DNA of 58,518 nucleotides from Oerskovia enterophila (lineage in GTDB: Bacteria; Actinomycetota; Actinomycetes; Actinomycetales; Cellulomonadaceae). This document shows, piece by piece, positions 1-58,518 of this stretch. Under the pieces are notes generated by a model that had not been told where the DNA came from, ran no database searches, and worked only from the letters and a program-made list of their open reading frames with translations. Numbering within the stretch: the first letter of the stretch is position 1; the number at the start of each line of letters is the position of its first letter. The translations under genes and the position numbers were made by a program. Where the stretch lies: positions 1 through 58,518 of the forward strand of contig NZ_MAQA01000027.1 in NCBI RefSeq assembly GCF_001692445.1. The letters are read 5' to 3'.

Positions 1-68
1 CTCCGTCACCACCCGCAAATCTGAGGACTGCCCGGGCGATCCTCGGGCCACGCAGTGAGTGCCACAGA

Positions 69-551
69 TGCCATGTCACGAGCGACGACGTCGTCGACGG
101 CGAACCCCTGGCGCGCACGCACGCGGCCGACGGCGACAACCGGTCGCCCGAGCTCTCCTGGAACCACTTCCCCGCGGCCACGCGCTCGTTCCTCGTGAGC
201 TGCTTCGACATGGACGCGCCGACCCCGGCGGGCTACTGGCACTGGACCGTCGTCAACGTGCCCGTGTCCACCGTGACCCTCGCGCAGGGCGCCGGGTCAC
301 CCGGGGGCGGCTACCTCCCGCCGGGAGCCGTGCAGACCCGGCACGACGGCGGAGGGCCGGGCTACCTGGGCGCCGCACCCCCGCGCGGCGACAGACCGCA
401 CCGGTACGTGTTCGCGGTGCACGCGCTCGACGTCGAGACGCTCGACGTCACCCCCTCGACGACCGCGACCGCGGTCGCCATGAACGCCGTGTTCCACACG
501 ATCGGGCGCGCGACCATCACGCCGACCTACCAGGTCCTGGTCGACGCATGA
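69..551 (+). CDS. YbhB/YbcL-family PEBP (Raf kinase inhibitor-like) protein, 5' end unresolved
   Basis: The protein matches the phosphatidylethanolamine-binding-protein fold as seen in bacterial YbhB/YbcL: VTSDDVVDGEPL near the N-terminus, SPELSW, FDMDAPTPAGYWHW (the ligand-site DPDAP-x-HW block) and a closing GDRPHRYVFAVHALD segment. Cellular role in bacteria is poorly defined. The reading frame is open back to the window edge, but no ATG, GTG or TTG lies in frame upstream of GTG 195, which falls inside the conserved domain. In another frame, positions 59-73 read V-P-Q-M-P, like the usual family N-terminus, so a small indel near position 72 is possible. The start given is the first codon that looks family-like. 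The stop overlaps the next gene by ATGA. A gene starting before the window is the alternative. Confidence 0.6.
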   Translation, partial: CHVTSDDVVDGEPLARTHAADGDNRSPELSWNHFPAATRSFLVSCFDMDAPTPAGYWHWTVVNVPVSTVTLAQGAGSPGGGYLPPGAVQTRHDGGGPGYLGAAPPRGDRPHRYVFAVHALDVETLDVTPSTTATAVAMNAVFHTIGRATITPTYQVLVDA

Positions 552-1141
552 GCCGCCCCACGAGCGGCCCGCTCGCCCTCCCGACGCTCGGCGACCTCGA
601 CTGGGTCCCGGCGACGAGCCGGCCCGAGCTCCTCGCCCCCTCGGTCGCCGCGGCGCTCGCCCGGTGGGCCGAGCAGGACCCGCGTGTCGCCGAGCAGGTC
701 GCGGTCGTCGAGATCGACCCGGACCTCGCCGACACCGCGACGCTCAACGCCGCCCACGACCTTCCCCCGGCGGCCTCCGCGAACTGCGTCCTGGTCGCCG
801 GGCGACGCGGGGGCGACGAGAGGATCGCCGCGGCCGTCGTGCGAGCCACGACCCGGGCCGACGTGAACACGCGCGTGCGGTCGCTGCTCGACGTGCGCAA
901 GGCGTCGTTCCTGCCCATGGACCGCGCGGTCGCCGAGTCCGGCATGGAGCACGGCGGGATCACCCCGATCGGGCTCCCCGACGGGTGGCGCGTGCTGCTC
1001 GACGCGGCCGTCGCCACGGACGGCGAACCCGCGCTGATCGGCAGCGGGCTGCGCCGCTCCAAGCTGCTGCTGCCGGGCGCGCTGCTCGCACTGCTGCCCG
1101 GGATCGAGCTGGTCGAGGGGCTGGGCGTGCCGGTGGGGTGA
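548..1141 (+). CDS. YbaK/EbsC-type aminoacyl-tRNA deacylase-like protein
   Basis: A 197-residue protein with the YbaK/aminoacyl-tRNA-synthetase-associated fold: an N-terminal extension, then SANCVLVAGRRGG, VNTRVRSLLDVRKASFLPMD with the conserved Lys region, and the GGITPIGLP loop followed by VLLDAAV and a GSGLRRSKLLL end. This family hydrolyses mis-charged tRNA (Cys-tRNA(Pro) or Ala-tRNA(Pro)) in the cytosol; the exact substrate here cannot be read from sequence. The ATG overlaps the stop of the upstream PEBP gene (ATGA), which suggests translational coupling and supports the start. It ends 68 bp before the convergent siderophore-interacting protein gene. Confidence 0.85.
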   Translation: MSRPTSGPLALPTLGDLDWVPATSRPELLAPSVAAALARWAEQDPRVAEQVAVVEIDPDLADTATLNAAHDLPPAASANCVLVAGRRGGDERIAAAVVRATTRADVNTRVRSLLDVRKASFLPMDRAVAESGMEHGGITPIGLPDGWRVLLDAAVATDGEPALIGSGLRRSKLLLPGALLALLPGIELVEGLGVPVG

Positions 1142-1209
1142 GCGAGGACGCGGGTTCCCGCGGCGAGGGGGTGCGGGCGCTCGGCCCGGCGGCGCGGCGC
1201 CCTCGAGCC

Positions 1210-2208
1210 TCAGCCCTCGGCGCGGCCCTCTCGCCAGTACCCCATGAACGCGACCGACCGGCGGTCCACGCCGCGCTCGGACACGAGGTAGCGCCGCAGC
1301 GTCTTGATGACCGACGCCTCGCCCGCGAGCCACGCGTAGAGCTCGGCGCACGCGACGAGGGGCGCGCCGTCGTCGTCCACGGGGACCTCCCAGAGGATGC
1401 CGGTGTCGATGTCGACGTCCTCGAGCTCGGCCACGCCGCCGGCCCCGTCGGCGCGCCGCTCGAGCCCCCGCGCGGCGCACGTGAGCGAGTGGGTCGCCCC
1501 GCACACGTTGCGCTCGAGCAGACGGTCTGCCGCCTCACGGACCGCGGGGACGAGCAGGTCGCCGTGGGCGCGCCCCTCGCGGGCGAGCCAGGTGACGTTC
1601 ACGCCGGCAGGCGCCGTGACGGGCAGGACGTCGCCCGCGTGCGGGACCTCGAGGAAGACCTCGCCGACCTCGTCCGCAGGCAGGGCCCCCAGGATCGAGG
1701 CGATCGCGGGGACAGCGGTCTCGTCGCCCGCGAGGAGCAGCGCGTGGCTGCGGACGGGGCGCGAGAACTCGACCCCGCCGTGCGCGCCCGTCCACAGCCC
1801 GTTGGGGCCCAGCAGGACGACCTCGGTGCCGGGGCGCGCCGCGAGCGCCCACCGGGACGCGGGTCCGGCGACGCCGTGCAGGACCAGGTCGACGTCCACC
1901 TCGGCGAGCTCGGGGCGCACCGCGCGCACGGTGTAGGTGCGCAGCGGGTTGCGACGCTCCTCGGGCTGGGCACGCCAGGCGGCATACCACTCGCCCGTGC
2001 GGTCGAGGTGCTCGTAGCCGCCGTCGGCCGCGGGCAGGACGAGCTTGATGCGCTGGTCCAGGCCGTTGTCGGCGAACTCGTGCAGGTCGTGGCCCGTGAA
2101 GGTCACGCGCAGGAAGCTGGGAGCCAGACGCTCGACCCGTCGCACCTGCACGTCGAACATGCGGAACGGGGAGATCTCCTGCTCGGTCACGACACTGGTC
2201 TGGCTCAC
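1210..2208 (-). CDS. siderophore-interacting FAD/NAD(P)H ferric-siderophore reductase
   Basis: A 332-residue SIP-family flavoprotein that reduces ferric siderophores in the cytosol to release iron. Visible marks are the flavin-binding RTYTVR motif (about residue 97), [25 protein letters not shown]-like NAD(P)H-binding strand, and the family C-terminus with [15 protein letters not shown] followed by [14 protein letters not shown] 2208 is chosen because a -10 TAGGCT ends exactly 7 nt upstream and the same arrangement with the same first four codons (V-S-Q-T) occurs at the transporter ATPase gene; this implies a leaderless mRNA. An ATG at 2160 preceded by AGGAG is the alternative start. It lies at the end of the siderophore operon but has its own iron-box promoter. 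Confidence 0.92.
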
Positions 2209-2277
2209 GTAGGCGAGCCTAACCAAACATCGGGCCCGGGTGAACCCCCGGACCCGCACCTGTGGCCGGGATCACTC
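2197..2277 (-). repeat. 81-bp promoter repeat, copy 1
   Basis: This copy and 6380-6461 are about 85% identical over 81/82 bp, with one 1-bp indel. The repeat covers the first four codons of the downstream gene (V-S-Q-T), the iron box, the -10 and -35 boxes and about 30 bp further upstream. It ends exactly at the stop codon of the permease gene (2278). Confidence 0.9.
2209..2244 (-). promoter_or_regulatory. iron-box (DtxR/IdeR type) leaderless promoter of the SIP gene
   Basis: Read on the minus strand: -35 TTCACC (2239-2244), 17-bp spacer, -10 TAGGCT (2216-2221), then 7 nt to GTG 2208. TTTGGTTAGGCTCGCCTAC (2209-2227) matches 15 of 19 positions of the DtxR/IdeR consensus TTAGGTTAGGCTAACCTAA and covers the -10 box, so iron-loaded repressor would block the promoter. 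That regulator is known from the family and not seen here. Confidence 0.85.
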
Positions 2278-4434
2278 TCACGCCTCACGGCCTCGGCTGC
2301 GCCACAGGAGCCACACGAAGTACGGCGCACCGATGAGCGCGGTCGTCAGGCCCGCGGGGATCTGGGCCGGCGCGATGACCGTGCGTCCCACGGTGTCGGC
2401 GACGCTCACGAGGACGGCCCCGAGCAGCATCGAGACCGGGATGACGCGACCGTTGCGGGAACCGACGAGGGCACGCGCGGCATGCGGGGCGACGAGCCCC
2501 ACGAAGCCCACGACGCCGACCGCGCAGACCGCCGCCGCGGTCAGGACTGCGCTCGCGCCCAGGAGCAGCAGGCGCGTGCGGTCGAGCCGCAGGCCCAGGA
2601 CCCGCGGGGTGTCCTCGTCGAGCGCCAGGACGTCCATCTCGCGCCGGTGGAGGACCGCGACGGGCACGACCACGAGCAGCGCGAGCACGACGGGGACCAC
2701 GTGCTCGAGCGTGCGCCCGTACGTGGACCCGGACAGCCAGGTGAGCGCGAGGTTGAGGTTCCACGGCGCCACCACGACGATCACGAGCGTCGTCAGGGCC
2801 GTGGCCCCCGCGCTCATGCCGATGCCGATGAGCACGAGGCGGTCCGAGCTCAGCCCGCCCCGGTAGGCCAGGCGGTAGACGATCGCGAACGTCCCGAGCG
2901 CGCCGACCACGGCCGCCGCGGACATGCCCATGATGCCGACGCCGGGCACGAGCAGGACGACCGCGACGGCCCCCAGGCCGGCACCCGCGGTCACGCCGAG
3001 CAGCCCCGGTTCGGCCAGCGGGTTGCGGCACACGGCCTGCACCACGGTTCCCGCCAGCCCCAGGGCGGCACCCGCGAGGATCGCCGCGAGCGCACGCGGG
3101 AAGCGCTGGTCGAGCACGAAGGAGACCTGCTTGCCCGCCCGGTCGGCGGCCCAGTTGAGGACGTCGCCCGTGAGCAGGAGCCGGTCGCCCAGCAGGAGCG
3201 CGGCGATCGTGGCCGCGACCAGGAGCGCGACCAGGACGGCCGTCACGACCAGGGTCCGACGCGCGGTGCGCGGCCGGACGTGCGCGGCCCGGGTCCCCGC
3301 GGCGGGGCCCGAGTCCTTGAGGCGGCGCGCGAGCCACACGAGCGTCGCGGCGCCGAACACGGTCGTGATGACGCCCGTCGGGACCGCGACTCCGTAGGTG
3401 CCGGGAAGCACCAGCCGCAGCAGGACGTCGGCACCCAGGATGACGATCACGCCCGCGATCCCCGAGAGGGGGATGAGCACGCGGTGCCGGTTGAGCCCCG
3501 GCACCTTGCGCGCCACGAGGCGCACGATCACCGGGGCGCACAGGCCCACGAACCCGACCGGGCCCGCGACCGTGACCGCCGTCGCGGACAGCAGGACCGC
3601 GAGCAGGATCGTCACGACGCGCGTGGCGCGCACGTCGATCCCGAGGACGGTCGCGGTGTCGTCCCCCAGCGCCAGGAGGTCCAGGCGGTGGGCCACGAGG
3701 ATCAGGCCGCCGAGGCCCACGACCACGAGCGGGGCAGCGAGCGCGACCTGCGACGTGCCGGACTGGACGATCGAACCGCTCCCCCACGCGAAGAGGCCCA
3801 TGGTCTCCTGCTGGAACAGCACGAGCAGCACGGTCGTCAGGGAGTGCAGGGCCAGGGTGATCGCGGAGCCCGCGAGGATCAGCCGGGTCGGCCCGGCGGC
3901 ACCACCGCGGGCCAGGACGAGCACGAGGCCCGAGGCCGCGAGGCCACCGACCAGCGCGAGGGTCCCCGAGAGGTAGAACGGGAGCGTCACGCCGATCACG
4001 GCCGCGCCCACGACCGCGACGTAGGCGCCCGCGTTGACCGCGAGCGTGTCGGGCGAGGCGAGCGGGTTGCGCGCCACGGACTGCAGCGCGGCTCCGGCCG
4101 CACCGAGCGAGACGCCCACGAGCAGGCCCGCGAGCAGGCGGGGCAGTCGCGAGGCGACCAGGACGGCCGCGACGGTCCGGTCCGTGTCGCCGGCCTCGCC
4201 GCCCACGACGAGCCTCAGCAGGTCGCCGAGCCCGACGTCGGCCGTCCCCTGCGTGAGGTGGATCGCGGCCAGCACCAGGACGACGAGGATCGCGACGACG
4301 AACGCCGAGGCGACCGTCAGGCGGAACCGGACGCGCGAGCGCCCCGGGGGAACCGGCGGGGCCAGGAGTCCCGAGGCGTCGTCCGGGACCTCGTTCCGGG
4401 CCGTCGAGAGCTCCCCCGGGGCGCTCGTGCTCAC
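2278..4434 (-). CDS. fused FecCD-type siderophore ABC permease (two permease halves in one chain)
   Basis: At 718 residues this is twice the usual FecCD/BtuC permease length, and two complete halves are visible. Residues about 40-375 contain SRLPRLLAGLLVG, LQSVARNPLASPD and GPVGFVGLCAPVIVR. Residues about 395-715 contain QRFPRALAAILAG, VQAVCRNPLAEPG and GVVGFVGLVAPHAAR. Each half has the LQ..xRNPLAxPxxLG and GFVGLxxPHxxR signatures and roughly ten membrane segments. FhuB of E. coli is a comparable fusion. It would form the whole membrane channel with two copies of the neighbouring ATPase and receive ferric siderophore from the lipoprotein. Its GTG start overlaps the binding-protein stop (GTGA), indicating coupled translation. 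Confidence 0.95.
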   Translation of the reverse strand: MSTSAPGELSTARNEVPDDASGLLAPPVPPGRSRVRFRLTVASAFVVAILVVLVLAAIHLTQGTADVGLGDLLRLVVGGEAGDTDRTVAAVLVASRLPRLLAGLLVGVSLGAAGAALQSVARNPLASPDTLAVNAGAYVAVVGAAVIGVTLPFYLSGTLALVGGLAASGLVLVLARGGAAGPTRLILAGSAITLALHSLTTVLLVLFQQETMGLFAWGSGSIVQSGTSQVALAAPLVVVGLGGLILVAHRLDLLALGDDTATVLGIDVRATRVVTILLAVLLSATAVTVAGPVGFVGLCAPVIVRLVARKVPGLNRHRVLIPLSGIAGVIVILGADVLLRLVLPGTYGVAVPTGVITTVFGAATLVWLARRLKDSGPAAGTRAAHVRPRTARRTLVVTAVLVALLVAATIAALLLGDRLLLTGDVLNWAADRAGKQVSFVLDQRFPRALAAILAGAALGLAGTVVQAVCRNPLAEPGLLGVTAGAGLGAVAVVLLVPGVGIMGMSAAAVVGALGTFAIVYRLAYRGGLSSDRLVLIGIGMSAGATALTTLVIVVVAPWNLNLALTWLSGSTYGRTLEHVVPVVLALLVVVPVAVLHRREMDVLALDEDTPRVLGLRLDRTRLLLLGASAVLTAAAVCAVGVVGFVGLVAPHAARALVGSRNGRVIPVSMLLGAVLVSVADTVGRTVIAPAQIPAGLTTALIGAPYFVWLLWRSRGREA

Positions 4435-5420
4435 TGGGTCAGTGCCGCGACGAGCGCGTCGACGTAGGCGCCCGCCGAGGCCGGGCCGCCGAACATCCAG
4501 ATGCCGTCGGGGATGCGGTGCACGTCACCGGCCGCGACGAAGGGGAGCTGCTGCCAGATCGCGTTGTCCTTGAGGCCGTCCGCGAACGGGTCTGCCTCGG
4601 AGTCGCTCGCGGCGTAGACGAACTGGACGTCGCTCAGCGCGGTCAGGCCCTCGACGTCGGTCTGCGCGAGGCCGTAGTCGGGGTCGCCCTCGCCGGTCCA
4701 CGCGTTCGCGAGGCCCAGCTCGGCGCCGATCGCGCCGAGGAACGAGCCGGGCGTGTACATGCGCACCGAGACGGTGCCGTTGTTGACCCAGCCGTCGGCC
4801 ATGACGTACGAGGCGCCCGCGACGCCGGCCTCGTCGAGAGCCTTCTTGCCCTCGGCGACCTTGGTGTCGAAGCCCGCGAGCAGCTCGGCGCCCTCGTCCT
4901 CGGTGCCCGTCGCGGTCGCGAGCGTCTCGACGGTCTGGCGCATGTACCCGATCGGGTCGGTGCCGTCCGAGCCGCGCAGCGTCACGACGGGCGCGATGTC
5001 CGCGAGCTGGTCGATCACGTTGTCGGGCGTGTCGGTGGTGACGGCGATGAGCTGGGGCTCGAGCGCCGAGATCGCGTCGAGGCTCGGCTCGCCGCGCATC
5101 CCGACGTCCGGGGTCGACGCGTCGAGGGGCACCGAGGTGTCCCAGGTGTTGTAGCCCTCGACGTCGGCCTGACCCACCACGTCCACGCCGAGCGCGAGCA
5201 GGTTCTCGGTGAGGCCCCACTCGAGCGAGACGACCTCGGTCGCCGGGGCGTCGAGCGTCTGCTCGCCGCGCTCGTCGGTGAACGTGACAGGGCCCGCGTC
5301 GGAGGCTGCGGTCGCGTCGGCCGAGCCGGCGTCGGCCTCTTCCGTGGTGCCGCACGCGGTGAGGGTGAGCGCTGTCACGAGCAGGACGGCGGGCAGGCCG
5401 GTCCGGAGGGTCGTTCGCAT
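4431..5420 (-). CDS. iron-siderophore ABC transporter substrate-binding lipoprotein
   Basis: A 329-residue periplasmic-binding-protein-like lipoprotein (FepB/FhuD class). The ATG at 5420 gives a good lipoprotein signal: MRTTLRTGLPAVLLV hydrophobic core and lipobox LTAC with the modified Cys at about residue 26, then an acidic/Ala-Ser linker. The mature part has the two-lobe pattern, for example RGEQTLDAPATEVVSLEW, ENLLALGVDVVG, EPSLDAISALEPQLIAV and MFGGPASAGAYVDAL. It should be anchored outside the membrane and deliver ferric siderophore to the fused permease. It follows the ATPase gene by 104 bp and overlaps the permease start by 4 bp. Confidence 0.93.
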   Translation of the reverse strand: MRTTLRTGLPAVLLVTALTLTACGTTEEADAGSADATAASDAGPVTFTDERGEQTLDAPATEVVSLEWGLTENLLALGVDVVGQADVEGYNTWDTSVPLDASTPDVGMRGEPSLDAISALEPQLIAVTTDTPDNVIDQLADIAPVVTLRGSDGTDPIGYMRQTVETLATATGTEDEGAELLAGFDTKVAEGKKALDEAGVAGASYVMADGWVNNGTVSVRMYTPGSFLGAIGAELGLANAWTGEGDPDYGLAQTDVEGLTALSDVQFVYAASDSEADPFADGLKDNAIWQQLPFVAAGDVHRIPDGIWMFGGPASAGAYVDALVAALTQ

Positions 5421-5524
5421 GGGGGTCCTGTGTCCTTGAGGTGCGGCCCGCGCCGTGGCGGCGTCGGGCTCGGTGGGCCACCGCGCGGGGGTGCGCGGCG
5501 GCACGGGGTTCGTCGGCTCGGTCG

Positions 5525-6391
5525 TCAGGGGACGGCGACGAGCCTGCGGGTCGTGTGCCGCCCGACGGGCGCGGTCTGCACCGTGCCCGTCAGCGGGTCG
5601 TGCGTGACCTCGATGCGGATGCCGTAGGTCTCGCTCAGGGCGTCGGCCGTCAGGACGTCCGCGGCCTCGCCCGCGGCGCGGACGACGCCGCGCTGGAGCA
5701 GGACCACGTGGTCGGCGACCGCGGCCGCCTGGTTGAGGTCGTGCAGCACGACGCCCACGGCCACGCCGTGGTCGTCCGCGAGGTCGCGCATCAGGTCGAG
5801 GATCTCGACCTGGTAGCGCAGGTCCAGGTAGGTCGTGGGCTCGTCGAGGAGCAGCACGCCCGTGTCCTGCGCGAGGCACGTCGCGAGCCACACGCGCTGG
5901 AGCTCGCCGCCCGAGAGCTCGTCGACGCCGCGTCCCGCCATGGCCGCGACGCCCGTGACGTCCATGGCCCAGGCGATCGCGCGGGCGCCGTCGGGGTCCG
6001 TGGAGCGGAAGCGTGCCCGGTGCGGGTGGCGCCCGTACCCGACGACGTCGCGCACGCTCACGCCGTTGGGCGTGGGCCTGCTCTGCGAGAGCAGCGTCAC
6101 GCGGCGCGCGAAGTCCTTGGGGTGCAGCGCGAGCGCGTCGGGGACGTCGGGCAGGCTCACGGTGCCTGCGAGCGGCTTGTGGAGCCGGGCGAGCGAGCGC
6201 AGGAGCGTCGACTTGCCGCTCCCGTTGGGCCCGATCAGCGCGGTGACCTGTCCGGGGAGCAGTCGCAGCGAGGCGTCGTGCACGACGGCGTTCCCGTCGT
6301 ACCCGAGGCTCAGCCCGGCTCCGGCGAGGGCCGGTCGGGCGGGGTCCTGGGCTGCCGTGGCGTCGTCGGCTCCCGGTAAGGTCTGGCTCAC
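5525..6391 (-). CDS. siderophore ABC transporter ATP-binding protein (FecE/FepC type)
   Basis: A 288-residue ATPase with Walker A GPNGSGKST (about residue 56), Q-loop LLSQSR, signature LSGGELQRVW, Walker B VLLLDEPTTYLD and switch His in VVLHDLNQA. The C-terminus GIRIEVTHDPLTGTVQ is typical of FecE/FepC proteins. It is the first gene of the operon that continues with the binding lipoprotein, the fused permease and the SIP reductase. GTG 6391 is supported by the -10 TAGGCT located 7 nt upstream within the iron box and by the duplicated copy of the same arrangement at 2208. An in-frame start further upstream would lie within the operator. Confidence 0.93.
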   Translation of the reverse strand: MSQTLPGADDATAAQDPARPALAGAGLSLGYDGNAVVHDASLRLLPGQVTALIGPNGSGKSTLLRSLARLHKPLAGTVSLPDVPDALALHPKDFARRVTLLSQSRPTPNGVSVRDVVGYGRHPHRARFRSTDPDGARAIAWAMDVTGVAAMAGRGVDELSGGELQRVWLATCLAQDTGVLLLDEPTTYLDLRYQVEILDLMRDLADDHGVAVGVVLHDLNQAAAVADHVVLLQRGVVRAAGEAADVLTADALSETYGIRIEVTHDPLTGTVQTAPVGRHTTRRLVAVP

Positions 6392-6461
6392 AGAGGTGAG
6401 CCTAACCAAACATCTGGACCGGGTGAAACCCTCGGACCCGAAGATGTGGTCGGGATCACTC
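6380..6461 (-). repeat. 82-bp promoter repeat, copy 2
   Basis: Partner of 2197-2277. Conservation extends past the -35 box to GAGTGATCCC (minus strand), farther than an operator alone would need. This suggests a segmental duplication of the whole promoter. Most differences fall between the recognisable promoter elements. Confidence 0.9.
6392..6427 (-). promoter_or_regulatory. iron-box leaderless promoter of the siderophore transport operon
   Basis: On the minus strand: -35 TTCACC (6422-6427), 17-bp spacer, -10 TAGGCT (6399-6404), 7 nt to GTG 6391. TTTGGTTAGGCTCACCTCT (6392-6410) fits the DtxR/IdeR box at 15 of 19 positions. Spacing is identical to the copy at 2209-2244. Confidence 0.87.
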
Positions 6462-6478
6462 GAGAAGGGCGGTCGCGC

Positions 6479-7348
6479 TCAGCGCACGATCGTCACGGGA
6501 CAGTGCGCGTCACGCACCAGCGCGTGGCTCACCGATCCCAGGACGAGAGCCGCGAACCCTCCCCTGCCGCGCGAGCCCACGACGAGCCGCTCGGCCCCCT
6601 CCGAGGCCCTGACCAGCGCGGGGGCCGGGTAGGCCTCGACCGTCTGCCCCTCGACCTCGATGCCCTCGAACGCCTCGCGCACCTGCGCGAGCGCCGCGGC
6701 GAGCTGCCGCTCGGCGCCCTGCTCGGCACGCTCGCGCGGGAACTCCGCAGCGACGTAGCTCTCGAGATGAGCCGAGGCCCGCGTCCACCACGCGACCACC
6801 ACTCGCAGGGACGCCTGCCGCGCGACGGCCACCTCGGCCGCGTGGAGCAGCGCGTCGGTCGAGGCCGCCGACCCGTCGACCCCCACCACGACGGGCAGGT
6901 TCACGTCGCGCAACGCCTCGACGTCGCCGTGCACCACGACGACCGGGCAGTGCGCGTGGGCGGCGACCGCGAGCGCCACCGAGCCGCCGAGCTCACCGCG
7001 CACCCGCCCGTGGTCCCCGGAGCCGACGACCACGACCGAGGCGTCGAGCGACGCCGCGACCAGGGTCGCCGCGGGGGTCGTGTACTCGACGGTCGCCTCG
7101 ACCTCGAGGTCCGGCTCGACCTCGAGCGCCGTGCCACGGCCGCGGTCCGCGAGCGCCCGGGCTCCGGCCTGCGCGTCGTCCCCCCCGCCCGGCAGCGAGG
7201 GTTCCAGGTGGGAGTCGTGCGCGTCGCGGGCGAAGACGACCTCGAGGTGGGCGCTGCGCCGTCGGGCTTCGCGCGCAGCCCAGCGCACCGCAGAGGTCGC
7301 CGAGGGCGACCCGTCATACCCGACAACGACCGGTCCGACGCTGGACAT
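6479..7348 (-). CDS. tandem universal stress protein (two UspA domains)
   Basis: A 289-residue cytosolic protein with two UspA domains. Domain 1 (about 1-145) starts VVVGYDGSPSATSAVRWA and contains VVVVGSGDHGRVRG. Domain 2 (about 150-289) starts VVVGVDGSAASTDALLHA and ends VVGSRGRGGFAALVLGSVS with the full ATP-binding spacing G-x2-G-x9-G-S; in domain 1 the spacing is shorter, so nucleotide binding there is less certain. Tandem Usp proteins of this kind are common in actinobacteria and are linked to hypoxia or stationary phase. It is a single gene between the iron operon and a permease. Confidence 0.93.
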   Translation of the reverse strand: MSSVGPVVVGYDGSPSATSAVRWAAREARRRSAHLEVVFARDAHDSHLEPSLPGGGDDAQAGARALADRGRGTALEVEPDLEVEATVEYTTPAATLVAASLDASVVVVGSGDHGRVRGELGGSVALAVAAHAHCPVVVVHGDVEALRDVNLPVVVGVDGSAASTDALLHAAEVAVARQASLRVVVAWWTRASAHLESYVAAEFPRERAEQGAERQLAAALAQVREAFEGIEVEGQTVEAYPAPALVRASEGAERLVVGSRGRGGFAALVLGSVSHALVRDAHCPVTIVR

Positions 7349-7420
7349 ACGTCCATCGTCACCCCGTGGGCGTCCTGGCGCGAGGGCTGGGGCGTCGACA
7401 CCGGACGCGTGGCGGCCGGG

Positions 7421-8626
7421 TCACGTGCTGGGCATCCGCCCCGCGACGGCCCGGACGACGGCTCGTCCGGCCAGCCCCACGAGGAGCACCGCCCCACCCG
7501 CGAGCACCGACGCCGGCGGGAGCGAGGCGGCGAGCACCACGCACCCGACGAGTCCCAGGACCTGGAGGACGCGGGGCCGGCGACGGTCGTCGGGCCCCTG
7601 CGTGAGGGCCGCGAGGTTGGCGACCGCGTAGTACGTCAGCACCGCGAAGGACGAGAACCCGACGGCCGTGCGGAGGTCGGCGACCAGGACGAGGACGACG
7701 AGGACGACCCCCAGCACGGCCTCGGCGCGCGCGGGCACCCGGTGGACCGGGTGCACCACCGCGAGCGGGCGCGGCAGGTCGCCCTCCCGCGCCATCGCGA
7801 GCGTCGTCCGCCCCACCCCGGCGACGAGCCCCAGCAGCGCTCCCCCGCAGGCCGCGGCGGCGCCGACCCGCACGATCAGGTCCCCGCCGGGCCACCCGGC
7901 CGCGCCGACGACGTCGGCGAGCGGCGCCGTCGAGCCGGCGAGGCCGTCCACGCCGAGCGCCCGCAGCGCGCCGACCCCGACCACCGCGTACACGACCACC
8001 ACGATCCCGAGCGCGAGCTGGATCGCACGCGGGATCGTGACCCGCGGGTTCCGCACCTCCTCACCGAGCGTCGCGATCCGTGCGTACCCGGCGAACGCGA
8101 AGAACAGCAGTCCCGCGCTCTGGAGCACCCCGTACGCCCCCAGGGGTGCTCCCGCCCCCGGCGCGGCCCCTGCGACGGGGGCCTGCCACGCGACGACGAC
8201 CACGAGCACCAGCACGAGCGCCGTCACGGCGACCAGGAGGCGCGTCACCTGGGCCGTGCGGGTCACGCCCCGGGCGTTGACGGCGACCAGCGCCACGACG
8301 ACGAGCGCGGCCACGGGTCGCTGCGCGCCGGGGGCGGCATAGGCCGCGAAGGTCAAGGCCATGGCCGCGCACGAGGCCGTCTTCCCGACGACGAACGACC
8401 ACCCCGCGGCGAACCCCCACCACGGCCCCAGGCGTTCACGCCCGTACGCGTAGGCCCCGCCCGACGTCGGGTAGCGAGCCGCGAGCTGCGCCGTGGACGT
8501 CGCGTTCGCGTAGGCGACCAGGGCCGCGAGCGCGAGCCCCGCGAGGAGCCACCACCCGGCCGCGGCGGCCGCCGGGGCGAAGACCGCGAACACTCCGGCG
8601 CCGAGCATCGAGCCGACGCCGATCAC
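7421..8626 (-). CDS. APC-superfamily amino-acid permease
   Basis: An amino-acid/polyamine/organocation transporter with about twelve membrane segments. Seen: VIGVGSMLGAGVFAVFAP (helix 1 unwound substrate site), YPTSGGAYAYGRERLG (conserved loop), FFAFAGYARIATLGEEVRNP (helix 6 region) and RTTLAMAREGDLP. The substrate cannot be named. The family-like sequence ARRLGLADS continues about 10-25 codons upstream of GTG 8626, yet no ATG, GTG or TTG lies in frame there; only two CTG codons do. The true start may therefore be a CTG, or the 5' end may carry an indel. GTG 8626 is the first conventional start. The gene is divergent from the T-box/aspS unit. Confidence 0.82.
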   Translation of the reverse strand: MIGVGSMLGAGVFAVFAPAAAAAGWWLLAGLALAALVAYANATSTAQLAARYPTSGGAYAYGRERLGPWWGFAAGWSFVVGKTASCAAMALTFAAYAAPGAQRPVAALVVVALVAVNARGVTRTAQVTRLLVAVTALVLVLVVVVAWQAPVAGAAPGAGAPLGAYGVLQSAGLLFFAFAGYARIATLGEEVRNPRVTIPRAIQLALGIVVVVYAVVGVGALRALGVDGLAGSTAPLADVVGAAGWPGGDLIVRVGAAAACGGALLGLVAGVGRTTLAMAREGDLPRPLAVVHPVHRVPARAEAVLGVVLVVLVLVADLRTAVGFSSFAVLTYYAVANLAALTQGPDDRRRPRVLQVLGLVGCVVLAASLPPASVLAGGAVLLVGLAGRAVVRAVAGRMPST

Positions 8627-8790
8627 GACGCTGTCGGCCAGCCCCAGGCGCCGGGCGAGCGGGGCGGGCCGAGGGGGCTGGGCGGGCTCTGCGGTCCTGG
8701 TGCGACCGTAGCGAGAGCGGGTGAACGGGGGGTGCCGTGCACCCGGCGTCCGCCCGGAGAAATCCCGCGACGCCCCGGCTGCACCATGGG

Positions 8791-8971
8791 TAGGGTCGGG
8801 ACCGGTGGACGTGAGGCGTGACGACCCTCGGCCCGGCTCTCGCAGCTCGGGCGGGCGTCCCCCGCGCGTGCGGCGTACCGACGAGAGGCCGGGACCTCCC
8901 GGCGAAGGAGTGGTGGCACAGCGACCTAGCCCCCGCCCGCTCCTCCCGGGCCTTCGCCTGCTGGAGGACCC
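8791..8971 (+). ncRNA. translational T-box riboswitch leader of the AspRS gene
   Basis: The T-box core GGTGGCACAGCG (8912-8923) matches the consensus GGTGGNACCGCG except at one base. It folds into the antisequestrator: helix A1 8907-8913 with 8937-8943 (7 bp, one G-U), 7-nt bulge UGGCACA 8914-8920, helix A2 8921-8923 with 8934-8936, loop 8924-8933. The competing helix pairs TCCTCC (8941-8946) with GGAGGA (8963-8968), which holds the Shine-Dalgarno of ATG 8972. The two folds share bases 8941-8943 and exclude each other. The variable base is C8917, which would pair with G73, as in tRNA-Asp and tRNA-Asn. Stem I is not resolved; AGGGTCG/CGACCCT (8792-8798/8822-8828) is a candidate, but TAGGGT 8791-8796 could instead be the -10 box. 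Confidence 0.85.
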
Positions 8972-10285
8972 ATGAGACCACCCACCCCACCCGTCGCGCT
9001 TCCCGGCCCCCGCACTCTCGCCGCCGACCTCTCGTCCGTGCCGCCCGGCACGTCCGTGACGCTCCGCGGCTGGGTGCACCGCCGCCGCGAGCTCGCCGCA
9101 GTCACCTTCCTGGTCCTGCGCGACCGGTCGGGCCTCGCCCAGGTCGTCGTGCGCGCGGGAGACGGGCAGGACGTGCCGCCCGAGGAGACCGTGGTCGAGG
9201 TGACCGGGGTCGCCACGGCGAACGCCCAGGCACCTGGGGGGATCGAGGTCACCGCGCCGACCGTCGCCCCCCTGACCGACCCGGCCAGGACCCCTCCCGT
9301 CGAGCTGTGGCGTCCTGCGCTCGACGTGGCGCTGCCGACCCTGCTCGACCACGCGGCGGTCGCGTGGCGCCATCCCGCCCAGCGTGCCCGGTGGGAGGTC
9401 GCGGCCGCGTCGCTGAGAGGCTTCCGGGAGGTGCTCGACGCGCAGGGGTTCACCGAGGTCCACTCTCCCAAGATCGTCGCGTCGGCGACCGAGTCGGGGG
9501 CGAACGTGTTCGCGGTCGACTACTTCGGCGGTCCCGCCTTCCTGGCGCAGAGCCCTCAGTTCTACAAGCAGCAGCTCGTCGGGGTGTTCGAGCGCGTGTA
9601 CGAGGTGGGGCCGGTCTTCCGCGCCGAGCCGCACGACACGGTCCGCCACCTCGCCGAGTACGTCTCGCTCGACGTCGAGCTCGGGTTCGTGCACGACCAC
9701 CGCGACGTGCTGCGGGTGCTGCGCGACGTCCTGGCGGGCATGGTCGCAGGGGTGCACGAGCTCGCGGCAGGGGCGGTCGCGACCCAGGGCTTCGAGGTCC
9801 CGGTCGTGCCCGACGAGATCCCCGTGATCCACTTCGCCGAGGCCCTGGCCCTGGTCGGCGCGCCCGCGGACGAGCCCGACCTGGCCCCCGAGCACGAACG
9901 CGCCCTGGGGAGGTGGGCGCTCGCCGAGCACGGCAGCGACTTCCTCGCCGTCGAGGGCTTTCCGATGGCCAAGCGCCCCTTCTACACGCACCCCCAGCCC
10001 GACGACGCGCGGTGGAGCAACAGCTTCGACCTGCTCTTCCGCGGTCTCGAGCTCGTCACGGGCGGGCAGCGGCTGCACCGGCACGCGGACTACGTCTCAG
10101 CGATCACGGCCCGTGGCGAGGACCCGGCCGCGTACGCGACCTACCTCGAGGCGTTCGAGCACGGCATGCCGCCGCACGGCGGGTTCGCGATCGGCCTCGA
10201 GCGCTGGACGGCTCGCCTGACGGGGGCGGCGAACGTCCGGGAGGTCACGCTGTTCCCGCGCGACCTGCACCGGCTCGTGCCCTAG
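8972..10285 (+). CDS. aspS: aspartate--tRNA(Asp/Asn) ligase, archaeal-type (non-discriminating class)
   Basis: A 437-residue class IIb synthetase of archaeal AspRS length, lacking the long insertion of bacterial AspRS (about 590 residues). An N-terminal OB-fold anticodon domain (residues about 10-105, GWVHRRREL, TFLVLRDRSG) precedes the catalytic core with motif 1 GFTEVHSPKIV, SPQFYKQQ, motif 2 VFRAEPHDTVRHLAEY and motif 3 GGFAIGLERW. The C-terminus EVTLFPRDLHRLVP is typical of archaeal enzymes. It charges tRNA-Asp, and probably tRNA-Asn for later amidation; a bacterial-type AspRS elsewhere in the genome would be expected. The start has SD GGAGG at 8963-8967 and sits under the T-box leader. 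It is transcribed alone and faces the ABC exporter genes across an inverted repeat. Confidence 0.93.
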   Translation: MRPPTPPVALPGPRTLAADLSSVPPGTSVTLRGWVHRRRELAAVTFLVLRDRSGLAQVVVRAGDGQDVPPEETVVEVTGVATANAQAPGGIEVTAPTVAPLTDPARTPPVELWRPALDVALPTLLDHAAVAWRHPAQRARWEVAAASLRGFREVLDAQGFTEVHSPKIVASATESGANVFAVDYFGGPAFLAQSPQFYKQQLVGVFERVYEVGPVFRAEPHDTVRHLAEYVSLDVELGFVHDHRDVLRVLRDVLAGMVAGVHELAAGAVATQGFEVPVVPDEIPVIHFAEALALVGAPADEPDLAPEHERALGRWALAEHGSDFLAVEGFPMAKRPFYTHPQPDDARWSNSFDLLFRGLELVTGGQRLHRHADYVSAITARGEDPAAYATYLEAFEHGMPPHGGFAIGLERWTARLTGAANVREVTLFPRDLHRLVP

Positions 10286-10288
10286 CCC

Positions 10289-10376
10289 GGCGCCCGACGT
10301 CGAGTGCATGGTTCGGCCGCGACTCGCCGGGCGTGTCGCGGCAGAACCATGCACTCGGCGCTCGTGACGGGCGCCC
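10289..10376. repeat. long inverted repeat element, family 1 copy 1 (likely bidirectional terminator)
   Basis: Inner arms GAGTGCATGGTTC (10302-10314) and GAACCATGCACTC (10344-10356) enclose a second stem, GCCGCGAC/GTCGCGGC. Outer arms GGCGCCCG (10289-10296) and CGGGCGCC (10368-10375) flank it. It occupies the convergent gap between aspS and the ABC exporter. Copy 2 is at about 14332-14407 and carries a compensated base pair in the second stem. Confidence 0.85.
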
Positions 10377-10381
10377 GCGCC

Positions 10382-12220
10382 TCAGGCCATCGAGTCCCGC
10401 CATGCCTCGTGCAGGGTCGCGTACCGGCCGCTCCCTGCCGCGAGGTCGGCGGGCGAACCGTCCTCGACGATGCGCCCGTGCTCCATGACGAGCACACGGT
10501 CCGCGATGGCCACCGTGGACAACCGGTGCGCGATGATGATCGCCGTCCGGTCCGCGAGCAGGGTCTGCAGGCCGTGCTGCACCAACCGCTCGCCCGGGAC
10601 GTCCAGCGAGCTGGTCGCCTCGTCGAGCACGAGCACCGCCGGGTCCGCGAGGAAGGCGCGCGCGAAGCTCAGGAGCTGGCGCTGCCCGGAGGAGACCCGT
10701 CCGCCCCGCTTGTTCACCTCGGTGTCATAGCCCTCGGGCATCGCCATGATGAACTCGTGCGCACCGACGGCACGGGCGGCGTCCTCGATCTCGGCCTGTG
10801 TCGCGTCGGGCCGCCCGAGCGCGATGTTCTCGCGGACGGACCCGCTGAACAGGTAGGCCTCCTGCGTCACCATGACCACCGCGCGCCGGAGGTCCGTGGT
10901 CGACAGGTCACGCAGGTCCACCCCGTCGAGCTGCACGCTGCCCTCGGTGGCGTCGTAGAACCGGGTGACGAGCTTGGCCAGCGTCGACTTGCCTGCCCCC
11001 GTGGTGCCGACCAGCGCGACCGTCTGACCCGCGGGGATCGTGAGGTCGAGGTCCGGCAGGATCACCGGTCCGTCGCCGTACCGGAACGTCACGTCATCGA
11101 GCCGCAGTGCGCCGCGAGCGTGCGGCAGGGGCGTGGGTCTCTCGGGCTCGACGACGGTGGGCTCCTCGGCCAGGAGCCCGGACACCTTCTCCAGGGCCGC
11201 CGTCGCGGACTGGAAGGAGTTGTAGAACATGCCGAGCTGCTGGATCGGCTGGAAGAACCGCTTGACGTAGAGCAGCGCAGCGACCAGCACGCCGACGTCC
11301 AGCGACCCCTGGTAGACCCTCCACCCGCCGACGGCGAGCGCCGCAGCGACGGCGACGTTGCCCATCAGCACGAGGCCAGGCTGATACCGCCCGTTGACGC
11401 TGAAGATCCGCAGGTTCGCGTCGCGGTACTCCTCACCGAGCCGGTCGTACTCCGCCTCGGTCGTGGCCTCGCGACGGAACGCCTGCACGGCACGCATGCC
11501 CGTCATCGTCTCGACGAACTTCACGATGAGCCGGGCCGACGTGGTGCGCTGCTGGCGGTAGTACAGCTGCGAGTGCTTCTGGAACCATCGGGTGAGAAGC
11601 CACGCGGGCACGAGCGCCACGACGAGCACGAGCCCCGAGACCGGGTCGAGCAACCACAGCCCCAGGCCGGTGAACAGCATGAGCATGAGCGAGGACACGA
11701 CCCCCGTGAGGCCGCCGTCGAGCAGCTCACGAAGGGCCTCGAGGTCGGACGTCTGGCGGCTGATGATACGGCCCGACGTGTACGACTCGTGGAAGTCCAG
11801 CGACAGCAGCTGCGTGTGCCGGAACACGCGGCGGCGCAGGGCGAGCAGCACACCCTGGGCGATGCGCGCGGCCGACCGCACGTAGGCGCCCGCGCACAGC
11901 CCGCCCACGACGGCGGCCACGAGATACGCGGAGCCGACGAGCACGAGCGGCACGGCCCGGCCGTCCGCGAGGGCGGGGACGGCGACGTCGATCGCGAGAG
12001 ACACGAGCCACGGCCCGGCCACCTGACCGAGCGTGGAGATCACGACGAGGACCCCGGCCCACGCGAGGGCCCGCTTGCGGGGACGCAGCAGGTCTCCGAG
12101 CAGTCGCATCGAACGGGCACGCACGGCCGCAGAGGTCTCGCGGTCGAGCCGTGTGGCGTCGTCGGCCGCTGCATCGGTGGGTCGACGGGGCGCTTCGGCC
12201 GGGGTGGTCGGTCCGCTCAC
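10382..12220 (-). CDS. heterodimeric ABC exporter subunit (full TMD-NBD), canonical Walker B
   Basis: A 612-residue half-transporter: six-helix exporter domain (about 45-345) followed by an NBD (about 370-605). The NBD has Walker [11 protein letters not shown]-loop [10 protein letters not shown], Walker [13 protein letters not shown] with the catalytic Glu, and switch His in IIAHRLST. Its signature motif is degenerate (VSSGQRQ instead of LSGGQ). It pairs with the upstream gene, whose signature is intact and whose Walker B Glu is Asp, so the dimer would have one consensus and one degenerate ATP site, as in TM287/288 or BmrCD. The GTG start overlaps the partner's stop by 4 bp. Substrate unknown; drug or lipid export is typical. 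Confidence 0.92.
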
Positions 12221-14262
12221 GGGTGGGCCTCCTTCGTGTCGTCGTCCACGTGGACCTCGGGTCCGTCACCCGGGGTGCCCTGGGTCGCGGCCTGCTCCCA
12301 GTCCTCCTCGAGGCTCGAGATCACGTACCGGTAGTGCGGGTCGGCGACCAGGAGGTCGGTGTGCGTGCCGACGGCGGTGATCCGACCGTCCTGCAGGACG
12401 GCGACGCGGTCGGCGAGCGCGACGGTCGAGGGCCGGTGCGCGATCACGAGGGTCGTGGTCCCGTCGAGCACCTCGCGCAGCCGGCCGGTCACGGCCTCCT
12501 CGGTCGTGACGTCGAGCGCCGAGAGCGGGTCGTCGAGCACGAGCACCGCCGGGCGCACGGCGATGGCCCGCGCGAGCGCCAGGCGCTGCCGCTGGCCGCC
12601 CGACAGGGACAGCCCCTCCTCGCCGATGAGCGTCTCGACGCCCTGCGGAAGGTCGGCGACGAACCCAGCCTGCGCCACCTCGAGCGCCTCGTGCAGCCGG
12701 CGCTCGCGCTCTGCGTCGGGCACCGCGTGGGGACCCACCTCGGGGACACCGAGCAGCACGTTGTCCCGCACCGAGGCGGAGAACAGCGTGGGGTCCTCGA
12801 ACGCGACGGCGACGGCGCGGCGCACGTCCGTGCGGCGCATGGCGCGCACGTCGACCCCGTCGAGCAGCACCTGGCCACCGGTGACGTCCGCGATGCGGGG
12901 CACCAGCATCGCCAGGGTCGACTTGCCCGCACCGGTGAGCCCGACGAGCGCCGTCGTCGTCCCCACGGGCAGCTCCAGGTCGAGATGGGAGAGCAGGGGC
13001 TCGGTCGCGTCGCCGAACCGGAAGGAGACGTCACGCAGCTCCACGTGCCCCCGAGCCGGGCCGGCCTCGACCGGGTCCTGCGGGTCCGTGAGGTCGTTCG
13101 GCGTCTGCATGACCTCGAAGAATCGGTCGACGGCGGTGCGCGCGTTGAGCGTCATCGACAGCGTCATGCCGAGGTCGACGACCGGGCCGTTGATCACGGC
13201 GGCGGTGAGGAAGAACGCGACGAGGCTCCCCAGCGTGATGTCACCGCGGACCGCGAGGACCGACCCCAGCACCAGGCACACCGCCAGCGTGATCTCCGGG
13301 ATCATCTGCAGCGACGTGGTCACCGTGGCCTGGTTGCCGGCCTTGCGGATCTCGGTGCGTCGCAGCTCCTCCGCCTGGCCGGTGAAGGACTGGAGGGCGC
13401 TGCCGCCGCGCCCGAAGGCCTTGAGCACCCGGATGCCGTGCACCGACTCCTCGACCGTCGTGGCCAGGTCACCGGACTGGTCCTGCGAGAGCCGCGCGAT
13501 GACCCGGTAGCGGCGCGAGAACCGGAACGCGATCACCGTGACCGGCACGGCACCGGCGAGGTACACGAGCCCGAGCCAGCCCACCGTGGAGAGCAGGATC
13601 GCGACGCCCACGACGATCGTCACCGCGCTCACCACGAGCTGCAGCAGGCCGAAGATCAGCCATCGGCGCAGCAGACCGAGGTCGCCCATGATCCGGCTGA
13701 GGAGCTGGCCACCGGGCCACCGGTCGTGGAACGCCGCGGGAAGGTCCTGCAGGTGCCTGAACAACGCGAGCCGCAGGTCTGCCTCGATGCGCGTGCCCGG
13801 GTACATCACGAGGTTCCGGCGCAGCAGCACGAACCCTGCCTCGGCCACGCCGAGCAGCAGCACCAGGACGACGGGCACCACGAGCGCACGGAGATCGTGG
13901 GCCGAGGCTCCGGCGGCGAGCGGCCCCTCGACGAGCGACTGGAGAACCTGCGGGATCGCGAGCGCCGCGAGGCTGGCGCCGAGCGCTGAGAGCAGCCCGC
14001 CGGCGAGGCGCGGCACCGCGGGGCGCACGTACGGGTAGAGCCGGCGCAGCGACGCCCAGGTGGACAGCCGGGACCCTGCCGGCACCGACCGCCCGGTGGT
14101 GGGCGCCGAGCCACCGACCACGGGTGGTCCGGCGGGAGGGCTGCCGTCCGTGGCCCGGGCACGGTGGCCGGGGCCGCGCACAGGAGCATCGCCGTCGGGA
14201 CCGCCGGGTGTGTCAGCCGAGGACGCGCTCGGTCTGGAGGTGGTGGAGGGCATCGATCGCAT
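12217..14262 (-). CDS. heterodimeric ABC exporter subunit, degenerate Walker B
   Basis: About 681 residues: a Pro/Ser/Gly-rich N-terminal extension of about 75 residues, an exporter membrane domain with six helices, and an NBD with Walker [10 protein letters not shown], an intact signature [14 protein letters not shown], Walker [13 protein letters not shown] (Asp where the catalytic Glu is expected) and switch His in VIAHRPST. This is the non-catalytic half of an asymmetric exporter completed by the downstream gene. ATG 14262 and ATG 14253 are both possible starts; an ATG further upstream, near 14283, would also be in frame. It is the first gene of the two-gene operon and is preceded by the second copy of the family 1 inverted repeat. 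Confidence 0.88.
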
Positions 14263-14331
14263 TCTTGCACCGGCTTCCCACATGCTTGCCCGGGTCACAC
14301 GATGTGGACGAACAGGGCTGCCCCGGCCCGC

Positions 14332-14407
14332 CCGACGTCGAGTGCATGGTTCGGCTGCGACTCGCCGGGCGCGTCGCAGCCGAACCACGCACTCAACGCT
14401 CGGGCGC
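14332..14407. repeat. long inverted repeat element, family 1 copy 2
   Basis: Arms from GAGTGCATGGTTCGGCTGCG (14340-14359, plus AC) to a matching right arm that starts GTCGCAGCCGAACC and ends GCACTC at 14394, with a 10-11-nt loop. Compared with copy 1 (10289-10376), the stem pair GGCCGCGAC/GTCGCGGC has become GGCTGCGAC/GTCGCAGC, a compensatory change. The stop codon of the symporter gene (14393-14395) lies in the right arm. Confidence 0.85.
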
Positions 14408-15862
14408 CCGCTCCGGCACGTGCAGCCGCCGCAGGAAACGGTCGGTGCGAGGCTGCGGCCCGCGCCGGTCGCGCAGGGACACGACGACCGTCGTGGCGGT
14501 CGCGAGCGGGATCGTCCAGGCCGCGGGCTGGGCCAGGAGGCTGCGCGCGAGCCCGTCGCCGGGCCCCAGCACCGAGGTCACGAGGAGCGCGACCGCGCAC
14601 AGCGCGCTCCCGACGACCATGCCCGCGATCGCGCCGCGCGCCGTGAGCCGACGCCACCACACACCCAGCAGGATCGTCGGGGACAGCGCCGAGGCCGCGA
14701 ACACGAACACCGTCCCGACGCTCGTGACGAGCCCCTGCGGGATGGTCACGAGCGCGAACGCGAGGGGCACGATCGTGCACGCGACCGCGGACCAGCGGAA
14801 CGAGCGGACCGTGCCGCCGAACAGGTCCTGGCTCACGACCCCCGCGAGCGAGACCACGAGCCCCGAGGACGTCCCGAGGAACGCCGCGAACGCCCCGGCG
14901 ATCACGAGGGCCGAGAGCAGCTCGCCGCCCAGGCCGGGCACGAGGCGCGCGGGCAGCACGAGCGCCACCGTGTCGGCGACGCCGGGCTCGGCCAGGTCGG
15001 GCGCGACGACCCGGGCGACGAGCCCCATGGTGCTCGAGACCATGTAGAAGACGCTGATCATGACGATCACCACGACCGTGGTCCAGCGCGCCGAGACCCC
15101 GTCGGGGCTCGTGTAGAAGCGCACGAGGACGTGCGGCAGGCCGATCGTGCCGAGCAGGAGCGCGAGCAGCAGCGAGACGGTCGTGTACGTGTCGTAGGAG
15201 CGTGGCCCGGCCTCGGGCGGGAAGACCTGGGCCGGGTCGAGCGCCAGGTCCTGCCCGCCGAGCACGACCAGCAGGAAGACCACGGGGATCGCGAGCGCCG
15301 TGAGCTTGACCCAGAACTGGAACGCCTGGACGAACGTGACCGAGCGCATGCCACCCGCGGCGACCACGGCGCTCACGACCGCGGCGACCCCGACCGACCC
15401 GACCCACGGCGGCACGGGGGCCACGGTCGTGATGACGAGCGCGGCGCCGTGGAGCTGCGGGACGACGTACAGCCACCCGATGACGAGCACCAGGACGCTC
15501 GTGACGCGCCGGGCGGCGAGCGAGTCGAGGCGTGCCTGGACGAAGTCGGGGATCGTGTACGCCCCGCTGCGGCGCAGCGGCCCGGCCACGAACAGCAGCA
15601 CGAGCAGGTAGCCCGCGGCGTACCCGACGGGGAACCAGAACGCCTCGGCCCCGGAGAGCAGCACGAGCCCGGACAGGCCCAGGAAAGTCCCGGCCGACAG
15701 GTACTCGCCGCTGATGGCCGACGCGTTCCACACGGGCTGCACGGTGCGCGAGGCGACGAAGAAGTCGCTCGTGGTCCGCGAGATGCGCAGCCCGTAGAAC
15801 CCGATGAGCCCGGTCGCGAGCAGCAGCAGGCCGACCGCGACGAGCGGCAGCGCCGAGGTCAC
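14393..15862 (-). CDS. sodium:solute symporter family (MctC/ActP-like monocarboxylate transporter)
   Basis: A 489-residue SSS-family protein with about 13 membrane segments, beginning VTSALPLVAVGLLLLATG. Seen: SGEYLSAGTFLGLSGLVLL (helix 1-2 substrate region), YTIPDFVQARL, GGMRSVTFVQAFQFWVK, IGLPHVLVRFYTSPD and GTSSGLVVSLAGVVSQD, all typical of acetate/pyruvate symporters. Its place beside a CstA/LytSR module supports uptake of pyruvate or other monocarboxylates, which is inference. GTG 15862 overlaps the stop of the small membrane protein gene (GTGA), as in actP-type pairs. The last codons lie in the inverted repeat at 14332-14407. Confidence 0.9.
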   Translation of the reverse strand: MTSALPLVAVGLLLLATGLIGFYGLRISRTTSDFFVASRTVQPVWNASAISGEYLSAGTFLGLSGLVLLSGAEAFWFPVGYAAGYLLVLLFVAGPLRRSGAYTIPDFVQARLDSLAARRVTSVLVLVIGWLYVVPQLHGAALVITTVAPVPPWVGSVGVAAVVSAVVAAGGMRSVTFVQAFQFWVKLTALAIPVVFLLVVLGGQDLALDPAQVFPPEAGPRSYDTYTTVSLLLALLLGTIGLPHVLVRFYTSPDGVSARWTTVVVIVMISVFYMVSSTMGLVARVVAPDLAEPGVADTVALVLPARLVPGLGGELLSALVIAGAFAAFLGTSSGLVVSLAGVVSQDLFGGTVRSFRWSAVACTIVPLAFALVTIPQGLVTSVGTVFVFAASALSPTILLGVWWRRLTARGAIAGMVVGSALCAVALLVTSVLGPGDGLARSLLAQPAAWTIPLATATTVVVSLRDRRGPQPRTDRFLRRLHVPERAPER

Positions 15863-16284
15863 TCGTCCTCCACGAGGGCGCGGAAGCGTCGTTCGTTGCG
15901 CGCGGCGGCGAGCGCGAACACGAGCGCGAACGCCGCGATGACCGGGTAGAACCCGTAGGCGTGCAGGAGCCACGGGAGCGGCACGCCCAGCAGGTGCACG
16001 TCGCCCAGCGTCGGCACGGCGCTCATCGTGACCGTGAGCAGCGCGACGACGGCCAGGAACGACACGACGCACGCGAGCGCGAGCCGCAACTGCGCTCGCG
16101 CGAGGCTGCGGGCGTACACGGCCGCGGGTTCGCTGCCGCCGTCGGGCCCGGAGGTCTCCGCGCCCAGGGGCGTCACGCTGCCCGACGGCGCCCGCTCCCC
16201 CGGGTGCGTCGCGGCGTCCAGGTCGGCGGCCGGTTCGTCCGTCGAACGGACGACGACCCGCGGCGGGGGCTCCTCGGTGCTCAC
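15859..16284 (-). CDS. small two-helix membrane protein, symporter partner (DUF485-like position)
   Basis: A 141-residue protein: an acidic, Pro-rich soluble N-terminus (about 1-65), then RAQLRLALACVVSF and two membrane helices (about 75-97 and 105-130) joined by the loop VPTLGDVHLLGVP, ending in a charged RNERRFRALVEDE tail. This layout is that of the small subunits encoded directly before SSS acetate/monocarboxylate symporters. I infer a role in folding or activity of the symporter. It overlaps both neighbours by GTGA (response regulator upstream, symporter downstream), so the four genes from the sensor kinase to the symporter are probably coupled. Confidence 0.8.
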   Translation of the reverse strand: MSTEEPPPRVVVRSTDEPAADLDAATHPGERAPSGSVTPLGAETSGPDGGSEPAAVYARSLARAQLRLALACVVSFLAVVALLTVTMSAVPTLGDVHLLGVPLPWLLHAYGFYPVIAAFALVFALAAARNERRFRALVEDE

Positions 16285-17120
16285 GGACGTCCTCCGGGAC
16301 GGCCGAGGAGCGCGTCGCGCACGGCCGGGGCCATGCGACGGCTCACGGGGACCTCGTGCCCCGCGACGACCACGACGGGGTGCGCACCGCCCAGGCGGAC
16401 CGCGGTCACGGCCGAGCGGTCGACGAGGTAGGAGCGGTGCACGCGCAGGAAGCCCGCGGCCGCCCAGCGTTCCTCGAGGTCGGAGAGGGGCTCGCGCACC
16501 AGGTAGCTGTCGCTGTCCGTCACGAGGCGCGAGTAGTCGCCCTGCGCCTGGACCCACCGCACCGCGGAGCGCAGCACGACGCGCGTCGTGGTCCCGACCG
16601 TCACGGCGATGGTCTCGTCGGCCGGGGCACGGGCGTCGGGCGCCGCCCGGCCCGCGTCCCGCAGCGCGGCGCGGCCCCCGGCCGCATGACCCGCGACAGC
16701 GCGCTCGACCGCCCGAGCCAGGCGTTCGCGCCGCACGGGCTTGAGCACGTAGTCGACCGCCTCGACCTCGAAGGCCTCGATGGCCCGGGCCTCGTCGGCC
16801 GTCACGAACACCACGGCGGGCCGCACCGAGAACCGCGACAGCGCGCGGGCGAGGTCGAGCCCCGTGAGGCCGGGCATGTGGATGTCGAGGAACGCGACGT
16901 GCACGGGGTGCTCGGACAGCCAGCGCAGGGCCTCGGACCCCGAGGCGACGCCGTGCACCGAGCGCACGTGCGGGTCGCGCCGCAGGAGCTGGACCAGCTC
17001 GTCGAGCACGGGCCGTTCGTCGTCGGCCACGAGGACGTCGACGCCGTCTGGCCGACGGACGCCGCCCGGGCTCCCGGCCGGCTCGCCGAACCCGGCGGCC
17101 GCGGGGACGTCGTCGTTCAC
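16281..17120 (-). CDS. LytTR-family response regulator (BtsR/YpdB-like)
   Basis: A 279-residue regulator. The receiver domain (about 27-145) shows VLVADDERPVL (acidic pocket), FLDIHMPG with the phospho-accepting Asp, FVTADE and YVLKPV with the conserved Lys. The LytTR DNA-binding domain (about 175-275) shows VRWVQAQGDYSRLVT, FLRVHRSYLVD and VPVSRRMAPAVRDAL. LytTR proteins bind direct repeats about 21-22 bp apart. It overlaps the sensor kinase gene by GTGA. With the kinase and CstA it resembles the E. coli BtsSR pyruvate-sensing system. The tandem boxes upstream of cstA (21147-21181) are the best candidate target. Confidence 0.93.
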   Translation of the reverse strand: MNDDVPAAAGFGEPAGSPGGVRRPDGVDVLVADDERPVLDELVQLLRRDPHVRSVHGVASGSEALRWLSEHPVHVAFLDIHMPGLTGLDLARALSRFSVRPAVVFVTADEARAIEAFEVEAVDYVLKPVRRERLARAVERAVAGHAAGGRAALRDAGRAAPDARAPADETIAVTVGTTTRVVLRSAVRWVQAQGDYSRLVTDSDSYLVREPLSDLEERWAAAGFLRVHRSYLVDRSAVTAVRLGGAHPVVVVAGHEVPVSRRMAPAVRDALLGRPGGRP

Positions 17121-18325
17121 GGCCTGCTCACCTCGGTCTCGTGCTGGGGCTGGGACTTGGGCACGCGCATCCGCACGAGGGTACCCGCGCCCTCGTTCGT
17201 CTCGATCTCGAGCGCGTGCTGGTCGCCGTAGAGCTGGCGCACGCGCGTGTCGACGTTGCGCAGACCGACGTTGGTCGCGCGCGAGCCCGACGCGAGCAGG
17301 GCCCGCAGCGTCTCGGGCGACATCCCGACGCCGTCGTCCTCGACCGTGATCTCCGTCTGGGTGCCCTCGTCGCGCGCGCTGATGACGATCGTGCCCCCGG
17401 CCTCGCGCGGTTCGAGGCCGTGGCGGACCGCGTTCTCGACGAGCGGCTGGACGCTCAGGAACGGGATGACGGTCGAGAGCGACTCGGGCGCGATCTGGAG
17501 CGTCACGGTGAGCCGGTCGCCGAACCTCGCGCGCTCGAGCTCGACGTACGAGTGGATGCTGTGCAGCTCGTCGGCGAGCGTCGTGAAGTCGCCGCGCCCG
17601 CGGAACGAGTAGCGCGTGAAGTCGGCGAAGTCGAGCACCAGGTCCCGCGCCCGCTCGGGGTCGGTGCTGATGAAGGAGGCGATCGCGCCGAGCGAGTTGT
17701 AGATGAAGTGCGGGCTGATCTGGGCGCGCAGGGCGCGCAGCTCGGCCTGGGCCAGCGCGGTGCGCGAGGTCTCGAGCTCACCGAGCTCGAGCTGGGCCGC
17801 GCACCACTGCGCGACCTCGCCCGTGGCGCGCACGAGCGGCGGGCGCACGCGCGCCGCGAACGCGACCACGGCGCCTGCCACGGTTCCCCCGGCGAGCACG
17901 GGGGCACCCACGGCCTCGAGCGGCCCGTCCGGCGAGGGCGTGCCCGACGACGGCTCGCGGCCCCCGTAGACCTGTCGCCTGCCCGTCTCGACGGTCCGCG
18001 CCCCCACGCGCTCGGCCTCGGCCAGCAGGTGGGCCGGGCCGTCGAGGGCCACGACGCCGTCTGCCGTCACGACCGCGAGCGCGTCGCAGCCCAGCAGCGC
18101 ACGCAGGTGGCGCGCTGCTCGGCCGACGTCGTCGCCCTCGAGGCCGTCACGCAGGTGCGTGGCGGCGCGCGACGCGAGGTGCAGGGTGCGGAACGTCGCG
18201 CGCTCCGAGTCGCTGCCGAGCTCGCGGGTGCCGCGGGCCAGCCGCCAGGCGAGGACCAGCGCGCCCGTGAGGAGGACGCCGACGACCAGGCCGACGACGG
18301 CTCCGGTGAACGCGGGTCCGGACAT
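17117..18325 (-). CDS. LytS-family sensor histidine kinase (BtsS-like)
   Basis: A 402-residue kinase. One N-terminal membrane helix (about 8-30) is followed by a GAF-like segment (about 55-185; LGCDALAVVTADGVVALDG, GAPVLAGGTVAGAVVAF), the His_kinase dimerisation region ALRAQISPHFIYNSLGAIAS with the phospho-accepting His in SPHFIYN (about residue 207), and an ATPase domain with VENAVRHGLEP, VEDDGVGM and GLRNVDTRVRQLYG. Unlike E. coli BtsS it lacks the multi-helix LytS 5TM domain, so ligand sensing should differ. Start ATG 18325 lies 28 bp from the nearest unit of the 22-bp repeat array. It is coupled to the LytTR gene by a 4-bp overlap. Confidence 0.92.
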   Translation of the reverse strand: MSGPAFTGAVVGLVVGVLLTGALVLAWRLARGTRELGSDSERATFRTLHLASRAATHLRDGLEGDDVGRAARHLRALLGCDALAVVTADGVVALDGPAHLLAEAERVGARTVETGRRQVYGGREPSSGTPSPDGPLEAVGAPVLAGGTVAGAVVAFAARVRPPLVRATGEVAQWCAAQLELGELETSRTALAQAELRALRAQISPHFIYNSLGAIASFISTDPERARDLVLDFADFTRYSFRGRGDFTTLADELHSIHSYVELERARFGDRLTVTLQIAPESLSTVIPFLSVQPLVENAVRHGLEPREAGGTIVISARDEGTQTEITVEDDGVGMSPETLRALLASGSRATNVGLRNVDTRVRQLYGDQHALEIETNEGAGTLVRMRVPKSQPQHETEVSRP

Positions 18326-18352
18326 GTCGAGATCCTATTCCGGAGAGATGTC

Positions 18353-18549
18353 GCCGAGGGTGACGCGCTGGCATGCCGAGGGTGACGTACTGGACCGCCG
18401 AGGGTGACACGCTGGCGTGCCGAGGGTGACACGCTGGCGTGCCGAGGGTGACGCGCTGGCGTGCCGAGGGTGACAGCACCGAACCGCCTGGACGTCACCC
18501 TCGGCGACCGGCAGCGTCACCCTCGGCGACCGGCAGCGTCACCCTCGGC
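18353..18549. repeat. 22-bp-period array: six direct and three inverted copies of a 12-bp core
   Basis: The core GCCGAGGGTGAC starts at 18353, 18375, 18397, 18419, 18441 and 18463, exactly 22 bp apart. After 19 bp come three reverse-complement cores, GTCACCCTCGGC, at 18494, 18516 and 18538, also 22 bp apart. The 10-bp spacers are similar within each group. The array fills the gap between ybdD and the sensor kinase start, with all sites on one face of the helix within each group. It could be an operator array, a terminator or a structured RNA; the core does not match the LytTR-like boxes upstream of cstA. Confidence 0.92.
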
Positions 18550-18553
18550 GAGT

Positions 18554-18760
18554 TCAGCAGCAGCGGGCGCCGGGGTTGCGGTCCTGGTCGTCCATGCGCT
18601 GGCGCCAGAACTGGCGCTCGGTCAGGACGGGGACGTCGGGCCCGTGCGCGGCGCGGCGGTGCTCCACGTACACCCGGTACGCGTCGTCGCCCATGAGCTG
18701 GCGGACGTACCAGGCCGCGCCCCTCGCCGCGCGGGCGAGCGCGTCGCGCACGGGCCCCAC
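18554..18760 (-). CDS. YbdD/YjiX-family CstA partner protein
   Basis: A 68-residue protein with the family signature: RQLMGDDAYRVYVEHRRAAH in the first half, VLTERQFWRQRMDDQ, and the characteristic Gly-Ala-Arg-Cys-Cys C-terminus. In enterobacteria ybdD follows cstA and yjiX follows btsT, and YbdD is reported to be needed for CstA-mediated pyruvate transport. Here GTG 18760 lies 1 bp after the cstA stop, so the two are co-transcribed. The gene ends 4 bp before the last inverted unit of the 22-bp array. Confidence 0.93.
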   Translation of the reverse strand: MGPVRDALARAARGAAWYVRQLMGDDAYRVYVEHRRAAHGPDVPVLTERQFWRQRMDDQDRNPGARCC

Positions 18761-18761
18761 G

Positions 18762-21047
18762 TCAGTGCCCCGCGCCCGAGGACACGGGCCGCTTCTCGGG
18801 CGGGAGCTGGGCCCACTCGGCCTCGATCTCCTTCTCGGTCGCGGTCGTCAGGAGCCCTGCGGGCGCGAAGCGGCGCGAGGCCACGGGCTCGTCCTCGTGG
18901 TTCTCCCCTCCGCCCGCACGCAGCGCCTTGACGGTCGTCACGAGGGCCGCGACCATCACGACGATCGCGAGGACCACGAAGATGATCGACAGCGTGCCCT
19001 GGACGAACGTGTTGCGCACGACCGCCTCCATGGCCTCGACCGAGGTCGCGGTGCCGAACGAGGTCTCGCCCGTGGCCAGGGCCTCCTTGAACGCGTTGTG
19101 GTTGGCCCAGTAGCCGACCGCCGGGACCGGCGAGAAGATCTTCTCGAACGACGCGGTGATGGTCACGACCGCGGTGAACGCGAGGGGCAGCGCGACGATC
19201 CAGAGCCAGCGGAAGTACGACCGTCCGCGCTTGGCCACGATCGCCAGGACGACCGCGAGCGCGATGGCCGCGAGGAGCTGGTTGGCGATGCCGAACAGCG
19301 GGAAGAACGTGTTGATCCCGCCGAGGGGGTCGGTCACGCCGAGGTAGAGGATGCTCCCCCACCCCGCGACCATGACCAGGGTGCAGAACCACACGCCGGG
19401 GCGCCACGACACGTCACGGAACCTGGGCACGACGTTGCCGAGCGAGTCCTGGAGCATGAAGCGCGCGACGCGCGTCCCGGCGTCGACGGCCGTGAGGATG
19501 AACAGCGCCTCGAACATGATCGCGAAGTGGTACCAGAAGCCCATCATCGAGGCACCGCCGAACAGCTGCTGCATGATGTGCGCCAGGCCCAGCGCCAGGG
19601 TCGGGGCGCCACCCGTGCGGGACACGATGGACTCCTCACCGACGGCCGCCGCGGTCGAGGACAGCATGTCGGGCGTGAGGTTCACTCCGGCCAGGCCGAG
19701 CGAGTTGACGAACGCGACCGCGCCCTCGATGGTCCCGCCCGTCGCGGCGGCCGAGGCGTTCATGGCGAAGTAGATGCCGCGGTCGAGCGAGATCGCCGCG
19801 ACGAGCGCCATGATCGCGACGAACGACTCCATGAGCATGCCTCCGTACCCGATGAAGCGCGTCTGACGCTCCTTCTCGAGCAGCTTGGGCGTCGTGCCCG
19901 AGGCGATGAGCGCGTGGAAGCCGGAGAGAGCGCCGCACGCGATCGTGACGAACAGGAACGGGAAGAGCGACCCGGAGAACACCGGGCCGGTCTCTCCGCT
20001 CGCGAACTCGCTGACCGCGGGGACCGAGATCTCGGGGCGCACGATCACGATCGCACCCGCGAGCATCACGATCACGCCGACCTTCATGAAGGTCGACAGG
20101 TAGTCGCGCGGTGCCAGGAGCAGCCACACGGGCAGGACCGCGGCGATGAAGCCGTAGATGATGATGCCGATCGCGATCGTCGTGCGGTCGAGGTGGAACA
20201 GGTCCGCGCCCCACGGGGTGTTCGCGACCCAGCCGCCGCCCACGATCGCGGCCATGAGGAGCACGAAGCCGATGATCGAGACCTCGGTGATGCGCCCGGG
20301 GCGCAGGTAGCGCAGGTAGACGCCCATGAACAGGGCTATCGGGATGGTCATCGCGACGCTGAAGACGCCCCAGGGGCTCTCGCCCAGGGAGTTCACGACC
20401 ACGAGCGCGAGGATCGCGACGATGATCAGCATGATGAGCAGCGACGCGACGATCGCGGCCGTGCCACCGATGCGCCCGAGCTCCTGGCGGGCCATCTGAC
20501 CGATCGTGCGCCCGCCGCGACGCATCGAGAAGAACAGGACGACGTAGTCCTGCACCGCCCCCGCGAAGATGACGCCGACGATGATCCAGACCGTGCCGGG
20601 CAGGTAGCCCATCTGCGCCGCCAGGACCGGGCCCACGAGCGGACCGGCGCCCGCGATCGCCGCGAAGTGGTGCCCGAACAGCACCCGGCGGTCGGTCGGG
20701 ACGTAGTCCTTGCCGTCCGAGCGCACCTCGGCGGGCGTCGCACGGCGGTCGTCGGGGCGCGTGATGTACCGCTCGATGACCTTCGAGTAGAAGCGGTAGC
20801 CGATGAGGTAGCTGCACACCGCGGCGAACACGAACCAGATGGCGTTGACGGTCTCGCCGCGCACGAGCGCGAGCATGACCCACGCCACGCCCCCGAGCAG
20901 CGCGATCCCGGTCCACAGCGCGACCTTCTGCCAGCTCCAGCGGGGCGCGAGGGCGGACTCGGGGACCGCAGTCGGCGGAAGGGTCGGGTCGGGCGAGAGC
21001 CCGTCGTCCGGGGCGGCCTCCGCGGTCGATCGGATGTCTGTGGTCAT
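18762..21047 (-). CDS. cstA: carbon starvation protein CstA / pyruvate transporter
   Basis: A 761-residue membrane protein of the CstA/BtsT family with about 16-18 helices. Seen: [84 protein letters not shown], and [14 protein letters not shown] near the C-terminal third. These are proton-coupled pyruvate (and possibly peptide) importers induced on carbon limitation. ATG 21047 has SD GGAGAGAG. Upstream, on the minus strand, lie a -10 TAGCCT (21092-21097), a CRP-like site and tandem LytTR-type boxes. The soluble N-terminus before the first conserved block is about 35 residues. It forms a unit with ybdD and is followed by the sensor/regulator/symporter genes. Confidence 0.95.
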
Positions 21048-21112
21048 CGGTTCTCTCTCCCTCAGGTCGCGTCGTTGCGTCCGACCGGGAAAGGCTAGGG
21101 ACACCGCAGGTC

Positions 21113-21128
21113 CGTGATCCACGTCACG
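21113..21128. promoter_or_regulatory. CRP/GlxR-like palindrome upstream of cstA
   Basis: CGTGATCCACGTCACG contains GTGA-N6-TCAC, eight of ten bases of the CRP/GlxR half-sites TGTGA/TCACA. Its centre is about 26 bp upstream of the centre of the putative cstA -10 box, close to a class II activator position. cstA and btsT are CRP-dependent in E. coli; transfer of that logic here is inference. Confidence 0.6.
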
Positions 21129-21146
21129 TCGACGGGCGGTCGAGGT

Positions 21147-21181
21147 GTGCGACGAGCGGTAGGTCACGTGCGACGAACGGT
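21147..21181 (-). promoter_or_regulatory. tandem LytTR (BtsR-like) boxes upstream of cstA
   Basis: Two direct repeats, GTGCGACGAGCGGT (21147-21160) and GTGCGACGAACGGT (21168-21181), start 21 bp apart. On the cstA strand they read ACCGTTCG-N13-ACCGCTCG. The published BtsR (YehT) box is ACC[G/A]CT[C/T]A-N13-ACC[G/A]CT[C/T]A, so both repeat and spacing agree apart from one or two bases per half. They lie about 105-135 bp upstream of the cstA start. Confidence 0.75.
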
Positions 21182-21273
21182 TGCCGTACGGCAGCCCGCA
21201 AGGGTGCGGACAGCCCGCCCGCGTAGTGTTCGGGGTCGTGCCGACGTGCGGCACGGAGCCCGAGAGGACCCCT

Positions 21274-22878
<1,605 letters not shown>

Positions 22879-22879
22879 C

Positions 22880-23779
22880 TCAGCCCTCCGGGACGGGGGC
22901 GGCGGTCCGAGCCGTCGGCGCACCGACGCTCGCCGCCCGGGCGGTCGCGATCCGCACGACCGCGGCCATGCCGCCGTCGCCGTAGGTGGCGTCGTCGACC
23001 GGGACCTCCGGGTGGTCGAGCACCAGCTGCTCCCAGGCGTCGAGCCGCGCGATCGACGCCGCCTCCTGGGCCAGCAGCACCGCGCGCAGGTGCTGTTCGA
23101 ACAGGGGGCGGTGCCGGTCGACCAGGTGACCGTAGAGCGCGATCCGTTTGTCCATGCTGCGCACGTTGGCCGAGGTCGGGGACGTGCGGTACTCGACGAG
23201 CGGCTCGGGCACGATCTCGATCCGGCCGCCCGCCGCGAGCAGCGCGAGGAAGAAGTCCCAGTCCTCGAACCCGTCCCGCATGCGCTCGTCGTAGCCTCCG
23301 GCCGCGCGCCAGCGGTCACGGCGCAGCATCACGGTCGCCGGCGAGGCGTTGCGGTGGAGGAAGTCGACCGCCGCTCCCCCGGCGGGGCGGGCGACCGCGT
23401 GGGCGACGCCGTGCATGCGCAGCCAGGACGAGGCGCCGACGACGTCGGCATCCTCCTCGAGGAGGGCTGCGGTCCGCTCCACGAAGGTCTCGGCCAGGCG
23501 GTCGTCGCCGTCCAGCACGACCGCGAGCTCGGTGGTCAGCCGGGACAGCCCGGCGTTGCGGGCCGCGCTCACGCCCGCGTTCTCCTGGCGCAGGACCTGC
23601 ACCTCGCCCTCGGCGCGGAGCGCGTCGAGGACCGCGAGCGACCGTGCGTCCGTCGAGCCGTCGTCGACCACGACGACCTGGTCGGGTGCCCGGGTCTGCC
23701 TCAGCACCGACTCGACGGCCTCTCGCACCAGGTCTCCCTGGTCGAACCCGGTCACGACCACGCCCACGGTTGCTCGCAC
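22880..23779 (-). CDS. family 2 glycosyltransferase
   Basis: A 299-residue GT-A fold enzyme: VGVVVTGFDQGDLVREAVES, nucleotide-binding VVVVDDGSTD, QENAGVSAARNAGL, metal-binding DxD in VVLDGDDRLAETF (about residue 94), and GYDERMRDGFEDWDFFLAL with the catalytic-base ED/W-D region. It transfers a sugar from an activated donor, probably for a surface glycan; donor and acceptor are unknown. A -10 TAGCAT ends 6 nt before GTG 23779, so the transcript is probably leaderless. It stands alone, convergent with the ABC-F gene. Confidence 0.9.
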   Translation of the reverse strand: MRATVGVVVTGFDQGDLVREAVESVLRQTRAPDQVVVVDDGSTDARSLAVLDALRAEGEVQVLRQENAGVSAARNAGLSRLTTELAVVLDGDDRLAETFVERTAALLEEDADVVGASSWLRMHGVAHAVARPAGGAAVDFLHRNASPATVMLRRDRWRAAGGYDERMRDGFEDWDFFLALLAAGGRIEIVPEPLVEYRTSPTSANVRSMDKRIALYGHLVDRHRPLFEQHLRAVLLAQEAASIARLDAWEQLVLDHPEVPVDDATYGDGGMAAVVRIATARAASVGAPTARTAAPVPEG

Positions 23780-23872
23780 GCGACGATGCTAGCGGCTACC
23801 CACCGCACGTCGGTGGCCTCCCCTTGAGCGCGACCGTGACGGCGCCGACCAGGCGCTCGGCGGGCGCGCGTC

Positions 23873-23901
23873 GGTGCATACCAGGTGCACGCCGGGTGCA
23901 T
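23873..23901. repeat. three GGTGCAY direct repeats, 11-bp period
   Basis: GGTGCAT (23873-23879), GGTGCAC (23884-23890) and GGTGCAT (23895-23901) are spaced by exactly one helical turn just upstream of the -10 box of the DUF4240 gene. This fits a cooperative protein-binding site, but no regulator is identified. Confidence 0.6.
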
Positions 23902-23929
23902 GTCAGTGGTGGCCCCTACATTTCCCGCC

Positions 23930-24526
23930 ATGGACCACGACACCTTCTGGCAGCTCGTCGACGACGCTCGGACCCGCGCAGGGCAGGGGGCCGACGACCG
24001 CGGCGCGCAGGACGACCCGCTTCCCGGCACGCTGACCGCCCTGCTCGTCGAACGGCTGGCGCCCGACGAGATCCTCGCGTTCGCGGCCGTGGCCGACGAG
24101 ATGAGCGCAGCCGCCTACGCCTGGCCCGTGTGGGGCGCTGCCTACCTGATCGAGGGCGGGTGCAGCGACGACGGGTTCATGGACTTCCGCGACGGGCTCG
24201 TGCTCGCAGGGCGAGACGTGTTCACCCGCACGGTCGCGGACCCGGACTCGCTCGCGGAGCACCCCGTCGTCCTCGGCATGGGCGGAGGGGGCTCCGGCTG
24301 GTTCGGGTACGAGTCGCTCGGCTCGCTCGTGGGCGAGGCCTGGACGCGGGCGACCGGCCGCGACGACGAGGAGTACTACGCGGCCCGCGAGGCGGCCTCA
24401 CCGTCGCGCGACGGTGAGGACAGCGAGGAGAGCTCTTCGTCCGACCCGAGCGGCGAGAGCTGGGACTTCGACGACGAGGACGAGAACCGCCGTCGGCTCC
24501 CGCGCCTCGCGTCGCTCTTCGACTGA
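23930..24526 (+). CDS. DUF4240-domain protein
   Basis: A 198-residue protein starting MDHDTFWQLVDDART, the DUF4240 N-terminal signature, with DEILAFAAVADEMSAAAYAWPVWGAAYLIEGGCSDDGFMDFRDGL split over residues about 45-90; the domain ends about residue 145. The last 50 residues are low-complexity and acidic (Ser/Glu/Asp), ending RRRLPRLASLFD. Function is unknown. The start is probably leaderless: -10 TACATT (23917-23922) lies 7 nt before the ATG. Three 11-bp-spaced GGTGCAY repeats lie just upstream (23873-23901). Confidence 0.87.
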   Translation: MDHDTFWQLVDDARTRAGQGADDRGAQDDPLPGTLTALLVERLAPDEILAFAAVADEMSAAAYAWPVWGAAYLIEGGCSDDGFMDFRDGLVLAGRDVFTRTVADPDSLAEHPVVLGMGGGGSGWFGYESLGSLVGEAWTRATGRDDEEYYAAREAASPSRDGEDSEESSSSDPSGESWDFDDEDENRRRLPRLASLFD

Positions 24527-24616
24527 CCTGCGCCCCACGGCCAACGCCCGCCGGCCGGCCGGTCGTTCAGGACGGCTCGGCAGCCGACGGGCCGGTGGCC
24601 GAGGCGGGGTGGCACA

Positions 24617-24647
24617 GGGCTGAGCCGGTCGGGATCCGGCCCAGCCC
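24617..24647. terminator. bidirectional hairpin terminator
   Basis: GGGCTGAGCCGG (24617-24628), 7-nt loop, CCGGCCCAGCCC (24636-24647): 11 paired bases with one mismatch, between the convergent DUF4240 gene and the membrane protein gene. No U-tract, as is common in high-GC actinobacteria. Confidence 0.7.
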
Positions 24648-25243
24648 TAGCCGATCCCGGAGTCCTGCTCGTCGGCGTCGGACGCCGGCGCGAGCCCGCC
24701 CAGGATCCCCGCCGCCGCACCGAGCACCAGCCCCACGCGGGCGTGCGGCGCGCGCACCCCGCGAGCGCGCAGGCGCTCACCCCACCGGTAGGCAATCTTC
24801 TCCCCGACCACCGCGAGCGCCGTCGTGACCCCGAGGACCACGACCGCCCCGGTGGCTACCGCGGTCCTCCCGGCAGGAGTGATCTCGACGGGCGTCAGCC
24901 CGTGCAGCGCATTGTCCGGGACGTCGCTCGAGTCGGCCTCGCTCGGGACGGCTGTGCCCACGGCGGACGCGGGGCCGCCCGCGAGCGCGTCGTCGTCGCG
25001 CCCGGGCTCGCGCACCGTGTCGCGCAGCCGCCGGACGCCCTCGAGCGCCTGCCGGCCTTCCTCGGTCCGCAGCAGCAGGGCGATCCCGGACACCCCGCAC
25101 ACGGTCTTGAGCAGGGCCCGGGTGCTGCGCCGCTCGACGAGGTCGGGCACGGTGTACCACGCGGCCGTCACGAGCCCGTAGACCGCGGCCGAGCGCGCGT
25201 CGAACGTCCATGGGCGGGTGGTCTCGGTCCGGTTCTCCTGCAT
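24647..25243 (-). CDS. hypothetical membrane-associated protein
   Basis: A 198-residue protein I do not recognise. It starts MQENRTETTRPW; residues about 15-60 include AVYGLVTAAWYTVPDLVERR and a weakly hydrophobic VCGVSGIALLL. A polar Ala/Glu/Asp stretch runs to about 105. A membrane helix follows (about 128-150, TAVATGAVVVLGVTTALAVVG), then EKIAYRWGERLRARG and VGLVLGAAAGILGGLAP near the C-terminus. Topology suggests two or three membrane segments with a cytosolic linker. SD GAGGGG precedes the ATG. It is monocistronic between an upstream gap of 342 bp and a hairpin terminator at its stop. Confidence 0.75.
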   Translation of the reverse strand: MQENRTETTRPWTFDARSAAVYGLVTAAWYTVPDLVERRSTRALLKTVCGVSGIALLLRTEEGRQALEGVRRLRDTVREPGRDDDALAGGPASAVGTAVPSEADSSDVPDNALHGLTPVEITPAGRTAVATGAVVVLGVTTALAVVGEKIAYRWGERLRARGVRAPHARVGLVLGAAAGILGGLAPASDADEQDSGIG

Positions 25244-25585
25244 CGCTCACGCCCCTCGCTGTGCGTCGTCCGCACGTCGTCCGTCCCGGGTACACGTCGG
25301 TACCTGCCACGGGCTGTCGTGTAGGCACCAACGAGGCACCCGCACGGATCGTTCCACCGACACGCCGCCCGGCCTCGCCCACACGGTGCGTGCCGGCTGG
25401 TCCGTTCACGCGGCGCACGCCCGACCCGTCCGTCCGGGCCGTGACGCCAGCGCCGGGTGCCCACGCCGAGCGCGCCGGCGCCGGGTCGTGACGACCCTCA
25501 CTCCCCCAGGGACCGCGCCTCGCACCGAGGTGACGCCCCGGCGTGTTCTCCTGGGACCTCGATCGTCAGGACGAGGGAGACCGTG
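25244..25585. other. 342-bp divergent intergenic region without a recognised gene
   Basis: It separates the membrane protein gene (minus) from the ketopantoate-reductase-like gene (plus). It should hold both promoters. I see short repeats of GGTAC near 25286-25305 on the minus side, but no box pair I would defend, no hairpin of note and no coding sequence. Confidence 0.5.
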
Positions 25586-26512
25586 GTGGGACAGGACGTG
25601 GCAGGGATCGTGGACGAGGCGGAGAGCACGGACCGGACGAGCGTCGCGGTCCTGGGCGCCGGTGGGGTCGGAGGGCTCGTCGGCGCGCTGCTGAGCCGTG
25701 CGGGCGACGACGTGCGGTTCGTCGCTCGTGAGACGACGGCCGAGTCGCTGAACGAGCACGGCCTCCGGGTCCGGAGCGGGCTGCTCGGGGACTTCGACGT
25801 CCCCGCCCGGGCGACGACGCACCTCGGTTCCCCCGTCGACGTGCTTCTCGTCGCGGTCAAGCAGACCGGCCTGGCGGACGCCCTGGACCTCGTCCCCCGG
25901 GAGGTCCTCGGGGACGGCGTCGTCGTGCCGCTCCTCAACGGCGTCGAGCACCTGGACGTGCTGCGAGCCCGCTACGGCTCCGAGCGCGTCGTGCCTGCGA
26001 CGATCCGGGTCGAGTCGACGCGCGTCGCCCCGGGAGAGATCGTGCACGGCAGCCCGTTCGTCGAGATCGACCTCGCGGCGGGCGACGTGCCCCTCGAGGC
26101 GGTCGAGTCGGTGCGTGCCCTGCTCGCGGGCGCGGGCATCACGACGACCGTGCGTGCCGACGAGCCGGCGCTCGTCTGGGCCAAGCTCTCCTTCCTGGCC
26201 CCGCTCGCCCTGCTCACCACGCGGTACGCCGCGACCATCGGCGAGGTGCGCACGACCCACCGGTCCGAGCTCGAGACGCTCGTCGCCGAGGTCGCAGCCG
26301 TGGCGGCGGCATCAGGCGCTCCCGCGGACCCCGCTGCTTCGCTGGCCCTCTACGACAGGTTCCCCGCGGGCGCGCGGTCCTCGATGGAGCGCGACGCCCA
26401 GGCGGGGCGTCCCCTCGAGGTCGACGCGATCGGCGGCGCGGTCGTGCGCGCGGCGAGCCGCCTCGGGGTCGCGGTCCCGCTCACCTCGCGGCTCGTCGCC
26501 GAGCTCGGCTGA
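25586..26512 (+). CDS. ketopantoate reductase family (ApbA/PanE) 2-dehydropantoate 2-reductase
   Basis: A 308-residue NADPH-dependent reductase. Rossmann start VAVLGAGGVGGLVGALLSRA (about 18-37), VLLVAVKQTGLADAL with the catalytic Lys, VVPLLNGVEHLD with the conserved Asn, and in the C-terminal domain VWAKLSFLAPLALLTT (second conserved Lys) and RSSMERDAQAGRPLEVDAIG (Ser/Met/x/D-x-x-x-GRPTE-like ligand motif). The pathway role is pantothenate synthesis or a paralogous reductase; the genome would decide. GTG 25586 is 6 nt after GAGGGAG; GTG 25583 is an equal alternative. It is convergent with the mo-cofactor operon end. Confidence 0.88.
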   Translation: MGQDVAGIVDEAESTDRTSVAVLGAGGVGGLVGALLSRAGDDVRFVARETTAESLNEHGLRVRSGLLGDFDVPARATTHLGSPVDVLLVAVKQTGLADALDLVPREVLGDGVVVPLLNGVEHLDVLRARYGSERVVPATIRVESTRVAPGEIVHGSPFVEIDLAAGDVPLEAVESVRALLAGAGITTTVRADEPALVWAKLSFLAPLALLTTRYAATIGEVRTTHRSELETLVAEVAAVAAASGAPADPAASLALYDRFPAGARSSMERDAQAGRPLEVDAIGGAVVRAASRLGVAVPLTSRLVAELG

Positions 26513-26534
26513 CCGCCGGGCAGGTCCCGTCCGG

Positions 26535-26960
26535 CTACCAGTCGGCGGGCACGACCCAGTGCCGCGGCGCCGCCTCGTGCTCCAGGAGCCTGGCCTGGAC
26601 CTGCCGGCAGTGCAGCTCCCTCCGTTCGGCCGTGAGCCCGTCGAGCCACGCGACGTAGCGTCGCTCGAGGCGCCGGAACCGCGCTCGCCCGAGCGCCAGG
26701 ACGACGACCGAGACGAGCCAGGGGGCCGCGAGCAGCACCGCGGCGATGCTCACGGCCGCCGGGACCGTCAGGACCGGGTGGGCGCGGAGCCCGCACCACA
26801 GGACCACGACGGCCACGGCGAGCTGGCTCACGCTCGCCGCGAGCAGCCACCCGCTCGTGACCGGGCCGTGGAGCCCCCCGCGCCGGTGACCGCACGGCAC
26901 GAACGTCGCGGCCGGCGCGTCGAGCGGCGGGAAGCGCTCGTGCGTCGGAGCGCTCTGCAC
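26535..26960 (-). CDS. hypothetical two-helix membrane protein, last gene of the nar-moa operon
   Basis: A 141-residue protein I do not recognise. A 32-residue polar N-terminus leads into two membrane helices (about 36-58, SGWLLAASVSQLAVAVVVLW, and about 63-90, VLTVPAAVSIAAVLLAAPW, continuing to VVVLALGRARF), followed by a charged, probably cytosolic tail containing RFRRLERRYVAWLDGL and ELHCRQVQARLLEHE. GTG 26960 lies 6 bp after the moaD stop, so it should be co-transcribed with the molybdopterin genes. A link to nitrate respiration is positional only. Confidence 0.75.
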   Translation of the reverse strand: MQSAPTHERFPPLDAPAATFVPCGHRRGGLHGPVTSGWLLAASVSQLAVAVVVLWCGLRAHPVLTVPAAVSIAAVLLAAPWLVSVVVLALGRARFRRLERRYVAWLDGLTAERRELHCRQVQARLLEHEAAPRHWVVPADW

Positions 26961-26966
26961 GTCGGC

Positions 26967-27221
26967 TCACCCACCCGCGAACGGCGGGAGCACGTCGATC
27001 GTCACGGGCTCGGCGACGGGGGTGGCGGCGGACTCCGGGCGCAGCGCGCGCCCGTCCTGGAGGTAGGACGAGACGACCTGCACCCGGCGCATCGCCTCGC
27101 CGTGGCGTCGCGCGCTCGCGCGGAGGGCGGCGGCCGGGCTCTCGGTCTCGATCACCTCCTCGTCCAGGCCGTTCGCTGCGGCGCGGGCCGCGGCGTAGTA
27201 GCGCAGGGTGATGGCGGGCAT
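26967..27221 (-). CDS. moaD: MoaD/ThiS-family sulfur carrier (molybdopterin synthase small subunit)
   Basis: An 84-residue ubiquitin-like protein: MPAITLRYYAAARAAANGL at the N-terminus and VTIDVLPPFAGG at the C-terminus, with the terminal Gly-Gly that becomes a thiocarboxylate. Together with MoaE it forms molybdopterin synthase, which sulfurates cPMP in the cytosol. SD AAGGAG is well placed before the ATG. It lies 41 bp after moaA and completes a cofactor-synthesis set encoded behind narGHJI. Confidence 0.92.
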   Translation of the reverse strand: MPAITLRYYAAARAAANGLDEEVIETESPAAALRASARRHGEAMRRVQVVSSYLQDGRALRPESAATPVAEPVTIDVLPPFAGG

Positions 27222-27262
27222 CTCGGTGCTCCTTCTCGTGGGCGGGTCGGGGGAAGGGTGGG

Positions 27263-28432
27263 TCAGCCGCCGATCGCGGACATGCCGCGGGCGGGCTGCT
27301 CGAAGCCGGCGGTGCCGACGGTGTGGCCGGCAGCCTTGGCCCGGACCGCGAGGCCGAGGGCCTGCGCGATCCGTTCGTCGTCGCCGCCCGTGCGCAGGAT
27401 CGTGCGCAGGTCGGTCTCGTCACGGGCGAACAGACAGTTGCGGAGCTGGCCGTCGGCCGTGAGCCGGATCCGGTCGCACGCCCCGCAGAAGGGCCGCGTC
27501 ACCGACGCCACGATCCCCACGACGGCGTCGGTCCCGTCGACCCGCCAGCGCTCGGCGGGCGCGGCGCCGCGCGTCGGCACCGGGACCAGGTCGAACTCCC
27601 CGGTGAGCGAGGCGAGCACCTCGTCGGCCGTGACCATTCCCTCGCGGGTCCAGGTCCGGCCCGCGTCGAGCGGCATCTGCTCGATGAAGCGCAGCTCGTA
27701 GCCGCGCTCGAGCGCGAACCGCAGGAGGTCGACCATCTCGTCGTCGTTGACCCCTCGCACGAGCACGGCGTTGAGCTTGGTGCCCGTGAAGCCTGCCCGG
27801 TCGGCCGCCGCGAGCCCGTCGAGGGCCCGCCCGAGCCGGTCCCGGCGGGTGAGCCGCGCGTACCGTTCGGGGCGCAGGGTGTCGAGCGACATGTTGAGGC
27901 GGCCGAGCCCCGCCGCGCGGAGCGGCTCCGCGAGCGCCGCGAGGCGCAGCCCGTTGGTGGTCATCGAGATCTCGGGTGCCCCCGGGAGCGCCGCCAGGTC
28001 GGCAACGATCTCGACGATGTCGGGCCGCAGGAGCGGTTCGCCGCCCGTGAGGCGGATCTCCTCGACCCCGTGGCGCACCGCCACGGCCGCGACCCGTGTC
28101 ATCTCGGCGACCGTGAGGAGCTCCTCGGAGGGCAGCCACTGCATGCCCTCGGCGGGCATGCAGTAGGTGCAGCGGAGCGAGCAGCGGTCGGTCAGCGAGA
28201 TCCGCAGGTCGCGGTGGCGGCGCCCGAACCGGTCGACGAGCCCGGGAGCGTCTCGTCGGTCCGCGTCCGACGGCCGGTCCGTGCCCGACGGCGCCCCTCC
28301 CCCGGGCAGTGCGTCTCCCGACGGCGTCGCGCGCCCGGGGACCGCACGACCGGACGTGACGTGCTCGGCGGGTGCGGCGCCGTCGGGCAGGAGATTGCCG
28401 ACCGTGCGCTCGACCGCGGGCGCGATGCTCAC
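27263..28432 (-). CDS. moaA: GTP 3',8-cyclase MoaA
   Basis: A 389-residue radical SAM enzyme that starts molybdenum cofactor synthesis from GTP. After a variable Pro/Ala/Gly-rich N-terminus of about 70 residues come FGRRHRDLRISLTDRC and the radical SAM motif C-SLR-C-TY-C, RLTGGEPLLR, NMSLDTLRPERY, and the C-terminal [4Fe-4S] site RPFCGACDRIRLTADG followed by NCLF. The chain ends in Gly-Gly, as required for activity. GTG 28432 overlaps the moaE stop by 4 bp; this start fits the coupling pattern of the operon. The N-terminal extension is longer than in E. coli MoaA (329 residues). Confidence 0.95.
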   Translation of the reverse strand: MSIAPAVERTVGNLLPDGAAPAEHVTSGRAVPGRATPSGDALPGGGAPSGTDRPSDADRRDAPGLVDRFGRRHRDLRISLTDRCSLRCTYCMPAEGMQWLPSEELLTVAEMTRVAAVAVRHGVEEIRLTGGEPLLRPDIVEIVADLAALPGAPEISMTTNGLRLAALAEPLRAAGLGRLNMSLDTLRPERYARLTRRDRLGRALDGLAAADRAGFTGTKLNAVLVRGVNDDEMVDLLRFALERGYELRFIEQMPLDAGRTWTREGMVTADEVLASLTGEFDLVPVPTRGAAPAERWRVDGTDAVVGIVASVTRPFCGACDRIRLTADGQLRNCLFARDETDLRTILRTGGDDERIAQALGLAVRAKAAGHTVGTAGFEQPARGMSAIGG

Positions 28433-28899
28433 AGCGCCCCGACCCACTCGTCCGTGCCGTCGGCGAAGACCTGCCGCTTCCACACGGGCAGCGCCGCCTT
28501 GACCTCCTCGACCAGGTCGCCGCACACCTCGAAGGCCTGGGCGCGGTGCGCCGAGGACACGGCCGCGACGAGCGCGACGTCGCCGACCGCCAGGTCGCCC
28601 ACGCGGTGGGACACCGCGACCCGGACCGCGCCCGAACGGGCCGCGACCCGCGCGGCGATCTCGCCGATGATCCGGTCGGCGTCGGGGTGCGCCTCGTAGG
28701 TGAGCGCGGCCACGGAGCGGCCGTCGTCGTGGTCGCGCACCACGCCAGCGAACGTCACGACCGCCCCTGCGTGGGCCGAGGCCACCGCGCGCTCGTGCTC
28801 GGCCACGTCGAGGACGGACTCCCCCACACCCGCGAGGACGACGAGCGCGTCGGCCACCACCTCGGTCGCCCCGTCCGCAGGGAGGCCGGCCACGCTCAC
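28429..28899 (-). CDS. moaE: molybdopterin synthase catalytic subunit MoaE
   Basis: A 156-residue MoaE: GAVVTFAGVVRDHDDGRSV (active-site region), LTYEAHPDADRIIGEIA, RVAVSHRVGDLAVGD, AHRAQAFEVC and the hallmark LPVWKRQVFADGTDEWVG with the catalytic Lys pair region. It accepts sulfur from MoaD to convert cPMP to molybdopterin. GTG 28899 overlaps the narI stop (GTGA), and its own stop overlaps moaA, so cofactor supply is translated with the nitrate reductase that needs it. Confidence 0.95.
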   Translation of the reverse strand: MSVAGLPADGATEVVADALVVLAGVGESVLDVAEHERAVASAHAGAVVTFAGVVRDHDDGRSVAALTYEAHPDADRIIGEIAARVAARSGAVRVAVSHRVGDLAVGDVALVAAVSSAHRAQAFEVCGDLVEEVKAALPVWKRQVFADGTDEWVGAL

Positions 28900-29603
28900 G
28901 CCCGCACCTTGCCGCGCCCCGGCGCCGCGGAACGCTGCCGGTAGACCACGTACGGCCGGGCGAGGTATGCCACGGGCACCGACCACACGTGCACGAGCCG
29001 CGTGAAGGGCCAGATCGCGAGGAGCAGGCACGCGAGCACCGCGTGCCAGCCGTAGACCGCGGGCGCCGCGGTGATGAGCGACGGGTCGGGCTGGAGGACG
29101 AAGAGCTGACGGAACCAGACCGAGACCGTGCCGCGGTACTCGTAGCCCGAGCCGAACACGTTGATCGCGACGGTCTGCCACATGCCGACCCCGATCTCGA
29201 CCGTGAGCAGGGCGTACAGGACCCGGTCCATGGGGGTCGTGACCACGCGGATGCGGTCCGAGACGTAGAACCGGCGCAGCAGCAGGATCACGAGGCCCGC
29301 GCACAGCACGACCCCCGCGACGGTCCCGGCTGCGACCGCGACGACGTGGTACGTGTGGTCCGAGATCCCGAGGGCCCGGGTCCACGACGTCGGGATCAGG
29401 AGCCCCGCGGCGTGGCCGAGGATCGCGAACAGCGCCCCGAAGTGGAACAGGGGCGATCCCCAGGCGAGCCAGCGCTTCTCGAGCACCTGGCTCGTGCGGG
29501 TCGTCCAGCCGAACTGGTCGTTGCGGTACCTCCAGACGTGCCCCACGACGAAGATCGCGAGGCAGACGTACGGCAGCACCACGAAGAGGAGGGTGTCCCA
29601 CAT
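28896..29603 (-). CDS. narI: respiratory nitrate reductase gamma subunit NarI (cytochrome b)
   Basis: A 235-residue, five-helix membrane quinol oxidase subunit. Haem-ligand His pairs lie in FHFGALFAILGHAAG (about 51-65) and YGWHAVLACL...RLVHVW (about 190-210). The start MWDTLLFVVLPYVCL is typical. It oxidises menaquinol and passes electrons to NarH. ATG 29603 lies 3 bp after the narJ stop; the stop overlaps moaE. Confidence 0.96.
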   Translation of the reverse strand: MWDTLLFVVLPYVCLAIFVVGHVWRYRNDQFGWTTRTSQVLEKRWLAWGSPLFHFGALFAILGHAAGLLIPTSWTRALGISDHTYHVVAVAAGTVAGVVLCAGLVILLLRRFYVSDRIRVVTTPMDRVLYALLTVEIGVGMWQTVAINVFGSGYEYRGTVSVWFRQLFVLQPDPSLITAAPAVYGWHAVLACLLLAIWPFTRLVHVWSVPVAYLARPYVVYRQRSAAPGRGKVRA

Positions 29604-29606
29604 GAG

Positions 29607-30365
29607 TCAGCGTCCTTCCGGGGCGCAGGTGAATTCCGGGGGGCCGAACGGCGCGCCGGGCGTGTCCGTCCAGCTCGCTCCCCCGTAGGGCATCGAGGCG
29701 ATCTCGAGCCCCGCGTCGTCGGTGGGCGGTCCGCTGAGCGCGAGCTGGTCGACCTCGTCGCGCTGGTGGTCGGTGACCGGGCCCAGGAGGTCGCTCACGG
29801 CCTCGAGGATCTCGCGGTAGTGCGAGCCGCGGTCGGCGAGCGAGCGCCGGATGAGCTCGATCCCGCCGCGGTGGGTCCGCAGCGGCGCCTCGCCGGCCCC
29901 TGTCCCGGCCCGCGAGGCGAACTCGAGGACCATGGGCAGGTAGTCGGGGAGCTCGGACTCGTCGGGGGCGAACCCGCACGCGCGGTAGCGCTGCTTGAGC
30001 GCGAGGAGCGCCATGCCGCGCTGGCGCGTGTCGCCGTGGAGGTAGTAGCTGAGGAACAGCGACGACTTGCGGCGCAGGTCGAACGTCTCGACGTAGTGGG
30101 CGCGCGCGGCGCGCGGCTCCGTCCGCGCGTGCTGGTCCCAGAACGCGCGCAGGTGCGCGGCCGGGGCCGAGTCGGGCAGGGCCCCGACGGCCGCGGCGAG
30201 CTCGTCGGCGTCGGCGTACCAGGCGTCGTCGGGGTAGGCCAGCAGGATGCTGGCGAGGGCGAGGACGTCGGACCGGGCGGGGACCTCGACGAGGTTCTTG
30301 CGCCGCGAGCGCCGCAGGAGCGGGACGAACGCGCGCCTGCCCGACGGCGGAGCCTGGGTCGTCAT
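29607..30365 (-). CDS. narJ: nitrate reductase assembly chaperone NarJ
   Basis: A 252-residue NarJ/TorD-like chaperone: LALASILLAYPDDAWYAD, AHYVETFDLRRKSSLFLSYY (family core, about 95-115), GDTRQRGMALLALKQRYRACG, and SELPDYLPMVLEFAS. It holds apo-NarGH during insertion of Mo-bisMGD and Fe-S clusters and is not part of the final enzyme. The start overlaps the narH stop (ATGA). The N-terminal 30 residues are basic and longer than in E. coli. Confidence 0.95.
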   Translation of the reverse strand: MTTQAPPSGRRAFVPLLRRSRRKNLVEVPARSDVLALASILLAYPDDAWYADADELAAAVGALPDSAPAAHLRAFWDQHARTEPRAARAHYVETFDLRRKSSLFLSYYLHGDTRQRGMALLALKQRYRACGFAPDESELPDYLPMVLEFASRAGTGAGEAPLRTHRGGIELIRRSLADRGSHYREILEAVSDLLGPVTDHQRDEVDQLALSGPPTDDAGLEIASMPYGGASWTDTPGAPFGPPEFTCAPEGR

Positions 30366-31888
30366 GACGGCCTCCGGACCTGCAGGGGCACCGAGACGGG
30401 TCCGCCGCGCGTCGCGGCCGCGCTCATGCCGGGTCCGCCCGGGTTGTCGAGCGAGCAGCCCGAGGCCCACGAGGCCATCTCGGCCGCGTCCTCCTTGTGC
30501 GCCGCGGGGATCACGTAGCGGTCCTCCATCTTGGCGATCGCCAGGAGCCGGTACAGCTCCTCGACGTCCTCGGCCGAGTACCCGACCTGGTCGAGCAGGG
30601 CCTGGTCGACGTCGCCGTCGAGCGTGCGCCGACGCATGTGGCTGCGCATCGCGGCGAGCTTCATGAGGACCCCCGCGACGACGTCGACGTCCCCGGCCGA
30701 GAAGAGGCTCGCGAGGTACTCGAGCGGGATGCGCAGCGACGCGATGGTGTGGAACACGTCGTCGGCGTCGGCGTCGTCCTTGCCGAGCTCGGTCGTGACG
30801 TCCAGGACGGGTGAGAGCGGCGGCACGTACCAGACCATGGGCATGGTGCGGTACTCGGGGTGCAGCGGCAGCGCGACCTTGAACTTCTGGATGAGCTTCC
30901 AGATGGGCGAGCGCTGCGCCGCGCCGATCCAGTCCTCGGCGATGCCGGCCGCCCGTGCCGCCGCGATCACCTCGGGGTCCGTGGGGTCGAGGAAGACGTC
31001 GCGCTGGGCGTCGAGCAGGTCCTTCGGGTCCTCGACGGACGCCGCGGCCTCGACCGCGTCGGCGTCGTAGAGCACGAGGCCGATGTACCGCAGCCGCCCG
31101 ACGCACGTCTCGGCGCACACGGTCGGCTGGCCCGCCTCGATGCGCGGGAAGCAGAACGTGCACTTCTCTGCCTTGCCCGTCTGGTGGTTGACGTAGACCT
31201 TCTTGTAGGGGCAGGCCGAGACGCACATGCGCCACCCGCGGCACTTGTCCTGGTCGACCAGCACGATCCCGTCCTCGACGCGCTTGTACATGGCCGACGA
31301 CGGGCAGGCCGAGACGCACGCGGGGTTCAGGCAGTGCTCGCAGATCCGCGGCAGGTGGAACATGAACGTCTGCTCGAACGAGAGCTGGACCTTGTCGACC
31401 ATCGACGCGAGGTTGGGGTCCTTCGACGCGATCTGCGGCGAGCCGCCCAGGTCGTCGTCCCAGTTGGGTCCCCACGTGATCTTCATGTCCTTGCCCGTGA
31501 TCGCGCTCTTGGGCCGGGCCACGGGGATCTGCGGCGAGTTCGCCGGCGCGGAGATCAGCTGGTCGAAGTCGTACGTCGCGGGCTCGTAGTAGTCGTCGAG
31601 CCCTGGGAGGTCGGGGTTCGCGAAGATCGACGCGAGACGGCGCAGCCGCCCGCCCGAGCGGAGCCGGAGCCTTCCCTTGCGGTCGAGCTCCCAGCCGCCG
31701 TGCCACCGGTCCTGGTCCTCGTACCCGCGCGGGTACCCCGTCCCGGGCTTGGTCTCGACGTTGTTGAACCACACGTACTCGACGCCGTCGCGGTTGGTCC
31801 ACGTCTGCTTGCACGTGACCGAGCACGTGTGGCACCCGATGCACTTGTCGAGGTTCATGACCATCGCTACCTGCGACATGACCCGCAT
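30362..31888 (-). CDS. narH: nitrate reductase beta subunit NarH
   Basis: A 508-residue electron-transfer subunit with four Cys groups: CIGCHTCSVTCKQTW (about 17-31), CEHCLNPACVSACPSSAMYK, CRGWRMCVSACPYKK (the Trp replaces a Cys, giving the [3Fe-4S] cluster) and CTFC...CAETCVGRLR. It passes electrons from NarI haem to NarG. ATG 31888 is 1 bp after the narG stop. Two further Met codons (residues 4 and 9-11) could serve as starts. Confidence 0.96.
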   Translation of the reverse strand: MRVMSQVAMVMNLDKCIGCHTCSVTCKQTWTNRDGVEYVWFNNVETKPGTGYPRGYEDQDRWHGGWELDRKGRLRLRSGGRLRRLASIFANPDLPGLDDYYEPATYDFDQLISAPANSPQIPVARPKSAITGKDMKITWGPNWDDDLGGSPQIASKDPNLASMVDKVQLSFEQTFMFHLPRICEHCLNPACVSACPSSAMYKRVEDGIVLVDQDKCRGWRMCVSACPYKKVYVNHQTGKAEKCTFCFPRIEAGQPTVCAETCVGRLRYIGLVLYDADAVEAAASVEDPKDLLDAQRDVFLDPTDPEVIAAARAAGIAEDWIGAAQRSPIWKLIQKFKVALPLHPEYRTMPMVWYVPPLSPVLDVTTELGKDDADADDVFHTIASLRIPLEYLASLFSAGDVDVVAGVLMKLAAMRSHMRRRTLDGDVDQALLDQVGYSAEDVEELYRLLAIAKMEDRYVIPAAHKEDAAEMASWASGCSLDNPGGPGMSAAATRGGPVSVPLQVRRPS

Positions 31889-31889
31889 C

Positions 31890-34800
31890 TCAGTACTCCA
31901 CTTCCTGGTTGCGCCGACGGATGACCGTGTACTCGTCGCGCTGGTTGCCGGTCGGCCCGTAGTAGTTGAAGGCGTAGGTGAGCTGGCCGTACCCGCCCAG
32001 GAGGTGCGTGGGCTTCATCATGATCATCGTCAGCGCGTTGTGGATGCCCCCTCGCTTGCCCGAGGCCTCGGCCTTGGGCACGTCGATGTTGCGGTCCTTC
32101 GAGTGGTACATGTAGACCGTGCCCGTGGGCATGCGGTGCGAGACCACGGCCCGGGCCACGACCACGCCGTTGCGGTTGACCGCCTCGATCCAGTCGTTGT
32201 CCGCGATCCCCGCGGTCCGCGCGTCCTCCTCGGAGATCCAGATCGTGGGGCCCCCGCGCGAGAGCGCGAGCATGTACGGGTTGTCCTGGAACTGCGAGTG
32301 CATGGACCACTTGGAGTGCGGGGTCAGGTAGCGCACCGTGACCTCGGTCGAGCCCGGCTCGCTGAAGCCCTGGTGACCGAAGTGGCGTGCCATGTCGAGC
32401 GGCGGCCGGTAGACCGGGAGCTGCTCGCCGAGCTCGGTCATCCAGTCGTGGTCGACGAAGAAGTGCTGGCGCCCCGTGAGCGTGTGCCACGGCTTGAGCC
32501 GCTCGACGTTGACCACGAACGGCGAGTAGCGCCGGCCGCCCTGCTCGGAGCCCGACCACTCGTAGCTCGTGAAGACGTTCTGCGGACCGGTCAGGGTCTG
32601 GGCGAACGTGACCTGACGGTCGTGGTTCTCCTCGGCCAGGTCCGCGAGCGGCTTCCCGACCCGCTTCTCGAGGGCCTTGAAGCCCGCGACCGAGACCGCG
32701 CCGTTGGTCGTGCCCGACAGCGCGAGGATCGCCTCGCACATGTGCGCCGCGGTCTCGAGCGACGGGCGTCCCTTCGCGACACCGTCCTTGCGCACGCCGT
32801 TGGCCTTCGCGAGGAACTCGACGGCCTGCTCGGGCACGACCGTGACGCCCTTGGTCGTGGTCCCGACCGTCGAGATCAGCGGCCCGACGGCGCGCATCTT
32901 CTCGGCGATCTGGGTGTAGTCGCGCTCGATCACCACGAGGCGCGGCATGGTCACGCCGGGGACGGGCTCGCACTCGCCCTTGCGCCAGTCGAGGACGACG
33001 CCTCCGGGCTGGGCCATCTCGTCCGGGGTGTCGTGCGTGAGCGGGGCCGCGATGACGTCGGTGCGGGTGCCCAGGTGGATCTTGGCGAGCTCGGAGACCT
33101 TGTCGGCGAGCCCGAGGAACGCGTCGTAGTCGGTCCGGGCCTGCCACGGGGGTGCGATCGCGGCGTTGAGGGCGTGCACGAACGGGTGCATGTCCGTGGT
33201 CGAGATGTCCTGCTTCTCGTACCAGGTCGCGGCCGGGAGCACGACGTCGGCGAACAGCGAGGTCGAGGTCATGCGGAAGTCGATGTTGGTCAGCAGGTCG
33301 AGCTTGCCCTCGGGGGCCTCGTCCCGCCAGACGACCTCCTCGGGGCGACGCTCGGGCGGTGTCTCGTGCGCCCTCAGCGACGAGTCGGCGCCCAGCAGGT
33401 GCTTGAGGAAGTACTCGTTGCCCTTGGCCGAGTTCCCGATCAGGTTGGCCCGCCAGACCGTCAGGACGCGCGGGAAGTTCTGCGGGTCGTCGGGGTCCTC
33501 GACCGCGAACTTCAGAGCGCCGCTGCGCAGCTCGGACACCACGTGGTCGGCGACCGGCACGCCGGCGGCCGCGGCCTCGTCGCACAGGTCGAGCGGGTTG
33601 CGGTCGAACCCGGGGTGCGAGGGCGTCCAGCCCATGCGGGCGGCCTGGGTCAGGCAGTCCATCATGCTGCGGTCCTTGAGGGTGCCCGGACCGGTCGGCG
33701 AGGCGAGCTCGTCCGCGCCGAAGCCCTCGTAGCGCCACTGGTCGGTCGCGGTGTACCAGAACGCCGTGCCGGCCATGTGGCGCGTGGGGCGCTGCCAGTC
33801 GAGCGCGAAGGCCATGTGCTGCTGCCCCGTCACGGGCCGCGCCTTCTCCTGCCCGACGTAGTGGGCCCAGCCGCCACCGTTGACGCCCTGGCACCCGGTG
33901 AGGGTCAGGAGGGCGATGAACGTCCGGTAGATGGTGTCCGCGTGGTACCAGTGGTTGGTACCCGCGCCCATGATGATCATGGACTTGCCCTTACTCACCT
34001 CGGCGTTGCGCGTGAACTCGCGCGCGATCCTGGTGCACTGCTCGGCAGGCACCCCGGTCAACGCTTCCTGCCACGCGGGGGTCCCGGGAGACTCGGCGTC
34101 GTCGTAGCCCGTGGGCCACGACCCCGGAAGCCCGTCGCGCCCCACGCCGTACTGCGCCATGAGCAGGTCGAACACGGTCGTCACGAGGCGGTCGCCCACG
34201 CGGATCGCCGGGACGCCGCGCAGGACCGAGGAGCCGCCCTCGGTCGCGCCGACGTCGAAGCGCGGCAGCTCGACGACGACCCCCTGCGCCTCGGCTCCCG
34301 CGTGCGTCAGGCCCAGCAGGCTCAGCGCCGGGTCGTGGTCCTCGAGGTCGAGGTTCCAGCGCCCCACGCCGTCCTCGGTCCACCGGTCGGCCAGCGTGCC
34401 GTTCGGCACCGTGAGCGCGTCGGCGGCCGTGTCGAGGAAGACGGGACGAAACTCGGGGCGCTGCCCCGTCGCCCCCGCGACGGGCAGCCCGTCCAGGTCG
34501 GCTGCCGTGAGGAACTTGGCGGGCCGGAAGACCGGGGCGGCTCCGCCGTCGGGCAGCGTGCCCTCCTGGCCTGCGCCCTGGCCGCCCTCCCCGGGAGCCT
34601 CGTCGAGCGTGACCAGGAACGGCGCGTCCGTGTACGTGCGCGAGTAGGCCTCGAAGTACGGCACCTGGCGGTCGCGGTAGAACTCGGTGAGCAGCACGTG
34701 GCCCATGGCCTGCGCGAGCGCGCCGTCCGTGCCCGGAGCGGGCGCGAGCCAGTCGTCAGCGAACTTCACGTTGTCCGCGTAGTCGGGGCTGATCGCGACG

Positions 34801-35666
34801 ACCTTGGTGCCCTTGTAGCGGGCCTCGGCCAGGAAGTGGGCGTCGGGCGTGCGCGTCACGGGGACGTTCGAGCCCCACATCATGATGTAGCTCGAGTTCC
34901 ACCAGTCGCCCGACTCGGGGACGTCGGTCTGGTCACCCCAGATCTGCGGGCTCGCGGGCGGCAGGTCCGCGTACCAGTCGTAGAAGCTCAGCAAGGTCCC
35001 GCCGATCATCGACAGGAAGCGGGTCCCGACCCCGAAGCTCGCCATCGACATGGCCGGGATCGGCGTGAAGCCCACGCACCGGTCCGGCCCGTACGCCTTG
35101 ATCGTGTAGACGTGGGCCGCGGCCATGATCTCGGTCGCGAGCTCCCAGTCCGCACGGACCAGGCCGCCCTTGCCGCGGGCGCGCTTGTAGAGCGTCGCCT
35201 TGAGGGGGCTCTCGACGACCTCGGCCCATGCGAGCACCGGGTCGCCCAGGCGGCAGCGCGCGTCGAGGTACATCTCGAGCAGGACACCGCGCACGTACGG
35301 GTAGCGCACTCGCGACGGCGAGTACGTGTACCAGGAGAACGAGGCGCCGCGCGGGCAACCACGCGGCTCGTACTCGGGGCTGTCGAGCCCCGTCGTCGGG
35401 TAGTCGGTGCCCTGGTGCTCCCAGGTGATGAGGCCGTCCTTGACGTACACGTCCCACGCGCACGACCCCGTGCAGTTCACGCCGTGGGTCGAGCGCACGA
35501 CCTTGTCGTGCGCCCAGCGGTCCCGGTAGAACCGGTCCCACTCCGAAGCGTTCGTCTCGATCATGGCGTGCGCCGAGTCGAACACCTCCGTCTGGGGGAA
35601 GTGGCTGCGCGTCGTGAGCAGCTTCTTCATCAGGGGCGACATGGCCGCCTGGTCGTCGATGGTCAT
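31890..35666 (-). CDS. narG: nitrate reductase alpha subunit NarG
   Basis: A 1258-residue molybdenum-bisMGD catalytic subunit facing the cytosol. The N-terminus has STHGVNCTGSCAWDVY (HxxxCxxxC of the [4Fe-4S] cluster) and PRGCPRGASFSWYTYSP, then WWNSSYIMMWGSNVPVTRTPD near the active-site Asp region. The C-terminal Mo-pterin domain ends LTYAFNYYGPTGNQRDEYTV. It reduces nitrate to nitrite. First gene of narGHJI-moaEAD; SD GGAGCTC precedes ATG 35666. It is divergent from an HTH regulator with 185 bp between the starts. An insertion with low-complexity Gly/Glu (about residues 360-380) is specific compared with E. coli. Confidence 0.97.
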   Translation of the reverse strand: MTIDDQAAMSPLMKKLLTTRSHFPQTEVFDSAHAMIETNASEWDRFYRDRWAHDKVVRSTHGVNCTGSCAWDVYVKDGLITWEHQGTDYPTTGLDSPEYEPRGCPRGASFSWYTYSPSRVRYPYVRGVLLEMYLDARCRLGDPVLAWAEVVESPLKATLYKRARGKGGLVRADWELATEIMAAAHVYTIKAYGPDRCVGFTPIPAMSMASFGVGTRFLSMIGGTLLSFYDWYADLPPASPQIWGDQTDVPESGDWWNSSYIMMWGSNVPVTRTPDAHFLAEARYKGTKVVAISPDYADNVKFADDWLAPAPGTDGALAQAMGHVLLTEFYRDRQVPYFEAYSRTYTDAPFLVTLDEAPGEGGQGAGQEGTLPDGGAAPVFRPAKFLTAADLDGLPVAGATGQRPEFRPVFLDTAADALTVPNGTLADRWTEDGVGRWNLDLEDHDPALSLLGLTHAGAEAQGVVVELPRFDVGATEGGSSVLRGVPAIRVGDRLVTTVFDLLMAQYGVGRDGLPGSWPTGYDDAESPGTPAWQEALTGVPAEQCTRIAREFTRNAEVSKGKSMIIMGAGTNHWYHADTIYRTFIALLTLTGCQGVNGGGWAHYVGQEKARPVTGQQHMAFALDWQRPTRHMAGTAFWYTATDQWRYEGFGADELASPTGPGTLKDRSMMDCLTQAARMGWTPSHPGFDRNPLDLCDEAAAAGVPVADHVVSELRSGALKFAVEDPDDPQNFPRVLTVWRANLIGNSAKGNEYFLKHLLGADSSLRAHETPPERRPEEVVWRDEAPEGKLDLLTNIDFRMTSTSLFADVVLPAATWYEKQDISTTDMHPFVHALNAAIAPPWQARTDYDAFLGLADKVSELAKIHLGTRTDVIAAPLTHDTPDEMAQPGGVVLDWRKGECEPVPGVTMPRLVVIERDYTQIAEKMRAVGPLISTVGTTTKGVTVVPEQAVEFLAKANGVRKDGVAKGRPSLETAAHMCEAILALSGTTNGAVSVAGFKALEKRVGKPLADLAEENHDRQVTFAQTLTGPQNVFTSYEWSGSEQGGRRYSPFVVNVERLKPWHTLTGRQHFFVDHDWMTELGEQLPVYRPPLDMARHFGHQGFSEPGSTEVTVRYLTPHSKWSMHSQFQDNPYMLALSRGGPTIWISEEDARTAGIADNDWIEAVNRNGVVVARAVVSHRMPTGTVYMYHSKDRNIDVPKAEASGKRGGIHNALTMIMMKPTHLLGGYGQLTYAFNYYGPTGNQRDEYTVIRRRNQEVEY

Positions 35667-35715
35667 GGCGAGAGCTCCTCGGGGACTGCGTGGGGGGCGT
35701 TCAGCGCACGGGCTA

Positions 35716-35742
35716 CGGAGGCACCCGAGGGGGCGCTCCGTG
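35716..35742. promoter_or_regulatory. inverted repeat in the narG/regulator divergent promoter region
   Basis: ACGGAG (35716-35721) and CTCCGT (35737-35742) separated by 15 bp, about 50-75 bp upstream of narG and 110 bp upstream of the regulator. It is a candidate operator for the divergent HTH protein; the short arms make this weak. Confidence 0.35.
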
Positions 35743-35851
35743 CGGCGGACCGACCGCGCGTGCGAGAGTTGTCGTGCCGAGCACAGCGGGCGGGGGCAGC
35801 CCTGCGGCTCGGGACCAGAGATCCAGGAACGGGAAGAAGTGGGGCGAGCAC

Positions 35852-36640
35852 GTGCCCAGACAGCACGTCAACGGTGGGTTCGACGGCACGACGGGTCGCA
35901 GCAACCACGGCGGACGGCGGACGCACGTCATCCAGCTGCTGCGCGACTCCAAGACGCCGGTGTCGGTCAAGGACGTCGCCGAGGAGGTGGGCGTCCACCA
36001 GAACACGGCACGGTTCCACCTCGAGTCGCTCGTCGACTCGGGCCTGGCCGAGCGCACCCAGCAGACCCGGACGACACCCGGCCGGCCCAAGGTCCTGTAC
36101 CGCGGCACCCTGCCCAACCAGACGCACGAGCGGGCCCAGGCCTACCGCCTCCTGGCCGAGGCGCTGACGACCGCGGTCGCGGACAACGTGCCGGACGCGG
36201 GCGCCGTGACCTACGCCGTGGGACGCACGTGGGGCCGGAACCTCACCGAGCCGCCCGAGCCCGACGAGGCCATCGACGAGCACGAGGTCTCGGCCCGGCT
36301 CGTGTCCAAGCTCGACGCGCTCTGGTTCGCCCCCACGCTCGGCGGCGAGCCGTCGGCGCAGGTCGCGTCGCCGGGTGGCGCGGGCATGGACGCGCTCGTC
36401 CTCAACAACTGCCCGTTCGTCGCGACGGCCCGCTGCACCCCGCAGGTCGTGTGCTCGCTGCACGCGGGGTTCATCAACGGCGCGCTCGCCGAGCTCGGGT
36501 CGAGCCGGCGGGCGACCGCCCTGGTCCCCCAGTTCGGCGAGCACCACTGCGTCGCCCGCCTCGAGACCGTGGACGTGGGACGCCACGACGAGGCCGCGCA
36601 GATCCCGATCCTCGTGGCGGGCCGGGTCGCCCCCGCCTGA
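35852..36640 (+). CDS. HTH transcriptional regulator with Cys-rich (SufR-like) C-terminal domain
   Basis: A 262-residue regulator. A winged HTH (about 22-85) shows THVIQLLRDSKTPVSVKDVA, GVHQNTARFHLESLVDSG (recognition helix) and GRPKVLYRG. The C-terminal part has four Cys in NNCPFVATARCTPQVVCSLH (about residues 184-203) and EHHCVAR (about 235): C-x7-C-x5-C-x31-C. Similar Cys sets bind an Fe-S cluster in SufR-type ArsR-family repressors. GTG 35852 is used because the preceding codons lack family character. It is divergent from narG and convergent with narK, so it is a good candidate redox, oxygen or NO sensor for nitrate respiration. Confidence 0.87.
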   Translation: MPRQHVNGGFDGTTGRSNHGGRRTHVIQLLRDSKTPVSVKDVAEEVGVHQNTARFHLESLVDSGLAERTQQTRTTPGRPKVLYRGTLPNQTHERAQAYRLLAEALTTAVADNVPDAGAVTYAVGRTWGRNLTEPPEPDEAIDEHEVSARLVSKLDALWFAPTLGGEPSAQVASPGGAGMDALVLNNCPFVATARCTPQVVCSLHAGFINGALAELGSSRRATALVPQFGEHHCVARLETVDVGRHDEAAQIPILVAGRVAPA

Positions 36641-36768
36641 CCGGGGCGCTCCCGGCCGGGATACTTCCTGCGTGGCCGCACCCGGCGTGACCGTACCCGG
36701 CCGGGCCTCGCCCGAGGGGGCGAGGCCGGGCGCGGGGTGTGCCGGACGCACTGCTGACGGGCGCACGG

Positions 36769-38112
36769 TCAGCTCTTGGCCTCGGCGCCGGGGCGTGCGT
36801 AGAAGTGCCAGGCGATGCCTGCGCACAGGAGCGCGTAGGCGATGATCCCGCCGAACACGGCCGTCCTCGGCAGGTAGTTGAACAGCATCGAGAACAGGAA
36901 CGGTCCGAACGCGGCGATCGCGGCCGTCCAGCCGATCACGCCACCCGCCTGACGGGCCGGGAAGATCATGGGCATCTGCTTGAACGTCGCGGCGTTGCCG
37001 ACCCCGCAGAAGAAGAAGATCAGGACCATCCCGGTCATGAAGATCGGGAGGCTGGGCGTCTCGCCGTCCGCGACCGTGACCTGGCCGAACAGCACGAGCC
37101 CGGCCGAGGCCGCGACGCCGATCCCGGACACCACGGTCCAGACGCCACCGCCGAAGCGGTCGCAGAGCGGCCCCCAGCACATGCGGGCGAGCGAGCCGAC
37201 GAGCGCGCCGAGGAAGACCCAGGTCAGGTACTCGGGGCCGAACTGCTGCTTGAGGAGCATGCCGAACGTGCCGGCGAGCCCGGAGAAGATCCCGAACGTG
37301 AGGACGTACTCCATGGTCATGAGCCAGGTGTGCTTGTTCTGGAAGATGTCGAACTGCTGCTTGAGGTTGGCCTTGACCGGCACCGACTTGAGCAGGGTCC
37401 AGGCGAGCACGACACCGACGACCGCGAACGGGATGAAGATGAGCCCGGGGTTCTGCAACCAGACCTGGCGCGGCTCGGCGTTCTGCGGGTGCGCGAGCTG
37501 GCCGGCGAGGCCGAACATCCCGAACCCGATGGCCCACGGGACGACGAACTGGACGACCGAGACACCGAAGTTCCCGATCCCTGCCTGCAGACCAAGGGCC
37601 GTGCCCTGCTTGCTCTTGGGGAAGAAGTACGACGTCGAGGGCATGTAGCCCGAGAAGACGCCGCCGCCGAGGCCGGCTGCCAGGGCGAGCGCGACGAGCA
37701 GCGCGTACGAGGGCTGCGTCGGGAGCATCACGACCCAGGTCCACCCGACGAACGGGATGATCATGAGGAGCGCGGACAGCGTCAGCATCTTGCGGGTGCC
37801 GAGCATGGGCGGGAGCATCATCCAGACGATGCGGAGCAGGCCGCCCGTGAGGCCGGGCATGGCGAGCAGCCAGTACGACTGGCTCTCGCTCAGGTCCCAC
37901 CCGGTGACCGTGCCGAGCGTGGGGATGAGCGCCCCGGGCAGGTACCAGATGATGAACGCGAGCATGAGGTTGAACGTCGTGACCCAGAGCGTGCTCCAGG
38001 CGACCTTCGAGTCCCAGCGCTGGGGGTCGTTGGGGTCCCAGTCGAGGAGGTCGCGGCGCGCGTCGGTGCTCACCTGGTGTGCTGGTCTGGGGGCTACGTC
38101 GGCTGTGACCAC
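36769..38112 (-). CDS. narK: nitrate/nitrite transporter NarK
   Basis: A 447-residue MFS transporter of the nitrate/nitrite porter family with twelve helices. Both signature motifs are present: QAGIGNFGVSVVQF in helix 5 and FFFCGVGNAATFKQMP in helix 11; GLLRIVWMMLPPMLGTRKM carries the substrate-binding Arg region. It exchanges nitrite for nitrate or symports nitrate with protons. GTG 38112 has GGAG 7 nt upstream; GTG 38073 is the next candidate but has no SD. Its promoter region contains a DosR/NarL-type palindrome. It lies 128 bp from the convergent regulator. Confidence 0.94.
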   Translation of the reverse strand: MVTADVAPRPAHQVSTDARRDLLDWDPNDPQRWDSKVAWSTLWVTTFNLMLAFIIWYLPGALIPTLGTVTGWDLSESQSYWLLAMPGLTGGLLRIVWMMLPPMLGTRKMLTLSALLMIIPFVGWTWVVMLPTQPSYALLVALALAAGLGGGVFSGYMPSTSYFFPKSKQGTALGLQAGIGNFGVSVVQFVVPWAIGFGMFGLAGQLAHPQNAEPRQVWLQNPGLIFIPFAVVGVVLAWTLLKSVPVKANLKQQFDIFQNKHTWLMTMEYVLTFGIFSGLAGTFGMLLKQQFGPEYLTWVFLGALVGSLARMCWGPLCDRFGGGVWTVVSGIGVAASAGLVLFGQVTVADGETPSLPIFMTGMVLIFFFCGVGNAATFKQMPMIFPARQAGGVIGWTAAIAAFGPFLFSMLFNYLPRTAVFGGIIAYALLCAGIAWHFYARPGAEAKS

Positions 38113-38152
38113 CGGGTGTCTCCGTCCGAGAAGTGGGGCTGGGGGCACCCAC

Positions 38153-38226
38153 AACATATGGACGAGTTCACTCGTGCGTACCGGGACCTAGGTCCCGTCG
38201 CGGCGCCCTTGGTCCCGAACCGGGAC
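38153..38226 (-). promoter_or_regulatory. narK promoter with DosR/NarL-type palindromes
   Basis: On the minus strand a -10-like TATGTT (38153-38158) is preceded by ACGAGTTCACTCGT (38162-38175, perfect dyad), CGGGACCTAGGTCCCG (38182-38197, perfect dyad) and GTCCCGAACCGGGAC (38212-38226, outward-facing half-sites). GGGAC-N4-GTCCC resembles the DevR/DosR box, which controls narK2 in mycobacteria. The main dyad is centred about 34 bp upstream of the -10, where an activator would sit. Confidence 0.6.
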
Positions 38227-38669
38227 AGCGGCGTCGACAGCCCTCTGACCTGCGGACTTGGCCGTCCGAGGCGTTGTTGTGGATCAACTCGGGCGGGCTC
38301 GTCCCCCGTGGCCCCGTGGTGCCCGACGGCGGGCCGCGCCAGGCGCGCGGGCGACGGTCGGAGCGGGCCGTTTCGCCCGAAGAACGGCGGTCGGCCGAGC
38401 GGTGCCGCGACAGGCCTTCGACTTTGTGCTTTCCGTCACAATCGACGTCCTGCGAGGTCAGGAGGCGTGATCCAGTCTGCCGCCGGGGCTGGTTCCCGGC
38501 TGCCCGACGGCGCGCGCACCTCGAGCGGGGCCTCGTCTGAGCGGCAGTCAGCCCGCCAACCTCAGGTGTGCATTCTGCGGAGCCACCACAATGGTTGCCA
38601 GCTCCGTGGAAGCACCGCCCGCCCTCACGACCCGGCGCGGCCCACGGGACTGCGCCACTCGGGCGACCA
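38227..38669. other. 443-bp intergenic stretch between narK promoter and methyltransferase gene
   Basis: No coding sequence I can support. It contains one CRP-like palindrome (38424-38441). A 70-codon open frame at 38258 is Arg/Ala-rich and looks like non-coding GC-rich sequence. No clear hairpin terminator for the methyltransferase gene was seen. Confidence 0.5.
38424..38441. promoter_or_regulatory. CRP/GlxR-like palindrome upstream of narK
   Basis: TTGTGCTTTCCGTCACAA: perfect TTGTG-N8-CACAA dyad, with TGTGC-N6-TCACA matching nine of ten consensus bases of CRP/GlxR. It is about 310 bp from the narK start, so regulation of narK would need a distant promoter or looping. Confidence 0.5.
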
Positions 38670-39521
38670 CTACGCGCGCGTCGCCCAGAACACCACCGCG
38701 GCGCTCGCCGCGACGTTGAGCGAGTCCACTCCCCCGCTCATCGGGATCTTCACGACATGGTCCACGGCCGCGAGCGTCGAGCGCTGCAGCCCGTGCCCCT
38801 CGGTCCCGAACACGAACGCCGACCTCTCGTCGCCGCGCGCGACGTACTCGTCGAGCGTGAGCGAGTCGTCCGACAGCGCGAGCGCGGCGACCGTGAACCC
38901 GTGCTCGCGCAGCTCCTCGACGCCTCCCGGCCACGATTCGAGCCGCGTCCACGGCACCTGGAACACCGTCCCCATCGAGACCCGCACGCTGCGCCGGTAC
39001 AACGGGTCCGAGCAGCGCGGCGACACGAGCACGGCGTCCACCCCGAGGCCGGCCGCCCCGCGGAAGATCGCGCCCACGTTGGTGTGGTCGACGATGTCCT
39101 CCAGGATCGCGACCCGTCGCGCACCCTGCCCGTCACGGGCGGTCGTCAGCAGCTCGTGCACGCTCGGCAGGACCGGTCGGTGCATGGCCGCGAGCGCGCC
39201 GCGGTGCAGGTTGAAACCGGTGATCGACTCCAGGACGGCGGGTTCGGCGATGTACACGGGCACGGGCTCGCCCGTCCCGCCGGGCCCGTCGTCCAGCCCG
39301 ACGGCGGAGATCGCCTCCTCGAGGCCCGGGAGCCACTTCTCGGCCATGAGGAACGACCGGGGCCGGTGCCCGGCACGGAGCGCCCGGTGGATCACCGTGG
39401 TGCTCTCGGCGATGTACATGCCCTTCTCCGGCTCGTTCTTCGAGCGGAGCTCGACGTCCGTGAGGTTCGTGTAGTCGGCGAGCCGAGGGTCGGCCGGGTC
39501 GGTCACGTGGATGATCTGCAC
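38670..39521 (-). CDS. SpoU/TrmH-family RNA 2'-O-methyltransferase
   Basis: A 283-residue SPOUT methyltransferase. The N-terminal substrate-binding domain starts VQIIHVTDPADPRLADYTNL; motif 1 RVAILEDIVDHTNVGAIFRG has the catalytic Asn-x-Gly-x-Ile-x-Arg; motif 2 AFVFGTEGHGL binds SAM in the trefoil knot; motif 3 VKIPMSGGVDSLNVAASAAV is complete. It methylates a ribose in rRNA or tRNA; the site is not predictable. GTG 39521 is chosen because GGGAG lies about 10 nt upstream and homologues start here; ATG 39545 is an alternative. Upstream lies the cluster of three inverted-repeat elements. Confidence 0.9.
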   Translation of the reverse strand: MQIIHVTDPADPRLADYTNLTDVELRSKNEPEKGMYIAESTTVIHRALRAGHRPRSFLMAEKWLPGLEEAISAVGLDDGPGGTGEPVPVYIAEPAVLESITGFNLHRGALAAMHRPVLPSVHELLTTARDGQGARRVAILEDIVDHTNVGAIFRGAAGLGVDAVLVSPRCSDPLYRRSVRVSMGTVFQVPWTRLESWPGGVEELREHGFTVAALALSDDSLTLDEYVARGDERSAFVFGTEGHGLQRSTLAAVDHVVKIPMSGGVDSLNVAASAAVVFWATRA

Positions 39522-39624
39522 GCTCAGATTCTCCCGCACCGACATAGGCCGATCGGCATCGGGCGGCCATGACACCCGACGGCTCACCGGCGCCGACCGG
39601 GGCTCCCCTCAGAGCCCCGCCGGT

Positions 39625-39705
39625 GCCGAGCACGAGGTTGCGGTCGTTCTGACGGCGTTCGCGACCTCAACCTCGTGGTCGAGCGCGCGGAACCTCGTGC
39701 TCGGC
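39625..39705. repeat. three-armed inverted-repeat element, family 2 copy A
   Basis: Outer arms GCCGAGCACGAGGTT (39625-39639) and AACCTCGTGCTCGGC (39691-39705) are perfectly complementary, and a second, internal right arm AACCTCGTG lies at 39669-39677. The left arm can therefore pair with either right arm. The 81-bp copy at 39873-39953 differs at one base. Confidence 0.92.
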
Positions 39706-39740
39706 GGTGAGCCTCGCGGAGTCCCGGATCTCGGCCCGCT

Positions 39741-39822
39741 GCCGAACATGCGGTTGGCGTCGATGTTCGGGCCGATCACGACGAGAACCGCATGGTCGGC
39801 CGACGCCGACCGCATGCTCGGC
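39741..39822. repeat. three-armed inverted-repeat element, family 2 copy B (diverged)
   Basis: Same architecture as copies A and A': left arm GCCGAACATGCGGTT (39741-39755), internal AACCGCATG (39786-39794), outer right arm GACCGCATGCTCGGC (39808-39822), with spacers of 30 and 13 bp against 29 and 13. The core CACGAGGTT/AACCTCGTG of copy A is CATGCGGTT/AACCGCATG here, so all three arms have changed together. Confidence 0.85.
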
Positions 39823-39872
39823 GCCGAGTCAGCTCCTCGCCCCACGGCGACCTTGCCACGGTCCGCCCCTGC

Positions 39873-39953
39873 GCCGAGCACGAGGTTGCGGTCGTTCTGA
39901 CGCCGTTCGCGACCTCAACCTCGTGGTCGAGCGCGCGGAACCTCGTGCTCGGC
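39873..39953. repeat. three-armed inverted-repeat element, family 2 copy A'
   Basis: Direct repeat of copy A, 248 bp away, 80 of 81 bases identical. Its right-hand half contains the stop codon of the GT2-GtrA gene (39915-39917), so the last 12 residues of that protein (AEHEVPRARPRG) are encoded by the element. Confidence 0.92.
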
Positions 39954-41192
39954 GACCGGCCGCACGGCGGCAGCGACGCTCCCGCTCGCTCCGGACCGCC
40001 GGGACCGCCCGGCCACCGGCGCACCGTCCGGAATGCCGTCCGGTGCGGTCCGGACCATCTGGGTCGCGGGCGCCGTCGTGTCCGCCGGCACCCCTGGGCG
40101 GAACACCACGCGCCTCTGCACCTGATAGCTCGTCGCGAACAGCAGCACCTCGGTCACGACCTTGGCAGGCAGCAGCGCGAGCCCCAGCCCGGTCAGACCC
40201 CAGAGCGCCCCGTACCCGGCGGCCAGCAGCCCGACCGCGAGCGCCGCGTACCGCAGCGCGGCCCCCCGCGCATGACCGCGCCCGCGGTCGCGGTCGCCCG
40301 CAGCACCAGCACCAGCACCAGCACCAGCACCAGCACCAGCACCAGCACCAGCACCAGCACCAGCACCAGCGAACACCCGCCGGTTCACCACGAAGTTCAC
40401 GGCCCCGCTGACCCCGCGCGCCCCCACGACGGACACCAGCAGGGACCCGGTCACGGCGTCGAGCACGAGCAGGGCCGCGGTGTCGATCCCGAACGCGAGC
40501 AGCGACGACAGCGAGAACGCGAGCAGCGGCGCGTAGATGCGGGCCGAGTCGGCGAGGGGCCGGAAGTGCGAGGACGCGTTGTCGTCGAGGTAGATGGTCT
40601 CGATCTCGACCTCGACCACGGGTCGCCCCTCGCGCGCCGCGGCCAGCAGCACGTTGAGCTCGTACTCGTACCGGTCGCCGCGCACGTCGAGGAGCCACCC
40701 GATCATCGAGGCGGGGTACCCGCGCAGGCCGGTCTGGGTGTCCTGGACCCGTAGCCCGGTCGCCGCGTGGAACAGCCACCGGGTCACGGTGTTGCCGAGC
40801 CGGCTGCGCACGGGCACGTCCCCGGCGAACGCGCGCGCCCCGAGGACCATGACCCCCGCACCGGCGGACACCTGCTCCCCGACCCGAAGGACATCAGCGA
40901 CGCCGTGCTGCCCGTCGGCGTCGGCGCACACCACGTCCTGGCCGGGCCAGCGCCGCGCGACCTCGGCGAACCCGCGCCGCAGCGCCGCGCCCTTGCCGCG
41001 ATTGGCGGCGAACCCGACGACGACCGCCCCGAGGCGGGCGACGTCGTCGAGCACGGGGCGGAACCTCGGCCCGCTGCCGTCGTCGACCACGACGATCCCC
41101 TGCACAGAGCCCGTGGCACGCAGCTCGGCGACCAGCCGCACGAGCGTCGAGTCCGGCTCGTAGGCCGGGACCAGCACGATCACGGCCGTCAC
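39915..41192 (-). CDS. GT2 glycosyltransferase fused to a GtrA-like membrane domain
   Basis: A 425-residue fusion. Residues 1-215 form a dolichol-phosphate-mannose-synthase-like GT2 domain (VIVLVPAYEPDST, GIVVVDDGSG, GFAANRGKGAALRRGF, VVCADADGQHG with the metal-binding acidic residues, TGLRGYPASM). Residues about 220-370 form a four-helix GtrA domain that flips polyprenyl-linked sugar (FGIDTAALLVLDAVTG, GAVNFVVNRRVFA). Between GtrA helices 2 and 3 is a run of about 12 Ala-Gly pairs encoded by a CAGCAC hexamer microsatellite. The C-terminus is a Pro/Ala tail finishing within an inverted-repeat element. The stop of the next-upstream gene overlaps its GTG start (GTGA). Confidence 0.88.
   Translation of the reverse strand: MTAVIVLVPAYEPDSTLVRLVAELRATGSVQGIVVVDDGSGPRFRPVLDDVARLGAVVVGFAANRGKGAALRRGFAEVARRWPGQDVVCADADGQHGVADVLRVGEQVSAGAGVMVLGARAFAGDVPVRSRLGNTVTRWLFHAATGLRVQDTQTGLRGYPASMIGWLLDVRGDRYEYELNVLLAAAREGRPVVEVEIETIYLDDNASSHFRPLADSARIYAPLLAFSLSSLLAFGIDTAALLVLDAVTGSLLVSVVGARGVSGAVNFVVNRRVFAGAGAGAGAGAGAGAGAGAGAGAAGDRDRGRGHARGAALRYAALAVGLLAAGYGALWGLTGLGLALLPAKVVTEVLLFATSYQVQRRVVFRPGVPADTTAPATQMVRTAPDGIPDGAPVAGRSRRSGASGSVAAAVRPVAEHEVPRARPRG
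40301..40370. repeat. CAGCAC hexanucleotide microsatellite, about 11.7 units
   Basis: Uninterrupted 70-bp tandem run inside the GtrA domain coding sequence. On the coding strand it encodes alternating Ala and Gly in a loop between membrane helices. As units are 6 bp, copy-number change would alter loop length without a frameshift. Confidence 0.97.
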
Positions 41193-42196
41193 TCCCCGAC
41201 GTACAGGATGTCGGAGGTGCCCCGCTCGGCGCCGCGACCCAGCGGGTCGTTGACGAGCTCGCCGTCGTAGTACATGGTCGACGACCCGCCGCCGTCGAGG
41301 TTGTACGCGGTCGTGGCCCCCAGGCCCTGCATGATCTCGGCGAGCTCGGTCATGGTCACGCCGCGGCTGTACCCGGTGCTGCGCCCGTCGACCACGACGA
41401 ACACCAGGTGGTTCGCGTCGACCACACCCACGGCGGTCCGGGGCTGCTCGCCCTGGATCGAGTGGTTGCCGACGTTGGTGTCGACCTCGACGCCGTCGAT
41501 CCCGTCGACGACCTCTCCGCCGTCGAGCAGCGCGGGCCCGAACGACAGGGTGTTCCACACGCCCGCGTCCACGAGCTCCTGCGCGGTCGTGGTCGTCTCG
41601 TCGTAGATCTCGACGGTCCCGTCGCGGTAGAACGCGAGGCCCTCGCGCGCGCCTTCGTCGCGGTAGACGACGCCGTTGCGGATCACGATGCCCGTGGACC
41701 GGAACCCGTAGTAGTCACCGTTGATCGCGAAGAGCGCCTCGTTGTCGGCCGCGATGTCGGAGGTCTTCTCGGTGATGTTCTCGCCGTACGCGTCCTGGGC
41801 GAACGCCGAGCGGAGGTCGGTCGCGTCCCCCAGGACGACGTCCGCGACGTAGTACGTCACGGTGTCGTCGCCCGTGCCCTCGACGACCTGGCGCACGCTC
41901 ACGCTCGTCCCGTCGGAGGCCGCGCTCGTGCCCGCGCTCGAGGTGCCCGACGACGTCGCCGCCTCCGCGGAGCCGCTCGCCGAGGCCTGGCTCGCCTCGT
42001 AGGCCGAGACGTCGGCGATCTCGACGTGCTCGACGACGAACCGGTCGAGCGCCCAGGCGGTCGTCCCGCCGAGGGCCAGGGTGAGCGCCAGCCCGCCGGC
42101 GAGCAGCACCCGTCGTCGGCGCCGTCGGGGTGTCGGCGCGACGACCGAGGGCTCGGGGGCGGACGAGGTGCTGGGGTGCGGTTCGTGGGAGGTCAT
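41189..42196 (-). CDS. phosphodiester glycosidase family (DUF2233/NAGPA) exported protein
   Basis: A 335-residue protein with an N-terminal signal anchor: basic RRRRRRV (about 24-30) followed by LLAGGLALTLALGGTTAWA, then a Ser/Ala-rich linker (about 65-95) and the NAGPA domain: YYVADVVL, FAINGDYYGFRSTG, RTAVGVVDANHLVFVVVDG and the hallmark YNLDGGGSSTMYYDG. Family members cleave phosphodiester-linked sugars from glycans or teichoic acids outside the cell. Its stop overlaps the GT2-GtrA start, so the two probably act on the same cell-envelope glycan. Confidence 0.92.
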   Translation of the reverse strand: MTSHEPHPSTSSAPEPSVVAPTPRRRRRRVLLAGGLALTLALGGTTAWALDRFVVEHVEIADVSAYEASQASASGSAEAATSSGTSSAGTSAASDGTSVSVRQVVEGTGDDTVTYYVADVVLGDATDLRSAFAQDAYGENITEKTSDIAADNEALFAINGDYYGFRSTGIVIRNGVVYRDEGAREGLAFYRDGTVEIYDETTTTAQELVDAGVWNTLSFGPALLDGGEVVDGIDGVEVDTNVGNHSIQGEQPRTAVGVVDANHLVFVVVDGRSTGYSRGVTMTELAEIMQGLGATTAYNLDGGGSSTMYYDGELVNDPLGRGAERGTSDILYVGE

Positions 42197-42277
42197 GCCT
42201 CCGGTCTACGGACCCGGTGTGTGCCCTCCGCAGGTGCCGGCTGAGGGGTCGCTGTGAGGCCCGACCTGACAGCACCG

Positions 42278-42293
42278 CGTGATCCCGATCACG
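42278..42293. promoter_or_regulatory. CRP/GlxR-like palindrome between divergent genes
   Basis: CGTGATCCCGATCACG is a perfect dyad with GTGA-N6-TCAC. It lies 82 bp from the glycosidase start and about 87 bp upstream of the predicted lipoprotein transcription start. Confidence 0.5.
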
Positions 42294-42338
42294 AGGGATC
42301 GCTCCCAGGAGGACCTCGGAATGAGACGTCGCTCACTC

Positions 42339-42366
42339 TTGGACATCCGTCCCCCTTATGCATACT
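42339..42366 (+). promoter_or_regulatory. sigma70-type promoter of the lipoprotein gene
   Basis: TTGGAC (42339-42344), 16-bp spacer, CATACT (42361-42366), giving a 5' leader of about 27 nt before ATG 42400. This is a better-than-average match to consensus for a GC-rich actinobacterium. Confidence 0.55.
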
Positions 42367-42399
42367 TTCACCCGGGTTCCCGCGTGATTTCATGGATGC

Positions 42400-42843
42400 A
42401 TGAGAAAGCAGATGCTGGCACTTGCGGCTGTGGGCGCTATCGCGCTCCTGAGCGCGTGCGCGACCGACACGGCAACCGACAGCGGTTCCTCGCCCGACGA
42501 GACCCCCACGGGCGCCACGAGCGCCGAGGTGTGCGCGAAGTACTTCGACGGCGGTGACCAGTCGCTCGCGCAGCGCGTCACCGACGAGCTCGAGTACGAC
42601 ATGACCGCCCTCACCGAGGACGAGTCGAACGCCATGCGCAGCACCAACATCCAGCTCGAGGCCGTCCTGCGCCTCGCTGGCCCGGAGGACGCCAACGCCC
42701 TCATCAGCAACATCAAGACCCCCTTCCAGATGGCCGACGACCTCTTCAAGGGCACCGGCGACAGCATCGACACGACGGGCGTCACCGAGGCCGTGGCAGA
42801 CCTCGAGTCGCTCTGCGCCAGCGCGGGCTACACCGCTTCCTGA
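42400..42843 (+). CDS. small putative lipoprotein
   Basis: A 147-residue protein with a clear lipoprotein signal: MRKQMLALAAVGAIA core and lipobox LSAC with Cys at residue 20, then a Thr/Ser/Pro-rich linker (about 21-40). The mature domain (about 41-147) is largely helical in appearance and has two Cys (EVCAKYFDGG and LESLCASAGY) that could form a disulfide. I do not recognise the family. It is monocistronic, with its own promoter and a strong terminator (42886-42920). Confidence 0.82.
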   Translation: MRKQMLALAAVGAIALLSACATDTATDSGSSPDETPTGATSAEVCAKYFDGGDQSLAQRVTDELEYDMTALTEDESNAMRSTNIQLEAVLRLAGPEDANALISNIKTPFQMADDLFKGTGDSIDTTGVTEAVADLESLCASAGYTAS

Positions 42844-42885
42844 CGCTCCACCCCAGATCACGCCCGCGACCCGGGCGACACCTCG

Positions 42886-42920
42886 AACGCCGGTACCGCC
42901 CAGAAGGCGGTGCCGGCGTT
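42886..42920 (+). terminator. hairpin terminator of the lipoprotein gene
   Basis: AACGCCGGTACCGCC (42886-42900), 5-nt loop, GGCGGTGCCGGCGTT (42906-42920): 15 pairs with one T-G. Confidence 0.85.
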
Positions 42921-43061
42921 CGTCGTCCTACGGCACGGGGCCTGTCACACCGATACGGGCCCGTCACACGGCGAGGCCCCGGCGACGACGTCACCGGGGC
43001 CCCACGGGTCACCGCCTCAGGCGGCCACCCTCACGCGTCACCGCCTCGCACGGTCACGAGG

Positions 43062-45200
43062 TCACCGGGTCATCTCGCCCTCGACGGCCTCCTCGACCGC
43101 CGCGGCCGCGAACTGGCTCTCGTAGAGCCGCGCGTACGCGCCGCCCTTCTCGATGAGCACCTCGTGGTTGCCCATCTCGACGATCGCGCCGTCCTCCATG
43201 ACGAGGATGACGTCGGCGTCGCGGATGGTCGACAACCGGTGCGCGATCACGAACGAGGTCCGCCCGGCGCGCAGCGCGTTCATGGCCTGCTGCACGAGCA
43301 CCTCGGTCCGGGTGTCGACCGAGCTGGTCGCCTCGTCGAGGATGAGGATCGCCGGGTCGGCGAGGAACGCGCGTGCGATCGTCAGGAGCTGCTTCTCGCC
43401 CGCGCTCACGCCCGAACCCTCGTCGTCGATCACGGTCGCGTACCCGTCGGGCAGGGTGCGCACGAACGGGTCCACGTGCGTGGCCCGCGTCGCCTCGAGG
43501 AACTGCTCCTCGGAGACCTCGACGCCGTCGGGCACGCCGTAGCGAAGGTTCTCCTCGATGGTGCCCTTGAAGAGCCAGGTGTCCTGCAGGACCATGCCGA
43601 TGTTGGACCGCAGCCCGTCCCGGCTCATGGTCCGGACGTCGACGCCGTCGAGCGTGATGCGCCCGCCGTCGACCTCGTAGAAGCGCATGATGAGGTTCAC
43701 GAGCGTCGTCTTGCCGGCTCCCGTGGGTCCGACGATCGCGACGGTCTGACCGGGCTCGGCCACGATCGACAGGTCGTCGATCAGCGGACGGTCGGGCACG
43801 TAGCGGAACGAGACGTCCTCGAACGCGACCCGGCCCTGCACGTCCGTGACGACGGCCGCGGGCGAGGGGTCCGGGGACTGCTCCTCGGCGTCGAGCAGCT
43901 CGAACACGCGCTCCGCGGAGGCGACGCCCGACTGCAGGAGGTTCATCATCGACGCGATCTGCGTGATGGGCTGCGTGAACTGGCGCGAGTACTGGATGAA
44001 CGCCTGGACGTCACCCAGCGACAGGGTTCCCGACGCGACGCGCAGGCCGCCGACCACGGCCACGATCACGTAGTTGAGGTTCGCGACGAAGCCCATCGCG
44101 GGCTGGATGATCCCGGAGATGAACTGCGCCTTGAAGCTCGCCTCGTAGAGCTCGGCGTTCTCGGTCTCGAACGTGTCGACGGCCGTCTGCTGGTGGCCGT
44201 AGACCTTGACGAGCGCGTGGCCCGTGTACATCTCCTCGACGTGCGCGTTGAGGCGCCCGGTCGCGGCCCACTGCTTGATGAACTGCGGCTGCGAGCGCTT
44301 GGCGATCAGGGCCGTGACGAGCACCGAGAGCGGCACGGTCACGAGCGCGATGACCGCGAGCAGCGGCGAGATCCAGAACATCATGGCGAGCACGCCGACC
44401 ACGGTCAGGACCGAGGTCACGAGCTGCGACAGCGTCTGCTGGAGGGTCTGCGCGACGTTGTCGATGTCGTTGGTGACGCGGCTGAGGACCTCGCCCTTCT
44501 TCTGCCGATCGAAGTACGACAGCGGCAGGCGACCGAGCTTGGCCTCGACCTCGGCACGCAGGCGGCGCACCGTGCGCTGGACCACGGACGTGGTCACGCG
44601 ACCCTGGATCCACCCGAAGAGGAAGGACCCGACGTAGATCGCGAGGACCAGCAGCAGGATCGTGCGCAGGGCCGCGAAGTCGATGCCCTGGCCGGGCACG
44701 ACGTCCATGGCCGCGAGCATGTCGGCCTGCGTGCCCTGGCCGTTGGCGCGCAGGTTCTCGACGGCCTGCGCCTTGGTCACGTCCGCGGGCATCTGCGAGC
44801 CGATCACGCCCGCGAAGATCACGTTGGTGCCGTTGCCGAGGAGCTTGGGGCCCAGCACGGCGAGGGTCACGGACAGGATCGACAGGACCGTGATGACGAC
44901 GACGGCGAGCCGCTCGACGCGCAGGTAGCCCGCGAAGCGCTTGAGCGAGCCCGTGAAGTCCATGGCCTTCTCGGTGGGCATGCCCATGCCGCCCATGGGG
45001 CCGTGGCCGCCACCCTGCGGGCGCCCCTTGAGGCGCGTGGTGGACAGGTCGGGCTTGTCGCCCGCCGCGTCCGCCCCGTCCTGGGGTCCTGGAGCGTCGT
45101 GCGTCGCTGCCGCGTCCTGCACACCGCCCGACGGCGTCACGAAGGTCTCGGCGTTCTTGTCGCCCGGGTTGTCGCCCGGGCGGGGGGTCTGGGTGCTCAT
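43062..45200 (-). CDS. heterodimeric ABC exporter subunit, canonical Walker B (second exporter)
   Basis: A 712-residue half-transporter. The first 75 residues are polar and Gly/Pro/Met-rich (GHGPMGGMGMPTEKAM). The six-helix membrane domain (about 90-430) has a large extracytoplasmic insertion between helices 1 and 2 (about 125-180). The NBD has Walker A GPTGAGKTT, Q-loop VLQDTWLFKG, Walker B ILILDEATSSVD with catalytic Glu and switch His in VIAHRLST, but a degenerate signature VSAGEKQ. Its partner upstream has the intact signature. The ATG overlaps the partner's stop (ATGA). A TetR gene lies in the same transcription unit, as for many drug exporters. Confidence 0.92.
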   Translation of the reverse strand: MSTQTPRPGDNPGDKNAETFVTPSGGVQDAAATHDAPGPQDGADAAGDKPDLSTTRLKGRPQGGGHGPMGGMGMPTEKAMDFTGSLKRFAGYLRVERLAVVVITVLSILSVTLAVLGPKLLGNGTNVIFAGVIGSQMPADVTKAQAVENLRANGQGTQADMLAAMDVVPGQGIDFAALRTILLLVLAIYVGSFLFGWIQGRVTTSVVQRTVRRLRAEVEAKLGRLPLSYFDRQKKGEVLSRVTNDIDNVAQTLQQTLSQLVTSVLTVVGVLAMMFWISPLLAVIALVTVPLSVLVTALIAKRSQPQFIKQWAATGRLNAHVEEMYTGHALVKVYGHQQTAVDTFETENAELYEASFKAQFISGIIQPAMGFVANLNYVIVAVVGGLRVASGTLSLGDVQAFIQYSRQFTQPITQIASMMNLLQSGVASAERVFELLDAEEQSPDPSPAAVVTDVQGRVAFEDVSFRYVPDRPLIDDLSIVAEPGQTVAIVGPTGAGKTTLVNLIMRFYEVDGGRITLDGVDVRTMSRDGLRSNIGMVLQDTWLFKGTIEENLRYGVPDGVEVSEEQFLEATRATHVDPFVRTLPDGYATVIDDEGSGVSAGEKQLLTIARAFLADPAILILDEATSSVDTRTEVLVQQAMNALRAGRTSFVIAHRLSTIRDADVILVMEDGAIVEMGNHEVLIEKGGAYARLYESQFAAAAVEEAVEGEMTR

Positions 45201-46936
45201 GCTGCCTCCTGCGCCGAGAGCTGCGAGTACACGATCTCCTGGTACGTCTCGCACGTCTCCAGGAGCTCGTCGTGGGTGCCGGTGCCGACGATGCGCCCGT
45301 GCTCGAGCACGACGATCTGCTCGGCGTGGCGGATGGTCGCGACCCGCTGGGCGACCAGGAGGACCGTGGCCTCGCGGGTGCGGGGTGCGAGCGCGAGCCG
45401 CAGGGCGGCGTCGGTCGCGTAGTCGAGGGCCGAGAACGAGTCGTCGAACAGGTACACGCTGGGCTTGCGCACGATCGCCCGGGCGATCGCGAGCCGCTGG
45501 CGCTGGCCGCCCGAGAAGTTGGTGCCGCCCTGGGACACAGGGGCGTCGAGCTGTCCTTCGAGCTGCTCGACGAAGTCGCGGGCCTGCGCGACCTCGAGCG
45601 CTTCCCAGACCTCCTCGTCGGTCGCGTCCTCCTTGCCGTAGCGCACGTTGTCGCGCACGGTCCCGGAGAACAGGTAGGCCTTCTGGGGGACGTAGCCGAT
45701 CATCGACCACAGGTCCTGGAGCGCGACGTCGCGGACGTCGGTGCCGTCGATGCGGACCGAGCCCTTGGTCGCGTCGAAGAGCCGCGGGACGAGCTGGAGC
45801 AGCGTCGTCTTGCCCGATCCCGTGGACCCGATGATCGCGGTCGTGCCGCCGGGACGCGCCGTGAACGTGAGGTCGTGGAGCACGGGGTCCTCGGCACCGG
45901 GGTACCGGAAGTCGACGTCCTCGAACGTGATGACCCCGGTGCGGTCCTCGCGGGGCGCCAGGCGGACCGGCGTCGGGGACTCGACCACGGTGGTCTCGGT
46001 GTCGAGGACCTCGCCGATGCGCTCGGCCGAGACGGCCGCGCGCGGGACCATCATGAAGATCATGGTCGACATCATCACGGCCATGAGGATGTACATGATG
46101 TAGCTGAGGAACGCCGTGAGCGCCCCGATCTGCATCCCGTCCTGGACGCGGTACGCACCGAACCACAGGACCGCGACGCTGGTCGCGTTCATGACGAGCA
46201 TGACGGTCGGGAACATCAGCGCCATGAGCTTGCCGACCCGCAGCGAGGTGTCGTAGAGCCGGTCGTTGGCGACCGCGAAGCGCTCCTCCTCGCGACGCTC
46301 GCGCACGAAGGCCCGGATGACGCGGATGCCGGAGATCTGCTCGCGCAGCACCCCGTTGATCGCGTCGATGCGCTTCTGCATCTTGCGGAAGTACGGCACC
46401 ATGCGCGAGATGATCAGCCCCACGACGACCCCGAGCACGGGCACCACGACCAGGAGCAGCGCCGAGAGCTCGACGTCCTCCTGGAGCGCCATGATGACGC
46501 CGCCCACGAGCATGATGGGCGCCATGACCATGATGGTGAAGCCCATGAGCACCACCATCTGGACCTGCTGGACGTCGTTCGTGGTGCGCGTGATGAGCGA
46601 CGGGGCACCGAGCACACCCATCTCCTGCGCGGAGAACGACTGGACGCGCGTGAAGAGCCCGTTGCGCACGTCGCGCCCGAACGACATGGCGACCTTGGCG
46701 CCGAAGTACACCGCGACGATCGCGCAGATCACCTGACCGAGGCTGATCGCGAGCATGACGCCGCCCGTGCGCATGATGTAGGCGGTGTCGCCCTGCGTGA
46801 CGCCCTTGTCGATGATGTCGGCGTTGAGGCTGGGCAGGTAGAGGGTCGCGATGGTCTGCACGAGCTGGAGCACGAGCAGGATCGATATGGGCGTCCAGTA
46901 CGGGCGGAGGTAGGTCTTCAGGAGACGTTGGAGCAT
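45197..46936 (-). CDS. heterodimeric ABC exporter subunit, degenerate ATP site (second exporter)
   Basis: A 579-residue half-transporter: membrane domain about 15-310 (MLQRLLKTYLRPYWTPISI start; TRTTNDVQQVQ coupling region), NBD with Walker A GSTGSGKTT, signature [15 protein letters not shown], Walker B VYLFDDSFSALD (Asp for the catalytic Glu) and LLVAQRVAT, where the switch His is replaced by Gln. Two catalytic residues are thus lost, so its own Walker site is probably non-hydrolytic, while its intact signature serves the partner. ATG 46936 lies 146 bp after the TetR gene. Confidence 0.92.
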   Translation of the reverse strand: MLQRLLKTYLRPYWTPISILLVLQLVQTIATLYLPSLNADIIDKGVTQGDTAYIMRTGGVMLAISLGQVICAIVAVYFGAKVAMSFGRDVRNGLFTRVQSFSAQEMGVLGAPSLITRTTNDVQQVQMVVLMGFTIMVMAPIMLVGGVIMALQEDVELSALLLVVVPVLGVVVGLIISRMVPYFRKMQKRIDAINGVLREQISGIRVIRAFVRERREEERFAVANDRLYDTSLRVGKLMALMFPTVMLVMNATSVAVLWFGAYRVQDGMQIGALTAFLSYIMYILMAVMMSTMIFMMVPRAAVSAERIGEVLDTETTVVESPTPVRLAPREDRTGVITFEDVDFRYPGAEDPVLHDLTFTARPGGTTAIIGSTGSGKTTLLQLVPRLFDATKGSVRIDGTDVRDVALQDLWSMIGYVPQKAYLFSGTVRDNVRYGKEDATDEEVWEALEVAQARDFVEQLEGQLDAPVSQGGTNFSGGQRQRLAIARAIVRKPSVYLFDDSFSALDYATDAALRLALAPRTREATVLLVAQRVATIRHAEQIVVLEHGRIVGTGTHDELLETCETYQEIVYSQLSAQEAA

Positions 46937-47082
46937 CTGGGGTGTCCTGTCGGAGGTGGGGGCGGGGCGAGCAGGTCTCAAGGTGCCCGACGACGGAGCG
47001 CACGTCGAGCGATTTCGGTGACCTCGGCGAGAGGTCCAGCATGCGACGCCGCGGTGAGGTCCGCGACGGCAGGCCGAGCGCC

Positions 47083-47856
47083 TCAGGCGAGCGACGCCGT
47101 CGGGCCCGGGGCCGCGACGTGCGGGTCCGGCGGACGGACCGCCGCGTGGGGCGGGCCCACCGCATGGGGCGGGCCCGCGCCCTGGCACGGCGCCTCGAGG
47201 ACGCCGTGGAGGAACACGTCGACGATCTGGGTCGCGTCGAGCGGCCCGTCCTGGAACAGCAGCGGGCTCGCATGGCCGTGCACGAGGAAGAAGAAGACGC
47301 TCGCGGCCACGCGGGGCTCGGTCCGCAGCTCGTCCGCGTACGGGACAAGGCTCGCCTCGATCGCCTGGACGATGTCCTGGACGGCCGACATCCGGGCGTC
47401 GCGGTGCGAGTCCGGGCCCTGCTTGCCGTGGTTGCGGTGCACGTCGTCCCGGTGGCGACGGCGGGCGTCGTCCCCCGGACCGCCCGGCGGGCCGCCCCGG
47501 TCCCCCATGACCTGGTGGGCGACCTGGACGATCTTGGCGGTCGCGCGCTGGCTGTCCTGGATCAGCTCGGCCAGGGCCGTGAGGGTCTCCGCGAGGGACC
47601 CGCGGTCGGCCGTCTCGCTGATCGCGCGCACGAGCGGCGCCGGGTCGAGCGCGGCCACGAGGGCCGCGTGGATCAGCTCGTCCTTGTCCTCGAACGCGCG
47701 GAAGAGCGTGCCCTCGGCGACGTCGGCCGCCTGGGCGATCTGCCGGGTCGTCACGGCCGAGCCGTAGCGCGCGAGCAGGGGGACGGTCGCGGCGGCGATC
47801 GCCGCGCGGCGGTCGTCACGGCTCATGGGTCGGGCGCGGCCCGAGGGGGTGCTCAC
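47083..47856 (-). CDS. TetR-family transcriptional repressor
   Basis: A 257-residue regulator. The HTH (about 10-60) has RAAIAAATVPLLARYGSAVT and TRQIAQAADVAEGTLFRAF. The ligand domain contains an unusual His/Arg/Asp/Gly-rich insert (about 125-160, DDARRRHRDDVHRNHG) and a Pro/His-rich tail (GPPHAVGPPHAAVRPPDPHV); the His content hints at metal binding, which is inference. It precedes the ABC exporter pair on the same strand and is probably their repressor. GTG 47856 follows -10 TAGGGT by 7 nt, with a palindromic operator directly upstream. Confidence 0.92.
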   Translation of the reverse strand: MSTPSGRARPMSRDDRRAAIAAATVPLLARYGSAVTTRQIAQAADVAEGTLFRAFEDKDELIHAALVAALDPAPLVRAISETADRGSLAETLTALAELIQDSQRATAKIVQVAHQVMGDRGGPPGGPGDDARRRHRDDVHRNHGKQGPDSHRDARMSAVQDIVQAIEASLVPYADELRTEPRVAASVFFFLVHGHASPLLFQDGPLDATQIVDVFLHGVLEAPCQGAGPPHAVGPPHAAVRPPDPHVAAPGPTASLA

Positions 47857-47872
47857 GCCCTTGACCCTAAAT

Positions 47873-47888
47873 GAGTGAGCACTCACTC
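47873..47888. promoter_or_regulatory. TetR-type operator
   Basis: GAGTGAG (47873-47879), CA, CTCACTC (47882-47888): perfect dyad immediately upstream of the -10 TAGGGT (47864-47869) of the TetR gene, ideal for autorepression. Confidence 0.8.
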
Positions 47889-47922
47889 GTCAAGGTTGCC
47901 CGACGCAACCAGATGCACGGAC

Positions 47923-47960
47923 GCCCGAGGGGGCGCCGCGCTCGCGGCGCCCCCTCGGGC
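47923..47960 (-). terminator. strong hairpin terminator after the stomatin-like gene
   Basis: GCCCGAGGGGGCGCCGCG (47923-47940) pairs perfectly with 47943-47960, leaving an almost closed loop. It lies 25 bp beyond the stop of the SPFH gene. Confidence 0.88.
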
Positions 47961-47984
47961 GTACGGTCCTGCTGTGGCGATGCC

Positions 47985-49220
47985 CTAGGGGCGATCCTCC
48001 GGCGTCCCCTCGCCGGGCTCCGGCGCGTCGGTCGGGACGGCCGGCGGGCCGAGCGGACGCGGCGACGCGGTGCCCGGCTCCGGGGCCGGGGCGAAGCGCT
48101 GGCCGGGGCCCCCGGGGCGCTGCCCGCTCTCCGCCTGCGGGTCGAACGGCAGGCCCGAGTGCGTGCCCGCGCTCGTGGCGTCGGCCGTCGCGGCCTCGGC
48201 CTGACGACGGGCCTCGGCGAGCGCCTCGGCCGGGTCGACCAGTGCCGGGGTGCCGAACTTGACGCGGTCCCGGTCGCGCTCGCGGCGCGCCGCCTCGGAG
48301 GGCTCGTACCCTTCGCCGGACGGCGTGGGCGCACCGCCGCCGAAGCCCTGCGCGATGGATCCCAGCGCCGCGGTGAACTCGGTGGGGACGACCCACAGCT
48401 TGCTCGCGGTGCCGTCGGCGATCTTGGGCAGCATCTGCAGGTACTGGTAGGCGAGCAGCTTGGGGTCCGCGTCGCCCTCGTGGATCGCGTCGAAGACCTG
48501 CAGGATGGCCCGCGCCTCACCCTCGGCGTTCAGGATCGCGGCCTGCGCGTTGCCTTCTGCGCGCAGGATCGCGGCCTGCTTCTCGCCCTCTGCGGTCAGC
48601 ACCTGGGACTGCTTGATGCCCTCGGCCGTGAGGATCGTGGCGCGACGGTCACGCTCGGCGCGCATCTGCTGCTCCATGGAGCCCTGCACGCTCGCGGGCG
48701 GGTCGATCGACTTGAGCTCGACGCGGTTGACGCGCACGCCCCAGCGCCCCGTCGCCTCGTCGAGCACGCCGCGGAGCTGGCCGTTGATCTGGTCGCGGCT
48801 CGTGAGGGTCTGCTCGAGGTCCATGGAGCCGACGACGTTGCGCAGCGTGGTGACCGTGAGCTGCTCGATGCCCTGGATGTAGTTGGCGATCTCGTAGACC
48901 GCCGACTTGGGCTCGGTGACCTGGAAGTAGATGACCGTGTCGATGCTGACCACGAGGTTGTCCGAGGTGATCACGGGCTGCGGGGGGAACGAGACCACCT
49001 GCTCGCGCAGGTCGACACCCGCACGCACGCGGTCCACGAACGGGATCAGCAGGTGCAGACCGGGCTCGAGCGTGCTCGAGTAGCGACCCAGCCGCTCGAT
49101 GATCAACGCGGTGGCCTGCGGGACGATCCGCACCGCCTTGACGAGCGCGATGATCACGAACAGCAGGATCAGCCCGAGCACGATGTAGACGGCGATCATT
49201 CCGGGTTCTGGTTCAGTCAT
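47985..49220 (-). CDS. SPFH/Band 7 stomatin-like (slipin/paraslipin) protein
   Basis: A 411-residue protein. One N-terminal membrane helix (about 8-30, MIAVYIVLGLILLFVIIAL), then the SPFH domain: RIVPQATALIIERLGRYSST, GLHLLIPFVDRV, DNLVVSIDTVIYFQVTEPKS, LRNVVGSMDLEQTLTSRDQI, WGVRVNRVELKSIDPP. A coiled-coil of repeated AEGEKQAAILRAEGNAQ units follows, then a Pro/Gly-rich disordered tail (about 300-411). Such proteins form membrane microdomain scaffolds. ATG 49220 has SD AGGAGAAAG. It follows the NfeD-like gene by 70 bp, the classical stomatin/NfeD pair. Confidence 0.93.
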   Translation of the reverse strand: MTEPEPGMIAVYIVLGLILLFVIIALVKAVRIVPQATALIIERLGRYSSTLEPGLHLLIPFVDRVRAGVDLREQVVSFPPQPVITSDNLVVSIDTVIYFQVTEPKSAVYEIANYIQGIEQLTVTTLRNVVGSMDLEQTLTSRDQINGQLRGVLDEATGRWGVRVNRVELKSIDPPASVQGSMEQQMRAERDRRATILTAEGIKQSQVLTAEGEKQAAILRAEGNAQAAILNAEGEARAILQVFDAIHEGDADPKLLAYQYLQMLPKIADGTASKLWVVPTEFTAALGSIAQGFGGGAPTPSGEGYEPSEAARRERDRDRVKFGTPALVDPAEALAEARRQAEAATADATSAGTHSGLPFDPQAESGQRPGGPGQRFAPAPEPGTASPRPLGPPAVPTDAPEPGEGTPEDRP

Positions 49221-49290
49221 CGATCTTTCTCCTGAGGATGCTTCTCGGCGGAAGGGCGGGGCGGACGGAGCGACGGCTGGACGGACGGGC

Positions 49291-49740
49291 TCAGACGGTG
49301 TGGCTGTCGGAGGCGACCGACTGCACCACGGCCGTGGCCCCGTCGATGCGGACCACACGGACCTCGGTACCGGTCGCCAGCTCGGGCGACCCGTCCACGG
49401 TCCGGGCGCTCCAGATCTCTCCCTGGAGCTTGACGCGGCCGCCCAGCTCGGTCACCCGGGACACGACGACGGCGGACCGACCCACCTGGGCGGCGGCGCC
49501 GGTCTCGGTGAGCGGCATGCGGTGACGCAGGTGGCGCAGCAGCCACGGGCGCAGCGAGAACAGGAGAGCGGCCGAGACGACCGCGAAGGTGATGATCTGC
49601 AGCCACAAGGGACCGCCGGCCGCGTTGACCCCCGCGGCTGCGAACGCTCCCCCGGCGAACATGATGAGCACCAGGTCGAGCGAGATGATCTCGATCAGGA
49701 CGAAGAGGAGACCTGCTCCGACCCACCACAACCAGTCCAT
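49291..49740 (-). CDS. NfeD-like membrane protein with OB-fold domain
   Basis: A 149-residue short NfeD: two or three helices (MDWLWWVGAGLLFVLIEII, LVLIMFAGGAFAAAGV, LWLQIITFAVVSAALLFSL), then a C-terminal OB-fold (about 88-149) with GRSAVVVSRVTELGGRVKLQ, GEIWSARTV and VRVVRIDGATAVVQ. It lacks the ClpP-like protease part of long NfeD. It works with the stomatin-like protein encoded next to it, probably in membrane quality control. Confidence 0.92.
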   Translation of the reverse strand: MDWLWWVGAGLLFVLIEIISLDLVLIMFAGGAFAAAGVNAAGGPLWLQIITFAVVSAALLFSLRPWLLRHLRHRMPLTETGAAAQVGRSAVVVSRVTELGGRVKLQGEIWSARTVDGSPELATGTEVRVVRIDGATAVVQSVASDSHTV

Positions 49741-49897
49741 GACGGTTCCTTCCGTCGTGCGGCTCGTCCTGCGCGTCGTGGACGCGTCGACATCACCTGC
49801 GTTGACACCACCTGCGTTCTTTGCCCAGATTTTACCGGAAGAACGAGTTCCGTGCACCTATCGGGCGTGTCGGACGCGGGGCGTCCGGGGCCGCGCG

Positions 49898-50683
49898 TCA
49901 GCGCGCCGCGCGCGCCATCCAGCGACCGCCGCCGTGCGCGACGAACAGCGGCAGGCCGAACGCCGCGCTCAGGTTCTCCGCCGTCAGGACCTCGTGCAAG
50001 GGACCGGCGCGGTGGACGCCGCCGTCCTTGAGCAGCAGGACGTGCGTGAAGCCCGGCGGGATCTCCTCGACGTGGTGCGTCACGAGGACTAGCACGGGCG
50101 AGGCAGGGTCCGCAGCAAGCTCCGAGAGTGCCCCGACGAGCTCCTCGCGCCCGCCCAGGTCCAGGCCGGCGGCGGGCTCGTCGAGCAGCAGCAGCTCCGG
50201 GTCGGTCATGAGCGCGCGGGCGATCTGCACGCGCTTGCGCTCACCCTCGCTCAGCGTGCCGAACAGGCGGTCGGCCAGCGGCAGCACGTCGAAGGCCGCG
50301 AGCAGGTCGTCGGCACGCTCGGTGTCGAACTCCTCGTACGTCTCCGTCCAGCGGCCCGTGACGCCGTAGGCCGCGGTGACCACCACGTTGCGGACGGTCT
50401 CCGAGGCCGGGATCTGCTCCGCGAGCGCCGCGCTCGCCAGGCCGATGCGGGGCCGCAGCCCGAACACGTCGGTGCGGCCCATCCGCTCGCCGAGCAGGTC
50501 CGCGCTGCCCGCGGTGGGGTGCATGCGTGCTGCCGCGATCTGCAGCAGGGTCGTCTTGCCCGCGCCGTTGCGGCCCAGGATCACCCACCGCTCGCCCTCG
50601 TTCACCTGCCAGTCCACGGAGTCGAGGATGGTCTTCGTGCCACGGCGCACCGTGACTGCCTGCAGGTCCAGAACCGAGCTCAT
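49898..50683 (-). CDS. ABC transporter ATP-binding protein (stand-alone)
   Basis: A 261-residue ATPase: Walker A GRNGAGKTT, LSEGERKRVQIARA (signature with Glu in place of the second Gly), Walker B LLLLDEPAAGLD and switch His in VTHHVEE. The VTHHVEEIPPGFTH end is typical of ModF/YlmA-like cytosolic ATPases that lack a neighbouring permease. Role unknown. -10 TAGGGT ends 8 nt before ATG 50683, implying a leaderless mRNA, and overlaps the promoter of the divergent gene. Confidence 0.88.
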   Translation of the reverse strand: MSSVLDLQAVTVRRGTKTILDSVDWQVNEGERWVILGRNGAGKTTLLQIAAARMHPTAGSADLLGERMGRTDVFGLRPRIGLASAALAEQIPASETVRNVVVTAAYGVTGRWTETYEEFDTERADDLLAAFDVLPLADRLFGTLSEGERKRVQIARALMTDPELLLLDEPAAGLDLGGREELVGALSELAADPASPVLVLVTHHVEEIPPGFTHVLLLKDGGVHRAGPLHEVLTAENLSAAFGLPLFVAHGGGRWMARAAR

Positions 50684-50691
50684 GGGACACG

Positions 50692-50703
50692 ACCCTATAG
50701 GTT
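50692..50703. promoter_or_regulatory. overlapping divergent -10 boxes on one palindrome
   Basis: CCTATAGG (50694-50701) supplies a minus-strand -10 TAGGGT (50692-50697) 8 nt from ATG 50683 and a plus-strand -10 TAGGTT (50698-50703) 7 nt from GTG 50711. The whole gap between the two genes is 27 bp. Confidence 0.65.
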
Positions 50704-50710
50704 GGCGGAC

Positions 50711-51550
50711 GTGGAATCCCACTCTGCCCTCGCGCTCCCCCGTACCGTCGTCCTCGCCCTGTGGTCGCAGGCGCTCGGCCCGCAGGCCGACGAGCCGGTC
50801 GATCCCGACGGCCCCGGCACGGCCCTCGTGCGCCGCGCGGTCGCCGCGGTGCGGCTCGACGACGAACCGCACACGGTCGAGGGCGACGGGACGGCCTCGA
50901 CCCTGACCGACCTGGTCGCCCGCTGGACCCGTTCGCCGTTCGAGGTGTGCGCGGTGCTGCCGGCCCCCGGCGACCCGCTCGGCGTGCCGTCGGTCGTGAG
51001 CGCCGACGCGACCGACGCCGAGGAGTGCCTGCTCGTGCAGTCCCCCGAGGGCGCCTGGGCGCTCGTGCCCGAGGTCACGGCGTTCGGGAGCGTCTACGAG
51101 ACGGGGCACCTCGTCACGTGGCGCATGACGCCCGTGCCGACGTGGCGCACCCAGGTGCTCGCCGCCGTCGGGACCCTCGCGGACGCCGAGCGCGACCTGC
51201 GCGTGGCCCTGCTCACCGCGACCGAGGCCCTGGCCTCGCTCGACGTCGCCCGCTGGCGCGAGGACGCGGCCGAGACGATCGCGTCGCTGCGGTCCACGAC
51301 CCCCCCGGACTGGCCGCTGCCCGCGGCCCGCTCGGAGTCGGACGCGCGCCGCGTGCGCGTGCTCGCCCAGGCCGCGCGGCTGCGGGCCATCGTGGACCTG
51401 GCCACGGCCGACGACGGTGGCGCGGTCAACCTCTGGCAGGCCGACCAGCGCTCGACCGCCCTGCGCGAGGTCGACCGTGCCGCGCGGCGGGCCATGTCCG
51501 CCGCGACGGCCCGCTACGCGGCGGGACCGGACCCGAGCACGCTGCGGTAG
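50711..51550 (+). CDS. conserved hypothetical actinobacterial protein
   Basis: A 279-residue soluble protein without a fold I recognise. The N-terminal half is beta-rich in appearance (SALALPRTVVLALWSQALG, FEVCAVLPAPGDP, ECLLVQSPEGAWALVPEV, HLVTWRMTPVP); the C-terminal half is helical and Ala/Arg-rich (VLAAVGTLADAERDLRVALL, VRVLAQAARLRAIVDLA). No signal peptide or membrane segment. GTG 50711 is probably leaderless. Its 3' end overlaps the convergent glycogen synthase gene by 37 bp, so the two mRNAs are complementary at their ends. Confidence 0.82.
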   Translation: MESHSALALPRTVVLALWSQALGPQADEPVDPDGPGTALVRRAVAAVRLDDEPHTVEGDGTASTLTDLVARWTRSPFEVCAVLPAPGDPLGVPSVVSADATDAEECLLVQSPEGAWALVPEVTAFGSVYETGHLVTWRMTPVPTWRTQVLAAVGTLADAERDLRVALLTATEALASLDVARWREDAAETIASLRSTTPPDWPLPAARSESDARRVRVLAQAARLRAIVDLATADDGGAVNLWQADQRSTALREVDRAARRAMSAATARYAAGPDPSTLR

Positions 51551-52734
51551 ACCTCGAGCGTGCGGTCCGCGATCGCGTCCCACGCGAAGTGCTCCTCGAC
51601 GCGCGTCCGGGCCGCTCGACCCATCTCGCGCGCCCGCTCCGGGTCGGAGACGACCGCGACGAGCGCAGCGGCGAGGTCGGCGACGAACGTGTCCGGGTCC
51701 ACGGGCGTGCCCGTCCCGTCGTCGACCTGCTCGATCGGGACCAGGTGGCCCGTGACGCCGTCGTCGATGACCTCGGGGATGCCCCCGGTCGCCGAGCCGA
51801 CGACGGGAAGGCCCACGGCCATGGCCTCGAGGTTCACGATCCCCAGCGGCTCGTAGACCGAGGGGCACACGAACACGGTCGAGGCCGCCAGGACCGCCAC
51901 GAGCTCCTCGCGCGGGAGCATCTGCTCGATCCACACGACCCCGGTGCGCTGCTCGGCGAGGCGCGCGACGGCCTCGCTCACCTCGGTCGCGATCTCGGGG
52001 GTGTCGGGTGCGCCCGCGCACAGGATCAGCTGGACCTCCGGAGGGAGCTGCGCGGCCGCGCGCAGCAGGTACGGCAGGCCCTTCTGGCGCGTGATGCGCC
52101 CGACGAAGACCACGGCCGGGCGCTCGGGGTCGATCCCGAGGTCGCGGACCACGCGGTCCGCCGCGGCGACCTGGGCCTCGGACCCGGGGCGACGCCAGCC
52201 GTCGAGGTCGATCCCGTTGTGGACCACGTGCACCTTGGACGGGTCGACGTCGGGGTAGCAGCGCAGGATGTCCGCGCGCATGCCCGCCGAGACAGCGATG
52301 ATGCCGGCCGCGGCCTCGTAGGCCGTCTTCTCGGCCCAGCCCGACAGCGCGTAGCCGCCCCCGAGCTGCTCGGCCTTCCACGGTCGCAGCGGCTCGAGCG
52401 AGTGCGCGCTGAGGACGTGCGGGATCCCGTGCAGGAGCGAGGCCAGGTGGCCGCCGAGGTTCGCGTACCAGGTGTGCGAGTGCACGAGGTCGGCTCCTGC
52501 GACGTCGTCGGCCATCGCCAGGTCCACGCCGAACGTCCCCAGCACGGGGTTCGCCGAGGAGAGCGAGCCGGGCACCGAGTACCCCGTGACCCCCTCCTCG
52601 CTGCGGGGTCCGTCGAAGCTGCGCACGCGCACGTCGATGCGTTCGCGCAGCACACGGGACAGCTCGGCGACGTGGACGCCCGCGCCTCCGTAGACGTAGG
52701 GCGGGTACTCACGGGTCAGCAGGTCGACTCTCAC
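51514..52734 (-). CDS. glgA: glycogen synthase GlgA/GlgM (ADP-glucose GT4 enzyme)
   Basis: A 406-residue actinobacterial GT4 enzyme: [20 protein letters not shown] at the N-terminus, [38 protein letters not shown] (donor-site start), and [20 protein letters not shown] with the E-x7-E motif. The Mycobacterium tuberculosis homologue Rv1212c, also divergent from glgC, makes maltose-1-phosphate from ADP-glucose (GlgM) as well as elongating glucan, so the symbol glgM may fit better. GTG 52734 follows -10 TAGCGT by 7 nt (leaderless). Its promoter shares a 136-bp gap with glgC. Confidence 0.93.
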
Positions 52735-52870
52735 GCGGCACACGCTAGCGCGCTCGGCAGTGCCCGTGCGCACGGCAGGCCGCCCGCGACGCTCTCGCAC
52801 CGCGAATCACCCGCGACCAACACGTGGTTCGGTCCCCACGAACACCGGCCGAGGCCATAAGGTTCTGCCC

Positions 52871-54109
52871 ATGGCCGCCCCACGTGTCCTCGCAATCGTC
52901 CTCGCCGGTGGCGAGGGCAACCGGCTCATGCCGCTCACCGCCCACCGCGCCAAGCCGGCCGTCCCGTTCGGCGGTATCTACCGCCTGGTCGACTTCGCGC
53001 TGTCGAACCTGGTGAACTCGCACTACCTGCACATCGTCGTGCTGACGCAGTACAAGTCCCACAGCCTCGACCGCCACATCACCAAGACGTGGCGCATGTC
53101 GTCGTTGCTCGGGAACTTCGTCGCGCCGGTGCCGGCGCAGCAGCGGGTGGGCAAGCACTGGTACCTCGGCAGCGCCGACGCGATCTACCAGTGCCTGAAC
53201 ATCATCGAGGACGAGCGCCCCGACATCGTCGTGGTCGTCGGTGCGGACCACGTGTACCGCATGGACTTCTCCCAGATGGTCGACGCCCACATCGCGTCGG
53301 GGGCCGAGCTGACCGTCGCGGGCATCCGCCAGCCCATCTCGATGGCCGACCAGTTCGGTGTCATCGACACGGACCCCGAGGACCCCACCAAGATCCGCGC
53401 GTTCCTCGAGAAGCCGACCGACCCGGTCGGGCTCGCGGACTCGCCGCTCGAGGTCCTGGCGTCCATGGGCAACTACGTCATCAACGCCGACGCGCTCGTC
53501 GCGGCCGTCACGGCGGACGCGACCGACCCGGACTCGCGCCACGACATGGGCGGAGACATCGTCCCGGCCTTCGTCGCGCGCGGCACGGCCGGTGTCTACG
53601 ACTTCATCCGGAACGACGTCCCCGGCTCCACGGACCGCGACCGCGACTACTGGCGCGACGTCGGGACGCTCGACGCGTACTACGACGCGAACAAGGACCT
53701 CATCTCGATCACGCCGGTCTTCAACCTCTACAACGACGAGTGGCCGCTGCACACCGGGTACGTGGGCCTGCCGCCCGCGAAGTTCGTCCACTCGGGGCAG
53801 GGCCGCCTGGGTCACGCCGCGGACTCGCTCGTCTCCCCCGGCGTCATCATCTCCGGGGCCACCGTGGTGGGCTCGGTCCTGTCCCCCGGCGTCTACCTGC
53901 ACTCCTGGTCGTCGGTGTCGGACTCCGTCCTCATGGACGGGGTCCAGGTCGAGCGGCACGCCCAGGTCCACCGCGCGATCCTCGACAAGAACGTGATCGT
54001 CACCGAGCGCGCCCGCATCGGGCTCGACCCGGCACAGGACCGCGCCCGTGGGTTCACCGTCACCGAGTCGGGCATCACCGTCGTCCCCAAGGGAACCATC
54101 GTTGAATAG
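52871..54109 (+). CDS. glgC: glucose-1-phosphate adenylyltransferase GlgC
   Basis: A 412-residue enzyme that makes ADP-glucose for glycogen or maltose-1-phosphate synthesis. Nucleotidyltransferase domain: [57 protein letters not shown]-terminal left-handed beta-helix with [20 protein letters not shown] and [18 protein letters not shown] -10 TAAGGT (52858-52863) ends 7 nt before the ATG, suggesting a leaderless message. It overlaps the serB start by 8 bp. Confidence 0.96.
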
Positions 54110-54779
54110 CACTGCCGCCCGTCCTGACGTCTCGACCCGCCGGTTGGTGGTCATGGACGTCGACTCGACCCTCATCACGCAGGAGGTCATCGAGCTCCTG
54201 GCGGACCACGCCGGGACCCGCGAGCTCGTCACCGAGGTCACCGAGCGCGCCATGCGCGGCGAGATCGACTTCGGCGAGTCCCTGCGCGAGCGGGTCGCGA
54301 CGCTGGCCGGGGTCCCGGTCAGCGCGTTCGAGGACGTGCTCGAGCGCGTCACGCTCACGCCCGGCGCCCGCGAGCTGGTCGCCGAGTTCCAGGGCCGGGG
54401 CTGGACCGTGGCCCTGGTCTCCGGGGGCTTCGAGGAGATCGTCGCCCCGCTGGCCGCGAGCCTCGGGATCACGCACTTCCGGGCGAACCGGCTCGAGGTC
54501 GTGGACGGCCTGCTCACGGGCAGGACGACCGGCCCCGTGATCGACCGCGCGACCAAGGAGGTCACGCTGCGCGAGCTCGCCGCCAGCGAGGGCGTGGACA
54601 TGGCGGACACCGTCGCGATCGGCGACGGCGCGAACGACCTCGACATGATCGGCGCGGCCGGCATCGGGATCGCGTTCGCGGCCAAGCCCGTCGTGGTCGC
54701 CCAGGCACCCTTCTCCGTCCCGGGTCCGCGCCTCGACGCGGTGCTGGAGATCATCGACGCATCGGGCCGGACCGCCTGA
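54102..54779 (+). CDS. serB: phosphoserine phosphatase SerB
   Basis: A 225-residue HAD phosphatase, last step of serine synthesis. Motif [20 protein letters not shown] (nucleophile Asp and DxDST), motif [12 protein letters not shown], Lys in [12 protein letters not shown], motif [14 protein letters not shown]. It lacks an N-terminal ACT domain, unlike some homologues. The upstream limit is TTG 54102, overlapping the glgC stop by 8 bp with GGGAA at good distance; GTG 54147 or ATG 54153 would cut into motif I, so TTG is preferred. Confidence 0.93.
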
Positions 54780-54781
54780 GG

Positions 54782-55300
54782 GTGCGTCCGGCGTCGTCGC
54801 GACCGATCCTGTTCCTGGACGTCGACGGGACCCTGCTCCCGTTCGGTGGCCCCGGGATGCCCGTGGTCCCGGACGCACCCGCGTCCTGGACGGCGACGAC
54901 GAACCCTCACCTGGCACGGGTCGACCGGGCGCTGGGCACCCTCCTGACCGGGCTGGGGTGCGAGCTGATGTGGGCCACGGCGTGGATGCACGACGCGAAC
55001 GAGGTGATCGCGCCGCTGCTGGGGTTGCCGCAGCTGCGGGTCGCCGATCTGCCCGCCTACGACGGCGACCACGGCGCCGACAACCTGCAGTGGAAGACGA
55101 AGGCGCTGGTCCGGATCGCGGACGGACGTCCGTTCGTCTGGATCGACGACGTCATCGGGCACGCCGACCGGTGGTGGGTCGAGCTCGAGCATCCCGGTGC
55201 CGCCCTGCTCCACCAGGTCGAGCCTGCGGTCGGGGTGACCTCGACCGACATCGCCACGATCGCCGCCTGGCTGCGAGACCTGGAGCCTCCCGTCAGTTGA
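54782..55300 (+). CDS. HAD-superfamily hydrolase (Swiss-Army-knife RNA-repair type HAD domain)
   Basis: A 172-residue single-domain HAD protein: motif I ILFLDVDGTLLPFGGPG (two Asp), WATAWMHDANEVIAPLLGLP (characteristic of the HAD domain named after Swiss Army Knife RNA-repair proteins), and FVWIDDVIGHADRWW as motif IV. The substrate is unknown; a small-molecule or RNA phosphate is possible. GTG 54782 is 2 bp after the serB stop, so it is probably translated with glgC-serB. Confidence 0.85.
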   Translation: MRPASSRPILFLDVDGTLLPFGGPGMPVVPDAPASWTATTNPHLARVDRALGTLLTGLGCELMWATAWMHDANEVIAPLLGLPQLRVADLPAYDGDHGADNLQWKTKALVRIADGRPFVWIDDVIGHADRWWVELEHPGAALLHQVEPAVGVTSTDIATIAAWLRDLEPPVS

Positions 55301-55344
55301 CGAGCGGTGGGTGAGGAGCCCGGCCAGGACGTCTGCAACCGGCT

Positions 55345-55650
55345 CTAGGCCGCCGGGGTGAGCGCGTCGACGAGCTGTTCGACCGTGGGCGCACCCGCGA
55401 GACCCTGCGGGGTCGGGTAGAGACGGCACGCCAGCCCGCTCACCTCCTGGTGCTCGAACAGGTCGCGCCCGTCGAGACGAAGCGTGGGAGACCCCGGGAA
55501 CGCGAGAGCCGCGGCGTGCTCGTCGGTCAGGACCTCGACGAGCTCGACGGGTCGACCGGGACAGCCCGCGAGCTCCAGAGCCTGCGCGAGGTTGTCACGC
55601 GCGACCGTCCGGCTCGGACAACCTTCGAAGTACAGGAGCTCGATCGTCAT
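55345..55650 (-). CDS. thioredoxin-like protein of the DF (seleno)protein family
   Basis: A 101-residue protein starting MTIELLYFEGCPSRTVARDN, where the ExC region stands at the thioredoxin active-site position with a single Cys (C-P-S) instead of CxxC. It continues with FPGSPTLRLDGRDLF, GLACRLYPTPQGLAGAPTVE, which are family hallmarks. Some relatives carry selenocysteine; here the codon is a normal Cys. Function not established, probably thiol redox. Separate from sixA by a terminator. Confidence 0.85.
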   Translation of the reverse strand: MTIELLYFEGCPSRTVARDNLAQALELAGCPGRPVELVEVLTDEHAAALAFPGSPTLRLDGRDLFEHQEVSGLACRLYPTPQGLAGAPTVEQLVDALTPAA

Positions 55651-55729
55651 GTCTCCATGGTGGCGGATCCGCGCGCCGTCGCCGGGGCGGACCGCCTGAG
55701 GATCACCCCGGATCGCGCGCCGGTACGAC

Positions 55730-55768
55730 GAAGCCCCTTCCTCCCGTCGATCGGGTGAAAGGGGCTTC
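55730..55768. terminator. hairpin terminator between sixA and the DF-family gene
   Basis: GAAGCCCCTT (55730-55739) and AAGGGGCTTC (55759-55768) form a perfect 10-bp stem; a small inner CCCG/CGGG pairing is possible. It lies 22 bp past the sixA stop. Confidence 0.8.
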
Positions 55769-55790
55769 GTGCTTCGCGCGGCTCGCGCCT

Positions 55791-56360
55791 TCAGCTCGAG
55801 GGACGCCCGACGTACGACAGGTTCGCGACCGCACCGTCCCACTCGCCCCACGGGGTCGAGGACTCCAGGACGCTGTACGTCGCCGTGGGGACCCCCACCC
55901 GGACCTGGGCGAGCGCGCCCGAGTCCGAGCCGGGGCCGGCCAGGTGCGCCGCGGTCGCTGCCATGGTCGGCTCGTGACCGACCACCAGGAGCGTGCGCAC
56001 CCGGGAGTCGGCCCCTCGGACCATGTCCAGCACGTCCCGCACGCCCGCGGCATACAGGGTGTCCGTCACCACGACCTCCGGGGCGACGTCACCCAGGTGC
56101 GCCGCGAGGAGGTCCCACGTCTGGCGCGTGCGCAGGGCAGAAGAGCACAGGACGAGCTCGGGGACGAGCGCGGAGTGCGCCAGCGCGGCACCGACCCGGC
56201 CGGCCTGACGCCGGCCGTTGAGCGCCAGCGGGCGCAGGACGTCGTCGACTCCGCCGGCAGGCTCCGCCTTGGCGTGCCGGAGCAGCACCAGGCGGTGCGT
56301 ACCGCCCGCCGCCCCGGAACCGGCGGCGTCGGACGCCACCGACGATCTGCCGTCTCGCAC
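55791..56360 (-). CDS. SixA-type histidine phosphatase
   Basis: A 189-residue phosphoglycerate-mutase-fold phosphatase: HRLVLLRHAKAEPAGG (catalytic RHG/RHA motif), LNGRRQAGRVG, LCSSALRTRQTW (second phosphate Arg), LLVVGHEPTM (second catalytic His). SixA proteins dephosphorylate phosphohistidine on signalling or PTS proteins; the substrate here is unknown. GTG 56360 has the SD-like GAGGGG. It follows fabI by 14 bp on the same strand. Confidence 0.9.
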   Translation of the reverse strand: MRDGRSSVASDAAGSGAAGGTHRLVLLRHAKAEPAGGVDDVLRPLALNGRRQAGRVGAALAHSALVPELVLCSSALRTRQTWDLLAAHLGDVAPEVVVTDTLYAAGVRDVLDMVRGADSRVRTLLVVGHEPTMAATAAHLAGPGSDSGALAQVRVGVPTATYSVLESSTPWGEWDGAVANLSYVGRPSS

Positions 56361-56374
56361 GTTCGCCCCTCTCG

Positions 56375-57142
56375 TCACAGCCCCATGGCGTGCACGCCGC
56401 CGTCGACGTGCACGATCTCCCCCGTGGTCGCCGGGAACCAGTCTGACAGCAGTGCGACGACCGCGCGTGCAGCGGGCTCCGCGGTCAGCTGGTCCCAGCC
56501 GAGCGGTGCGCGCGTGGGCCAGCCGTCCTCCATCTGCTCGAACCCGGGGATCGACTTCGCCGCGGTGGTGCGGATGGGGCCCGCGGAGACGAGGTTGGTG
56601 CGGATCCCCTCCGGGCCGAGGTCGCGCGCGAGGTAGCGGTTCGCCGACTCGAGCCCGGCCTTCGCGACGCCCATCCAGTCGTACACGGGCCACGCGAACT
56701 GCGCGTCGAACGTGAGCCCGACGACGGCACCACCGTTGGTCATGAGCGGCTTGGCGGCCACGGCGAGGGACTTGTAGGAGAAGGTCGAGACCTGCAGCGC
56801 GGTCGCGACGTCCTCCCAGGTCGCGGAGAGGAAGTTGCCGCCCATGACGCTCTGGGGCGCGAACCCGATCGAGTGCACGACGCCGTCGAGCGTGTCCACG
56901 TGCTCGCGGACCGCGTCGGCCAGGCCCGCCAGGTCCTCCTCGTTCGTCACGTCGAGCTGGACGACGGGTGCCTCGACCGGCAGACGCTTGGCGAACGCCT
57001 GCGTGAGCTTCATCTGGCGACCGAACGAGGAGAGCACGACCGTGGCCCCCTCCTCCTGCGCGAGCCGGGCCGCGTGGAACGCGATCGAGGAGTCGGTGAG
57101 GACGCCGGTGATCAGGAGCTTCTTGCCTTCGAGCAGACCCAT
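56375..57142 (-). CDS. fabI: enoyl-[acyl-carrier-protein] reductase (FabI/InhA)
   Basis: A 255-residue NADH-dependent SDR reductase completing each fatty-acid elongation cycle. MGLLEGKKLLITGVLTDSSI is the FabI start with the unusual G-V-x-x-x-S-I cofactor loop; VVHSIGFAPQ; the catalytic YDWMGVAKAGLES (Y-x6-K); and RTNLVSAGPIRTTAAKSIPG (substrate loop, inhibitor-contact region). SD GGAAGAAG precedes ATG 57142. Located after fabG, as in the mycobacterial mabA-inhA operon, but with a hairpin between them. Confidence 0.95.
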   Translation of the reverse strand: MGLLEGKKLLITGVLTDSSIAFHAARLAQEEGATVVLSSFGRQMKLTQAFAKRLPVEAPVVQLDVTNEEDLAGLADAVREHVDTLDGVVHSIGFAPQSVMGGNFLSATWEDVATALQVSTFSYKSLAVAAKPLMTNGGAVVGLTFDAQFAWPVYDWMGVAKAGLESANRYLARDLGPEGIRTNLVSAGPIRTTAAKSIPGFEQMEDGWPTRAPLGWDQLTAEPAARAVVALLSDWFPATTGEIVHVDGGVHAMGL

Positions 57143-57231
57143 CAGATTCTTCTTCCGTTCTTTCGTCGTGCGCTGCTTGAGCGTACTCATGGACGACCTG
57201 CCCGGGGTAGTTCTCGGGGGTCGTGCGGTGT

Positions 57232-57257
57232 GTCGGGGAGCACGCGTGCTCCCCGAC
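57232..57257 (-). terminator. perfect 26-bp palindrome between fabG and fabI
   Basis: GTCGGGGAGCACG (57232-57244) followed directly by its reverse complement (57245-57257). It lies 16 bp past the fabG stop and about 90 bp before fabI. It could be a partial terminator or processing site setting fabI expression apart from fabG; as DNA it could equally be an operator. Confidence 0.7.
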
Positions 57258-57272
57258 GACGTCAGGTGGTGG

Positions 57273-58001
57273 TCAGTGCCCCATGCCGAGGCCGCCGTCG
57301 ACCGGGATCACGGCGCCGCTGATGTAGCCCGCGTCGGGGGACGCGAGGAACTGCACGACACCCGCGACCTCGTCGGCCTGGGCGAAGCGTCCCGCGGGGA
57401 TGTTCGCCTTGTACTGCTTCTGGCGCTCCTCGGGCAGCTCGGCGGTCATGGCCGTCTCGATGAAGCCCGGGGCGACGACGTTGGCCGTGATGCCGCGACC
57501 ACCGAGCTCGCGCGTGATCGAGCGGGCCATGCCGACCAGCGCGGCCTTCGAGGCCGAGTAGTTGACCTGCCCGGGGCCGCCGTACAGGCCCACGACCGAG
57601 GAGATGAGCACGATGCGGCCGCGCCGCAGGCGGATCATGCCCTTGGAGACGCGGCGCACGCAGCGGAAGGTCCCCGTGAGGTTGACGTCGATGACGGACT
57701 CGAACTCGTCGTCGGTCATGCGCATGAGGAGCTGGTCACGGGTCACGCCCGCGTTCGCGACGAGGACCTCGACCGGGCCGAGCTCGGCCTCGATCGCCGT
57801 GAAGGCCGCGTCGACGGCCTCGGTGTCGGTGATGTCGCCCACGACGCCGAACACGCCCTCGGGCAGGTCGCCGCTGCGGTAGATCGTCGCGACACGGTCA
57901 CCGTTGGCGACGAACCGCTCGGCGATCGAGCGGCCGATGCCCCGGTTGGCGCCCGTGACGACCACGGTGCGCGGGCTGGGGGAAGCGGGGGCTTCGGACA
58001 C
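57273..58001 (-). CDS. fabG: 3-oxoacyl-[acyl-carrier-protein] reductase (FabG/MabA)
   Basis: A 242-residue classical SDR: VVVTGANRGIGRSIAERF (TGxxxGIG), VLVANAGVTRDQLLMRM, catalytic Ser in IVLISSVVGLYGGPG, YSASKAALVGM (YxxxK) and PGFIETAMTAELPE. It reduces 3-oxoacyl-ACP with NADPH. The end VIPVDGGLGMGH is as in MabA. GTG 58001 is the chosen start. It is divergent from the DUF3099 gene across 172 bp. Confidence 0.94.
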   Translation of the reverse strand: MSEAPASPSPRTVVVTGANRGIGRSIAERFVANGDRVATIYRSGDLPEGVFGVVGDITDTEAVDAAFTAIEAELGPVEVLVANAGVTRDQLLMRMTDDEFESVIDVNLTGTFRCVRRVSKGMIRLRRGRIVLISSVVGLYGGPGQVNYSASKAALVGMARSITRELGGRGITANVVAPGFIETAMTAELPEERQKQYKANIPAGRFAQADEVAGVVQFLASPDAGYISGAVIPVDGGLGMGH

Positions 58002-58140
58002 GACATCTCCTCGTTCGGGTGGCCTGGGAGGCGTCGTCCGCGGCGGGGATTCCCCCGCTCGTCCGGCACGTCGCCGCAACGACCGTACCGCGAGCGCCCG
58101 ACGGCGTGCGCGCAGGGACCATCACAGGCGACCGGGGTCC

Positions 58141-58159
58141 TTTGTCGGGTTCCGACAAA
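58141..58159. promoter_or_regulatory. palindrome upstream of the DUF3099 gene
   Basis: TTTGTCGG (58141-58148), GTT, CCGACAAA (58152-58159): perfect 8-bp arms, 14 bp before GTG 58174 and 139 bp upstream of fabG. It fits an operator. A factor cannot be named. Confidence 0.6.
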
Positions 58160-58173
58160 CGTAGGATGGAGGG

Positions 58174-58518
58174 GTGAGCAGCAACAACAAGGTGCCGAGC
58201 ATCTCGGACGCACCGGAGTCGCTCGCGCAGGACCAGGCCCGGCGCACCAAGCGCTACCTCATCCAGATGGGGATCCGGCTCGTGTGCTTCCTCGCGGCCG
58301 TGATCGTCCACGGGTGGTTCTCGTTCGTCCTGATCGGGGCCGCGATCGTCCTCCCGTACGTCGCGGTGCTGCTCGTCAACGCCGGGCGTGACCAGCGGAC
58401 CTACGACGTCTCGCCCATGGAGCGCCTCCAGGTGGAGGCCGCCCCCGACCACCCGAGCCTCGGGCGCGTCGTCGAGCTCGACGACGAGGGCCGGGTCCGC
58501 CGCGAGGACCCCGACTCC
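58174..58518 (+). CDS. DUF3099-family membrane protein (3' end cut by the window)
   Basis: 115 codons are visible with no stop. The actinobacterial DUF3099 pattern is seen: polar N-terminus, ARRTKRYLIQMGIRLVCFLA leading into helix 1 (about 32-48), VHGWFSFVLIGAAIVLPYVA as helix 2 (about 50-72), then VLLVNAGRDQRTYDVSPME and an acidic cytosolic tail. Function unknown. GTG 58174 has SD GGAGGG at close spacing. Confidence 0.88.
   Translation, partial: MSSNNKVPSISDAPESLAQDQARRTKRYLIQMGIRLVCFLAAVIVHGWFSFVLIGAAIVLPYVAVLLVNAGRDQRTYDVSPMERLQVEAAPDHPSLGRVVELDDEGRVRREDPDS

Follow-up and report, generated by a model that had tools for sequence, protein, structure and literature searches.

A probable tRNA-Asp-specific T-box riboswitch upstream of an archaeal-type aspartyl-tRNA synthetase gene in Oerskovia and other actinobacteria

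The leader of aspS2, a gene for an archaeal-type aspartyl-tRNA synthetase (AspRS), in the window (the whole stretch of DNA that was analysed, 58,518 nucleotides of Oerskovia enterophila) is very probably a cis-acting T-box riboswitch that is specific for tRNA-Asp. Judged by sequence comparison, it is a T-box variant that is backed by covariation, is made Asp-specific by its specifier and in all likelihood acts on translation. The first-pass annotation had proposed such a translational T-box, sensing tRNA-Asp, on an archaeal-type AspRS; comparison with related genomes supported this, and the specifier, the strength of the sequestrator and the range of genes were corrected. The comparison yielded helices that covary, namely A1 and A2 of the antisequestrator as well as stems I and III, together with a conserved GAC, the association with the gene and a conserved -10-like box. 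The following features are discussed:

8791..8796, + strand: -10-like box TAGGGT, from the conservation of TANNNT; implied 5' end at ~8802-8805
8807..8811, + strand: candidate closing helix P1, 5' strand GGACG, pairs with 8856-8860
8813..8829, + strand: stem I hairpin, GAGG / CCUC (8813-8816 with 8826-8829) with a 9-nt apical loop (8817-8825), from covariation
8820..8822, + strand: specifier GAC (Asp codon, fits anticodon GUC), from its invariance in alignments
8832..8851, + strand: side-arm hairpin in the place of stem II, flanked by stem I and the P1 3' strand, seen by eye in the window
8856..8860, + strand: candidate closing helix P1, 3' strand CGUCC, pairs with 8807-8811
8863..8888, + strand: nearly invariant module CGCGCGUNCGGCGNAYCGACGAGAGG (group A), from the leader alignment and an open scan
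8888..8903, + strand: stem III (8888-8893 with 8898-8903), from covariation
8907..8943, + strand: antisequestrator, from pairing across 102 leaders
8941..8968, + strand: sequestrator, UCCUCC 8941-8946 with GGAGGA 8963-8968, from duplex energies
8963..8967, + strand: Shine-Dalgarno GGAGG, from the sequence
8972..10285, + strand: aspS2 (archaeal-type AspRS, 437 aa), from family scores and a structural match

The aspS2 gene and its host genome

The aspS2 product scored 522.8 bits against NF003483, over the cut-off of 353, and 348.7 against TIGR00458, just below the cut-off of 368.4, and its closest solved match was AspRS2 of T. thermophilus (1n9w/3kfu). In an alignment to 3nel, W26 and K85 of the Thermococcus enzyme are replaced by H and P in AspRS2, which we take to be the mark of a non-discriminating AspRS. 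From its sequence, aspS2 probably encodes an archaeal-type, non-discriminating enzyme. A bacterial-type AspRS is also encoded in this genome (L002). None of the 7 matches obtained in the genome looked like an AsnRS; since the more distant of these resemble LysRS, and an AsnRS should outscore them, AsnRS is presumably absent. aspS2 was found in 7/7 Oerskovia genomes, with an identity of 96% for O. douganii and 89% for O. rustica. Opposite the aspS2 leader lies a divergent gene for an APC-type amino acid permease (7421-8692, - strand).

The antisequestrator and stem III

The antisequestrator drawn in the first-pass annotation (7-bp A1, UGGCACA bulge and 3-bp A2) was confirmed base by base. In the window, A1 pairs GGAGUGG (8907-8913) with CCGCUCC (8937-8943), giving 7 bp with one G-U, the bulge UGGCACA occupies 8914-8920, and A2 pairs GCG (8921-8923) with CGC (8934-8936). 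For the comparison, 133 parsed leaders and the window were thinned at <85% identity to 102 leaders, in which close relatives that differ by indels may remain, as identity was counted without gaps. A1 and A2 were paired at 1019/1020 places, compared to a mean of 993 and a maximum of 1000 when partners were swapped (500 shuffles; the controls ignore relatedness), and both helices were fully paired in 101/102 leaders. Pair 1 of A1 was GC in 95 and AU in 6 leaders, pair 3 UA in 97, AU in 2, CG in 1 and UG in 2, and pair 5 UA in 77, CG in 13 and UG in 12, while A2 consisted of GCG-CGC in 97, GGG-CCC in 4 and ACG-CGU in 1. The patterns with which the leaders were found had fixed the bulge (GGCA was required) and part of the A1 5' strand, not the 3' strands. 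The bulge UGGCAC(C/A) occurs in 102/102 leaders, a count that is not independent, GGCA being part of the search pattern; it ends in ACA and not in ACC in the window and in 14/102 leaders.

In an alignment of 13 leaders, the antisequestrator structure was 99.2% paired, with 17 two-sided cells compared to 5.9 in shuffled and 0-2 in slid controls. Stem III had two-sided changes in 3/6 pairs in the same alignment, with 98.7% of the cells paired.

The search with Rfam T-box models that the first-pass annotation had suggested did not match the leader. There was no match in the whole window at the gathering threshold, none for the T-box models on 8650-9050 at E<=10, and none for RF00230 in the genome of the window; the predicted fold was no more stable than shuffled sequences (z of 0.11 and -0.58). 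Across the class, RF00230 gave matches at E<=0.001 in 99/197 genomes, and 0/197 genomes had one over the cut-off, even though this class is known to contain ileS T-boxes. Among 30 RF00230 loci, 23 lie before ileS-like genes by eye, and L241, L252 and L255 lie before archaeal-type AspRS genes. HMMs were run at three of the loci, where L240 matched an ileS model with a partial gene, under the cut-off, and L241 and L252 were also included. At the gathering threshold, Rfam matched 1/20 loci (L092, Chloroflexi) and then 0/10 further ones. The leader is accepted as a T-box despite the silence of Rfam and of folding energies, because it recurs before actinobacterial AspRS genes and because A1 and A2 covary.

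Stem I, the specifier and tRNA identity

Stem I, which had been left unplaced, could be assigned to 8813-8829 with the specifier GAC at 8820-8822. The helix corresponds to columns 2-5 with 15-18 of alignment A2, where 10 of the 13 leaders have AU and the other 3 have GC at pair 3-17. In an open scan of 43 leaders, a stem I pair ranked first, with 41/42 cells paired (CG 27, AU 7, UA 4 and GC 3). UGAC was invariant in 13/13 (six of them from Oerskovia) and 9/9 aligned leaders, and the triplet after GAC varies (GAC, GAA, GCC, GAU, ACC). The GAC triplets that had been proposed earlier, 8808-8810 in a candidate stem I and 8880-8882, are present, but both were rejected as specifier, as the leader alignment puts the conserved hairpin elsewhere. 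The earlier hint that tRNA-Asp is sensed is backed by the invariant GAC, which would pair with the anticodon of this tRNA.

By pattern, the 102 leaders were divided into 63 of a hairpin class, 24 of a GAA-bulge class and 15 unclassified ones. Because the pattern of the hairpin class presupposes UGAC, alignments A2 and A3 were used to establish the specifier. Where stem I is long, GAC lies within GAA-GAC-(A/C) in 21/24 parsed cases; the 24 members of the GAA-bulge class comprise these 21 with GAC and one each with GAG, ACG and CCA, which are probably mis-hits of the pattern. All 15 unclassified leaders contain GAC by eye. In L138, where the leader has a long stem I and the gene that follows encodes a SerRS (TIGR00414 over the cut-off), UCC is found at the place of the specifier, and T-boxes before ileS-like genes carry UGGUACC; codon and variable base thus track the gene.

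The match of the variable base C8917 with G73, pointed out previously for tRNA-Asp and tRNA-Asn, was borne out. ARAGORN, run on 30/49 tRNA loci of the genome, gave one tRNA-Asp and one tRNA-Asn gene, both with G73, so that pairing is possible with either. Therefore the bulge cannot separate the two tRNAs and it is the specifier that does so.

The 5' end, closing helix and conserved module

Leaders in which stem I is small and apical and the CGCGCGU module is present are referred to as group A, and those that have a K-turn-like loop and a lower helix as group B. In 43/45 group A leaders, TANNNT was found 25-30 bases before the loop (C/G)UGAC, compared to a mean of 4.2 and a maximum of 10 in 500 shuffles. 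From the position of this box, the first base of the RNA is expected immediately 5' of P1, and the conservation of the box makes a 5' end beyond 8905 less likely.

P1 seems to join bases 5' of stem I to bases just before the invariant module. As a class, the helix had a native mean of -11.94 kcal/mol in 45 leaders, compared to a permuted mean of -9.84 and a permuted minimum of -11.26 (5000 permutations), although P1 had first been spotted by eye in the same sequences that were later used for these statistics. Native pairing was better than the median swap in 36/45 leaders and among the best 5% in 5/45; the signal is modest leader by leader because many leaders are alike and GC-rich. The P1 pairs given for the window (8807-8811 with 8856-8860) are a manual reading, and the program picked a different pairing.

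The side arm varies in length and is almost missing in some relatives; in the open scan, columns 43-44 with 103-104 were paired in 71-80% of the cells, with several pair types. A stem II base formed by CGGCC 8829-8833 with GGCCG was rejected, as judged by eye it is not preserved in L095, L115 and L116. The CGCGCGU module may stand in for stem II and the purine string. Known short T-boxes carry a K-turn, an S-turn and a IIA/B pseudoknot; a K-turn-like GUUGA/GA was seen by eye in group B leaders and not in group A.

The sequestrator and the Shine-Dalgarno sequence

The sequestrator that had been drawn over the Shine-Dalgarno sequence of the synthetase gene exists and has three bases, 8941-8943, in common with A1. 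The pairs of the Shine-Dalgarno sequence with 8942-8946 are unvaried in 13/13 leaders, and a helix that is almost invariant cannot covary. Thus the check for covariation in related genomes gave two-sided changes for A1/A2 but no covariation support for the sequestrator helix. In duplex calculations, for which start codons and Shine-Dalgarno positions were picked by script, the A1 3' region of 65 AspRS2 leaders paired with the Shine-Dalgarno sequence with a mean of -15.7 compared to -8.4 for shuffled sequences, and 49/65 were among the best 5%. The duplex of the window reached -12.6, with 17/100 shuffles equal or better, and that of the sister leader L034 (O. douganii) -15.5. The window duplex is weaker because C8947 faces U8962 and interrupts a helix that is longer in the remaining Oerskovia leaders; of the six leaders from this genus in alignment A2, the window alone has C8947, and six plus three pairs are kept. 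The proposed sequestrator is therefore strong in the majority of relatives, whereas a mismatch weakens it in the very strain for which it was proposed. A mutually exclusive helix over the Shine-Dalgarno sequence was found for the AspRS2 leaders as a set and is weak in the window, where the mismatched sequestrator is marginally above shuffles and repression may be leaky. An 8-bp helix of GGCGAAGG with CCUUCGCC (8901-8908 / 8951-8958) was rejected, as it is whole in Oerskovia leaders only (by eye).

For 37 AspRS1 leaders, a helix between the A1 3' strand and the Shine-Dalgarno sequence was at chance level (-7.4 compared to -6.7, best 5% in 3/37). This simple sequestrator was rejected for AspRS1 leaders in favour of a local hairpin, which covers the Shine-Dalgarno sequence in 36 leaders with -12.4 compared to -7.0, and best 5% in 25/36.

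Recurrence across genomes and synthetase types

Order-wide, AspRS2 (E<=1e-100) was identified in 13/297 genomes, with 14 copies, and the leader was found before 14/14 of these. A covariance model built from 13 group A leaders matched 15/394 genomes of the class: 12 before AspRS2, 2 before bacterial-type AspRS and 1 before SerRS. In the family that holds the two matches before bacterial-type AspRS, 70/186 genomes had one match each; the 116 genomes without a match are a loose figure, as large covariance searches use stricter filters and lose weak matches. AspRS2 (E<=1e-100) was present in 26/186 genomes of this family, and in 26/26 a model match lay directly before it, with a gap of <100 bases. 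In 24 of these 26 genomes, a second match at the level of a bacterial-type AspRS was found (20 among the matches listed), without a model match of its own, and two incomplete genomes (G668, G739) had no second AspRS match. In the other 44 genomes with a model match, 43 matches precede a bacterial-type AspRS by motif and one lies at a contig end; the bacterial type was confirmed by HMM at 3/3 tested loci (L130, L132, L171). Since this family has the leader before a bacterial-type AspRS, it is not confined to the second synthetase.

Of 80 loci from relatives, 37 could be parsed as T-box plus AspRS and 8 more were recognized by eye from the motif (L053, L056, L060, L063, L065, L069, L071, L092); the remaining 35 are mostly not actinobacterial. 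In L117 and L123 the AspRS2 copies contain an internal TAG, and in genome G126 a second AspRS2 copy lacks such a stop and is preceded by a T-box of its own (L125). The Streptosporangiaceae aspS2 of L046 has no clear T-box in front of it. In Chloroflexi, the aspS2 T-boxes of L071 and L092, and less clearly that of L075, seem to be followed by terminator-like hairpins with T runs (by eye), which suggests that these T-boxes are under transcriptional control.

Alternative explanations

A chance resemblance in GC-rich DNA, or a constraint from overlapping frames such as 8721-8975 on the + strand, is extremely improbable. Open frames do overlap the leader, the minimum free energy is no better than that of shuffles and Rfam is silent, but two-sided changes were found in many leaders when compared with swapped-partner and slid controls, alignment gaps vary in length and the association with the gene is consistent. 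It is very unlikely that the T-box senses tRNA-Asn, or both tRNAs, and feeds Asn-tRNA formation through a non-discriminating synthetase as in Clostridium acetobutylicum. The G73 of tRNA-Asn, the H and P of AspRS2 at the W26/K85 places (under the assumed rule) and the presumed lack of an AsnRS would all agree with this, whereas the invariant triplet is GAC and the next one varies, and a like leader also precedes a bacterial-type AspRS.

Control of transcription, by Rho or a terminator, with an incidental pairing of the Shine-Dalgarno sequence, is quite unlikely. No T run follows the antisequestrator of the window, pairing with the Shine-Dalgarno sequence is strong across the set of AspRS2 leaders, and in AspRS1 leaders this sequence is covered by a hairpin of a different kind; the weak sequestrator of the window and the hairpins of the Chloroflexi loci mentioned above would be in line with it. 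A decayed T-box in this Oerskovia strain, leaky or constitutive through C8947 and the ACA bulge, is unlikely and would be compatible with the T-box reading for the family as a whole. Both the uniqueness of C8947 among the six Oerskovia leaders and the loss of duplex energy relative to L034 point in this direction, but the remaining parts are intact, ACA also occurs in other leaders and most sequestrator pairs are left.

Proposed mechanism

For the preferred reading, a T-box that senses tRNA-Asp and acts on translation, we infer the following course of events, from the 5' end and the binding of tRNA to the switch itself, the direction in which it acts and the use of the enzyme as a reserve. The transcription start probably lies immediately 5' of the leader, and the anticodon GUC of tRNA-Asp would pair with GAC 8820-8822 in the small loop of stem I. 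When tRNA-Asp is uncharged, its 3' end GCCA would pair with UGGC 8914-8917 and hold the antisequestrator, by which the Shine-Dalgarno sequence would stay free and AspRS2 would be made. With charged tRNA-Asp, the antisequestrator would not be held and 8941-8946 could cover the Shine-Dalgarno sequence. AspRS2 would thus serve as a reserve synthetase that is called on when charging of tRNA-Asp drops, for example upon aspartate shortage or upon failure or inhibition of AspRS1.

The chances are about even that these leaders form a new structural T-box class and a cassette that is exchanged between archaeal- and bacterial-type AspRS genes, with different expression platforms on each. In the proposed architecture, a specifier hairpin and a variable side arm lie inside a closing helix at the first transcribed bases, and the nearly invariant 26-nt module replaces the usual stem II S-turn and pseudoknot.

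Comparison with known T-boxes

T-box classes I-IV were defined in PMC10482949, and actinobacterial T-boxes have been reported upstream of ileS (PMC1262725); ileS T-boxes of Nocardia farcinica and Mycobacterium belong to class III and those of Actinomyces to class IV. Compared with the accessible descriptions in PMC1262725, PMC10482949 and PMC7583486, the leader resembles the actinobacterial ileS T-boxes in its short stem I, apical-loop specifier, UGGN bulge, stem III and Shine-Dalgarno sequestration. The apical loop, of 9 nt by standard pairs, differs from the penta- or hexanucleotide loop of the ileS class (PMC10482949, accessible part). Unlike ileS T-boxes, with Ile and variable base U, the leader has Asp and variable base C, and it contains P1 with a variable side arm and the nearly invariant CGCGCGU module. 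It is the same kind of RNA as RF00230, yet RF00230 stays below threshold in the class and unmatched in the genome of the window.

The T-box of aspS2 in the Firmicute C. acetobutylicum, which precedes a second, archaeal-type AspRS, is said to sense tRNA-Asn (work of Saad et al.). It shares with the present leader the position before a second AspRS of archaeal type and differs from it in its tRNA, whereas here a GAC specifier and Shine-Dalgarno sequestration are found.

In the accessible part of PMC4206432, acquisition of a second AspRS is called rare and work on the C. acetobutylicum T-box is cited. A total of 32 T-boxes in 12/19 actinobacterial genomes is given in PMC2494555 and a class II T-box model built on actinobacteria in PMC7778990, with the genes not itemised in the accessible parts of either. 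The accessible parts of PMC2494555, PMC7927825 and PMC9437257 name no actinobacterial aspS T-box, and that of PMC7583486 discusses ileS and contains no word beginning with aspart-. Among the matches listed in a search of titles and abstracts, none was on an actinobacterial Asp T-box. The T-box database TBDB may already list some of these leaders; in print, an actinobacterial Asp T-box is likely new, and the compact stem I with a closing helix (partly by eye) and the use on two AspRS types are apparently new. As far as the accessible parts of PMC1262725 and PMC7583486 go, actinobacterial T-boxes are described for ileS only, and an Asp T-box on both AspRS types that is missed by Rfam suggests a larger actinobacterial repertoire. 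With expression of an additional AspRS linked to uncharged tRNA-Asp, as proposed, a reserve role of this enzyme becomes open to testing, and structural studies would gain a tRNA sensor of compact size.

The aspS2 T-boxes of Kribbella, Micromonospora and Nonomuraea have the same antisequestrator, the same gene and GAC within GAA-GAC, but a longer stem I with the specifier outside a small apical hairpin (by eye). The long form is possibly the older one. Upstream of a single kind of gene, a long stem I may thus be reduced to a minimal one. In L241, a GAC T-box is located before an archaeal-type AspRS gene from a different lineage (TIGR00458 over the cut-off).
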